Notes under the pieces: generated by a model | What the model saw: the letters and a program-made list of their open reading frames with translations, nothing else | Told to the model about the DNA's origin: nothing | Database searches by the model: none | In this document: piece after piece, positions 1-64,000 of the stretch | Layout: each line of letters starts with the position of its first letter | Numbering within the stretch: position 1 is the first letter of the stretch | Program-made: the position numbers and the translations under genes | NCBI GenBank assembly: GCA_014898415.1 | Contig: RCTD01000014.1 | Coordinates: forward strand, 124,001 to 188,000 | Source of the DNA: Stromatinia cepivora | Taxonomy: Eukaryota; Ascomycota; Leotiomycetes; Helotiales; Sclerotiniaceae | Direction: 5' to 3' | DNA: 64,000 nucleotides

Positions 1-149
1 CCACTTTCCCGAGAATGGAACCACTTCGCGAAACACATCTGTTCGATTCCTGCCACCGCCAACAAGCACACTGCTTTATATCTCTCGCATCAACCAACGT
101 ACTGTGTCTGAAATCGATTGCATCTCCACATCCATACCTCACACTCACA
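1..149. other. window edge, no gene recognised
   Basis: I see no supported coding signal or RNA gene here. A TTCGATTCC string near base 43 resembles a tRNA B box, but no cloverleaf can be drawn around it. Confidence 0.4.
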
Positions 150-617
150 TCACCAAAGTTTCCATTCCCTAAGCCATGATTGCCATCCACTCAGAGTCAC
201 GGCCTTCTGCCTCGTATCTGCGACTCCAAAATCCACCAATCTATCAGTCCTCAACATGAAGCCCGGAAACCTCGCCAACCAGAGCTCCAACATAGCTCTT
301 CTTTCCGGATCTTCTACATTGAAGACATATTCCTGTACCGCCATTCTCTTTTCTTTCGACATTCCTTTCTCCAGCTCTTCTTGGAGCATGATGATATCCA
401 ATGCTTCTGCATCGGGCATGTTTCGGTACTGTTGAATGACTTTGTTCCAATGGTGTTCCATGTGCTTCAATTTGGACTCTGAAGGGCGGCTGCTGAGATA
501 AAGTGGTGGAAGGTTTCCGATTTGGCGTTGCTGGAGCCACACATGGGCGCAGGAGGAGAGTGCTGACATTTTGGATGCTTGAAGTTGATAGTCTGGGCCA
601 GAATTGGGGAAGCTCAC
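150..617 (-). CDS. small hypothetical protein (up to 155 aa)
   Basis: Single-exon open frame of 155 codons. A second in-frame ATG at codon 17 (MSALSSCAHVW) would give about 139 aa and may be the true start. The middle is charged and probably helical (roughly residues 50-120, rich in E, K, M, L and R), and the C-terminus ends in a Trp-rich WQSWLREWKLW tail. I see no signal peptide or membrane segment, and I recognise no family. The gene lies at the window edge with nothing obviously linked to it. The overlapping plus-strand frames are low-quality shadows. It could also be the last exon of a longer gene starting further right, since no splice acceptor was excluded. Confidence 0.4.
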   Translation of the reverse strand: MSFPNSGPDYQLQASKMSALSSCAHVWLQQRQIGNLPPLYLSSRPSESKLKHMEHHWNKVIQQYRNMPDAEALDIIMLQEELEKGMSKEKRMAVQEYVFNVEDPERRAMLELWLARFPGFMLRTDRLVDFGVADTRQKAVTLSGWQSWLREWKLW

Positions 618-2800
618 AATTTGGAGACGGACTTGAGGAGTGACTGTGTTATCGATATTCGAGGAGTGAGGACCGGGAGAAAAAGATAAAGGGAAAAAGG
701 GTTGTGGAAGATCTCGACATCATTCACTACGTTTTTGGGGCAGGTGATGGCATGTGGGTCTGTAAGGATATTTGCAGCACTGTTTTCTTGAAGCGCTTCC
801 GTTCTCGGAAGAATCAATATTGTTGGGAATGTATTGATATTAAACGTCATCATCTATACGAGGGTCCTTCGCGGGCAGTTTTTTAATCACTCTACAAACG
901 AAAATCCATTGACACTGGAGAAAAGTGGTCGGAACTTCCTACCATCAATACGTAGGACAACGTACTTCATGTCGTACATTTTCTCTCCGCTGGCTTGATT
1001 ATCAAGCACGAGCTGCGATTGCCTTTTGGGGGTAGAAGGAAACAAAAAAGCAGTGATCATCCCTTCATAAGATTGCTGCAAGGAAGATAGAACTCTTAGA
1101 CACCCTTGAAGTGCCTCTGAGCCGAGTGTGATTCACTCTAGAATACATCGCTGTCATGGATAGGATTTTTGAATGCAAATTTGAGAGAACAGGTTTCGAT
1201 TAACATTGAAATTTACAGTAGTTCTACACTGCTATGCATCGGGTTTTAGTATCGCAGATCTCTGAGTTTCTACCTAGTAATTACGATGAATACTTTACTT
1301 GAAAGTAGGGGTTATGGATCTCATACTATGCTACACAGAGTAAATACATGTGGCTGGAAATCGTATAATTACGGTGGGGTAGCGCTTGATGGACGAGAAA
1401 AATGATTGTGAGATGTTCACAGTGGCATCGTCTCTCATCCTGTCATGCTACCTGACGATTCTTGAGTTACTGCTCTCTGTATAATGACCAAACCTCAATT
1501 TATTTCATATTTACAGCGTAGAAATATGACTGTTAGAGAAGTATGGGGTTTAGCGAGCAATACTTCCTTTTACACACAAGACTAACTTCGCATCGCTTTG
1601 TCTTCTAAAAAAAACAGCTCAAGCATGTTCGTTCTAAGTCCTTCTAGCTTTTGGATCTGAGGCAAGTGCTTGGGACGAGATTGGTGTTTGATGGAAATTA
1701 CTGGAATGTCGCAGGGACAAATTTGTCGAGTTTATACTAAAGAGGTAGTGTTCTTCCTACTCACTAGCTTGTCAACATAAAATTCATCACGAGTAGTGTC
1801 GTTACCCGCAAGAGATTTATCCAAGTAAACACGCTTTCCAAATATGGCAAATTCGTTCAATATGTGACCCGAGTTCAATGACGCTTCAAAGTCTGCAACA
1901 ACCAGAAGTTATGCATGCAGGATATCTTCAGGTGCCACTGGGGAAGTGCTTTGGCGATATTTGTAGGCACTGAATCGGAAATCTGGGTCGGAAGACGTAT
2001 TTACGAGACTGCAAAATGGCCACTTCAGTATCTATCAATCATCCGTCGACTATCATGATCATATTTGCAGCACCCCACGACACAGCTAACGATGGTAATC
2101 GCCACAGTAAAATACCAAGCACGTGAACACACACAGCACGTGTTCGCCTCCCCTGGAAACGTAGGCCCGAGCGGGTACATGCAGGCCAATCACCTAAACC
2201 TTGGACATCACCCTGGCGCTTACCCGAACAACTGGAATTTTTATGCCGAACGTTTCTTATCATCCCATTCGAACTAAAAATTTCAGGCATCTGGTTACCA
2301 ATACATTTAAACTTTTAACATGGGTTTTCTAAAACATGTCCATGAAGTAAGATTAAAATTATCTCATAGTCGCGATCATGCATATAGGACCACAAGACTA
2401 CAAATGAGCTATGAGCATTAAGAAGAAAATATAGGTACCAACAAGTCAGGGGTGGCGCAGCCGTAACGGTGACATGGGAGATGCCAACATCACTTCAAGT
2501 TAGAAAATTCCGTTGATATAGCCTCGTTCATTCCTCGAAGGATTTGTTTTTGAATATCTTTGTGTTTTACTCTCTTGTTGTTATCTATTTTTTTCGTGTT
2601 ATTTGCGGTTCTGCCCTATTTATCCATTCACTAGTTAGTGGTACTGGTATCATTTGAAATTGCAGTGATTCACGAAGCATTACTCAAAGCAAGACTTAGT
2701 TAGTCACTCGATACTTATATCAACTTCAACCCGCGAGTGCAAATCGGAAAGACAAGAAAGGAATTACAGGATATCACAACGCGCAAGTCAAGAGGACAAT
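618..2800. other. intergenic, no gene recognised
   Basis: About 2.2 kb with only short open frames (under 85 codons), which overlap each other on both strands. No domain, tRNA or repeat was recognised. The last few hundred bases presumably carry the promoter of the pepsin-like gene that begins at 2801. Confidence 0.4.
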
Positions 2801-4297
2801 ATGAGGATTTCGGACTTAGGACTGGTATGTGTAGCATGCACAGTTACATTAATCCAAGCGGAAATATTCTCAACTCCAATCTACTCTGTAACAAGAAACT
2901 CGACATACGCAAGAGCGAAACGGGCAGCGGTTAGAGAAGATAGGATTGCGAGAAGTAGAACCAACAGTCATGGGAAAAGTGAAGTGAAGAACGAGAGGAC
3001 CAGGGCTTCAAGGCGGGGCACTCATGATGAAAGTGGGCAGAAGAGGTTAAAAGGTCCACTTGGAGGTGTAGAGAATGATGAAGAATATTTGGCAGCTGTG
3101 AGAGAAGGGAGAATTGATGATAGAAGAGCAAGATACGAGACTAGAGTACCGGAGTGGGTAAGTTTCGGCCCATTCATAGAGAGTTGAATGATAATATTGA
3201 TCAAAGTACAGGACTGGAACGAACTTTTATATGTCATAGATCTGGAAGTTGGAAGCCCCCCGCAGAATTCACGAGCTCTTCTATCCATCTCCGATAATGA
3301 CATGTTCATACCATCAACCGATTGTACGAATACATGTCACTCCCATCAGCTTTACAGTCCTTCTTCATCGAACACGCAAAAGAAGACAGATACTCCTTTT
3401 AGCATGTACTACGCACGCTGTTCTGCATCTGGCAATATAATCTCCGATACCATTACTCTCGCCGGACTTCCAATCTCGCAACAATTTGGCGCTGTCGATA
3501 GCATAGGACGGTTCACGGATCCCGACTGGGGTAATTTGGAATGGGATGGACTTCTTGGACTAGCCCCGTCATCCACGCACTCTCCAAATTCAATTTCCAA
3601 TCCCTTCCTTAACCTTCAGTCCCAAAAGCTTCTCCAAAACCCACTCTTCACCCTTCTCCTTCCACAAACCCTAGACACACCTGGTCTCCTCACCTTCGGC
3701 ACAATAGACCATACCCTCTACACCGGTCCTCTAAAACGTCTACCCCTCCTAAACCACACCTCCATCTTCCAAAACAGACCCATCGCCCTCCCAGATCTCA
3801 TCACCAGTCGTTGGCAAATCCCCTGCATATCTCTAACCATTTCGGGTACATCCTCCTCCTACAACCTCCGCCCTTACATCGCCCTGCTCGAAACATCTTG
3901 CCCCGGCATTGGGCTTCCCTCCTCCCTCGTACTTTCCCTGCACAACTATCTCGAAATGGAGTTCCGCGGCCATGACATCCCTCCTTCGATTCCCTGTTCC
4001 CGTCGTGATTCTTTACCCATTATTACTCTGCATCTCGGAGAACATGAATTCCCATTAACGGCGTATGAATACACGTTGGAAGTAGACAGGGAAGATATAG
4101 GAGGTCATAGATGTGTATCGTTGTTTATGGAGAGGGAAGAGGAGGAGGGGGAAGTTAGGAGTATTATTTTGGGGAGTGGATTTTTGAGGAATTGGTTTGG
4201 GGTGTTTAATTTGGGGGAGAGGGAGGTGGCTTTTGGGAAGGTTGGGGTATTAGGGACGGTGGAGGAAAGAGAGGAAGTGGATAATTTGGGAGCATGA
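2801..4297 (+). CDS. secreted pepsin-fold (A1) protein lacking both catalytic Asp motifs
   Basis: Two exons, 2801..3157 and 3212..4297, joined across a 54-bp phase-0 intron (GTAAGT...TACAG), give 480 aa. The N-terminus (about 20 residues, ending IQA) looks like a signal peptide. It is followed by an unusually Arg/Lys-rich propeptide-like segment to about residue 119. The pepsin fold is recognisable from YVIDLEVGSPPQNSRALL, WDGLLGLAPS and ILGSGFLRNWFGVFNLGEREVAFGKV. At the first active site the expected DTG reads SIS (LLSISDND). At the second it reads ETS (LLETSCPG) instead of D-T/S-G. With neither Asp present, proteolysis by the family mechanism is not expected. A binding, inhibitory or decoy role is inference only. 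The frame is intact and the splice sites are clean, so this does not look like a pseudogene. Confidence 0.8.
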
Positions 4298-5420
4298 AGG
4301 AGGATGATAGATTGAGTGACATGTTAGGTCCAGATGATGGAATTGCATGGTTGGCGTTTTTTTATCAGGAATAGGTACAGGGAGTTGAAAACGACCTGGA
4401 AGTGAGAAACCTGTAGTTACACATCAAGTAACTTCATATACCTATAACAATTTCTTCTCCAAGGACTTGATTTTTATCTAATGTCATCGCATATACTATC
4501 GTCCTAGTAATATTTCTACCACCTCAAACTAGAAGGCTTACAATATGGGTACATGAATCCATTCGAAAGGAATCGCGATTGAATATTCTTGCACACAAGA
4601 TCTGCTGTGGTGATCATGGCAAATAAGATGAAGTGAGATATGTGGTAGGTAATAGAAGAGACCTATCAATGTTACACAGATTCACATCAGCCTCATTACT
4701 CTAGGGCTATGCATAACATATCCTAGATGGAAGGAGGGGTAGCTCAACATCAATTATCCAATAAAGAAGTATGTAGGTGAATAAATCCCATCATTTGGAG
4801 GTGTCTAATCAATGAAGGAAGAGGGAAGGATTCCAAATCAAGCTCAAAGTGAATACGAATATCAATCATGACCTTGCTTATCCAAAATAGGAATACATAA
4901 GTATACCTAAATCCCCCACTGCTGCACGTATATCAACAAAAATTTCAAACCTGCCCTCACATTGAAATTAGTAGCCTCGGATATGCAGCCTCACTAAAAG
5001 GGCTAGACAAACACCTTTATATATGTAATTCTACTCGTACAAGGAAGGTGGAAAAAGATAACAAAACATCCACAATGATCTCCATAGGAATTCCAATTTA
5101 ACTATCTACATACAGTGTTATGTTATTCTCCAACATAAAAATTTATTCCAAAGACAAACTCAAGACTCGAAGTTTTTGAATCTACCAATCAATGATATGG
5201 TATTTCAATCTTCTCCAAAATAATTAATTAATTGGAACCCCTCCTTTTATCTAGGCTTATCAAGATCGGTCCTTGCAATTGACCCTCCACATCAACTTAT
5301 CAACTTGTCTGTTTCACGGTTTGCAACGCCCTTATCTCGGGAAACATCGCAAGCCTAAACCGTGGGAAACCGAATGGGCTTCGATCATTTACACAACTAA
5401 GCTTGTTCTTTTTTGCTATT
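4298..5420. other. intergenic, no gene recognised
   Basis: AT-rich spacer between the pepsin-like gene and the Zn2Cys6 gene. No open frame with recognisable content. It should contain the 3' end of the first gene and the promoter and leader of the second. Confidence 0.45.
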
Positions 5421-8400
5421 ATGATGTCGGCGACAACGACCAACTTTACACAGCAGGAGAAACAGAGTAAGCCTAATAACGATGGCACACCTTCTACTGG
5501 TCAGCAGCATTCCAAAGGGCAGACGGGTCAGTGGATCAAACTCGGGATATTCTGTTGAATTCCCATTGTCACACAGCTTTGTACATGTAGACTAACTTTT
5601 AATTAGGAGGAAATCATAAAAGAATCTACCAGGCTTGCATCCCATGGTAAGCGATCTTATGTACATATCTCATCTCAAGAACTGACGCAATTGCAGTCGC
5701 CGCCGCAAAGTGAGGTGTGATTTAGGAAGTGTCGATAATCCGAGTGATCCACCATGTGTACGGTGTCGACGCGAAAGCAAAGAATGCTACTTTTCAGCTA
5801 CGAGAAGAAAGAGGAAGGCGGATGGCAGTAGAGAGAATAGTGTTGATAATGAATTTGCCGACGATTATGTAACACGCAATGGTCGAAAGATGGTTTCTGG
5901 TTCTCCTCCCGCATCCCTCAGACAAACCTCTATGGGAGCGCCGCCTTCTGCTCGATCGACGACTGGCACCTTTCCCGATAATGCGCACATGGATCCTGGA
6001 CCTCCTCTTACCCCAGGTGGTTCTATTGGAAGAACCCAGCCTCTGCGAAGACCTCAATCGGACTCACGGCAACAAGAAGAAAGAGATGAGAACGTGGAGA
6101 ACCCGGAGGCGCAAGAAGTTATGAGACAGGAGGTTTATGGTCCACACGATGCTTTGGATCTACTCTACAAAGCTGCCACTAATAGGTGTGTTTGAGTCCT
6201 ATCATCTAAAGCAACTCCCCGTCCCATCCTCGTTTCGCATATTACTACATTTTGTGTCCAGCTCAAGAAAGAGGAAATGTTTTTGGTGTCTTGCACTCAG
6301 CTAGATCTTTAGGAATATAGCACCGTCAAGAAGTAATTGTACTGATGTTTTCAATAGCCCAGGTCACAAAAGAGCGCGGCTGGATAGCAATAGCCAAGAA
6401 TCTCCTAGAATTGGACACAGAGCGCAATCTGCCTCGCAAAGCTATCAAGGCCCTACGCCTCAAAATACCTCGTTTCCTATAAGCCACATGCGACACACAA
6501 CCACACACCCCGAAGCTTCAATCGATCCTACGTTGTCATCCGGGGGTACCGTTCCTTTAGAAAGAGACCATGATCTGGGATACCAGGATGCAATTAAAGC
6601 TTGGTCGAGATTCAGATTTGTTCGCGCAGGATGGTTCACCGCAGTGGAAGCTATTCAATATATTACGTAGTAAGTTTTACCTTCACTCGTGATTGATACC
6701 AGAATTAATGATTGAATTAGCTATTATGAATTTTTGTCACCATTAACACCTATCTCCCCACCTACCTTCAGAGAACCTTACACCCATCCTATGCTTCTAA
6801 CAGAAGAACCAATCCTCACAGTAACATTATTGACAATTTCAAGTCGGTACATGGAGATAGCCGGAGCCGGAGGACATTGTAGATCGTATGCGATTCATGA
6901 GCAGCTTTGGACCTACTTGAGAGGCATGATTGAGAGATGTCTTTGGGGTCAAGAGGCATTCGGTGGCGGATTTTGCGGTTCTGGAGCGGAGGCTACTCTC
7001 ACATCAAGCACTGCACCATGGAGAGGACTACGGAAAGGAAGTCTTCGGACCCTTGGTACAATCGAAAGTCTTATGATCTTGACAGAGTGGCATCCTCGTG
7101 CTCTTCACTTCCCTCCCGCTGAAGCAACTGACGAACTTATGTTGCCTATTCCTGACAAGGAAGACGCATATACTACCGATGATGAAGGCGGACACCGTCT
7201 ACCGGGTGGGGTTGGTGGGCGAAGAATTGAAGGCTGGTTGGAACCTGCTTGGCGAAGTGATCGAATGTGCTGGATGTTGTTGAGTACCGCCATGGGTCTT
7301 GGCTACGAACTGGGTGTTTTCGATGATATCGCTGAATCGTTGGCTGATGGTGGAGAGATGACACGACCAGAATATAACGAAGAGTCATATCGACTAAGAG
7401 CGGCTAGAATTAAACGTCTATTGCTAATCTATGTTACGCAATTAGCTGGACGTTTAGGTTGGACCAACATGGTTCCTGAAAACTTGCGAAAAACAGATCC
7501 TGCATTTGCTCCCCGAAAACGCAGACAATCGATTGATGGTAAAACCCCAGACACCAATACGACGGCTGCAACGAATTTTAATTATATTCCCGATTTGGAA
7601 TTGGACGATCAAATTATTCATTGTTGGGCCGGAATTAGCAACGCTATGCGCATTGGGAACGAGAGGATCTTTAGATCTAGGCAATACACAACCAGAATTA
7701 TCCAGGACGGTAGCTACACGGATCTCTTGAAAGATTTCCAACCAATGTTAAGTTCATGGAAACGCGAATTTGACAGGTTTGGACTACCTCCATACATTCG
7801 ACATATTCTGACTATAGAGTACGAGTATGTTAGAATATACATCAATTCTCTCTCTTTACAGGCCGTTGTCGAAAGATGCACGAGCAATGCAACCAATCGA
7901 ACAAGCACTGCCAATGATTTGGGTTTACCAGTAGGAAGTGCCATGTCCCCAGAGACTCAAAATTACTTTGGGAAGTTACCTTTAGCAAGACTTGGCGGTT
8001 TTGGGGCTACAGACCAGGGATATGTGAGAGAAGTCGTTGAGGGATGTCGCAACCTTTTGCGTACCGTTGTAGAGGGGCTTCTACCAAATGATTACCTGAA
8101 GCATGCTCCGGTCCGAACATATTTCAGAATTATAAGTGGTGCCATGTTTTTGTTGAAAACATTTGCGTTAGGAGCATCTAAACACGACGTTGAGATCAGT
8201 ATCAGCCTCATGGATTCTGCTGTTGAAGCACTTCGTACTTGTGTGGTAGATGATGTCCATCTCGGCATCCGCTTTGCGGACTTGTTGCAAACATTGACTA
8301 AGCGGCTTCGTAGTCGGTTCATCAGCGCCCCTGAAGTACCTCCCTTCTCAGGAGAACCTGCGAGTAGAAGTCGTACTCCGGCACCACCTCAGGATTTAGA

Positions 8401-8877
8401 TCCGAAGAGACTTAGACGGGACCCAGCTGACCCAGTCCGAGATTGGAATGGCGGTTTGCCAAATTACCATTCCTCGAATGGTCCAGGTAAGTGCAAATTA
8501 TCAACACCCTTCCAAAATCCTACTCTAACCGCCCTATCCTCACAGATCTGAACCTCTCCGCCACTCCTTACGACCTCAACCAAGGCGATTTTTACGCCGG
8601 TACACACTACCCAGCTACCACAGGTGGCTCATCCTTCAATGGTGACTCCATAAACTCCATTTTCGGTTTCTCAGGTAGTAACAATGATTGGGGTAATAAT
8701 AACAGCAACGATGAAATGTGGTATTTACCTCCAGGGTCCGCATTTTATCAAGATCTCAACAGTCAGGTAAATATTACGCAGACGGCAGATGGAGTTAATG
8801 TGGGTGGTATGGATTTGTTGGATTACATGGCGCTGGATAGTGCATTTCCGGGAGATGCACAGGGAGGATTGCATTGA
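5421..8877 (+). CDS. Zn(II)2Cys6 transcription factor with fungal-specific regulatory domain
   Basis: Six exons (5421..5526, 5607..5646, 5697..6185, 6358..6669, 6721..8486, 8546..8877) keep one frame for 1014 aa. The zinc cluster spans residues 46-79 as C-x2-C-x6-C-x12-C-x2-C-x6-C. Intron 2 splits the codon of its second Cys. It is followed by a basic RRKRK stretch and a Ser/Pro/Gln-rich linker. From about residue 290 comes a long helical fungal_trans-type region ([66 protein letters not shown]). The C-terminus is Asn/Gly/Ser-rich and acidic, ending in [11 protein letters not shown], which could be an activation domain. It presumably acts as a nuclear DNA-binding regulator. The middle region reminds me of the Dal81/TamA or ARO80 group of amino-acid and nitrogen regulators, but I cannot decide between them. 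Confidence 0.88.
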
Positions 8878-9299
8878 TTGATGTGGTGCGAGTGATGATT
8901 TGAATGCGCAGGTTATTTTGTAGATGGTTGGTTATGGGGAGAAAGGTGGGCGGCGAGAGTCCTTTCACAGCGATAGTAACATGAATGATGAATGATACCA
9001 AGGAGTGTTTGGGGGATTTGCTTTTGATTTTGCTTCTGCATACTTTTGGCTGGCTGGGGTATGGGTAATGGGTGTTTGGTGTTGGATATCTTGATATTTG
9101 AATGGGAAATGGTCACAATAATGAAAGCAGTAACGGTGTCAGGTTTTACACTTTGGGTTTATGATGGGTCATATGGATATGGATATTCCTCTATATAAGG
9201 ATAGAGAGGCAGATTTCAATAGCTAGCTCAATTGAATATTTTGTGTCAATCAAATAGGTCTTCAATATTCGGCTGATTCCTATGTACTTGAATGCCAAG
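8878..9299. other. convergent intergenic region
   Basis: Separates the end of the Zn2Cys6 gene from the 3' end of the minus-strand snoRNA host transcript. The exact 3' ends cannot be seen. No box C/D candidate was found here, so no snR72 counterpart at this end of the cluster. Confidence 0.4.
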
Positions 9300-9517
9300 A
9301 CAGTATGATGAAATGATAGCAAAAGCGATAGCTTGTAAATCCCGAACAGATGACCTTGATATATCTTCTTCACGTACATGGCAAGCCAAGTATCGCAATG
9401 AAAATACATGTCCGCAGAAACGAACAGACTAACTTTAATATAAGTTTCCTATATCTTCAAACTGTCAGCGATGCTTCCATCATGAGAAAACAATATGGAC
9501 AATGTAGACAGAAATGA

Positions 9518-9607
9518 AATGTCAGATCAAAGCCTAGTCATAGGCATTTTCATCAATTACCAACGTGTGGATATGTCGACCGTCGTGATAAAATAATCAT
9601 CATGTAA
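9518..9607 (-). ncRNA. snR73: box C/D snoRNA, snR73-like (25S Cm2959 region)
   Basis: Intron 6. C box ATGATGA (complement of 9597-9603), an internal TGATGA-type C' box and D box CTGA (9522-9525). The element after the C box is complementary to GACCGTCGTGA of 25S rRNA (identical to 9578-9588, 11 nt). This is the snR73 target region in the peptidyl-transferase part of 25S. The D' box is poorly defined: CATA as D' would select the first C of GACC (recalled as Cm2959), while TCGA would select a different C. Cluster order favours snR73. Confidence 0.78.
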
Positions 9608-9806
9608 AGGAGTGAAAAGGGTGACAGTATAATGAAGGCAATGCAGTAACATACCATGAGATATATGGCCCACGGTCAGGCAACACCATGCAGTATGATG
9701 TGAGATGATATCAACTTAAGTTAACCTGGCATTACAGTCACGGATCTAAACAATAATCATTAGCAATGGTCATGATTTGAAACCGAAAGTATATAATAGC
9801 ATGAGC

Positions 9807-9886
9807 ATATTCAGTTAAGATAGGCTCGTCACAACCGTGAGGCTTGGACATATGCTTGTCATTTGTCGATCGATGTCATCAGAATG
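9807..9886 (-). ncRNA. snR74: box C/D snoRNA, U27/snR74-like (18S Am28)
   Basis: Intron 5. C box CTGATGA (complement of about 9877-9883) and D box CTGA (9811-9814). The internal antisense element is complementary to CATATGCTTGTC near the 5' end of 18S rRNA (identical to 9849-9860, 12 nt). The D' box must be degenerate (CCAA). The fifth base then pairs with the A of CAUAUG, the classical U27/snR74 methylation site. The guide beside the D box has no target that I recognise. Confidence 0.85.
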
Positions 9887-10048
9887 CTCGAGGGCTGCCG
9901 GGAATGCATGGAAAAAGAGGTTCCTTACCAAAATAGGTTGAAATTAAAGCATCGACCACCGGAGGACTGCAGCGCTTCGAGCATCTAAAAAGGTTGATGT
10001 TAGCACATGCCTTGACATGATACACGTTGAACAATGATTCCTGTCTAA

Positions 10049-10138
10049 AAATTCAGAAGGCATGAATGGTTTAATTTTGATGTTGTCAACATGGAAAACT
10101 CCAATCAGACTCGTCATCTAAAAATGCTCATCATAAAA
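10049..10138 (-). ncRNA. snR75: box C/D snoRNA, snR75-like double guide (25S Gm2288 plus a second site)
   Basis: Intron 4. C box ATGATGA (complement of 10128-10134), D' CTGA (10105-10108) and D CTGA (10053-10056). The D' guide is complementary to CTCGTCATCTAA of 25S (identical to 10110-10121). Its fifth base pairs with the G of CUCG, recalled as Gm2288, the snR75 target. The D-box guide is complementary to GCATGAATGG (10060-10069), about 20 nt downstream in the same rRNA, and points to the C of GCAUG. Two independent matches within one rRNA neighbourhood make this the best-supported guide in the cluster. Confidence 0.88.
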
Positions 10139-10321
10139 AGTATGGAGTGCAAGAGAAAATATTTATTTACCTAAAGCTCATACAGGTGAAGGTATTGGCG
10201 TCCCAGAGTCAATCAAGACCTCGGACACGCAAAGAGCACCCGAGACATCATAACAATCTATGCTTCCAAAATCAGAAACCATACATCAAACATGTGTACA
10301 ACAAATGCTGATAAGATGACT

Positions 10322-10424
10322 GAAATCAGTGGGCGAGGTTTTCTAGGCCTGCCGCAAAATGGCATATCCATCAAGACCAGAACCATTTTGGAACTGTCGG
10401 AGCCCAGTGCCATTCATCATTTTA
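10322..10424 (-). ncRNA. snR76: box C/D snoRNA, snR76-like (25S Cm2197)
   Basis: Intron 3. C box ATGATGA (complement of 10414-10420) and D box CTGA (10326-10329), flanked by AAA/TTT that can pair. Plus-strand 10402-10410 (GCCCAGTGC) equals a 25S segment. With CCGA as D' box, the fifth base pairs with the third C of GCCCAG, the position I recall as yeast Cm2197 (snR76). The match is 9 nt, the shortest clean one, so the assignment leans partly on cluster order. No target was found for the guide next to the D box. Confidence 0.75.
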
Positions 10425-10557
10425 CGCAGTCGCGTGAGGTTGAAAAGTGAGAGGAGAGTTGAGTCGTACCTCTTGATTATTGGGCTCATCTAATCTTAGA
10501 ATAAAGTCAGCATCAAATCAAGAGAAAAAAAAACATCAATTGAAATTGAGTTGGAAG

Positions 10558-10655
10558 AATTTGCTCAGTAACAGCCTTTTTTGTCGTCAAAAGCCCGAGG
10601 ACTTCAGTCGGTAATTTCCAGCGTGCAAAGCACAAACTGATCATCATCACAAATT
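10558..10655 (-). ncRNA. snR77: box C/D snoRNA, snR77-like (18S Um578)
   Basis: Intron 2. C box GTGATGA (complement of 10644-10650), D box CTGA (10565-10568) and a perfect D' CTGA (10604-10607). The ends pair: AATTTG on one side and CAAATT on the other form a six-pair terminal stem. The D' guide pairs with CGGTAATT of 18S rRNA (identical to 10609-10616), after which one extra base interrupts the match before CCAGC. D'+5 points to the U of CGGUAA, recalled as yeast Um578 (human SNORD65 site). Confidence 0.82.
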
Positions 10656-10837
10656 ATATGCAGAGGGGAAGAAAGAAAATAATGAAAAGAAGGGGAGCTT
10701 ACAATTGTAATGGTGGGCCGAAAAGAAAATCAGAAGATTTGTTATAGCAAGTGCAACAAGTATTAATTTGACATCTATCTCAATTGTTAGCAATGATCGA
10801 AGTTATCAAGTTGCTGAAATGAGTAAAATTGTGATCC

Positions 10838-10922
10838 AATATCAGACTGACGTGTTACAAAAGTTTCATGTCCCGTAGGATCAAAGACTCTAGTTTGCGG
10901 TTGTTGTTTTGTCATCACATAA
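10838..10922 (-). ncRNA. snR78: box C/D snoRNA, snR78-like (25S Um2421)
   Basis: Intron 1 of the host gene. C box GTGATGA is the complement of 10912-10918 and D box CTGA of 10842-10845. Plus-strand bases 10886-10897 (GACTCTAGTTTG) are identical to a 25S rRNA stretch, so the minus-strand RNA carries a 12-nt antisense element. With TTGA as degenerate D' box, the fifth paired base is the U of GACU, the site I recall as yeast Um2421, guided by snR78. I found no good terminal stem. Confidence 0.82.
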
Positions 10923-11090
10923 TGAATGAAAAGAAAGAAGATATAGATGCGCTTACCATTGATGATGAATTGAATTGGACTGAGTTGAATCAATCCAATC
11001 CATACTGCAATGAAGTAGAGTTGTTGTGTTGAAGAATAATATTTTGGTGATTGTGCAAGAAGACGCAGAGTTTTGTAGCTCAAAAATTTT

Positions 11091-12135
11091 ATTCGCGCGC
11101 TAGACTAGCTCGAGATTTAGCGCGGGATGAAAAGTAACCTGAGGCTGACGCTCAAAACTGGTGGGGGCTTCCTATCTATCTTACGTGATCAAGATCTGAA
11201 TTCGGCGATTTGATAATGTCTTGCGATTTCTCACCGCCTTATATTTCTAAAGCCGAAAACTGCAGAAACGTTCTCATCTCACCGACGAAAAGTTAATTCA
11301 CGATTGGTCAATTCATTACTATTCTCCAACCTTCATTATTTAATGGAAAAACATTCTTGCGAACGGAAAAAGAGATGACATATCCGTCCGAAGCCGAATT
11401 CGCCCGCAAAATTCCCAAAATGATTCCAGACCACCTGCAATCTCAATATGAGCGGGTTACCAACTTTGGAATCTGTTATTAGGTACCATCTGGCATCTTC
11501 CAATCGTCGCTTTAGATTAGTAAGGGGCGAGACCTTGAACATTACCAACCACACGGATTTCTGTTTTCTGTTTCTCATCCAACCGGAAAATCATCGTTAT
11601 TCTTCTAAATTCAACACCCATTACTGGCCCCATTTCCTCGGATCATTTTAGCGCGGGGCATTGTACGAACAAAGCAACAGACATCATGAACATGGGACCT
11701 GAGTGCGGGGCTTATGGGGCTCGTGGGGCTTCAGTTATCCAATATTGGGAGAGTCATGTTGGGGAGTGATCAGTTCCAATATTTGGCTTTCATAGCTTGG
11801 AAATATAATGGGGCATACATACATATAATTGTTGATCCAATTCTCCTTCTTGATTGAAGCTATGATATCAGAATAAATAGGAAAGTACTTATTTCTCCTC
11901 TCTTTCCGCTTTCTTTTTATTCTCCTTTCTTTCATTTACTCTCCATTTTCCGCACGTTATAAAGCTACCTACCTAGTACTTACCCATCGGTGTTGTATCT
12001 TAATTATCAGCGAATACCGTTTCCGGTGTTCATACCCGCGTCAACCCGAGGTCCAGTATTTAAAACAAACACCCCTACTTTGATACCCCTCGAAAACACT
12101 TTACTATCAAAACACTACTTCTCAATAACCTCAAA
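11091..12135. other. divergent promoter region between snoRNA host gene and FBP1
   Basis: About 1 kb between the minus-strand snoRNA host gene and the plus-strand fructose-1,6-bisphosphatase gene. The right half includes GC-rich CreA-like motifs (separate entry) and a pyrimidine-rich leader from about 11,890. Short open frames here have no recognisable content. Confidence 0.5.
11653..11728 (+). promoter_or_regulatory. cluster of CreA/Mig1-type motifs upstream of FBP1
   Basis: Three matches to the fungal carbon-repressor consensus SYGGRG lie within 76 bp: GCGGGG at 11653-11658, GCGGGG at 11705-11710 and GTGGGG at 11723-11728, about 410-480 bp before the FBP1 start codon. Glucose repression of a gluconeogenic gene through CreA is expected from family knowledge. 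Function of these particular sites is inferred. The motif is short, so chance matches are possible. Confidence 0.45.
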
Positions 12136-13323
12136 ATGTCTCACGGCGGCGATCAAGGCTCAACAGAGCACATTAACACAGATATTGTTACTCTTACTAG
12201 GTTTCTCACTGAAGAGCAAGCAAAAGTTAAGGAAGCAACCGGAGATTTCACGTATGCTATCTTTGTTATTTGACTTCCTAAAACTATAGAAAACTAACAA
12301 GAACCAGACTTCTTTGCCATGCCCTCCAATTCTCTTTCAAATCCATAGCATACTATATCCGTCGCGCCTCGCTCATCAACTTAACCGGTCTCGCAGGATC
12401 CAGTAACACCACTGGCGATGATCAAAAGAAACTCGACGTAATCGGAAATGACCTTTTCATCGCTGCCATGAAATCCTCCGGGAAATGCGCCGTCCTCGTT
12501 TCAGAAGAAGAAGAAGAAGCCATTTTCTTCCCCGAAGCTAAAGGTGCCCGTTATGCCGTAGCATGCGACCCTATCGATGGCTCCTCCAACCTCGACGCTG
12601 GTGTCTCGGTCGGCACAATCTTCGGTATTCATAAACTCGCAGAAGGCTCCACAGGCACCAAAGAAGATCTCCTCAAGCCTGGTACCGAACTCATCGCCGC
12701 AGGTTTCACCATGTACGGTGCTTCAGCCCAATTAGTTATTACAATGAAGGGAGGTGGGGTCAATGGCTTCACAATGGACAACGCTTTAGGAGAATTCATT
12801 CTCACACATCCCGGTATGAAATTACCCAGAAAGAGATCCATCTACTCGGTCAATGAGGGAAATTCGCTGTACTGGGAAGATTCTACCAAAAACTACTTCA
12901 ACTCATTAAAGTACCCCGAAGTCGAGGGAGGAAAACCTTATAGCGCAAGATATATCGGAAGTATGGTGGCAGATGCCTATAGAACATTGTTGTATGGAGG
13001 TATTTTTGCGTATCCTGCGGATAAGAAGAGTCCAAAGGGTAAACTGAGAATTTTATATGAGTGTGCGCCTATGGCTATGGTTTTTGAAAATGGTATGTCT
13101 ATTCTATTCTCTCTCACCTTAATACCTACATCTCTTCCATTTATATTTCCTATCTTGTCTACATTTACAGAAACTAACAACATATCTCACAGCCGGCGGC
13201 CAAGCTTTGAACAGCAAAATGGAAAGAATGATGGATGTAGTACCAGAAGATATCCACGATAGATCAGGTATTTTCATGGGTAGTTGGGATGAAATGGAGA
13301 AGGTTAAATCATTTCATAAGTGA
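12136..13323 (+). CDS. FBP1: fructose-1,6-bisphosphatase
   Basis: Three exons (12136..12251, 12308..13092, 13193..13323) give 343 aa, the usual length for the class I enzyme. It hydrolyses fructose-1,6-bisphosphate to fructose-6-phosphate in cytosolic gluconeogenesis. The metal-binding signature CDPIDGSSN sits at about residue 126. Other family blocks are visible (RRASLINLTGLAG, VIGNDLFI, YSARYIGSMVADAYRTLLYGG, GKLRILYECAPMAMVFENAGG). The start MSHGGDQ is the first ATG after a pyrimidine-rich leader and directly precedes the conserved DIVTLTRFL segment. Introns are 56 and 100 bp. A cluster of CreA-like motifs upstream fits glucose repression. Nothing is missing from the catalytic core. Convergent with the RNPS1-like gene. 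Confidence 0.95.
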
Positions 13324-14453
13324 TGGACGGAATGTTAGTGAGGAGCTTGATATCCTTAGCATCAGGAATTCAGTAAACAGGTTAGGAATTTAGGTAGCAA
13401 ATATCATTTGTTTCTTGGCCTGAACATCTCATCTCACTAACTATGCGCTTGGGAATGCAGTGAGAATGGAAAATGAAACCAGAAGTCTGGTGCGGGAAAA
13501 CCGATAGGTGTCGCAGTGTTCAGTAGAGTGTTCATTCATCCAATCTTCGCCTTACTAGATATTTGAAGAGGCGCAAGAACATGATACAATTCATCTCTTT
13601 CAACCCACCAGTCCCCTTGCACAAATCTTCCTTCTATACTATAGATACTTCTATACTATACGTACCTAGCTAGCAATCCAGAACCAGTACAAATACCAAA
13701 TACCATCCGAAAAATTCTTGTTTAAATATTCTTCTTGTTGATATGGACTATACTATACTATGTATTTCATCAGATCGCTACGAAAGATGATAGATGATAG
13801 ATATCCGTGATATTATATACGCCCTTCGGGTTTTGATAGATATATGAGGATTTGTTTAATATTGCGCTGGGGAAAAGATATGTAAGGTGGTGGTGTTTAT
13901 TTTTTAAGTAAGTGGTAAATGATAGATAGGAATAGGTAAGTATGTAAGTAATGATAACTAAAAATTGAAAATTAAGATGGAATATTGATAGTTTAATGAA
14001 AGATATATAGAAGAAAAGAGAATTGGGAGATGGGAGATGGGAGATCTTATCATCTCTATAGTGAAAATTTAGTTATACTAGTATATCTAAAACTCAAATT
14101 AATTCTGTCCAACTCACAATTAAGACGACAGTACTTCCTAAAGCATGATCAGAAAGGTCACCACAGACACGACTAAGAGTACCAACGCTTGTTGCACTCT
14201 AGACAAGCTTTATAATTCATTATTGATTTTGGCTGGCCCTGTTAGCTCATCCATTTTTTTATTTCGAAATCCCAAACTCCTTCGCTACATAGCTACATTA
14301 CAATAGAACACAGCTGAGTGAAAGTAAATATTTTATACACTTTTATGATCCGCATTCCTCCTAACTCCCGATCAGCCCTTTGCAAAAGTCTGGTTGTCTG
14401 TCGATGCTTAAACTCCCATTTGCTGCAATTGACCCAACTTTATCTTAACCTTA
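13324..14453. other. convergent intergenic region
   Basis: AT-rich spacer between the 3' ends of FBP1 (+) and the RNPS1-like gene (-), with many GATA/TATA-like short repeats and no supported gene. Confidence 0.5.
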
Positions 14454-15657
14454 TTAACGTCTTCCCCTTCCACCACCCCCTCCACCTCGACCCCGACTTC
14501 TACTTCGACTCCTGTCATCATAGCTACTATAGCTACTATAACTAGGACTTCTCCTTCTTCTACCATCTCTACTTCCATCCCTATCCCTTCCACCTCTGCC
14601 TCCGCGACCTCTAAAACTATCTCGCCTGTCTCTTACTCTATCTCTCCTGGGTAAAGGCGACCTCGACCGTGATCTACTACTCAAACTTCGACTTCTCGTT
14701 CTGTGTCTCCGGGGGCTTCTCGATCTCTCACGATTTCTCTCACTAGGTCTATAAGTATCACCACCTCTATCCCTGTCCACCAATCTTCCTCCTCCTCCCA
14801 TTCCACCTCCACCACCTCTAGAATCGAAACCGCCACGAGAACTCCTACCACTGCCAAGTGGGATTCTCGGATCGATATTTACTCCACGACGAGCCATGGG
14901 TGGTTGTGGGCTAAACTTGCGGCGGGGTAAGACGATTGATACATTTATAATGGCGCCATCGAGCTGTGATTCATGCATATGGGCTATGGCGGATTCGGCA
15001 GATTCCGCGGAAACGTAGAGAATATAAGCGGTACCGCGGTTAGTATTGACTTTCAAAGAATGTTAGCTGGTATATTCGTTGTAAATGGGAATGGTAGAGT
15101 ATGAGCACGGAAACTTACAACTTCTGTTCATGGGCACATCTAAATCTTTGATATCACCAAAAGTACCAAATATTTCACGAAGATGATCTTCAGTAACGTT
15201 TTTGGTAAGTTTCTCAATTACAACCTGCAAGCAGAATTGATTATTAGCATTTACATTTCAGAATTCCACTGCCAACAACTCCAATTCTCAATAGATGTTT
15301 TTAATTGAGAAAAGGGACAAAATTAACAGCAAGCAAACAAACCTTAGTACTCCTCACGCCAGCAACGGCACTCTCACTTCTCTCCGGGCTTCTACTTCGA
15401 GTTCTGCTCCGTCCTCTAGGACTCAAACTCCTCCCCCGACTTTCACTTCTGTATCTCGCACCTCCATTTCTACCAGTACCAGCTACACTTCTAGTACGAC
15501 TCCGACTTCTACCTCCAGATCTAGATCTAGAACGAGGAGAAATTGAACGGCGTGGACTGCGCGACCTTGAATAACGAGATGCGCTGGAATATGGTGTTCG
15601 TGAACGAGAGACTCGGGAGCGACCCCGTGGAGCAGGTGAGGGCGTTCGTGAGGGCAT
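14454..15657 (-). CDS. RNPS1-like RRM/SR-rich RNA-binding protein
   Basis: Three exons (complement of 15343..15657, 15119..15224 and 14454..15049) give 338 aa. Residues 1-105 are an RS-rich head (SRSRSPRR, RSRSRTRS). One RRM spans about 106-183: VVIEKLTKNVTEDHLREIFG (RNP2 region), DIKDLDVPMNR, then RGTAYILYVSAESAESAI (RNP1 region), ending NVSIVLPRRKF. The tail is Gly/Arg/Ser-rich with RS repeats and a poly-Gly end. This RS-RRM-RS/RGG order, with an acidic-to-basic PM(N/D)R motif, is that of RNPS1, a splicing factor and peripheral exon-junction (ASAP/PSAP) component in the nucleus. Exon 1 ends at a non-standard GTTTGT donor, chosen because it keeps the frame into the RRM. Other single-RRM SR proteins remain possible. 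Confidence 0.85.
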
Positions 15658-16900
15658 TGTGTTGATAGTTGTGGATTAGTGGTTGGAAAAGAGGGGAATG
15701 GATGACTTTGATGGATTGATTGCGATGCGATGGGGTGTCGCGTTTGGGAATTATTTTGCGCGAGGCTGGGCCGTGCACTGGCGATTAGATTTAAGAAGGT
15801 TGTGGTATTAAGTGCCTGAGGCTTTAAAGAGTGTTTGCTCTTATTCTATCATTCAATAGATGTTTTGCCAATAAGAGATGAAGATATAATTCTTCTGTGA
15901 ACACTAGTGTGTTCAGTCCCGAGTCAAGCTTTTGACTCACCATTGAAGACACACATGATACAACTTTCTTACAGTCTTGTTACGCGGATGTATGGTTGAC
16001 CTTATTTCTCAACTATCTCAAGGGGTTGAATGATGCATTAGCTATCTCGACGTTATATATGAGAATATGATGATTCCCATTTGAGAATGAGTTTTCTGGT
16101 CCATGATATGTTGCCAGGCTCTAAAAATTAGCTATTTTAAGCCTATCGTGCCCTGAAGTCATCATGTCCATTTAGACTCATGACCGGTACGAGATCCAAG
16201 ACCCATTGTTGTCTTTCGTCCGACGACACCACCATACGGACATCATTTGATTCCACAAAATTCCATTATTGGTGCTTATAAGAATGTCCGACTTTGCTCT
16301 TAAAGGTCCACACTCCAATTCCACAATGTATGGTAGAACCTACGACGCTACATCGCCTATTTTAGATGGGATTGAACGATTTTTCAGCCAATGATTCCTT
16401 ACCACTTCGAAATCCAGTCTAATAACTGTAGGAAAACCCGAAAATAAGTCCAATTCTCTTCCAGGTTTGGATATTAAATCGGGATATCTGTTGGAACAAT
16501 GTAAAAGCAAATACTTTACCCTCAGAAGCTAGCTCTCTATATCAAGAGTTCATCATTCTCAACCCTATCGCCTAGGGACAGTGAAAAAGCATGAGTATTT
16601 TATCCATTCCTTAATGTGAAATAGACTAGGAAAATTCCAGCACGCTACAATAAAAGTTATCAAATTCAGGGGGTAATGACTAAGTGGTAATTATGACAGG
16701 TAAGACAAGTTTTCCAGTTCATAGTCAACAGCCTGCTCACTCACGCCCACTTCTCCAGTCTTCACCCTCTATTCACTCTCCGCAATTCCCATAAAACCTT
16801 CAGACAACAACTTACTAGACTTTCAAAAGTTCTGTTGCACATCTACAATATACTATACAGTCTGCACTTCATCTATTAGTCTAGGCACTCAAAATCAATT
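15658..16900. other. intergenic, no gene recognised
   Basis: Left part is the promoter and leader of the RNPS1-like gene (-). The rest holds no supported gene. Confidence 0.4.
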
Positions 16901-16956
16901 AAATATCAAATACAGTATTTCCACTAGCCAGACCATTCGAAAATGCTACTCGTCAG

Positions 16957-17783
16957 TTTTGTTATATATCTAAAGTTTATTATTTTCGATTTTGGCAGTT
17001 TAGATAACTTAAAGTCTAATAGATAACTAGGCTAGCGATTATATACTTTTGTAGATATATGACAAAAGTTTTAAGAATCGTTGTTTATTTACTACTTTAT
17101 TTAGCGAACCCTATTAAAAGTCATCGAGATAGCAACCCATTAAACCTTTAATTCGTTTTGTTATATATCCAAAGCGTACTTGTTTTCCGTTTAGATATCT
17201 AGACCACTTAAATATTTCTTAAATATTATACTATCAATCAATATGAAGCTCATTGTTATAGAATATTTATAGATATACAACAAAACCCTCTAAACCCATT
17301 AGCAACTCACCACTCCATCTACCTACCCCGTGAACCTCATCTAAAGTTATCGAATAATAATTCACTAAACCTTCTATTCAGTTTATTGTATATCCAAAAT
17401 GTAACTTTTCGTCTCGACATCTAAACCACCCAAATATTTCTTGAATATCATACTCGAGTACTGTACTAGTAGCTATATATCAAACTAACTACTATATTAC
17501 GTTTAGAGATATACAATAAAACTAGATATCAAAAACTCTCATCTATGCACTATTCCATTCCCAAATCCCATCTGAAATTATTCATATAGTATCTACTACT
17601 ATTTTCACAACTCCTATCGCATATTGCATATCTAACCATGTAACTTTTCACCTAAACATCCACTCTACATCATCCCCAAAAACTAACATAAAAATCACAC
17701 TCTAGCTAATAATCACACAAAACAACCTAATTACTACAAATAACCTAACCACCACATATCACTCACCTCTATACAATAAACCC
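16957..17783. repeat. degenerate AT-rich tandem repeat with internal inverted arms (3-4 units)
   Basis: Three clear units, and perhaps a fourth, recur at about 200-230 bp spacing. Each has a left arm like TTTTGTTATATATC and, 80-115 bp later, a right arm that is its near-perfect reverse complement. Unit 1 arms: 16957-16970 and 17054-17067. Unit 2: 17155-17169 and 17272-17286. Unit 3: about 17382-17394 and 17508-17520. A weak fourth starts near 17610. The sequence before each left arm is also related (CATTAAACCTTTAATTC against CACTAAACCTTCTATTC), so these are tandem copies, not separate insertions. Nothing coding. Confidence 0.6.
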
Positions 17784-18315
17784 AAAGACCCTCAAAAAGC
17801 CTCTTATTCATTCATCCATTCATCCATCCATTCACTACAAATTGACCAACAAATCCATCCAACAAACCCACTCCAGAATACCAAATACTACTAGATAGGC
17901 ACCTACCTAATCTCAATAACCTTCATCACCTGCATATTTAGATATATCTCTTACATCTACAATATAGAATTCATCCCCTAGCTCTCTAAATTATTTCACC
18001 CAAAGTAAATCCAAACTTGTACTTGTACTTGTACTTGTACTTGAGATGTGTATATTGTACTGGTAGATTCTAGTTAAGCTAACTAGGTATCTTAAAGCTT
18101 GATCTATAAGGATCGAAGCTTAATCCCTCTCTAATAAAGAAGGTATAGTTTGAATTGAGTGAGCGAGGGCTCCGCGGGGATTTTGCTCCTCGTCGTTAGC
18201 ATCAATGGAGCTGAGCTCGCAAATGCCAATTAAATATGCATGCGCCTCCGACATGCTCAAAAGACCTCCTGCCTCATAATATCATACATCCATCCACAAC
18301 TATCCGATCACAAAA
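17784..18315. other. AT-rich spacer with short microsatellites
   Basis: No gene seen. Contains an ATTCATCC-type run (about 17,805-17,835) and an ACTTGT hexamer repeated about five times at 18015-18043. Confidence 0.5.
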
Positions 18316-19197
18316 TCACACCCTCATAACCTCGTCCCTCCTAATCCCAAAGAAATAATTCCCCACCTTCTCACTCCCAGGCACAACCTTCCACCCCCAA
18401 CCCGGCACATACACCACCCCCCTAACAATCGGACTATTCCAACCCCTCTCCCTCAAAAAATGTCCCCTCAGCTCCTCCTCATTAATATACTGATGCCAAT
18501 CATGGGTCCCCCTCGGCACAATCCCCATGACATCCTCCGCCACCACCTTCGTCGTCAACCAACTCGTCCACGTCCTCGCCATCGTACTCATGATGATCCA
18601 TCCCCCAGGCTTCACAAACGGCGTACATTTATCCAGAAACGATGACGGATACGTAATATGTTCGATAACTTCAAACAACGACAAAATATCATATTGTTCC
18701 TCTTTCGTTTTCGGTATCGGTAATCCTTCAATCGACGTATTTAAATATGTTAATTTTCCCGCCAACCCCGGATCTTTCCTCGCGTGTGCTTTCGCAACAG
18801 ATAATACTACAGGCGAAGGATCAATCGCGGTAATGCTTTCCGAACTTCTTAATCTGGCTGCACTCTCCGCGAAAATTCCACCTCCACATCCTACATCTAG
18901 ATATTTCAGCCCTGAAGTGGCAACTGGTGTGGGTTGTGAAGCATGACATGTGCGTATAAAATCATGACGAAGCGGATTCATCAAATGTAATAATCTCGAA
19001 GAACCATGCGGATCCCACCAAGTCGATGCCAAGGCATTGAAATGTGAGACTTCATTTGGATTGACGGATGAATTGTCAGTAGAGGTGGTGGATTGACATC
19101 GGAATTGGTTTTGGATATATCGAGGGGCAGTTCGGAGAAGTAGGTTAATATTTCGGAGGGATGTGGGATGTAGTGGCGTGGAGATTGTGAGGGGCAT
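18316..19197 (-). CDS. COQ3: ubiquinone biosynthesis O-methyltransferase, mitochondrial
   Basis: Single exon, 293 aa. The first 45 or so residues are rich in Arg, Ser and Thr with no acidic residues until about 41, as in a mitochondrial presequence. The methyltransferase part starts with NPNEVSHFNALASTWWDPHG, a strong Coq3/UbiG signature. It continues with SAM motif I LDVGCGGGIFAE (about 100-110), DPSPVVLSVAKAHA and FEVIEHI, then the C-terminal TWTSWLTTKVVAEDVMGIVPRGTHDW block. It transfers methyl groups from SAM to hydroxyl groups of coenzyme Q intermediates at the matrix face of the inner membrane. Divergent from RIB3 with about 680 bp between. The start is the only in-frame ATG before the presequence. 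Confidence 0.93.
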   Translation of the reverse strand: MPLTISTPLHPTSLRNINLLLRTAPRYIQNQFRCQSTTSTDNSSVNPNEVSHFNALASTWWDPHGSSRLLHLMNPLRHDFIRTCHASQPTPVATSGLKYLDVGCGGGIFAESAARLRSSESITAIDPSPVVLSVAKAHARKDPGLAGKLTYLNTSIEGLPIPKTKEEQYDILSLFEVIEHITYPSSFLDKCTPFVKPGGWIIMSTMARTWTSWLTTKVVAEDVMGIVPRGTHDWHQYINEEELRGHFLRERGWNSPIVRGVVYVPGWGWKVVPGSEKVGNYFFGIRRDEVMRV

Positions 19198-19879
19198 GAT
19201 GGATGATTGATGATTGATGTTTTGTTACCATACGATATTTGTGTATAGTAATCCTTCTTGACAAGTGCAACTTATTTACCAATTGAGATTAGATAATTAT
19301 GTAGCAGCCAAGAGATAAGATGATCGGCTCCAAGAAATAGATTCGTCGAGGCTCGAATGCTCAGTAAATTCCCAGGTAGTACATAAAACTTTCGTCTTTG
19401 ATTTGTTAAGGTCATTTTGCTGACAAAGAAAATTAATTGAATTTTGTCAGCCTCAGTCAGCCCTTATGCATTTCTGTATTCCGCATACCCTTGCACCCTT
19501 ACCAAAATCCCCTAGTTTTTCCATCCCGAAGACTCTTTACATCCCGCCCTCAGTAATCTTGGAGAACAAAATGAACTCAGGGCACCTTTAGATGTTCAGC
19601 CATTTTTCCTGTAGATTCGTGTCCTTTCAATTGAATACATAATAACGAATTTGACTTTCTGTATACTATTCTTGGAAATATTGTTTATTCCTACTATTGA
19701 TACCTGTTTTTAGAAAGAGTAAACGGAGTTGTAGAATCATTATTAGATATCTCACGACATCTCCCCACTATCATTCGGAAGCGGCGAACTTTTATACATA
19801 TTCATCCCATCTTCTCTACCAGACTCTTTCACTCTCACTTCCTTTCACACACACACAACATTCCTCACAGCGATCCAAA
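19198..19879. promoter_or_regulatory. divergent promoter between COQ3 and RIB3
   Basis: Shared upstream region of two divergent biosynthetic genes. The RIB3 side ends in a CT-rich leader with an ACACACA run just before the ATG. No specific operator can be identified. Confidence 0.5.
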
Positions 19880-20667
19880 ATGCCTTCCTCAGATATATCC
19901 CACGAATTCGACACAATCGAAGACACGATCACCGGCTTCAGTAAGTGACCTTCTCATCCGCCCGCTCCGATCCCTTACCCTCTTCCCCTAAATCTCAACT
20001 AACCCCCTCTCTAGAAAATGGCGAATTCATAGTCGTCCTCGACTCCACCTCCCGCGAAAACGAAGGCGACCTAATAATAGCCGCCAGCGACATGACTCCA
20101 GAAAAAATGGCCTTCATGGTGCGCTACACCTCGGGCATAATCTGCACACCCATCCCCACTTCTCTCACCACCCAATTCGATCTCCCACAAATGGTAGACT
20201 CGAACGAAGATCCCAACCGTACCGCCTATACCATTAGCATCGATGCGAACCATCCCTCCACCAGCACGGGAATAAGCGCACACGATCGCTCGCTAACCTG
20301 TCGCACGCTTGCGGATCCGAAAGCCGGACCACAGAGTCTCAGACGACCGGGCCATGTATTCCCACTGAGGGCGCGAGAGGGAGGAGTACGTGAGCGACCG
20401 GGCCATACGGAAGCAGCGGTGGAATTTTGCGAATTAGCTGGAAAACCACCTGTGGGAGTAATATGCGAGATCGTAGATGATGGAGAGGAGGTTGCAGGAG
20501 AAGCGATTCGAAAGGAACCGGGCATGTTGAGGAGAGATGGATGTTTAGCTTTTGGAAAGAAGTGGGGGTTGAGGGTTTGTACGATTGAAGCTTTGGTGGA
20601 GTATATGGAGAAGAAGGAGGGGAAGTGGGTGAAGAATGGGGAGCAGCGTAATGGGAATGGGGTTTAA
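19880..20667 (+). CDS. RIB3: 3,4-dihydroxy-2-butanone 4-phosphate synthase
   Basis: Two exons (19880..19940, 20015..20667) joined across a 74-bp intron give 237 aa. The enzyme converts ribulose 5-phosphate to dihydroxybutanone phosphate and formate in riboflavin synthesis. Active-site and metal-binding segments are present: SRENEGDLIIAA (about 33-44), STGISAHDRSLTCRTLADP, RRPGHVFPLRAREGG and GHTEAAVEFCELAG. The length is typical for the monofunctional fungal enzyme. There is no GTP cyclohydrolase II domain after it, unlike the bacterial fusion. The last 20 residues (charged, Asn/Gly-rich) are probably disordered. Starting at MPSSDISHEF keeps the N-terminal helix that precedes the split KNGEFIVVLD strand. 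Confidence 0.95.
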
Positions 20668-21912
20668 GGGCCGAGCTATTTTCTATGTCCAGGAGAGAGA
20701 CATCACTGTGTGGTTACCTGCGAGGAGAAGCAGGGGTGGTTGACTGCTCGGACACAGAAGGCGGGGGACCGGAGGATTGGCTTAGGGGGGGAGGGGGGTG
20801 CAAACAAACAGAGGAAACAAAACCAGACAAGAAATCCACTAGACACACGACAAGGAGTTAGTCCAACTGATCCTTACTATTTGTACTTCTATCTATCTAT
20901 CTATATGGACTTGGTATATTAGATCCAAAGACCGCAAGGAGCAAAAGACTAAAAAAATCTCAACAATGGATACCTACCTATTCAACTTCATGTTCCAACG
21001 TTCTTTAGAGCTTCTCCTAGAATTCTCTATGTATTTCGTAAACTATACTCGAGTATATTACGCGAAACCTCTATCTATCTTAGCAAGTTGCTTGACATAT
21101 GCAGTGAAGTCAAACATGATGTGAAGGTTCAAATTATAGGGCTCAATAAACCCCACCCCCAAATTGCAATTACATATATCACAACACACCGTCACAAAAT
21201 AAGTCACAAAAGTCATTTTAATATTTTTTTTCATTAATGGCAATTCTACACACATAATATCGGCGCCAGCAAATGCAGCAAAATGCAGCAAAATGCAGCA
21301 AAAGAGCAGCCACCTAGCAACCGGCCCATCAATTTATCCACCTCCCACCCGTGTCCCAAACCAGACTAACCCATTCCCTAGATGGCCACTTTACAATAAA
21401 GTAAGAGGTAAGGAGTTGAGCCCCGCCGACCAATTTATCACATAAGCTAATGCATACATCTCATACCAAAAGGAGTAACTCGTCGAACGAGTAAGTCAAA
21501 AGAGAAAAAGGAGTGACGTGAAGCTGGATACCAGATATAAAGCATGTAAAAGGTAAAGGACCGACCCAAATCATAATTATCGCCATGATCCACAATCCCG
21601 TAGTTGCTCGATCAGAAAAGTAAGGTCATTTGGTTCATGATGTCTAGAGACTCCTTATTTCGCGCCGAAAGAAGACCGCCTGGAAAGTACAAGATCGCAA
21701 TAGAATCTCAAAAACGCCAATATCGAGATAACAAGCCTTTTGATAGTATGCAATACTGTCGAACATCAGGAGTGAACGATCAGAAAGAAACGAAAGGAGT
21801 CGTGATGTGTACAGGGTATCAAGCACAAGCCATGAAAGATTTCATTGCACTATGAAAACCGGAGAATAATTTGAGGCAATAGAAAGAAAGTTCCGAACAA
21901 TGTGATGTGTTA
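20668..21912. other. convergent intergenic region with short repeats
   Basis: Between the 3' ends of RIB3 (+) and the C2H2 gene (-). Includes a CTAT run near 20,890 and an AAATGCAGCA decamer repeated three times (21268-21310). No gene supported. Confidence 0.5.
21268..21310. repeat. short tandem repeat, AAATGCAGCA x3
   Basis: Three consecutive near-identical decamers followed by a partial copy. Non-coding. Confidence 0.8.
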
Positions 21913-23377
<1,465 letters not shown>

Positions 23378-25500
23378 GGTGTGATGAGTTTTATTTCCTG
23401 GCTAGGAAATGAAGTAAAGAGGAAGAAAGAGGATTATAGGGGGTGATCGACGCTTGGATCAGGCGTTCGTACCAAGTTTTAAAATATGGTACCGTGTCTC
23501 GAAGGTTGCTTTGTGTCTCGGGAACCAGTGTTCGAGAGGCTGTGAGTTGTATGCAAGAATGTAAAATATAAAATACAACCTAGTTATAGGATTTAAGATT
23601 GGGCCGTAGTGAATTGGTACGGTAACGTGATTAACTGATTTTCGTTCAATCAAGAAGATAAAACAACCGTAGATGTAGTTTTATTCTGGGGATTTTGCGG
23701 CTTTTCTCTTTTTTCAAAAAAGTCTATAGTAGGTGAATATTAGCCAAAGTGTTATGGGGTAAGAAATGCAATGCTGTGTGTAGTGTTGGCATCAACAACA
23801 GCACGGTGCACACCGCTAATTCTCCAAATTTTTAGGAATAAGAATTGACCGGAGAGTCAGGAAAAGAGAGTGGATGAGTGGGTGAGTGAGTGAGTGAGTG
23901 GGTGAGTGGGTAGGTGGGTGAGTGGGTGAGTGGATCAAGTATGTATGTAAGTATGTAAATATCCGAGCTTGCTCACCTTGTTGATGACTGTACGGCTTCA
24001 AAATAAAAAAAAAGGCCGCGATAAATTTCCACGTTCAGTTACTTTGTAATCCGCCAATCTGGACACTGGGTTGGCGGGGATGCGGGAAAGTCACAACGCA
24101 CGGGCGACCGTACAGCCGCTTAAAAATGATTTCGTTTTTTATTGCTCCCAAAGCAGATGAATGTAGATATAGTATTCCAATTTAGGAAAGCTGGTCAAAG
24201 TCTTTTGACTTTTATGTCGCTGGAAACAAAGAATCTTTCAGAGGCGACAGCGTATATGCGTTCTGTGGCCAGAGATGTACTGTAGGATCACTGTCCGTAT
24301 GAGCGGTAATTCCCAGAACTTGAGAGAATGTCTGAACCTCTTGTGAAGAGATGTTGGTTCGGGATCCTGCAGTGTCTGAGGCACGAGCCAAAGGTTCGTC
24401 TGATGAGATGATATGTCGAATCAGCGGCAAATGTGAGATGTGATGAGAGAAGTGCGTTTGAGTGGCGCGTTTCCAAACTTGGCAATTGAGGTTGCTTGAA
24501 TGAAGTTTGATCAATCCGCAAACTTATTCTCTCGACAAGAAGTGAACTTCGCCCGAAGTATAATGCTTCTTGTTTATGTATCGGCACTTAGGACTCGAGT
24601 CCTTCTGCGAATGTTCAAAGTCTTAACACCCAAGTATTCGCGTCGCAAAGATATATCTGTTTGTAGATGTTGTCCCAAGAGCGCGTCCTAGAAGAAAGAT
24701 TGATCCTTTGAAAGATTCGAACCACCGAGTGAATGTTTAGATAGATGTACTAGTATTCCGCCAGATGTTAGTGATTGTTTTGCCTTTCATTCAATGTGAT
24801 GGGTAAGGATGTGCAAACTTACATTAAGATTGTAATCTGATCTTACGGGATTGAACTGACGTTGGGTTGAAGTTGTAGTTTTCAAGGTGACACGAAGGCT
24901 AATGAGATGCCTCGGAAGAAACCATGCGATTGCTGCAGGGCGGAGAAAGAAGATTTAGAGATGGAGGCTGCTTCTGGGCTGAAGTAGAAGCTCGGGATAC
25001 AATGCGGCAGGTACTCCTTTTAATAGTTGATAATGCGCCGATATCTATTTTAAAGATATCATATAAAGAAATATTGTACAATCAAGATAAAATGCTCTGT
25101 TGATGATGTTCTTCAATTAGAAACAGCGAATGATAAGCTAAGATATCAAAGCGCAGAGTTTGCTTTTGGAAAAGAAGAGGGTTTGAGAAGATAGGGAAGG
25201 TGTCAATGTAATGTATCGTAAAAATAGAAGATGCTCAACTCACAGATGATTTTTTTGAATTTTTTTAGTGTTTTAGTGTTCTGATATGTGTGTAAGGCGC
25301 AGAAATGATAGATGGATTTTAAAAGCGCGGGATTTTGGGTATCTAGAGTAGAGTAGGAGGATTTGATTGACAAGGAATGCGGAATAATTGAGAAAAGACT
25401 GGGAGTAAGAGATGGAGGGATGGAGGGATGCAAAGATATTCGGGTCGAGGGGTTTTGAGAGGGGGGAATTCATGAACTAGAAGCAGGAAGCAGAAAAAAG
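23378..25500 (-). other. long putative 5' leader / upstream transcript of the C2H2 gene, with an intron
   Basis: No long coding frame. On the minus strand a complete intron can be drawn at 24750..24822: GTAAGT donor, CACTAAC branch, ATACTAG acceptor. A further GTGAGT donor sits near 25,243. This suggests a spliced non-coding leader or separate ncRNA upstream of the zinc-finger gene. The minus-strand sequence is pyrimidine-rich, as in long fungal leaders. Its connection to the coding exon at 23377 is inference. Confidence 0.35.
23873..23932. repeat. GAGTGGGT/GAGT microsatellite
   Basis: Degenerate GAGTG and GGTGAGT units over about 60 bp. The THSLTHPLTH-type translation on the minus strand is a consequence of the repeat, not a gene. 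Confidence 0.75.
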
Positions 25501-25972
25501 GGTTTCGAATCCTTCTTTTGGCCTTCTATTCGGCAATAGTGGGTGTCCACCGGGTCGAGGGTGTCTGAACTTTGAAGGGCTTGTCGATGGGTGATGGGTT
25601 GTCAATGCTTCTTTTTTTTTTCAATTTTACATTTTACAGGGCTTGTTAGGTTTTTGCAGGCTTTGTTAGTGGAGACTCAGGTTCCTGGTTTGTTGTTATG
25701 ACAAGAAAAAAGAGTCGCTAAAACTTTAAAACACACAGGTGGGTGGTCAGAACTTTAGGTAGGAGAATTGGGGGAAAAAAAATAAAAAATGACCAGGGAC
25801 ATGGAGAATTAAGAGAATTAATAAGAAGAGGGAAAAAGATTTAAGACAAGATTTGAAAGTAAAGAAAAGACTGGTAGATTTGGTTGAAAGTTTTTTTTTT
25901 TTTTAATTTGATAAAGATATATTCTACTTTACTATCTTTGCTATAGTAATTAACATAGAATTCGAAGGGTCA

Positions 25973-26015
25973 AGACTGGTAGACTGGTAGACTGGTAGAC
26001 TGGTAGACTGGTAGA
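25973..26015. repeat. AGACTGGTAG decamer tandem repeat (about 4 copies)
   Basis: Perfect 10-bp unit repeated head to tail. Non-coding. Confidence 0.85.
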
Positions 26016-29000
26016 CAGACTGTGGACTTGTTGCCAGTGGTTGGTCATTACGAACTCAAAGAAAAAGCAGCTTCGATGGATATAGATATAATCTACTGTC
26101 TACTACTCACTGTATAATGTCTACTGCATGGGCATATAAGCATCCGATACGTGCAAGGGCAAAATTGCAATTAATGAACAAAAAGAGAGATGGCTTGAAG
26201 TCTGCCGATCAAAACCTCCACTTCTTAATCTACTTTCTCATCCACTTCCTTTTTAATGTAAATACTTACTTGCACTTGGCTAGATGAAGTACACTGTACG
26301 AAGTACAGCAGTACTTTTAAACTTTTCCAAGATCCCCTAGTCTATCACCCTTGTCAAATCCGACTCAATCCTATAGATCCTGTCACCGCGATCTCTCTGC
26401 TTAACGCAGGCTCCAGCAAATGGACGTACTGTACAGCACATAACTCGTTATAGGTTCAATGAAAGGGGCTGGTATCTGGGGCGTATATCAAACCCTGCCT
26501 CGCGTTCCAGTGCTGCACACCTATTGACTGCAGGCGTTGATTGCCACAGCTTCATGCCACTTTCATCCTTTCATTCAAAACCACTTACGGTGGACCCAAG
26601 GGTAAGCTTGACGGGATTATGCTAACACCGGTTCAGTATCATAACCATTCCGAGCTCTCGTCACTCCCATGCCATCTTTTCCAATTGTGGTAAATTAACT
26701 CTATTTAGAATGTCTGTCCATATCCATGTCCACCATTCACCATGTATCTTCACGATGAATGATGATCGAGTGACCAAAAGCCACAGGGGGGTCCGTTTCC
26801 ATTCATAGTCCCTCAATCAACGGCGCCCCACGACACATATTACTTCCCACCTGTAGAATATCTCGTACCCTAGTTTTCTAGAATGTCTCTGAACCCTCCG
26901 ACCACCGCCTTTATCATATGGACTTGCCTGGTGCACGATTTGTGACCTCACAAGCGCTACGCTGTACCCGATTTTAAAGTCAAGGAGCGTGAGTTACAAG
27001 TGGTAAAGCACGCTGCCGCACTAAATCATTTATCCCGTATTGAGCCTACAGGAAACATCAGTCATCTCCTGAGGAATTCCACCCTGGCAAACCTTGAGCA
27101 GCTTCTTGATACTCGATAGTAGATATACCGCCTCCTAGGTCTCAAATCTCCAAAACATCCCAGAAACTGCTATCCATCTCCTTACTCGCCCGGCGCCGGC
27201 CCCACGTGTCTCGCGTTGGACCGAGGGTCGTGAAGGCTTTTCAAAAGCTATCGAAGAGTCTTCAGCACATTCCGCAAGTTCTATATTCGAGATTTTGAGA
27301 TTGGTAAGTGCACCTCTAATATATCGTCTGTCAACAAGTGAGTGATCGTACCGTACCGATTCCGTTCTTAGTTGAATACGCAGGTGGGACTAAATGATAT
27401 GCAAGGCCACTCACTGTTCACAAAGTGGTTATTATACAAATTATTCAGGAATGACCTACCTAAGGTATCCGGGAGAAGTAATGCTGTCAGGCACAGGCAC
27501 AGACACCGGCACACTGTGGCTTAGCTTTTTAGGAGTTTTACCAAAGTTAGCTTCACCCATCAAGCATTACCATGTTCGGACTGGTAAATTTTGTGACGGT
27601 GTAGCGTACGTATCTACTAGAATGATACCAGGGGAGTCATTCTGCTCTTGCCCCTGAGCGGGAGAGTATCCGGAAAAATCTTGTACACATTGCACAACGC
27701 TCAAATCCCGATCTCGTGACTTGTTCTTTACTTAAATGCATTTGTAGAGCTTTATTCAGAGATAATGCAGTATTCCTTGCACGGTAGTCTTCATAAAATG
27801 AGTGCCTTTTGGTACTGGCTAAGGAAACCCGAACCACCCTAGGAAAGTCCAAAGTTCACATAGGCGACATGTTTCGGATGTACGTACTTGGTTTGTATAC
27901 AGAGTCGAAATTGCTTTTCATCTTCTTGAAGAATCTAAAGATCAAATTTCTTCTATTCGATGATATGATAGGAATTGGATGAGTATTATGCGGTAAATAA
28001 AACGGTACAATCCTTGAGAAGTTGACGTATAGATTATCGGGTAAAGGTTGATAACGTGAAAAGAAATCAGCTGGTTGGTGTGGCAATAATAAAGGGTAAA
28101 GGGGTGCTGTATTTACACAATGTGATGAGATACACAATAGTAAAACATAGCCACAAGGAAACTTCTCCGTAAACTGGTGGCGTCATATGAATCTGAAGTT
28201 CTGAACCTCCTTCCTTCCATACTGTTGCAATAGGTGATCAACGGAGGTTACCTAGTGGCCACTGCCATTTCGGTTACTAACTTACACTTTCCTGGAAATT
28301 GAACAGTTTTTGTATGGTAGACTAATCAGCTAGCTAACTTATCGAAAACTTCTAGAAGGTTTTAAGACTTTCTTTTTCATATCGAGAACCGAAGAAATGA
28401 AGAAATGTCTCTTTCCGAAGTTTATCACCGTTCCCTTTAATCAATATTATCAGATAGTTTCCATCTGTACCAAATTATCAACGATATCTATCAAACGCAA
28501 GTACCGGAATATGCCCAAGGACATAAGAATAGTATCTCCTCCCCAGTCAAAATGGACAATCTCTTGATAATAGCTCCTCCGAGTCTGAGTCTTCTCCCCT
28601 GTTTGCTCCGTTCCGCCGTTCTCTTCCTTGTAGATTTGTCACATTCAATTCTATTGGCAATTAACACCGGAAGCTCGGACAAAAGCTAAGTTCATCTACC
28701 TCCCCGGAATTGTGTTTCGCATTTGGTTAAGTTTATGCTTAGGACATATGAGTATCACAGCTTTTTCAACCCTTCGCTGCAAGAGCCCCCACTATCCTAA
28801 CTTTCCCAAGAGCGCTTCGCTATACGGAACCATGCTTCTTTTTCTTATTAAAACGTGTGAACCCTGTCAAGTCGTCAGATCTAATTTCCATTTTACCAAA
28901 GGCCATGGCTTTGGATTTGTTGAATGAAAGACCGGGTCACTTTCCAATCCATGCGTTGTCTTTACCAAGTGCAGTCTTTTTCTACTACCGGAGACACTAC

Positions 29001-32000
29001 TTCTCAAGCCTACTGTAACAGTTCCACTTAGATTGTTGCCTTTTTACAAATTTCCAGCAAGGGGAATCCGAAAATAATAACTAATTCTCGGAGAAACTTG
29101 AAGTTTCTTCCAAGTTTCTCATTCATAGAAAGACGTTTATGATATCAAATTACGTGGTCACCAGTGTCAAGTTGTCTACAATTTAGTGCTTGGACTCAGC
29201 CTCTTTCCATAATATATGTTCTGTATAGTCCTAGGTATCCTGTTTTGTAACTTTGATTAAATGGTAGCCTGGCGAACTACATGTTCAAGCGCTCACGATG
29301 TCATGTAAGAGTGGGAAAGTTCCTCAATGTTAGCCGCTAACGTCCCAGAAACGGGATATTACGCTTTCCCAGCACATCAGAGTTCAACTTCGACCAGGAA
29401 TAGAAAATTGGGAGCAGAATGATTCGTCAGACTTCAAGGATGTGCCATCACGGCAGCCATTATTAATTTAATTAATTACCGGAACCGTATTAGCCATGAT
29501 ACCAAGACGCTAGAAGCTCCATCAAACCTTCTAGAACAAGGACATCAATGTTTCACCCTCATATCCGACCTTATGGATCCATGGACTCAGAATTATCATC
29601 ATGTAACCTCAGAGCAAAGGGAAAGAAAGCAAACAAACGAACAAGAAATCGGCCAGACCGACCGGAACTTGAGAAATAATCCGCTCCGCAAAGGTTAACA
29701 AGCGAAGTAACCTACATAGCTACGCAGCTACCCAGGGATGCTGAGCAAAACCCTCATTCCTTCCATGATTATTCCAGAGGAAGTTTTGATAGATGACGTT
29801 GCATTGCTCTCTTATGCTTAAATCAATTACCTCTTCGAGTTTGAACAATCGTTAGATCAACTATTAACTGATCCCAATATTCAGCTACGATGTTGAACCA
29901 TCGAAAAATTGTTCCGCACCTCATGCACTTGTACACCTATTAAAGTTTAATTTCTTTAACTTCCAATATTTCAATGCTAATTACGTTGTTATTCTTGCCT
30001 TGGACACGTTAATTTACCCTACCATGCTCATCAAATGCCTACACTGTAGGCTTTTTCATATACTGGGTCGTTGCAATTCTGCACGACACACGACGTAGCC
30101 AATGCGTTGCAAGAACTTTGTTTCGTACTCTGTCATGAAGCATAGAAAAAAGAAATTATTAGGCTGAAATTGCTTCTTCACAGACAGCGACTAATGTATA
30201 TCAAGCGTGCCATTGCTATTTTGGTAATCTGCATTCTCTGCGAGGTAAGATTTGCATTCTAGCGTCACGATTCCTCGTGGCATTTCTGATTTTGGAATAC
30301 TCTGATAGATCGCCGAGGTTAGAAGCTCACTACAGAAATATCCGATAAAGAAGAGGCTGAAGGAGCACTGGCAAAGAGTAGGCAAAGTTGACTACTCATC
30401 CTTACCTACGGTTACATCAGTGCATTTTAGCATGAGAACTAATGAGCGGGAAGATGTCATATCGCTAGATTTTGGGCTCGTCCTCCCGCAGCCGAAGAGC
30501 TTTTGCCAGTTAGTGGCGCATACCACGTCCTCCCGTCTTCTTGCTGAACAAGTTCATACATCAAAATCCTTTCGGGGTACATAGATCATGGCCGGGTTAA
30601 TGCTGCTTTGTACTTGTTTCGCTCCACAAAAGCTCGTCTTTCCCACTTATGCACCCATTGATGCTTCAAATGCTCGCTTCCTTTCCAAGATCGGGTTGAT
30701 CCCTGGGAATTACGATTTCAAGTTCATGCCTCACAGGCAATATGCTTCGCTACTCGTAACATGCTAGACTTTTTTGTCTACTTCATAGAAAGCATTACCA
30801 CAATGCGGCTTCCGCTATGAGGTTTGGATTGAAATGCGACCCTGACTAGTACTTAGTCGCGTTTGGTCCTGAAATTTCCACGTGGATCTTGAGGATTGAA
30901 GAAACTTGGTGTCTTTTAGAGCGGTTTACGTCGCATGAGGCGTCTCGCATCAAGCCATATATCACATCCCCCGCTGAAGCGAAAGATTCAACGACTCGTG
31001 ACATTTTGCATGTTAAGATTATACACCGCACAAAATTTGTACACCGCCTAGAGCATCATATTGACCGACTAACGATCTACAAATCATAGGCCTTTGTTTC
31101 CAGAGATTGAGTTGAAGTCGCTCCACTGTTGTTTAAATCCATACCACCAATTCCATTAGTTGCTTCAAATTGAGTAAATTTTCATGTGCTAATGAGAGAG
31201 GGAGACCCCATATCCCTTTTTTGGTACTATTAGAAGGCAGCTGAAAACCAGAAAACCAAAACAGTCTGTACTTAAGGACACTAAATTCAGAGTGGCGTCG
31301 TCTTGATCATCAGCCACAGACTAACCGACTCAGTTCAGTAAATTGATATGAGATAGATCTTCTTCAACAAACGACAAGACCCCACCACAAAAATCAGAGT
31401 CTCACCATAGAACGGGAAGATGAGTTAGAACTCGAGCATGCTGTCACACCAAATCTAACAACTCATCACGGAATTTCAATGGTAACTTCCGGTGCGCACA
31501 CTAGAACTATGAGCTAATAAATAAGTAAAGCTCAATTCTATCAAGAGACTTTCCCTAAAAACTTTCCTTTCTTCTTATTAAACATGGGTTTGCGACCTTG
31601 GGTGATGGAAAACCCACTTAGTACTTAAACTAATAGCCTCAATATTGATGTGCGATTGATCATGTAGCGCCGCTTATGCAGTAGCATGACATGACATGAC
31701 TTGTGAAGGTTAATAGAGTGAGTTGTGTAGCTTAGGGAGGGGAGTAGCGGTGGAATGGTAACCTTAACATAACACGGATTGAGTGCGAGATGTTATGATT
31801 TTAGCTTTGGGGAAGAGTATGAAATCTGCATTGGGTTTTGAAATGTGGAATGTGGAATTTGCTTTTGGTATTGTATTGTTGAGTAATCTTATCAATGGAT
31901 TGATTGATGCGAAAGAGATGGGACCCAAATTCCAATTCCTGAACTCGTGCTCAAGGTAATAATTTGCTGCTATCCATCAAATATCAATCAACACACCATC

Positions 32001-32252
32001 CCATCCCATCCCATTTCCCAGTAATCATTATGTGAATCAGTAGTTAGTTCCACATGACCATATCCAAACACTTACATACTTCCCTTCCACAAAATCCCTC
32101 TATTGCATCTCGCGAATCTATCCTCATCTCATCTCATCTCATCGCCATAAGCTGCGCAGTGCACAGTTACCCCACGATCTACATACGTATACATTTGCCA
32201 TCGCTCCCGTCGTCGTGGAGTCTCATCTCTGCCCGGACAGCACACTGGCAAG

Positions 32253-32286
32253 TGCTGTGCTGTGCTGTGCTGTTCTGTGCTGTGCA
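32253..32286. repeat. TGTGC pentamer repeat
   Basis: About six copies of a GCTGT/TGTGC unit with one interruption. A short plus-strand frame across it is a by-product. Confidence 0.7.
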
Positions 32287-33151
32287 TTGAACTTGGTTCA
32301 AGGAATTTGCTTGTAATAACGGGATTTAAAAGCGGGATAGACGCCCAAGTGGATGGGATGGGATGTGAGGGAAGGAGAGAAGATCGTTTTCTGAGCTGTG
32401 CGTATTTCGCGCTTTGCACTTGTGTTGGCGGTTGCTTGTCGGGAGTTGGGTTTGCATTTGGATGGGATGGGATGTGCTGTTCGTGGTTACATAGTCAGAT
32501 CTCGAGTGAGTTATTTGGGGGGTGGCATCAGGATGGGGAGTTGTGCTTGTTCTACTATACTATGAATATGTTATATCTCCTGATATGGTGGCTTTCGAAT
32601 ATAATTCTTGAAAGTTTGACTAGCAGTAGTATCAATATTTCTGCCCTGCATGATTTCACTTTGAGATAATCCCATATCTCGAATAACGTTCTATACCGTG
32701 CCATATTATATAACATTCAATATAATCCTCCGTACATTTTCACACATAACATAATCCCGCATTCATGTAATATCCCGGCCTACGGCAAAGGATTGAGGAA
32801 ATCTCGCCTCATTTTACCTCACATGTTTCATTTGAGTTCCATTATATCTGTATTCTCAGTACGACCTTGCCATGTATTAGCTGACGGTATTCATACAAAT
32901 TATTGTTATGATAACCAAAGTCAGTAATCCAATTTCACAAGTCCATGTAAGTTAATCCGTCACTAGTTCTGAAAGATGGGAAATCCATGGTCCGGATTAC
33001 CACAGTGTCACAGCCTGATATAAGAATTCATATGTAAGAGCTATTACTCTCGATTGTGGAAAAACCATGCATATATTATTATATTCTCTAAAACGTTTAA
33101 GCCATCCAGTCCATCAACTCTAATACATTACATGAGCACTGTCACCACTGC

Positions 33152-33535
33152 TCAATCATTCCACCATTTGTCTGGAGGCTCAGCAGCCGCGCTATGATTA
33201 TCGGCTGGCTTTTTGAGATAGGACGCCTCGTTGCTATCATCGGTGTCGTAGTTGTCATGATAACTAATATCTCCATCACCACCAGTATCGGCCGGCTTTT
33301 TGAGATAGGACGCCTCATTGTTTTCATCGGTGTCGTAGTTGTCATGATGACTAATATCTCCATCACCGTCGGTATTGGCTGTTGCATACTCGATGCCCTC
33401 CCTGGGTTTGTCTACCCGCTGTTTTGATTTGTTGATTTCTTTGCCTCCTCGAGTTCTTTTCGGCTTCTTCGGCTTCTTCGGCTTTTCCGGTGCCTGTGAA
33501 CTTTTGTCCTTCTTCCAGACGCTCAGGATACCCAT
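33152..33535 (-). CDS. orphan small protein with two 29-residue internal repeats
   Basis: 127 aa, single exon. The N-terminal third is strongly basic (KPKKPKKPKRTRGGKE). Then two tandem 29-residue units follow (about 57-85 and 86-114), each reading GDGDIS-x-HDNYDTD-x2-NEASYLKKPAD, and the protein ends DKWWND. The repeats are acidic and Asn/Asp-rich and look disordered. The units are close copies with conservative changes (HH/YH, EN/DS), which suggests selection on the protein and argues for a real gene despite its small size. There is no signal peptide, membrane segment or recognised domain. No neighbour gives a clue to its role. Confidence 0.6.
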   Translation of the reverse strand: MGILSVWKKDKSSQAPEKPKKPKKPKRTRGGKEINKSKQRVDKPREGIEYATANTDGDGDISHHDNYDTDENNEASYLKKPADTGGDGDISYHDNYDTDDSNEASYLKKPADNHSAAAEPPDKWWND

Positions 33536-36500
33536 GGCGTTTGATTTCAGGAACTGCGGGAGGTAAGGTTAAGGTGTTGTAGGGTGGGAGTATGAGGAAA
33601 TAAGAGCCTAGAGGGGAGTGTAAAGCAGCTTTGATGACGGTGTGCAGTTACTTGATACTCGAAGTGTCGTATGAGAAGAGAGATAACAATGAAATATTGA
33701 GTTGGTGTGTGATTAATATCGAGGAAATGTGGTCAAAGATGCTGTATCGAACCAGTACTGCGCCGAGGAATTCTTCTTGTATAGAAATTCTCTACTATGC
33801 TCGTTAGTTCCCTCTGCATCCAAAACACAGTGTGGGAAGATTACTTACTAAAAAGATATTTGATCAACAGATGTGGTGAAGAAGGAAAGTGCAAAGGAAA
33901 TGGACTGTGGGACAACTTAAATAGCCAGAGAGAGAGAGGGTCTCCGAATCATTACGTGAGTCTTCACCAGTTGAGTGAGTAACATACATGATACGGCATA
34001 TATAGTTGGACTCGGAGTCATAATGCTATTCATTCTGAAATGACTCCAAAGGTCATTGATCCAAAACTTTACATTGTCTATGATTGACCTGAATATATAA
34101 TGGACATTGAACGTCCTCGGTACTCGCCCAATGCAGTGCTGACAATCAAAACAGACATTCAATGTTCTCGTCCAAATCAATCGTCCTAACTACTCATTTT
34201 CTATGCGTGTATGTCAGCTTTGGTCTTGGGGAATGAGAACATATGACTGAATATGATGGAATAAACAGATTGATATCTCCATTTATTTGCATAATGACGA
34301 CATTTCTTCACCTGGAATACCCATCCAAGCTACATTATTCCATCCTAACCTAGTTAATAGACATCCTTTGCTATCAGCTAATTTCCACTTGCACTCATCA
34401 AGTACAAGCTTAGCGTAAGGTTTCATGAGATCAGAGTATGTGTCTTCATTTTTTGACAGCATTCTTTATAGCATATCTCTTTTTCATACTTCCTCTGCCC
34501 TACAGCACAGCGCAGAATTAGTCCCTCACATCACCCCTCAAAAACGTGTTTTCAGCTTCTGTATTTCTCGAAAAGGTCTCTGGAAACAATAAATGGCGTC
34601 CCATTGCAACGACTTATTTGTACACAATCTCCAAGCACTTGACGCCTTTCATAGGGAAGAGTGCATGCAAACTTAATACGACCAAGCATCACGACGATAC
34701 GAATGCTTTCATATCGACACCAGGTGATAGAAAATCAGGGATGGATGTTCTGTGGGGAAAGTCTGGGGGTTGTGAAACGTGGATGATTAATAGAAGAAAT
34801 CCGTCAAAGAGGTAGTAAGACTATCAAATGGATGTCCATGAGGGCTTTATATTGACAGACTCTTGGATATCTGTTCAGGGTAGGTTTCACCAGATCTGTG
34901 TTGTTGATAAAATAATCTAGGCCACATGAAGCAATAGATCATTGGACACAGTACACAAGATCATCATGTCACCCAAGAAATTCGGCACTGCGTCCTGAAT
35001 GTGAATTGTATCTGAGGTGGTAATGCTTTCTGTAAGACGACGCGATAGAGACTACATCGTTGGTTTACTATGAAGGTCTCAAGTAATTGATCGTGATAAT
35101 GGAACTGGGGATGTGATGGTCTTCCAGCCTTGCTCGAATATTTTACAAAGTGTGTGCTACCAAAGGATGAAGGTCGTGAAGATTTTGTTGAGACTGCTGA
35201 TATAAATGTGTATTGAACAACATTTGATCAAGGCAATGCTATTACTTGGAGCCTTTAGAATGAGATTTTCCTGGAACTGCCCAGCAGCCGGCTTCCTCTG
35301 CCCCCTCCCCCTCCCCCAAAAAATATTTGATCAAGGGTAATGAGACTCAAATATTCAAGCAGGTATATCTACTTCCCTGCACGAGAAGGGCGTTAAAATA
35401 AGCTAGTGCAATTGGCAGCTGAAACTGATATGTGGGTACAAGAAGAATGGCATATAAGGCTATGTATGAGTGTAACCTCCGAGGTCAAGGAGTATGTCCG
35501 CCGAAACTAACAAGTAAAACTTAAGGATATACCAATGTTACGGTAGCAAATACTAAGTATAATAGGTAAAATGGGGGCTCCGAGCGACAACATTCTACAT
35601 TATCAGAGTGAATCTCGGAGTGAATGCAAACCATACAATCATTAATATAGAGTCAGACTTCATTTAGACTTCCTTTCGGGCCTCATGACCGAAGTGATGA
35701 ATCTCCTTGAGATGGAAAAAAAAACATTGCAGATAACATCGGTATGGGTTGGCAAGAATTTGGTTGTGATTATTGTAAGAGTATGAGGTTGAAATGTCAG
35801 AAAACGTAATAGACTTGGCAACATAACATTCTCCTTCGATATTACCAACATTCTCAAGGAAGAACCTTATCAGCGACAGCCAATCCTGTCAAGACTCGGA
35901 TGTGCACTTATCAGGCGTCACATAACATAACTACCAGACAACGGCGTAGAGCACACATCCAATTGAAAACAACAGAAAGGTTTACATAACCTTCACTGCA
36001 TGACCACAAGCGGAGAACACTTGATCTCTCTCCGGAGTCCGTAATAGCAACACAAGTTCCTAGTGTTATTACTAAGTATTTCGTACAGCCGTTAAGGAGG
36101 GGGAGAAGCTAAATAAAGAATAGACTTGTAACTGGCGCGCAAGTCGTTGAAGAAGGAATTTTAGGGAAGAATGCGCGCGGGTTTGAGGTTGAGAATTTAT
36201 GTACCGCTTTTAGGGTCTCTTCTTTTTTCTCACATCTCACATCTCACATCTCTGACTTGCACCAAACCGTACAATTTTCGTATAAATGCCACAATTGAAA
36301 ATTTAAAAAAAGAGATCGTCGATGAACTATAAAATTTCCTCGAAAAAAGCACAAGAAAACAAAACGATATGAGACACAGCAGCTTTACGACCCTTGCATG
36401 AAGACGTCGCTTGGGGCCAAGCCAATATCTTTTCTCGTAGGATTGTCACAGGATCAACAACTTCAATTGGGAATTTCAATTAATCGCACTTTCATTCTCT

Positions 36501-36537
36501 TTCCTTCGATCTTTCGTCGAAATATGAGTGCACCATA
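33536..36537. other. intergenic, no gene recognised
   Basis: Upstream of the orphan gene and of the carboxypeptidase gene. A frame at 34546..34815 (89 codons) has no recognisable content. A C-rich run (CCCCTCCCCC) lies near 35,305. The last 300 bp (CT-rich, CTTTC runs) are the likely carboxypeptidase promoter. Confidence 0.4.
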
Positions 36538-38783
36538 ATGCGTTACTCTTTCTTTCTTTCGGTGCTTCTGCCCATCACATTCGCTCAATATCCACCTATT
36601 TCAAATCTTACTAGAATAACTTCCCCAGTCGATGGGAATATCACCATTTCTTATAAAACACCACCAACAGGCACCTGCCAAACGGTTTTCGATTCTCAAG
36701 AACAATATACAGGTTGGGTTAATATACCGGGGAGCTATGCGACGAATACATTCTTTTGGTTTATCTCTGCGAGAGATCCCACGGATCAACTTACTATATG
36801 GTTAAATGGCGGACCAGGCTCCAGCTCAATGATTGGACTTTTCAACGAAAATGGTCCTTGTGAGGTTATCAATGTGGCCCAGGGAAAGTTCGCGACAGAG
36901 GCTAGGGATTGGGGTTGGGACAGAGGGTCTAATATGCTATATATTGATCAGGTATGCAGCATTTTGAGTTCACCTCTATCTTTTGATCATTTCAACGCGC
37001 ACTTCTCGGGGGCATCTCGTGCCTGTTGGGATATCTGGTCTCGATTGGAGCACAGAGCCATTAGTTACATTCTGTAGCTATGGTACGCTCTGAACTGTCT
37101 ACGAGAGCGTTGATTAAGCACTGTTGTTCTGTTCATGCATGTGCCACATCCAGTTCTCTAAGCTGACGTATACACCCGCAGCCGAATCAAGTCGGATTTT
37201 CATACGATACGCCTACTAATTGCTCCCTCGACCTTCTTACAACCGATCTATATACTCCACAGCAAACCCTTCCGAACTCGCAGCCCGCGGATACGTTTTT
37301 AAATGGAACATTTAGCTCTTTGAATGTGAACAATACAGCCAATACTACTGAGATAGCGGGAATAGCTATATGGCACATGCTCCAAGGATTTCTTGGAGCA
37401 TTTCCACAGTATGCTCCGAATAATAGTTCTGCTATGAATATTCATTTGTTCGCGGAGAGTTATGGTGGAAAATATGGCCCAGCTTTTGCAACCCTCTGGG
37501 AAGAGCAGAATGCGAAGCGCGCAAATGGCACCCTGTCCCAAAGCAAAACCATTGATATTAAACTCAAATCACTTGGAATAATTAATGGTTGCGTGGATGA
37601 CCTAATTCAAGCCCCTTACTACCCCGACTTTGCAGTCAATAATACCTTCGGTCTCAGTGCTATCAACCCCACAAGGGCGAAATTGGCGACTGCAAACTTC
37701 TATGCTTCCGGAGGCTGCAAGGATCTGATTACTCAATGTCGAACCGCCGTGGAAAACCAGGATCCTGCAAATAAGGGCAATGTTTCAAGTGTTAACAGTG
37801 CTTGTTCCAATGCGTATAACAGTTGTGTAACGAATGTGATGGAACCATATTATGACGCTGGAAGGAGTGTTTACGATATTTCTCATAATTTACCTGATTC
37901 ATTTCCACCTAGTACATACCTCGAATACCTCAATTCGGCCGATTTTCAATCTGCTATTGGTTCGCCAGTCAATTACACCGAGACAAATTTTCAAGTCGTT
38001 TCTGCTTTCACATCCACCGGAGACTACGAGCGCAAATCTTACATACCAGAAATAGCTGCACTTGTGAAATCTGGGATTCATGTTGGATTGATGTATGGGG
38101 ATCGTGATTACATTTGCAATTGGTTTGGTGGTGAAGCCATATCTTTGGCTGTTGCAAAACAGGCTTCTTCCGAATATGCCTTGAAGTTCCCGGCTGCTGG
38201 CTACGCTCCCATCATAACTAATACTTCTTATATTGGTGGCGTTGTGCGGCAGTTTGGCAATCTCTCCTTCAGTCGCATTTACGATGCAGGTCACAGTATC
38301 CCAGCCTACCAACCCGAGACCGCCTTCCAGGTCTTTGCCCGAATCATAATGGGCACCTCTGTTTCAACGGGGGAAACGATTGACTCATCAGTGTACAATA
38401 CCACTGGTCCTCTCAATGCCACCCATACCACAAGTCTCCCAGCATCCCCCACAAATACATGCTATATCCGCAGCATTCCTGAAACATGCACGGAAGAGGA
38501 GAGGGATATGATCATCGCCGGAAAGGGTGCGATTATCGATGGAGTACTTTATAGTGATTCCTCGGATTACAGTGCTCCTACGAGTACAGTAACAGTATCA
38601 GGCTCAGGAAGTGCTAGAACTGCATCAGTCACAACTACTACAGAAATCCTCACGGGTCTTTTTACCGCCACTGCAACACCCAGTCCTAGAAGATCTTTTG
38701 CGGTTCCAATGGCAAAAATAGATTTTGCCGTTTTGGTATCATCCATATTTGGCGCATTAGGACTTTCGTATTCCTTCATCTGA
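36538..38783 (+). CDS. secreted serine carboxypeptidase (S10), GPI-anchor-like C-terminus
   Basis: Two exons (36538..36951, 37182..38783) give 671 aa across a 230-bp phase-0 intron with a GCTGAC branch site. Signal peptide at residues 1-16 (MRYSFFLSVLLPITFA). S10 landmarks: LTIWLNGGPGSSSM (oxyanion region), nucleophile Ser at about 231 in AESYGGKYGP, Asp at about 446 in YGDRDYICNW and His at about 508 in DAGHSIPAYQP. Many NxT/S sites. After the catalytic domain comes a Ser/Thr-rich stalk (TSTVTVSGSGSARTASVTTTT) and a hydrophobic end (VLVSSIFGALGLSYSFI) typical of GPI anchoring. This is the layout of carboxypeptidase S1-type fungal enzymes, which release C-terminal residues from peptides outside the cell or at the wall. 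The intron is longer than usual for this window. Confidence 0.93.
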
Positions 38784-40638
38784 GCATTATATATATGCGG
38801 GGACCGGCATTTGGATGACTACATGTTTGATTTTCTCTCGTCCTTGTGAGACAACTACACTATACTATACTTCTGGAAGATTCACAAGCAACATCGAACC
38901 TGAATTACATAGTAACCATAATCAGTATTAGCATCAGCATCGACAACGGGCATGGATATTGGGAAAAGGGGCACCAAATTCGCGTCTTAACTCAACGGCG
39001 CAACAACAATCACATTGCATCGACAATATATCGAATAGTTCGTCGAGCCCCTGGAAATGACGTTATCGTAGCCAACATGGCGTTTACAAAACTTTTACTT
39101 CTATACTCCCACTTTTAAACCCAATCAGTTGCATGGATGCAACCGAAAACCATTGCGACTATATACAGAACACTACAGTAGATGGGATTTAAGAGAAGCA
39201 AAATCAGATCAGACTCTTATCTCTCCAGGGGTGTTTTGATTCATTAGCTTTAGAAATACTATACTGCATGAATTGTATCCTTGGCATATTTTGTGATGAA
39301 TGACTGGCTGACGGGCCGGTTGGATGGCTGGATGAACGAATAGATAGATGCATGGCAATATACCCTGCCTGTGATATCTGAAATTTCAGGCAGGCGTTTA
39401 CTTTCTCAATTTGTCTTGATCTTGGGGACTTGGCTGGCCGGCTGGTTTGGAATGGTTTGGAATGGATTCGAGGGAATGGATTTAGGGTTGATGAAGAAGG
39501 AATAGGGAAAGGAATGAAAATGAAATGGATATTTACTAAAGATCGTGGACTCGCTCGTGGTGAGGATCTCAGATCTGATATATGAGAACGAGAAGTAGAA
39601 AGAGAAACAGAAACAGAAAGAGAAAGAGAAAGGGGGTCGATTATGAGGGAAAGATAGGGAGGCGAGAAAGAAAGGAAGGGAAAGTTGATAAATTAGGGAT
39701 ATTGTGTGTGGAATGAGATGAAATGAAAATGAGATGGTTGAATACAGTAGTGTAGTACAATATACTCGGGTAGAAAGAGGTTTATTCATGGAAAGAAAAA
39801 TGAAGTTGATATTGATATTGATCTCGAAATTTATTTGAAAGGAGGATGTGGAGTGAGTGTACCTCTAATCTTCAAAGGTATATATACACACACAACATTT
39901 TCGATTAGCTACATACGATACAGCACACCAAATCAAATCGAATCAAATCAACAAAGTCAATGATAAGAAGTCCTAGCTCATTCATCTACGTTTCTTTATT
40001 ATTTACTATTATGCCACGGTATCATGCACGTGTATGCAGGTATGTATCTCTCTATCTCTCTTTCTCTCCCCATCTCAGGATACTTTCTTCAATACCCAGC
40101 AAATCTAGATATCTATGCGATTCCTCAAATCTGCATCTGTATCTAATTCTCCAGCTCCGCAGCTCTGTAGCTACATCAATATCTCCATTTCCTAACAATT
40201 GTTTGTGAACAACCCCTGTAACAAGATTAAAGAAACTAAAAGTGGTGTAAAAAACAGAAAAGAATACCAACATGCCATCTTAATTTACCATTGCTCGTAA
40301 TTCATTGTAAATTCATCCCTCCATCCATCCAGACCCCTTTGAGAACGCCATGGTGATAGGGTATCTAACTCGACGAGAGTGAAGCAAAAAAACAAGAAAA
40401 TAAAAGCAAACCATATTTTCCCCAACTCAGCGTACGTGAACATTCCATCCCATCCCATCCCATCCCAAAGTTTCGCCTTGTTTTGATTCCTGCTCGCTAT
40501 GCCAATTCGTGCAAAGAAAGAGAGAGGACCAGCTAAATCGTAATCATGAGCTTCCCAAGACGCCTCATAACTATTATACATTCATTTCGAAAAAGCAATC
40601 GAGCACGTATGAGAGTTAAAGGAGAATTCTCAATTGCT
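38784..40638. other. convergent intergenic region
   Basis: Between the 3' ends of the carboxypeptidase (+) and Uls1-like (-) genes. Contains GA-rich stretches (about 39,590-39,700) whose minus-strand translation (FSFSFCFCFSFYF) is low complexity. CATCC runs near 40,310 and 40,440. No gene supported. Confidence 0.5.
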
Positions 40639-43600
40639 TCAGACACCGAAAAGAAAAGCCAATTGCCTCTCATCCAGTCTCCCAACTGTCTTCATAGCAC
40701 CCTCATCGAGTGCAGACTCCACCAACTCCTTCTTCTGCTTTTGCAACGCCATAATACGATCTTCAACTGTATCCTTTATCAAAATTCGATGGACCTGAAC
40801 CGATTTCATTTGCCCAATGCGATAAGCACGGTCTACTGCTTGCATTTCAATGAATGGATTCCAGAAAGGGTCGAGGATAATAACTCGAGATGCGGCGACA
40901 AGATTGAGCCCCGCGTTACCGGCTTTGAGAGAAATGAGCATGATATTACAATCTGGTTTGTTCGTGAATTGTTTGATTGCATCGTCTCGGCGTTTTGCAT
41001 TTATGCTACCATCGTAGCGCTCGCATTTCCACCCCTTTTCTCCAATAGGCACCTGAAGAAGATCGAGAAAGGTTACAAATTGACTAAAAATGATTGTCTT
41101 CTCGCCTTCTGTTTGAAATTTCTCGAGAAGTTCCACGCATTTATCGACTTTGGCTGACGATTGCCAATTCTTTCGAAGATATCTCATGTACTTCTTGTGG
41201 CCTGCAATAGATCTGGATGCCTCTTTCTTCATCATGGCAATCGAAAGATGCTGCTTCTGCTTTTCGACCTTTTTACCTTTACCATTATTCCTCTTCTCCT
41301 TGTTCTTAGATTTGGTTTTGGACTCCGACTTCGGCTTGGATTTGAGAACCTCTAATTCAAGATCATCAATTCCATCGTCACCTTGCTCAGCCTCATCATC
41401 CTCGATATCATCAGGGACAATGAAACCGTCCAAGTTGCCATTTTCGTCAACATCATCAGGTATGGTATCGACATCAGAGTCGGTGTCGCTGTCACTATCG
41501 GTACTATCATCACTAAGGTCACTGACGTCGTCGACATCCTCTTCTCCCTCGAGCTTAGCCGTTGGCATATGTGCCTTCTTGAAAGTTCTGTAGTCGATGA
41601 GATTTGCCATGTCAAGCTTTCCACGACAACTTGGACATTTGACTGTGGCGCGACCTTCATCATTGCCTTGCGCTTCCTGCTTCGCCTTCTCGGATATCAA
41701 CATCAAGCAATCGTGACAATTATCATGTCCACAAGGTATGATGATACTGGGATTTGGAGTTGCATCGTAGCATATATTGCACTTGAGATGTTAGCTAAGT
41801 CATTTCAAAATGTATACCAATCAACTTACTTCGAACCCATCTGCAGCAAGTAGCCTCGATACTACATCTGGTTCGAGGGCTAAGGCACGTTCAATCATCT
41901 GACCCTCTGTGAGCTCTGCCGAGCCAGCTGCTGCTGCTTCAAAATCGATAATCAAATGAGGGTGGCAACAACATTGTCTAAGGCGAAGTAGCAGGACAAG
42001 GATATTCGAGTAATTCTTCCCAACCGTTCCAGCCTTTCTGTACTTATTGAATTGAAGCTGGGTCTTATCCCTGAGAGATTCGTAGAACTCCCACTCATCT
42101 TTACTAAAAACAACGTGATCAATTTGTTCGACTTTTGGTGGCAAGACGATAATAGGTTTCCCATCAATCTCAGATTTCTTCGTCCGTCGGAGAAGAATAG
42201 CCTTCAAAACACCTTGTAAGCGTTGCATAGTTTTCTGAATATGTTTATCTGAGTGACTTCCCTTCGAGAGACAGCCGAAATCCTATCACTGTTAACAAAA
42301 TACTCCAGTTTGCGAACCAGGTCTTATACGTACTTGGACAAAGGAGGACCAATTGTTGTAAGGTCGGATGCGCAAAAACTTAATCAACGAATAAAGTTCC
42401 GTAATGTTGTTCATCATCGGTGTACCGGTAAGGCAAAACCTAGTCAGGGCTTTTAATCTACATGCCGAAGACGCTGCTTTGGTGCTTTTGTTCTTGATGC
42501 ATTGTGCTTCGTCGAGGATCACACGATAGAATCTGCTCTTCGGACCCAAAAATGGGAAGTCTTTGGCCATTTGTTTCGCGTCTGGATCGACAATTCCTTT
42601 CTCTTTGCAGTCTTCCTCGAACTTCAAAAGGCGACTATATTCCGCACCCAGAGTCCCATAAGTTGTTAGGACCACATCATATTGTCGGAGTTCATCCCAA
42701 GTCGCTCTCTTGCTGTTTCCATGGGCCATGTAGACACTAGGTTTGTGTATTGGCAATGTCTTTGTATCTATTTCGCTACCCCATTGGCGGAGAAGCGCAA
42801 CGGGTGCAGCTATTAGTGTAGTCTAAATATTATCAGTGGATGGCCATAATATTTTGCCAAAAGACATACCTTGCAAGCACGGTCGGCTGATGGTCGTGAC
42901 AATATGAGTGACAAAGTACTGATTGTTTTGCCTAGGCCCATATCGTCTGCTAGAATACCTCCCCTGTTAGTACCCCCCTCCATTTGTTTTAACCATGTTA
43001 AAGCAATTTTTTGGTGCTCATACTAATTTCAAGTTAGCAAGAACTCCTAACAGAATCCAATGGATCTGAGTCTGGACTTACCAAGGGATATCTTAATCCT
43101 TCAGGGGTTCCCTCTCGGCTTTCCAGCGGAATTTCGATCTCAGCTTTAATGTTCTCCAACAAGTCTTTTATCTCTTTTTCTGTTTTTCTCGGATCGTTGA
43201 TGACGTGATCCATCTGGTCTGTCATCTCAGCGGTATATGAGGGCCGATTGGAAAGGCCAAAAACTGGTCCATAGTCTGAAAAATTGCCCACTTTACCGAC
43301 CGTGCCTTGTTCTAGGGAGTTGAGATTAGTTGTACCCATGCCATATTCTGGCAAAGAGTCGATGGTGAACGCCGAGCTTGCGCCATGCATACTGGTACAC
43401 GGATGCGCAGAATGCATACTTCCAGGGAATGATCCTGGAAAATCATTTCCTGGAAGGGAGTGCAATGGCTCATGAAGAGCCATTGTAGTATTAGGGTGAC
43501 CAAAGCCGTGCATGCCAGAGTTATCTGAACTGTTGAATGTGGTGGTTGAGGGTTTACTATTCATGGAGAATCCTGGCTGCGTAGTATTCATATCGTTGGG

Positions 43601-45252
43601 AGCATTCTGGGTTCCATGCCTCGCCCACGGGGGTAAAGGATCACTGCGCTCGCCTAGCCGACTTGTGTTATTCATTCCATTAACAGAGCTTGCTGCCCAG
43701 CCAGATAAGCCACGATTGTTTTCGTGTAGATAATTCTGCCGACTAGTGTTTGTGCGACTAAGAGCACTCTCTCCTAAAGCGCGGGTGTCCGGTGAATAAA
43801 TTGAACCTTGATGACTATAAGCGTTCGCTGTCTTCGAAGCTGTGGCTCTCTGTCGACCATTATCTTTAAATGCCGAAGGGTCAATAATTTCAAGCTCTGA
43901 ATCACTAGCGGAATCTTCAATATAGGCACCAGGGACCGTTGATGTTGGCATTGATGTAAAACTGGAGTTCGTGGCAGTAGGAGGTCCTTCTTGGTGTGTA
44001 CCTCTGGCACCACTAAAGCATGTGCTAGAGAATTCTAAAGATTGAGAGGAAGTTGATGTTTGTGGTTCGGCTTTAACAACGGGATTGAAAGCTTTTTTCC
44101 AAGGAAGACTTCTAGCTGAAGAACTGCTAGCATGGGAACCATAAGCATTTGACATGGCGGAGGGTTTAGCTGTCTGATTTTCGCGAGAGGTAGAAACTTG
44201 TGAGTGGACTCCTAACATTTTACTGGAAGCCGAAGGCTTCGAGCTAGTGATTGGGGTGCTTGAGACAAAATCATTTGAATTTGCAAGGCTACTAGCAAAC
44301 TCTGCATCTTTTCTCTCCTGCTGTAATCTTTGTTCTTCCTGCCTCTGGAGTATGGCGTAGGAAGGGTCAAAGATTATATCATCATCCCTAAAAGTTCAAT
44401 GTATTAGCATATACAATCTACTTCTTACATTAGATATAACGAAAAATCCATGAGTTTCATTGTTGACTAAGGAGCGAGGGACAGACATAGTGAGGTCAAA
44501 GTAGCCATCACCAATTGCAGTATATCCATACCCTGAGCTTCCCGAAGGAGTTGTTACACCTGTCGCAAAAGGACTCGGTGTTGTTCGACGAGATTTGATT
44601 TCTTCAAAAGGTACAAATGCATCTAGATGCTTGCTATGGCTGCGCTTTCGAGTAGGTAGGTCGACTCGAGTTGAACCGGAAAATTCAGCCATCGATGCTC
44701 CAGAACCGGGTGTCGAAGCTGTGGAGGATAATGACTCCATTGACTCGCCTTCTTCCTTGACTGTAGGGAAAGTTAACACTGAATGTCAAATTTACTTGAA
44801 AATGGAACATGGAAAAGCATAATATAATATGACAAGGTTTCCTCAATACTAATATAAGAAAATTTGGAGGCGGATGAAAAGGGTGAGTGAATTGGCCGCC
44901 ATAGCCTTGTCCAAAAAGTAAAGTAATCGGACGAAACGAACATACCATTACTTCCCCGCCCAAATGTGTTGTCCATTTTTGAATGACCTATACCAGAAGA
45001 AGGTCCATTCGAGTTATTATGCGGAATAGAAGGTACTCGGGTGTGTGTGGAGGAGGCGGCTTGAATGCTCGAGAGGTTTTTGAGTTGTTTTTGAAGATTG
45101 ATAATCTCAGCCTCAATTTCTGCTTTGCGCGATGATTGATCCTCTGCAGAATCGTCCAAGGAAATTAACAAAACTCTTTGGAAGCTTATTTCTTCATTGA
45201 TAGTTGCAATTGCATTGGAATGATCAGCAGCAGATGGAGGTTGTTGTGACAT
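40639..45252 (-). CDS. ULS1: Uls1/Ris1-like SNF2-family ATPase with RING finger
   Basis: Seven exons (complement of 44946..45252, 44487..44760, 43082..44387, 42870..43022, 42334..42822, 41830..42282 and 40639..41781) give 1374 aa. The first 600 residues are disordered (Ser/Thr/Asn-rich) with a SUMO-interaction-like core SELEIIDPS at about 357-365. Helicase lobe 1: GGILADDMGLGKT (about 650-662), DEAQ box (784-787) and TGTPMMNN. A C3HC4 RING lies between the lobes (995-1046: CNIC..PCGHDNCHDC..CPSC), followed by an acidic D/S stretch. Lobe 2: KTIIFSQF, SLKAGNAGLNL and QAVDRAYRIGQ (1308-1318). This order is that of the Rad5/Rad16/Uls1 group. The SUMO motif and lack of a HIRAN domain favour Uls1, a SUMO-targeted translocase/ubiquitin ligase acting on chromatin proteins. 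The exon 2-3 splice is uncertain (see findings). Confidence 0.87.
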
Positions 45253-47700
45253 GGTGAATGTGAGATGCCCTCTGTGCCGGGGAATTGCACCAAAAGGCTT
45301 TGAAAATTGTTGGTAGGTATCCTTCCTATGCGTTTACCCGCGGGACCATACGTGTTTCCACGTACGTTTTTTATAATATGTAATACAGCTTACAAATTAA
45401 AAGAACATTAGTTAAAGAACAAATAGGAAGTAGTAGGAGAAACAGAAGTGGAAGTGGGAGTAGAAGTGGAAGTAGAAGTGGAGGTAGAAGTAGAAGTAGA
45501 AGAAAAATGGTTGAAAAGATTGATGAGTTTAAGATGATACGCGTGTGAGTGTGAATATGAGATATGAACGCGTGCTAGGTAGTTAGGAAAGTTTAAGTGC
45601 CTAACTGTAGTTCATTCCCATTACTTCTTTGGGTTTAGTTCAAGTATTACCCCCGCTTAAAACGCAGGAACATTTCTTATCGATTAACAAGAGCCCACCC
45701 GAACTGCCAAATCAGTCTTGATAAGAAAGGTTTATTAAGGTTATTGTGGAGATGAAGGGAGATGAGGAGGGAGATTTGAGATCATTTGGGATTAGGTTGG
45801 TATTTCAACGTTCAAACTTATATCATATCATATCATATCATATCATATCATATCATATCATATCATATCATATCGATTCTATCACGCCGATGGTCTAAAT
45901 CGCACACCAAAATAAAATCCTAGATCAGCATCTACTTAATTAACCTTTAAGGAACAATTAGTTGTCAAATCTGAATGAGGTTAGGCATATTCAGCTTTGG
46001 TGTACCATTTATTTCGTCAATTGTATGGTTGCCATTGAAAAAAAGACAACGCTGCCTACTACCTATTATACAACTTCTACAAATGGGTGGCACAATACAT
46101 CCAAATTGGTCAAGATGTTACAATCCAAGACTTTAACGAATTCCCATACCTATTTCGTCCATTCAAAATTCCCGAGTCTATTTATTCTACGTTACAGTTC
46201 ATGGATTGGTCTCGCCCAGCTCCATTATGCAATTGCTCTTCCGCATTGTACAAAAGAGGGACAGCCTTATAGTTTCCATTCCGGGGTTTGCAATATAACA
46301 ACCAATCCCGGTGGCTCTACGATAGAGCTACTATTCAGGTATCCAGCTCGAGCCTTGATGGGGAATTGTGTCTAATCTTGTACTTCACATATACACATCT
46401 GCATAACCTTTCTCTCCCCAGATTCCCCTTCCTATAGTTTCATACACCGAGGAACTGTGTGCAGTCTTACAGTATCCTTTCCTTCCAACAAATCAGCTCT
46501 TTGACTTATCAGCTTTGTGCTTTACTGCAGGCCAAGTTACCACTGGGCTCCAGATATATTAACGGAGCCTCACGTCTCCCAATAACCACTATCAAGCCTT
46601 ACGCCTTTCAATCTCATTCGATATTGTATAGTACATACTAATTCGGTACATTCAGTCATCATGAAAATCCGACTGGCGGATCTTGAAGCTAAAATGTTAC
46701 ATTCAAAGAGAAGTAAGCCTACTCGGCAGGTGTACGGAGTGACCGTATGTCTATGAAGAGAGAATGGCTTTCAAGTCACTGCCCTTTTTTAAAGAATGAA
46801 CGTTTCTAAAATTGGGAGGATAAATATTTCAATCCGAACAATGACTCTTAAGGCAAGTATTGTTGACTCTCATCTGGAAAAGAACATTCGTCCTTCCTCG
46901 TGGTCAGCAATCAGATGAACTGAATGTTCGAATTCTAGGCCCCACCTGAATACATCATCACATTTTGGTATCACAAGAACAGGACACGAGAGAAAAGAGG
47001 CATACGACTTAAGAGTCAATGGACGAGCGACTCAAATATTTCACACTAGTTGTACCTAGATGGTAAATTATTTACTGTTGGATACATACAAAATCCTCAC
47101 CTAGGAAGGCAGCAAGCCCCATCTATGACTCTGATGCAATGTTATCGACAAATTGAAATTACAAGTAGGCTATGGTTTGTGGCTTATGTATGTAGAGAGG
47201 GGACATTTCACAACACCCCGGCGGCATGAGTAACCAACCATTGCACCTTTATACTCCACTACTCCATACCGTACAAGTTTCAAGTCTCAAATCAGTGTAA
47301 CGGATGGTCCGCTGCGGGAGTGCCCAGGTCGCGAGACCAACAAAAGCTTCATGAGTCTAATGAGAAGCTCAGCCTCTATTTTCTGTCTTCACTACCAACA
47401 TGCTATCAACTGAAACGCCTTTACTCACTGATGAAGGAATGATCATGCAAGAAGAAACTTAACAACTGTTCTTGTAGGATTTACCCACAATTCGAATAGG
47501 GAAATATCTTCAATGCATATGATGTTGGCGGCAATTATGTTCACCTAATTCGGTTTTCAAGCGCAGCCCCATTTGAGCCCACCAAATCAAAGATTCCACA
47601 CTTTGGTTGGAATATGAGTATTCTTCTATTTTAGATCTTTTTGGATTTGAACAACAACTGAAGGGCGGTTTGAAGGGCGGCTCACTAGACCTTTAAATCG
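45253..47700. other. intergenic with ATATC microsatellite
   Basis: Upstream of the Uls1-like gene. Contains AGAAGTGGAAGT purine runs (about 45,430-45,500) and the TATCA repeat listed separately. A plus-strand frame at 45962..46375 has no recognisable content. Confidence 0.4.
45821..45874. repeat. TATCA pentanucleotide microsatellite (about 11 copies)
   Basis: Perfect uninterrupted TATCA repeat of 54 bp. Likely length-polymorphic between strains. Confidence 0.95.
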
Positions 47701-47826
47701 ACCTTTTTGGCCAGGAACCAGAGCCGCCGCTGTCAATGACCAACAAACCCCAGCGAACAAAACTCTCTCTATGTGACTTCAACCTCCTATTTTATCTTTT
47801 TAACTTCATGACCTTTCTTCCCTTTT

Positions 47827-47889
47827 CATACTCTTCCCCTTCCCTTCTCATACTCTTCCCCTTCCCTTCTCATACTCTTCCCCTTCCCT
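47827..47889. repeat. 22-bp minisatellite, about 3 copies
   Basis: Unit begins CATACTCTTCCCCTTCCCTT. Copies start at 47827, 47849 and 47871 with essentially no divergence. Confidence 0.85.
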
Positions 47890-48776
47890 CATCGAACCAT
47901 ATTATATTACATATATTAGAAACTTGGGCTCAAACGATAATATTCAACCCAACATCTAAAGTCAAGGGATAACCTTACTCCACTCCATATTATACTTTCT
48001 TACCGACGACCTCTTATTATTTTATTCTTGAATTGTCATCACGATATCACGAGTTTATACGAATTTCCTTTCTATTTTTCTTCATCGAATCATTTACCCT
48101 ATACCCTACCTTATTTTTTCGATTTTACATCCCATCCCACTCAAAAAAGTATCAGCCAGTAGTGGTGGATATCTGCACAATTACATCAGACTTGAATTCG
48201 ACCGAGTAGCACTATCACGAAAATAATTCACGAAAGACCTTGATTATCCAGTCCAAGAATTCAAATACTTTAATCAACTTTTTTTTTTTTTTTTCATTCT
48301 TTTTCTTTCTTTATCAACCAATTAAATGAAATAGGAAATCTACAAGTTTCATATTTCATAAAACTGGAAAAGAGAGTGAGAGGGGAGTGAGAAGAGAGAG
48401 AAGAAGAGAAGAAAAGAGAAGAAGAAAAGAGAAAAGGGAAAGAGAAAAGAAAAAGGATACCTCATTCGATACCTTCACTTTTTCAACCTATGACAATAAA
48501 GTATTGACAACAAAATAATATCACGACTCCAATAGATTGGAATTCTCTCATATGCAGAATCCCCCACCAACAAATTTTCAGCTTTTGTATCGCTTCTACT
48601 GTTTTACGCTTCTAGATCACAAAGATTAAAGAAACTCAAGGAAAATCAAATAAGATCTTATAGCCGCTCCCCACCTTGAGTCTTACTCACCGGTAAAAAA
48701 AAAACCTTCACCATCCCATCCATCCAAGCTGGGCACCCACCTGGGCATCCACTGGGATTGTTTTACGAAGCTTAGC

Positions 48777-48939
48777 ACATTTACCACCCTTACCACATTT
48801 ACCACCCGCACATTTACCACCCTTAGCACTTTTACCACCCTTAGCACTTTTACCACCCTTACCACTTTTACCACTTTTACCACTTTTACCATCTTTTACC
48901 ACCTTTTACCACCTTTTACCACCTTTTACCACCTTACCA
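48777..48939. repeat. TTTACCAC-family minisatellite
   Basis: Units of the form TTTACCACCCTTAGCAC alternate with shorter TTTACCAC units, then end in about five copies of ACCTTTTACC. Two minus-strand frames (KSGKGGKSAKGG-type and VVKVVRVV-type) are open only because the repeat lacks stops. Confidence 0.85.
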
Positions 48940-49292
48940 TTTATTCACGAGCCAATTCCAGATACCCAAATCAGCCCAACCGAAGCAAGCCCCTCCAAGT
49001 AGCTCGTCATCCCATCTTTTCACTTCTATTACCTTCATTCACCATCATTGACACTATACAAAACCTGTCCATCTTCCAGCCTCGTTCTTTTTCTTCCTTC
49101 GAAATTCAGTTTTCTCTTACTTTGGTTTCTTCACTTTCATATCTACCAACAGTTACACCATTTACTGCGTAGATACTTTAAACTGTTTCATCTCCAACAA
49201 ACAAGAGTATATTTTCGAAATCACCAAATATTCCACCATTTCGAAATACAACAGAATCAACAAGAAGAATATCAACAAACAATTCAATAAAT

Positions 49293-51304
49293 ATGTCGAG
49301 ACACGGCGCACCGTCACGAGTGACGGAATATGATGAGCGTGATACTTATTATCGAGGAGCAGCACCTCCTCCTGCTCAAGTTCGAGTAAGAGAGCGTGAT
49401 CATGAAGAGACTATTGACTTCAGTACCAGAAGAGGTCCAGAAAGACCTCGAAGACGTTCATTGGAATTCTTACGAGATGATTATGCACGATCAGAACCAG
49501 GCCAAATGGTTGTAAGAGAACGGGAAACAGAAACATTTAATGATAGACCACTTGTGCGAAGACCACGATCACCTTCTCCTTCACGTTTCCGTGAGAGGGT
49601 CGTAAGAAGCGACGTTGGAAGACGAGAGCCTTCTCCACCGGCCGAGAGAGTCCGAACACGAATTGTTGAGAGAGAAAAGGAAACTCAAAGATCTCCATCG
49701 CCTCCACCACAACTTCGCGCCCGAGTTATAGAGACAAGGCAAAGGTTTAGGGAACGCTCACCATCACCACCAGCACCCTCTCCAGTTCGCATTCGTGAGA
49801 GAGTCGTTGAGCGAGAAAGAGAAAGAGAAAGATCACCTTCCCCACCACCACCACAAGTGGAGAGAATTCATACCCGAATTGTTGAAAGAGAGAGAGAGAG
49901 AGAACCATCTCCAACCCCATCTCCCCCACCTACCCCACCACCCGAGATTATTCGAGTACCACCCATTCACCGAGAAATTATTACACATCATCGTCACATT
50001 GATCATGGTAAGTCTGCCTTTAATTTCTCACCATAACAGTCAATCAATACTAAATTAATAAATAAGGTTTCGAAAGAGCTCCCGCACCAAGTCCACCCCC
50101 ACCTCCTCGTCGTGCTCACACCCCCGCACCACCAAAAACCGAGAAGACCGAAATTGACATTTATCGTTCCGGTAACAGTACCGAAGTTGATATTACGAAA
50201 ACAAAAACTACTGGTCGCGAACAGGCTAAATCACCTCCCCCACGAAGAGAATATTATGACGATTCCATATTATTCGAACAAGAGCGTGATAAGTTACGTG
50301 TCCGAGATACTCGCATAGATCTCAGCAGAAGAAGAAGTTTGAGTGCTCGTCCTGAGAAGGAGAAATTCAATCTCGACATTCGAGATGAAGATGAAGCTGA
50401 ATTCTACGCTCGTAAGGTTCAAGAAAGAGCTGTTATTGGTGAAGCATTTAATGGTGCCACAAAAGATTGGACAATCGTTGATGTTCCTCCTGGAACTGAG
50501 AGAATCCAACTAGATGGTGTTGGAGGTGCAAGTCAAGAAATCACTTGGCAGAGATACAATGGTGTACGACGAAGCAAATTCAATGCTGAGCGTGAACGCA
50601 AGGCAGAAGAACCCGAACGTGTTGAGAAAAAAATCGAGTTCCGCGAACGTGAGAGAGAGGGTCCTGATCGCACTACTGAACGTATCGAGATCCGTGAGCG
50701 TCAAAGTGGTGCCCCTTCACCACGCGAATCTTCAACTACCGTTGATATCGAAATCTCAAGCAACCGTAAACCACGAAGCCATGCTAGTGGACCAACATAC
50801 GAGAGAGAAAGAGAATATGAACGTATCGAAGAAAGCTCTGATCGCCAAGTTGGCTTCCCATTGCCTCGTGGTCCACCAAAGAATAGAATGGGTGATTTAT
50901 GGACTGAAATCACCAAGGACTTGGTAGCTAAAGAAGCTATCGAGGAACTTGGTTATGATTATGAAGAAACAGAATTCTTCTACTACATTCTCCAATATCT
51001 CCGATACGTAAGTACCCTCCCTTTGTTCCCACACTCCTTGAAAAACATACTAACAATCCTCTAGCAAGATGTTGAAGAACTCGTCGCCCTCTCAGAAACC
51101 GTCCGTCGCGAACGCCAAGATCGTATCCGTGAAATCGAACGTGAACGTGTTCGTATTGAACGTCGTGAGAAAGAACGCGATGATTGGGAGCGTTCAGAGA
51201 GAAGAAGAGAGAGAGACAGCGGATATGATGATGAACGAATCATCGAAAGAGAAATCATCTGGGATGATTCTAGAAGACGTGACCGACCTAGCAGACGTTG
51301 GTAA
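49293..51304 (+). CDS. RE/SP-rich low-complexity protein, probable DUF8035-type fungal family
   Basis: Three exons (49293..50007, 50067..51007, 51065..51304) with clean GTAAGT donors give 631 aa. The N-terminal half alternates Arg/Glu blocks (VVERERERERS) with SPSPPPP segments. A less repetitive domain spans about 340-400 (EFYARKVQERAVIGEAFNGA, then WTIVDVPPGTERIQLDGVGG and WQRYNGVRRSKF). A second conserved-looking segment (WTEITKDLVAKEAIEELGYD, FFYYILQYLRYQDVEELV) lies near 525-570. The end is a charged coiled coil (RQDRIREIERERVRIERREK). I recall this arrangement from a fungal family annotated DUF8035 but cannot confirm it. No catalytic motif or membrane segment. Function unknown. The start is the first ATG after a long CT-rich leader. 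Confidence 0.82.
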
Positions 51305-52775
51305 TTCTTTTCCTATTTATAGGATCGAATTATCAATTTAAGCTGGTCGAGGAAACCGAAGATGCTCATAGAGCAGTCACAGTTGCAGGCGAAGCAAGAG
51401 GAGCAAAGAAGAGGAAAGAAATCCTCTGATCTACTTCCTCTACGAATTTGATGAAATGAACCAACGAAACGAACGACAGACAAAATACGACGTTACGGCT
51501 GCTAAATAATGACCTTGCACCTCACTTACTTGCACTAGCATCATCCATCCATCTCATATAGCGCTATTACCTTTCATTTCTTCCTATTTTTCATTTATTT
51601 CGATTTTTGGTTCGAATCCTTTTGATTGGTTTTGGGGGTTTCGAAGTTTCTATCCTGGGTGATTCTATTGTCTTACCTACCTATCTACCTTTCGATACAC
51701 ATCCACATTTATACTCATATTCATTATCTTTCTCATCCGAGCCGCCAATTCATGAGATGAGAATGGTATATGTTTATGTTTATATGTTTACATGTTCACA
51801 TGTTCATGTGTATATGAACTACTAGATAGCTAGATAAGACAACACATTATCACCGGAGAGATGAAGAAAATGGATGGATGGATAGGATCAGTTATTTTCA
51901 TGTGTTTTTCTTTTCCTTTTTTTTCCTCATCATTTTATCATTTCATCATTTTCTTTGGTTAGGTTTGCGTGTTTCTTGTTGGATTGTATTGCTTTTTTTT
52001 TATGTGTGTTAGGGAGGGAGGTGATTTGAATTGAATGAATGGAGGAAGGGAGGGGAAGTGGAGTGAAGTGGCATACTAGGTATTTAACGAATGAAATGAA
52101 TATAAAAATGGAAATGAAGATATGATTGATATACTTTGCTTTGGTGCTTTTTACTTTTCATAGATAGGAATTTGATTGATTATTGATTGTATTATATTGA
52201 TTGATTATACTGAATTTGATGGAATTGTATTTGACACATCACCATGATTGATTGGTGTTGTTGACTAATTAATTTCATTATTATATATATTTGAGTAAGT
52301 GAGTAAGTGATACTATTTCCCCGTAGCACTAAACGAAACATATACATACATCATTGAAGATACTACAAAATGGAATCCACATCTTATCCCCTTTCCATCT
52401 CCATTTCCTTAGCTTTCCCTTTCTTTCCTGCTTCTATTCCCCTTTCCTTTGTTGCTTCCATTTTCATTTACCCATCACTCATACCATTACCATCACAATT
52501 TCCCTCTGAGCCCAATCAATCACTATTTCTCAACTACTTATACCTCCAATAGCAATACCTAGCAATAGTAATAATGATAGTAATAATAATAAAACTCAAA
52601 AATATTCCCTTCATCCTCATCCCCTTTCCTTTTCCTTTTCCTTCTCCTCTCCCCTCCCTTCCTTCCCTACCACACATCTCACCCATCCTCCAAGAAATCA
52701 CCCATCCCATCACCCATCCCATCACCCTTCCATTCCCCCTTCCATTCCAACCCCCCAACCCCCCAACGTGAAAAC
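51305..52775. other. convergent intergenic region
   Basis: 3' flanks of the RE/SP-rich gene (+) and the DUF1295-like gene (-). AT-rich with TTGATTGATT-type runs near 52,170-52,210 and CT-rich runs near 52,620-52,760. No gene supported. Confidence 0.5.
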
Positions 52776-54570
52776 CTAAAACTTCGGAATAAACATCGGA
52801 GTATTCTTCTTCCACTCCTGATAATCCTTTCGATGTCCGTATTTCTTATCATACTATTTATGTTTAAAAGTTTAACGGATTAGTTTAATTCAGTTCAGTT
52901 CAGTGTACCCGAGTACTTTCAGCCATATATAATATCCCTTTCATATATCTAGCTAGGGATTTTCTCGCGCTTGCGAGTTTGGGCTTTTGTAGGATTGAGT
53001 GTTGAAGAAGAAAAAAACCGCATCTGTGCCTTGCACATTTAAGGTTCTTCTTACTCACTCACCTCTTCCCACAATCTTTACTATATATCATATATGAGGA
53101 ACAAGCAAACAAGCAAAAAAAAATGCAGAAAAACATACCTTCACCTCACTCAACGGCACCCCACTAACCTTCAACAACAAAAACGTCACAAAAGCCGGAC
53201 TAACCCCCGCAATCCCCACTCCCAAGACCCTTCCCCAGACTCCCCATCCCGCGGTCCCCATGCCCAACTGTCCCACCCTCCCAACCAAAACCCCCGCACT
53301 CAGCACCGCAATCCCGGACCACAACGTCGCTTCGCCAAAATAATTCGGATGTCTGGATTTCGACCACAGACCCGAAGTGAGAAAATCTTCATCGTGTTCT
53401 TTTCTTTTTTTCGCAGCTGACCAGGCGGATTTTTGTCGATCGGCTAGGATTTCAAAGGTGAGTCCGCTGGTGAAGAGGAGGAGTCCCAGGATATCAGTTA
53501 GCATTAGGGTGGGGAGGGTTGCTAGGAGGGGGTGGGGAAGAGCGTTTAGGGCGATGACGGGGAGGCAGCAGAGGGATACCCAGGTTGCTTGGGCGGTGAA
53601 TGCGGCGGCGAATCTGGGGGGGGATTTTTTGATTTCGTCGACTAGATGTTTGGGTTAGGTAGGAGTTGGGTGAAAGGAGTAGGGGGGAGAGGTGTTTAGG
53701 CAGGAAGGGGAAGGAGGTGTTTAGGCAGGAAGGGGGAGAGGTGTTTAGGCAGGAAGTGGGAGAGGTGTTTAGGCAGGAAGGGGAAAAAGTATGAAGAAGA
53801 GGGAGGATATATGAGAGATGCGAGATAAATCCATGGTTTCATAATTCATCTCGGGACATCAACATGAGAAGAAAAACTTACAACGAGAATCATGACCATC
53901 CCCCAATATCCTCGTAAAAAGATAGCTACCAACTATTTTCGTAATGTTATGTTAGTATCTGAGCATACATACCTATAACCTCCTCTTCTCCACCAGTCTA
54001 TAACCAGTCCAACGCCTTTATAGCAAGGAAGGGGAATGGGGAGGAAAGGGAAACATAAGAGAAGAAAATACATACGTCTCGTAGCCCATATACCCACCGC
54101 GGCACTAAGAACTACCTGTCTCCAATTCAAGGCATTGGGACCTCCATTTTTTGTAAATGCATCGAGGAGTTTAGGCCACTGTTACTTTCAATTAGCAATT
54201 ATCCATTATTCAAACCCTCACTCCCCTTCACCCCTCAACCCTTCCCATCCATCCTCCCCCCTCTCTCGCCCAACCCCCAAAAACAAAACCAAAAAACAAA
54301 AAAAAAGAAAAAACTCACCTCCAAACCCCCCTTCCCCTCAACTCCCCCCATAGCCCTCTCCCTCAACCCGGGCAAAACCAAACTCAAACCCACGACACTC
54401 AAATAGGTCAAACTACCACTTAGATCATAGAAGCGTTCTGATTGGGTCAGGATACTGGGGATGGCGACGGCGGATTGGATGGCGAAGGCGGTGCCGATGG
54501 CGGGGACGAGGGTGCGGAGGAAGGGGGAGCGGAAGTTGGTTAGACGGAGGAGGGTTTGTGTGAGGGTCAT
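52776..54570 (-). CDS. multi-pass membrane protein, DUF1295 / steroid 5-alpha-reductase-like
   Basis: Five exons (complement of 54319..54570, 54076..54178, 53882..53932, 53139..53641 and 52776..52853) give 328 aa. There are about six hydrophobic segments, for example TLVPAIGTAFAIQSAVAIP, LPTLMLTDILGLLLFTSG and GIAVLSAGVLV. The C-terminal half carries the family signature: FEILADRQKSAW, then GLWSKSRHPNYFGEATLWSG, ending YDKKYGHRKDYQEWKKNTPMFIP. This is the SRD5A/ICMT-like fold, in which the RHPNY region binds the cofactor. DUF1295 proteins are presumed NADPH-dependent reductases of the ER, substrate unknown. The fourth intron (53642..53881) is 240 bp and holds a minisatellite. The start at 54570 is the ATG before TLTQTLLRL. 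An upstream in-frame ATG would add 66 unlikely residues. Confidence 0.87.
53691..53783. repeat. 24-bp minisatellite inside an intron (4 copies)
   Basis: GGTGTTTAGGCAGGAAG recurs at 53691, 53716, 53740 and 53764 with short purine linkers. It lies entirely within intron 3 of the DUF1295-like gene and accounts for the intron's unusual length. Confidence 0.9.
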
Positions 54571-55159
54571 TTTTGTTTTTTTTGGGGGGGGGGAGGTTTG
54601 GTGAGGGAGGGGTGAGGTGAGGGTGGATGGCGGAATGGATGTTGAGAGTTGTATGTAAATGTAAGTAGTCCAGACGAGCAAAGCTACTAGATAGATACGA
54701 TACGATACGATAAGATATCTATCAATCAACCAGTATCTCCCAACCAAACTAACCTTCAAATCCCTCAATATCTTTAAACAAAAAGGTACGCAGCCTAAAA
54801 TTTAATAGACAATTATAATCGATGATATAATTCGATCCAATTCAATTCAACACATATACATCCACGTATTTCTATTTGACATCAACTACCCCTCATCTCC
54901 TCCCCACCCAAGGATAGCCTCTCATGCACAATTACTCCACACTCGATAGTAAAAATAGTGACGACATTGACTTAACTTCAAGAGCCGCTTCAAGAACGAA
55001 CGGAAATGAATATCGGACTCCGATATCTCCTCTGACCAATAACCCACCCGCCAGAGGCCGGAATTAATCATATTTAAGAAAACATCTTTCTTTTTATTAA
55101 TAAATAATTATAATAATAATTAAATAATTAAATAATTAAATAATTATAATTAACTCAAT

Positions 55160-55202
<43 letters not shown>

Positions 55203-56158
55203 TTTGCTTCTCCATCGGAATTATTATTCGATGCTGAAATTTCACATTATTTTAAAACTTCCATACAAAGTGATGATTGAATGTTGAATTGGAATTAAAT
55301 TGTTGTGTGTTTTTTCTCCTACGTAGAGTCAGGTTTAGAGCTTGGAGTGTTTTGGTAGAAATGCCCTGACGATCGATCGATCGATCGATTGATTGATTGA
55401 TTGATTGCAATAAATAGATAGATAGATATAGGTGCCTAGTAAATAAGGTATACACTGAATGAATGAATTACATTGGTCTGCATTCTTGGATCTCAAAAAA
55501 GCATCAAGACGTAAGAGGAATTACACCAAAGAGACATCAAAAACAAGTATATCATCAATTTTCAATTCTCAATTCTCAATTCTCAATCATTAATTCAATC
55601 CTCTGCCTATTCCCCTCATCTATCTAATTCATCTCCCCTTCCTCGTTTTCCACCATTCCCTTTTGCATTCATTCACCCTCCCTACCATTCCATGCATCCA
55701 AATCATATGCATCCAAATCATATACACTCCAATCCATCCCATCCATACCCATTCATTCAATCATCTATTTATTAAAATTATGGTAATCCTACTCCGTGCC
55801 ACTTTGCTCTCGATTGCCATTCGCAACTTCTACCCCAAACCCCTTCCAATTCTTTATCTGTATCAAATCAATGCTCTTCTCTATACGCCACAACGAATGT
55901 TTTTTGTTATTCCCCAATACCATCAATTAGTGGAATCCATTCATCACCCACAAAAAATATTCCTCATAAAAAACTGGTCATCTCAAGAACCGAATCATAG
56001 AAGAGAAGAAAAAGATGCATAAGTGAATAGGAAAAAAATGCAAAAAGGTCATGGCAAAGGGTATCTTAACGATATACCGCGCCAAGATAATAAACAGAAA
56101 AAAAGAATCAGCCAAGAACGTAATGTACATGAGTATTCATAGAGTATCGTAAACCCAA
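54571..56158. other. AT-rich intergenic region
   Basis: Promoter side of the DUF1295-like gene and 3' side of LCB2. Includes AATAAT/TAATTA runs (about 55,100-55,200), a GATC/GATT tetranucleotide run (55371-55408) and a GATA run. A plus-strand frame at 55663..56022 is low complexity and not supported. Confidence 0.5.
55371..55408. repeat. GATC-to-GATT tetranucleotide repeat
   Basis: GATC repeated about 4-5 times passes directly into GATT repeated about 4-5 times. A single transition separates the two motifs. Non-coding. Confidence 0.85.
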
Positions 56159-58198
56159 TCATCGCAAAGGTTCCTTGACATCCGCAACACCATTTGCGAC
56201 GACTTCTCTTAACGACCAGCGTGGAGGTTTGACAACTCCTTGAAGACCATTTGCCTTTTGCCATTCCTTTTCCATTTCGGGTGTAACACCATCAGGTAAA
56301 TGCTCTGCTCCACCTGCTACACCAGTGGAGAATTTGAGTTGAAGAACATCTCCAACTTCGTCGCAAGCAGCCAAGATACGATCCATATCATCCTTGTTAT
56401 GAGCTGCGGAAACGCAGAAACGGGCACGAGAGGAAATGAGTGGCGTGGCAGGATAACCGACAATAACGACGGAAATCTTTCTTCGAAGCATTTCATGAGA
56501 GAAAGCAGGCATTTTAGCAGGATTGTATAAAACAATTGGGATAATTGGAGAATCGTCATGACCGTACACGATGAAACCGAGACGTTTCAATCCTAATCGG
56601 AGATATCTTGAGTTAAATGCAATTCGCTGTAATCTCTCTTCACCTTGACCGGGGACAATTTCTCCAGAGATAATCTTCAAAGCGCTGAGGATTTGCATCA
56701 AGACTGGTGGGGTAGGCGATTCACCATACATGGTTGCTGCGTTTGTTTGCCTCAACTTGTCGATGATATGTTTTTCTCCAGAGATGTAACCTCCATTGGC
56801 ACCAAAAGATTTAGTGAGAGTACCCATAAGGATATCGATCTCGGCAGGATCAATTCCAAAGTAATCGCACACTCCACGACCACGAGGACCCATAGCACCA
56901 ATAGAATGAGCCTCATCGATGAACAGGTTGAACTTGTACTTCTTCTTAAGAGCCAAAACTCCTGGTAAATTAACCATTGTACCTTCCATGGAGTAAAGAC
57001 CTTCAACTACAACCAAAATCTTCTTCCATGGTCGGTGAGTTCTAGGCTGACCTTGAGAAATGACTTCCCGGAGTAATCTTTCCAAATCATTCATATCATT
57101 GTGCTTGAAGGACATGATCATAGCTCTTGAAAGACGTGCACCGATACGAATAGAAGCATGATTCAATTCATCGGAAATGATGAGCGAACCTTTTCCAACC
57201 AAGGCAGGGAAAGCAGTTGCGTTTGTAGCGAAACCCATCGAGAATACCATGGCTGCAGGCTTGCCAACAAATTTGGCAATTCTATCTTCAACCTCCAAAG
57301 CCAAATCGGAAGTACCGGCATCTGCTCGAGGACTTGCAGAGCTAATTCCGTACTTCTTGATAGTCTCTTCCACTGCGTCTGCGCATGGTCCCTCCGACTG
57401 TGCGAATCCGAGATAGTTATAAGAACTCAAATTTAAAGTTTCTGTGTACGTGCCGGTAAATTGATAGTTCTTGTTGAAGTCATCAGTCTTTCGATCGATA
57501 AGAGTGATGTATCTACCAGGAACGCCAGTAATTGGACGAGCGAAACAATCATCAATACGCAACTTCAATCTGCGTACATAGAAATTGTCGAAATCACTGT
57601 TAAGAGCAGCATAACCATTGGCAGCTGTGAGATGTCGGTAAGCTTCAGGCTTGAATCTTTTTCCAAAGAAATCCCGAACATGTCCAAATATGATCAAGAC
57701 CAAATAACTGATGTATGTTGTGAGAAGGTAGTAGTATGGTGGCTCATCCTCAATTGGATCCTCAAGGACTCCATGGTGCTGGCTAACATATTTGTGACTT
57801 GGGTGGTTCAATGGTCCAAATTGAGCATCTCTTTTTGCTTGTAGTTTAGCTTCTGCAACAGAAGGTGGCTGAAAAAGAGTTGTGGGGGGTTCATCCATGT
57901 TCACCTCACCACCCTTTGCAGTTGAGAGAGAAATCGTTGGAAGAGATAGAGATGCTGGACTGGGAGATGGGTTGTCCAAAAGTCGCTGTTGTTGTGCGGC
58001 GACAGCAGAAAGAAGGGCGGCCTGGGCCGATTGTTGTTCCTTATTCTTCGGTGAAGAGGTGAAGAAATTGGTCAATCTGTTACCCTTCGAGGTTGACGGC
58101 CTAACAGCGGTAGGTTTGTCGGATTGCGGTGTAATAACCGCAGGTGTAATAGAACTAGCAAACGGATTTCGAGTAAGTCTTTGAGGCATCGTGTTCAT
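56159..58198 (-). CDS. LCB2: serine palmitoyltransferase subunit 2
   Basis: Single exon, 679 aa. With Lcb1 it forms the ER enzyme that condenses serine and palmitoyl-CoA to 3-ketosphinganine, the first step of sphingolipid synthesis. The N-terminal 150 residues are Ser/Thr/Pro/Gln-rich and disordered. A membrane segment follows (YYYLLTTYISYLVLIIFGHV, about 154-173). The alpha-oxoamine synthase core shows TLNLSSYNYLGFA, ELNHASIRIGARLSR, DEAHSIGAMGPRGRGVCD and the PLP lysine in GTLTKSFGANGGYISG (Lys about 463). The lysine is present, so this is the catalytic LCB2, not LCB1. Length is slightly above the yeast protein because of the N-terminal extension. No frame damage or intron seen. Confidence 0.96.
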   Translation of the reverse strand: MNTMPQRLTRNPFASSITPAVITPQSDKPTAVRPSTSKGNRLTNFFTSSPKNKEQQSAQAALLSAVAAQQQRLLDNPSPSPASLSLPTISLSTAKGGEVNMDEPPTTLFQPPSVAEAKLQAKRDAQFGPLNHPSHKYVSQHHGVLEDPIEDEPPYYYLLTTYISYLVLIIFGHVRDFFGKRFKPEAYRHLTAANGYAALNSDFDNFYVRRLKLRIDDCFARPITGVPGRYITLIDRKTDDFNKNYQFTGTYTETLNLSSYNYLGFAQSEGPCADAVEETIKKYGISSASPRADAGTSDLALEVEDRIAKFVGKPAAMVFSMGFATNATAFPALVGKGSLIISDELNHASIRIGARLSRAMIMSFKHNDMNDLERLLREVISQGQPRTHRPWKKILVVVEGLYSMEGTMVNLPGVLALKKKYKFNLFIDEAHSIGAMGPRGRGVCDYFGIDPAEIDILMGTLTKSFGANGGYISGEKHIIDKLRQTNAATMYGESPTPPVLMQILSALKIISGEIVPGQGEERLQRIAFNSRYLRLGLKRLGFIVYGHDDSPIIPIVLYNPAKMPAFSHEMLRRKISVVIVGYPATPLISSRARFCVSAAHNKDDMDRILAACDEVGDVLQLKFSTGVAGGAEHLPDGVTPEMEKEWQKANGLQGVVKPPRWSLREVVANGVADVKEPLR

Positions 58199-61100
58199 GA
58201 ATCAAAAAGCCCTGCTCTGAGGAGATTAGGGTATATAGATCTTGGCGTCTGAAAGCGTGGGTTGACCGAAGGTTTTGTATGCCGATGTTTCCCCAAATAA
58301 TTGGACCTTTGTTTATTGACTTGAGAGATGGACTCGAAAGGATGTGGAGGAATAGATATCGTAGATCAATAAGGGGTATTCGTAGTCTGTGGGCTATGAC
58401 GAAGTTGGCTGGCAGATTAACTTGCGGCGGAGTTCTAGGATGTGCATTTTAATATCAGTAACGTGGACAATTAACAATGCAGGGAGAAGACTTGTGGGGG
58501 GCGTAGGGTTTGAGATATGTTTTGAAGGTAATGACAGGGTAGAACGATGAAAGAAGACAACGAAGACTTCGAAGCATTGTATCATGAACATTTGAGAAGT
58601 TTTCGATAAAAGAGTAAGATGAGCTTTGAATTGGGCATTGATTTTGGAAGCAATCGAGGTTAAATCGACAATTGAGGGAGATTTGAGACTAGAAAATAGA
58701 AGACATACCGAGGATGAATTTTATGCTTGATGAGTTGGTTTGGGAGTATTGGTATTTTTTGAATATTAAATCGATTTGAATTGTGAAATACTTCTGTTGA
58801 TGTTTTGATGCTGATTTCTTCTTTTGTAAGAAATGAAATAAAGTGATTCTTCAAATGGTGAAATGGAGGATAAGATGGGATTAAAATTAAGTTCGTGACA
58901 AAAAGGTAAAACCGCGTCTGTTCGTTCTTTCGTCCTTATGTGAGAGTGAGGTTTGAGGCTATTCGGTCACCGCGGTGAAAGGTTCTCGCCACGGAAAAGA
59001 GGTACGAGGGGTGGCTGGATCTGAAGCTATCAATGAAGAAGTTACCCAATTATAGTTTGAGTGCTGGTCTTCCTTCGATTGATAGAAGCATCAACTTATC
59101 CACTTCTATCTGTACCGTCTTAAGATTATTATTATTATAATAATAATAAGTGAGATTGACAATCGACAAGCACAACCCTTTCGATAAGAAAAATTCCACC
59201 AAATTTGAGAGGATTAGGGATCACAATCGCAAGAGGGAAGAGGAATAAAGATTCGATGGGAAAATAAAGGAGAAGATATGGTTTGAATAAGATACTCTGG
59301 TATGTACCATGTATGGAACAACAAATTCGTTCGCTAGGTTACTCGAGGTAAATGAGCTTTAACATGGGTCAATCTACTACCTAGTAATTATTAAGAATTG
59401 ATGTGCTCTGTATTAAAAGTTGTGGTACCAAAAGAAGAACCCAAAGAGACTTTGTTTGATCTTGTTAATGAACGATGATCAAAGCGGCGTTTTTATTGAT
59501 CTAGACTTTCATGAATAAGATTACTTTGGGAGAATGAATGGAGATGGGAGCAACGGGATTTGTTAATTGTCCCCGGCGCATCCATCGTTGATTATGTTAA
59601 CATTACTTGCCGCTTTATTTTCATATACGAAACTTTGCGGTCTTTTTTTTTATCCCCGATAACAAAATACTAGCCAGCGACCATGTCTAATTTCCTTTTT
59701 CTTTTCTATTCCGGGATTTGAATGGCTGGAAGCGTTATATCGCTTTACATCATTGGTTCGGAAAGCAGGAAGAGTGGTTTATCTCTATCGTTTTGTGGAT
59801 CCGTCCGGCTTTTTTTTTTTTTTTTTTTTTTTTGGTATTACTTGTAGGGCTGTCAGAAACTAGAATGTAACCAATTAGGAGCTTGAATTTTATGCAGGTT
59901 ATGTAAATTATCTATTTCCTCTATCCGAGTTGTACTTTTATATATGTTGAATCAACTTTCTCTAGCATGTTGGGCTCAATGTGGTAAGTACGATTGTGGG
60001 TCTATATAGCCTACTCTAATAATAAAATGACCCTCTTCATACCTAATCGGTACGCAGTACAAACAGAATAGTCGGAGCCAGCGTAGGTAATGGTAAGATT
60101 TGAATTAGAATGGAAGAGAAGTCAAACTACTGTTCAGGTATCGCTAGACTATCCCTTACCCCTGGCCTAAAACTGACCACCTTGTCGGCGGTGTGAGTCT
60201 TCCCTGGCCCTCCCACGATCCCATTTGATCTTCTTTCACTGCCACGCAGCACCCATACCTTGTTTCATATGGACTTTCCATGCAACATACCAAATAGAGT
60301 GTTTAAGTCGACCCCACGAGCATTCTGAACAAATTCGATCGTGAATCGTGACAATGCCATTTTTACACTTTGAACCAAGAGAACGTATCCAGGAGAGAGA
60401 CTATGATATCATTATAATTCATTCTCTTCAAGCGTTACAACTTGCCGGCACCGCCCTTGAGTAAATCTTACTTGATAGAACACCAGTCTGGATTCTTGGA
60501 TTCTTCAAAAGTATAATTTTCAAGACGTTAGGTTCCTCGCGCCGGCTTTCAGTAGCTTCACTAATTCAAGGAGATCCCTCGGACCTCTACTGAGAAACGG
60601 CTTACTACTGGCTTTGATATTACCCAATGCAAAATCTACTCAATCGTATGGATAGAAAGTGTAAGCAAGATGCATGTTGATAGCATGAATAAAAGTTCCT
60701 GAGCTTAAATTTGATGGGGGTAGCTTTCGATTAAGCGTATTCTTAGAAGATCTAGAAATCGAATATCATATAAGTTCATCGATGGATACCATTTTGATAT
60801 GCGGGAGCGGGTGCTTCTAAGTTTCCTTTTCTTTTCCGTTCCTGCCGGTGATGAAGGTAGTAGAAAGATCGTGCTCCCGCTTTGTTGGCTTTTTTCCTGA
60901 ATCGGGCATCAATCAACAAATAAAGTCTGGTTCATAAAACTATGAAGTTGCTGTAACATCAGATACAGATATGCAGGTATAGTGCCTTTCAGTATTTGAT
61001 TTTGAAAAATGTTACGGATCTGAGTTATATCCGTTCTACACCCGCCCAGTTCATGTGATTGAACGTCCGGACCTCAATCATTCATTGCCTGAGGATATTC

Positions 61101-61434
61101 CGCAACAACCCGCTCGGAACCTTTCCGCATTTTTTTGGTGAAGAAAGCTGAAATGTACAGTACCTATGTAAATAGTCTCATTTCATGATATACACCAGAA
61201 ATCTTCAATACTTGAAATATTTCTGCAGACATTGGTCAAAGTTATTCCAATTGGCTTCATATTTACTTCCACCACCAGTTTGGAATCCAGACCATCGGAC
61301 TTCCGGTTAAAAACCCCACATCCGAGGTCCTTTCTCAAGACACACCTATCGCGAAATTCTGTTGGGAATCGCTTCCCTTTCTTCACTTGTCCCAATCTAC
61401 CCATTCATTCTAAACTACACTATTCATTTCAAAA
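58199..61434. other. intergenic, no gene recognised
   Basis: 3.2 kb between the divergent LCB2 and acetoacetyl-CoA synthetase genes. It contains the two promoters, a TTATTATTATAATAATAATAA palindromic run near 59,127 and a poly-T tract (about 59,810-59,834). No supported gene. Short frames are random. Confidence 0.45.
59810..59834. repeat. poly-T tract (about 25 nt)
   Basis: Uninterrupted T run in intergenic DNA. Confidence 0.9.
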
Positions 61435-63827
61435 ATGGGATCACAAACCCCTCCCAATGCATTGGATTCATTAGCCACAGAACTATGGCGCCATCCCGAT
61501 CCGACCTCAACCCGCATGTATGAATTCAAAGAAATCGTTAACGAGAAATATAACTTGAAGTTGGAGAGTTATGATGATTTGTATCGGTGGTCTATTGGAA
61601 ATATAGCTGAGTTTTGGGAGGAGACTTGGTGGTTTACGGGAATTAGGGCCGAGCGTGGATTTGATAAGGTATGCAGGGAGATGGCTTTTGGATTGTCTGT
61701 CTTGTGATGGTTTTGATGTCTTTTCCTTTTGGCGCCGGGGTTGGAGGTGGACGGGAGAAGAGGGGTCGATGAGGTCGATGAGGTCGATGTACTCTTATTT
61801 CGAAAAATGCCGTTTAGGCTCATTGCGAGGGACTATAGGGAACTGAGCCAGAGACTGTTAGTTTTCAAGTGTAGTAGTGCTACATACTCTGGCTCGCAAG
61901 CAAAAAGCATAAAGAACGCCTCTACACATTCCTGCAAGACTAACAATACCAGGTCATTGACAACAATGCGCCCATGTTTCCTCGACCCAACTTCTTCCAA
62001 GGATCCCTCCTCAACTTTGCCGAAAACCTCCTTTACCCCGCCAACCTCAGTATCGATCCCGATTCTCCAGCCATCATTGCCGCCACAGAATCCACCCGTT
62101 CCACCGTTTCCTGGGCTGAACTACGAGAACAAGTTCGCAAATGTACCAATGCCCTTCGAACACTCGGTGTCAAACCTCATGACCGAGTTGCTGGTTTCGT
62201 GGGAAATCATACGAATACCGTTGTAGCTATGCTCGCTGCTGCATCTTTAGGAGCAATCTGGACGGGTGTCAGTCCTGATACGGGAGTTGCGGCTGTTTTG
62301 GATCGATTGGTGCAGATTGAACCTGTGGTGCTTTTTGCTGATAACGGCGTTGAGTATAATGGGAGATTTCATGAAAGTTTGAGTAAAGCACGTGAAATTG
62401 TGAAGGAATTACAGGGGCTTAAACGGCTGATTATTTTTGATACTGTGGATTTACCAGTTGAGATTGAAGGTTTTGACATCAAGGATGGAAAAGCGGAGAC
62501 TTTTGATGAATTTTTGAAAAGGTGAGTTGTTTTAATATTCTCCCTTTCATTTCGTCCCCAATACTTATCAAAACCCAGCGCCTCTGATCCAAATGCCCCA
62601 TTAAAATTCATACAACTCCCACCAGATACCCCGTTATATATTCTCTACTCCTCAGGCACAACCGGAAAGCCAAAATGCATCATCCACTCCTCCCTTGGAA
62701 CCCTCATCCAGCACAAAAAAGAACACATTCTCCACTGTGACATGCGTCCCGGTGATCGCCTCTTCTACTTCACTACATGTACATGGATGATGTGGCATTG
62801 GCTCATATCCGGTTTGGCATCTGGAACCACTATAGTTCTCTATGACGGCTCACCCTTTAAACCGCATTCTCATCTCTCCATGCCTCTCCTCATCCAGGAA
62901 TTAGGAATTACCCATTTCGGCACCAGTGCGAAATATCTTTCCATCCTCGAACAAAATAACATCCTCCCCCTAAAACAAAACATTAATCTCTCCACCCTCC
63001 GCGCAATCTACTCCACCGGCTCCCCATTAGCCCCCTCAACCTTCAAATACATCTACTCCGCCGGTGCCTTCCCACCATCCATAAACCTCGGTTCCATAAC
63101 CGGCGGCACAGATATAATCTCACTCTTCGGAGCCCCATCCCCCCTCTCCCCAGTACACACAGGCGAAATCCAAGTCCGCGCCCTCGGCATGTCCATAACG
63201 GCCTATTCCCCCGACGGCGTCCCCATCCTCTTCGGCTCACCCGGCGACCTCGTCTGCACGCAACCCTTCCCCAGCCAACCCACCACCTTCTTCTCTCCAG
63301 ACCCCCACACCGGCCTTCAAAAATACCACGAATCGTATTTCCAGCAATTTCCAGGCGTATGGCACCACGGCGATTTCATCAAATTCTCCCCCGAAACAGG
63401 GGGTATCTACATGTTAGGACGCTCGGACGGAATCCTCAAACCATCCGGTGTGCGTTTCGGCTCCGCGGAAATATATAATATACTCCTTAAACACTTTAGC
63501 GAATCGATCGAAGATGCGCTCTGTATAGGACGACGACGTCCTACCGATGACGATGAAACTGTTGTTCTTTTTGTGAAAATGTCTCCAAATCACACATTTG
63601 ACGAGGAACTCAAGGGCAGGATTAGGAAAGTTATTAGAAAGGAATTAAGCGCGAGACATGTACCCGGGATCATCGATGAGTGTTTTGAGATTCCCGTCAC
63701 GACGAATGGGAAGAAGGTTGAGGTGGCCGTTAAACAGATTCTGGGTGGCGTGTTTGTGAAGACTAGTGCTAGTGTGGCTAATAGGGAGTGTTTGGATTGG
63801 TATCGCGGGTGGGCGGAGAGGTGTTAG
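61435..63827 (+). CDS. acetoacetyl-CoA synthetase
   Basis: Three exons (61435..61668, 61953..62521, 62579..63827) give 683 aa. The enzyme activates acetoacetate to acetoacetyl-CoA through an adenylate in the cytosol, feeding sterol or lipid synthesis or acetoacetate use. The N-terminal block SLATELWRHPDPTSTRMYEF and WSIGNIAEFWEETW are typical of AACS rather than acetyl-CoA synthetase. Adenylate-forming motifs are visible: YSSGTTGKPKC (about 291), ITGGTD, GVWHHGDF, GRSDGILKPSGVRFGSAEIY and the C-terminal lysine region TTNGKKVEVAVKQIL. Length is normal. Intron 1 is 284 bp, long for this window, and includes a GAGGTCGAT triple repeat. The start MGSQTPPNAL is the first ATG after a CT-rich leader. 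Confidence 0.94.
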
Positions 63828-64000
63828 GGGGTTGAGGAGTGAGAATAGGTAGAGAGTGGTAAAGGATGAGGGAATAAAAATACAGAGTCTGATAGAAAGA
63901 TAGAGAGATAGAGAAAGATATAAAATAAAAGTCAAGAACAGGAACAGGAATAAGAATAAGAATAAGGAATTAGGAATTAGGAATTAGGAATAATTCTACC
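63828..64000. other. 3' flank with short purine-rich repeats
   Basis: Downstream of acetoacetyl-CoA synthetase: GATAGAGA, GGAACA, AATAAG and GGAATTA short repeats to the window end. No gene seen. Confidence 0.5.

Follow-up and report, generated by a model that had tools for sequence, protein, structure and literature searches.

The minus strand of positions 9300-11090 in a 64,000-nucleotide stretch of the Stromatinia cepivora genome (contig RCTD01000014.1, positions 124,001 to 188,000; hereafter the window) almost certainly carries the filamentous-ascomycete form of the snR72-78 snoRNA cluster ("cluster I"), organized as a spliced non-coding RNA of the UHG/gas5 type. It contains six GT-AG introns, each with one box C/D snoRNA, and in transcript order the snoRNAs are snR78/72, snR77, snR76, snR75, snR74, and snR73. 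The boxes, their order, the intron signals, two pairings with 18S rRNA, and a constant spacing are observed at the cluster. The host gene and its introns are arranged as follows.

9300..11070, minus strand: putative non-coding snoRNA host gene, six introns and exons; both limits assumed, ends inferred
10775..10956, minus strand: intron 1, 182 nt; GTAAGC ... GCTAAC ... TAG
10490..10702, minus strand: intron 2, 213 nt; GTAAGC ... GCTGAC ... TAG; alternative acceptor at 10495
10258..10469, minus strand: intron 3, 212 nt; GTACGA ... TCTGAT ... TAG; alternative acceptor at 10263
9985..10170, minus strand: intron 4, 186 nt; GTAAAT ... GCTAAC ... TAG
9746..9928, minus strand: intron 5, 183 nt; GTAAGG ... 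GCTAAT ... TAG
9449..9654, minus strand: intron 6, 206 nt; GTATGT ... GCTGAC ... TAG

All six introns have donors of the form GTA[ACT][AG], CTRAY branch sites, and TAG acceptors, and the internal exons measure 72, 20, 87, 56, and 91 nt. Both values agree with the first-pass annotation of this DNA, which had described six minus-strand introns with one box C/D RNA each and exons of 20-91 nt. The donor and acceptor patterns were found at these distances in 0.955% of 20000 random placements, compared with 6/6 snoRNAs, a lenient control because the patterns were fitted to these same six introns. AT starts five of the six exons that follow the cluster introns (10774, 10489, 10257, 9984, and 9745), and three of them start with ATG. 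A general AG|AT rule for exon starts was rejected, as the stretches after the two acceptors of a second snoRNA host locus (L027, described below) start with AG and GA. The cluster lies tail to tail with a gene for a Zn2Cys6, ARO80-like regulator (approximately 5.4-8.9 kb of the window) and head to head with a fructose-1,6-bisphosphatase gene (from approximately 12136 of the window).

The longest open reading frame in the joined exons encodes 86 amino acids; its ATG occupies the final three bases of exon 6, and all further codons lie in the last exon. While this frame might suggest a small protein as a further product of the host RNA, such a role is very unlikely: a frame of that length arises in 12.6% of 2000 Markov-1 sequences, the predicted product has no Pfam match and no homologue at E <= 0.001 in a protein database holding Sclerotinia proteins, and the host genes of the Neurospora crassa clusters are described as having short frames only (PMC2780460). 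As a control for the database, a neighboring protein matched Sclerotinia sclerotiorum at 97% identity. A protein-coding host was therefore rejected, and the earlier statement that the exons contain no protein stands.

Box C/D RNAs were defined by box C (RUGAUGA) near the 5' end, box D (CUGA) near the 3' end, and an antisense element of 10-21 bp with its target 5 nt upstream of D or D'. TGATGA and CTGA are present in all six cluster RNAs, with a distance of 72-95 nt from C to D; in snR74, a C replaces the R that precedes TGATGA. The six RNAs are located at the following positions.

10838..10922, minus strand: snR78/72-type box C/D snoRNA; box C 10918, box D 10845-10842; ends approximate
10563..10651, minus strand: snR77 homologue; box C 10647, box D 10568-10565; Rfam Afu_300
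10324..10424, minus strand: snR76 homologue; box C 10420, box D 10329-10326; Rfam Afu_513
10051..10136, minus strand: snR75 homologue; box C 10134, box D 10056-10053; Rfam snR75
9803..9889, minus strand: snR74 homologue; box C 9882, box D 9814-9811; stem and 18S match
9522..9609, minus strand: snR73/SNORD35 homologue; box C 9603, box D 9525-9522; Rfam SNORD35

The first-pass annotation had proposed running a snoRNA finder on the minus strand, and the Rfam search placed three of these RNAs above the gathering thresholds and two below, with snR74 absent from its output. The three, for which Afu_513/snR76 scored 98.3 bits, Afu_300/snR77 83.3 bits, and snR75 80.4 bits on the minus strand, were the only matches at gathering thresholds in the whole window. 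SNORD35/snR73 followed with 33.1 bits (gathering 36, E 8e-5). The first RNA was matched by snoZ122 (28.4 bits) and snR78 (26.7 bits), scores that on their own are at chance level because their E values are 0.43 and 0.5, respectively. The snR76 family itself gave 41.6 bits on the snR76 homologue, below its gathering threshold of 55. The snR74 homologue was recognized by its box C, its box D, a 6-bp terminal stem (GAGCAT/ATGCTC) spotted by visual inspection, and 12 bp of complementarity to 18S rRNA.

The assembly yielded no rDNA array: among 1664 candidates for 5.8S, of which 39 were scored, one decayed copy emerged, and an 18S word search with one mismatch allowed returned no match. For this reason, pairing was tested against an rDNA unit deposited under a bacterial record title (L021; 18S complete, most of the 25S reads N), which we take to be S. 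cerevisiae rDNA, and against five short, assumed 25S segments that stand in for the 25S target sites. The decayed 5.8S-like stretch (1501-1626 of L019, G000:C14:18708-18833) scored 38.6 bits, below the family cut-off, and stands alone on the same contig, approximately 105 kb before the window. Eukaryotic rDNA occurs in records titled Blastococcus and Planomonospora (L020 and L021), which probably reflects contamination of those assemblies.

Against the complete 18S, the snR74 guide (9860-9849) forms a 12-bp Watson-Crick match to positions 25-36, a length reached by 8 of 1000 shuffles. Matches of 12 bp to 18S are also present in 25 of 2664 half-overlapping 96-nt segments of the 64 kb, that of snR74 included. 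As such a match is not rare alone, the identity of snR74 depends jointly on its guide, boxes, stem, place in the series, and intron. The snR77 guide (10622-10609) pairs over 8 bp adjoining Um578 (18S 575-582 of L021), followed by one extra A and then the remaining match. Because this extra A breaks the match, the longest run is unremarkable (839 of 1000 shuffles reach 8), and the identity of snR77 rests on Rfam. Equally long 18S matches without known meaning also occur, for example, between snR73 and 18S 956-968 (11/13 Watson-Crick pairs).

On the assumed 25S segments, the snR76 guide (10411-10402) makes 9/10 Watson-Crick pairs at the Cm2197 site, the snR75 D' guide (10121-10110) pairs over 12 bp at the Gm2288 site, and the snR73 guide (9588-9578) over 11 bp at the Cm2959 site. 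A second element in snR75 (10069-10060, minus strand) pairs over 10 bp with assumed 25S just downstream of the target and is possibly an accessory pairing. In snR76, approximately 30 nt up to and through box D (10324-10353, minus strand; GGCAGGCCUAGAAAACCUCGCCCACUGAUU) are nearly identical to the Afu_513 consensus and partially match yeast snR76; this stretch makes no Watson-Crick run longer than 8 with 18S. The D' boxes are degenerate in snR74 (CCAA) and snR73 (CATA), and both were placed by hand to fit the register. With boxes placed in this way, the D/D'+5 rule points snR74 to A28 and snR77 to U578 of 18S. The published yeast assignments are Am28 for snR74, Um578 for snR77, Am876 for snR72, Cm2197 for snR76, Gm2288 for snR75, Um2421 for snR78, and Cm2959 for snR73, as given in PMC5199042. 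Order and targets thus agree with yeast, because the hand-placed D/D'+5 sites match these assignments. Of the matches to 18S or 25S rRNA that the earlier note had claimed for the guides, those of snR74 (12 bp) and snR77 (8 bp plus a bulge) were obtained on real 18S, and those of the other four RNAs (9-12 Watson-Crick pairs for the main guides) on the assumed 25S segments. A U5 target for the D element of snR77, predicted for its N. crassa counterpart CD24 (PMC2780460), was not supported in S. cepivora, where the element makes at most 7 bp with the species' own U5.

The first-pass annotation had given the series as snR78, snR77, snR76, snR75, snR74, and snR73; the order is confirmed, but the first RNA is not a plain snR78, as its D element resembles snR72. 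Its D' guide (10897-10886) pairs over 12 bp with the assumed 25S Um2421 site, and its D guide (10854-10847) over 8 bp with the assumed 25S Am876 site. The snoZ122 model aligned to the D element with a 3-nt UAA insertion. The first RNA would thereby combine a 12-bp snR78 guide with a putative 8-bp snR72 guide that has a 3-nt insertion. A fusion of snR78 and snR72 has been described in all Euascomycetes sampled by Luo et al. 2013 (PMC3596301), and N. crassa CD5 is listed as a double guide for Um2383 and Am856 with 12 bp and, at the snR72 site, 10 bp (Table 1 of PMC2780460). Judged from the DNA, the first RNA appears to be of this snR78/72 double-guide type of filamentous fungi, with a weak snR72 half. 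As it would be of that type, snR72 seems to be merged with snR78 rather than simply missing.

The genome contains four CACGTCAG..CTGA sites, which is a chance-level count because the reversed pattern gives three. At the three sites outside the cluster, the preceding 120 nt contain no TGATGA, so this search, which an snR72 with a changed guide would escape, found no separate snR72. It is conceivable, though somewhat improbable, that the snR72 half is no longer functional and that the 25S Am876 position is unmethylated or served by another RNA. The 8 bp on the assumed rRNA segment and the UAA insertion relative to the snoZ122 consensus are consistent with such a loss, as is the comparison with N. 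crassa CD5, which is reported to make 10 bp at the snR72 site (PMC2780460). However, box D and the adjoining 8 bp keep the D+5 register, and only the cluster site, among the four genomic ones, has a TGATGA within 120 nt upstream.

Compared with the rest of the genome, the cluster DNA has one other match, 78% over snR73, at G000:C6:181366-181458 (approximately 1499-1595 of L031, minus strand). This second snR73 copy is located within an intron (GTATGT..CTAAC..CAG) of a gene for a methyltransferase resembling TRM5 (NCBIfam E 2.5e-19, short of the curated cut-off). The copy keeps the TTATCACGACGGTC guide, its box C is weakened (ATGATAT), and its Rfam score as snR73, 31.2 bits, is below gathering. 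Movement of snoRNA introns from gene to gene has been proposed by Luo et al. (PMC3596301), and the copy would fit as a duplication under that proposal. It adds to the cases in which an intronic snoRNA also occurs in another host gene.

A second snoRNA host locus, L027 (G000:C22), has matches at 1014-1142, 1501-1607, and 1836-2008. An snR107-like RNA (32.9 bits) and U14 (52.2 bits), both below gathering, precede intron-type acceptors and are followed by a match to the H/ACA RNA snR80 above gathering. For U14, the nearest 5' splice site candidate, GTCAGT, directly follows a possible acceptor, and its assignment is uncertain. The SNORD38 and SNORD24 families had no match in the genome.

In the cluster, 51-58 nt separate box D from the branch A downstream, and 65-75 nt separate it from the 3' splice site. 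The snR107-like RNA and U14 of L027 have 57 and 56 nt from box D to the branch A, respectively, which places all eight box C/D RNAs within 51-58 nt, and a single CTRAY..YAG occurs within 150 nt in each of the eight tails. Among 45 chance C..D pairs drawn from the window and 18 other loci, 10 had any CTRAY..YAG and one had it at 51-58 nt, a range that was taken for this comparison from the eight RNAs themselves. In the ninth box C/D RNA, the snR73 copy of the TRM5-like gene, box D is 50 nt before the branch A. According to a review, the optimum in mammals is approximately 50 nt upstream of the branch point, and Aquarius/IBP160 aids assembly (PMC8162545). The Aquarius N-terminal family was found above its cut-off in the genome as three adjacent pieces, one of which has an internal stop, as expected from an unspliced intron. 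In Fusarium graminearum, deletion of the debranching enzyme reportedly lowered five other intronic snoRNAs that were tested (PMC9606315). Distances from snoRNAs to splice sites were measured by Liu 2009 (PMC2780460); among the papers listed, no fungal report of branch-point spacing was recognized by title or the start of its abstract, and we do not claim that the spacing is unreported.

Taken together, the constant spacing, the Aquarius gene, and the debranching data from Fusarium argue for splicing-coupled assembly, debranching, and trimming as the likely path at the cluster. The host RNA would probably be transcribed by Pol II and spliced, and the introns would be excised as lariats. During the stay of each intron in the spliceosome, its snoRNA would be joined by box C/D proteins; the lariat would then be debranched, and exonucleases would trim it to the protected snoRNP. 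The mature particles would then guide 2'-O-methylation at the yeast-equivalent positions Um2421, Cm2197, Gm2288, and Cm2959 of 25S, Um578 and Am28 of 18S, and perhaps Am876 of 25S.

Alternatively, an RNase III-type cut could free the snoRNAs from an unspliced polycistron, leaving the intron signals as relics. The S. cerevisiae cluster is indeed described as an unspliced transcript (PMC3596301), in agreement with the earlier note of an intronless yeast polycistron. In S. cepivora, however, all six sets of intron signals are intact, the spacing to the branch site is tightly kept in 8/8 RNAs, and splicing of such clusters has been reported in filamentous relatives, which makes a release by cleavage extremely improbable. 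Splicing-coupled release is thus the preferred reading. The spacing of 51-58 nt in all eight RNAs (50 nt in the ninth) and the presence of an Aquarius gene may further mean that filamentous fungi use the position-dependent, splicing-coupled snoRNP assembly of mammals, a pathway that would then date back to the common ancestor of fungi and animals, with Saccharomyces abandoning it on losing these introns; we offer this proposal tentatively, with slightly less than even confidence.

The S. cerevisiae snR72-78 polycistron contains homologous RNAs in the same order and differs in that it is intronless, gives seven separate RNAs, and is reportedly processed by Rat1p and RNase III, a result said to come from work of Qu in 1999. 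Mammalian UHG/gas5-type hosts carry a different set of snoRNAs. Likewise, these hosts are spliced and non-coding, with one snoRNA per intron approximately 50 nt upstream of the branch point (PMC8162545). The closest likeness is to fungal cluster I as described by Luo et al. 2013 (PMC3596301), which is intronic in the Euascomycetes sampled, Sclerotinia sclerotiorum being among the listed species. The members, their order, the intronic snoRNAs, and the non-coding exons are the same, as the snR78/72 fusion appears to be, and no difference from that account was seen in members, order, or intronic state: S. cepivora has the same snoRNA order, with one snoRNA per predicted spliceosomal intron of a non-coding host. 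In N. crassa, CD5, CD24, CD12, CD7, CD21, and CD31 are the homologues of snR78/72, snR77, snR76, snR75, snR74, and snR73, respectively; all six are on chromosome VI and listed as intronic, and clusters I to V are reported as RT-PCR-checked with UHG-like hosts (PMC2780460). CD5 makes 10 bp at the snR72 site compared with 8 bp in S. cepivora. In Exophiala, a spliced transcript contains most of these RNAs. Most fungal snoRNAs are stated to be lone intergenic genes, a general statement that does not concern this cluster (PMC11028025).

The first-pass annotation had placed the novelty in this locus and its detail, a view that does not stand, as the arrangement is already in print for Euascomycetes (PMC3596301). 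The cluster is ordinary because its counterpart has been described in many filamentous fungi; it is real and well formed, and the description of fungal cluster I already explains it, S. cepivora being related to S. sclerotiorum. The intronic state of the snR72-78 cluster gains another well-preserved example, and the constant branch-site spacing gives an easily tested hint that filamentous fungi may couple snoRNP assembly to splicing.
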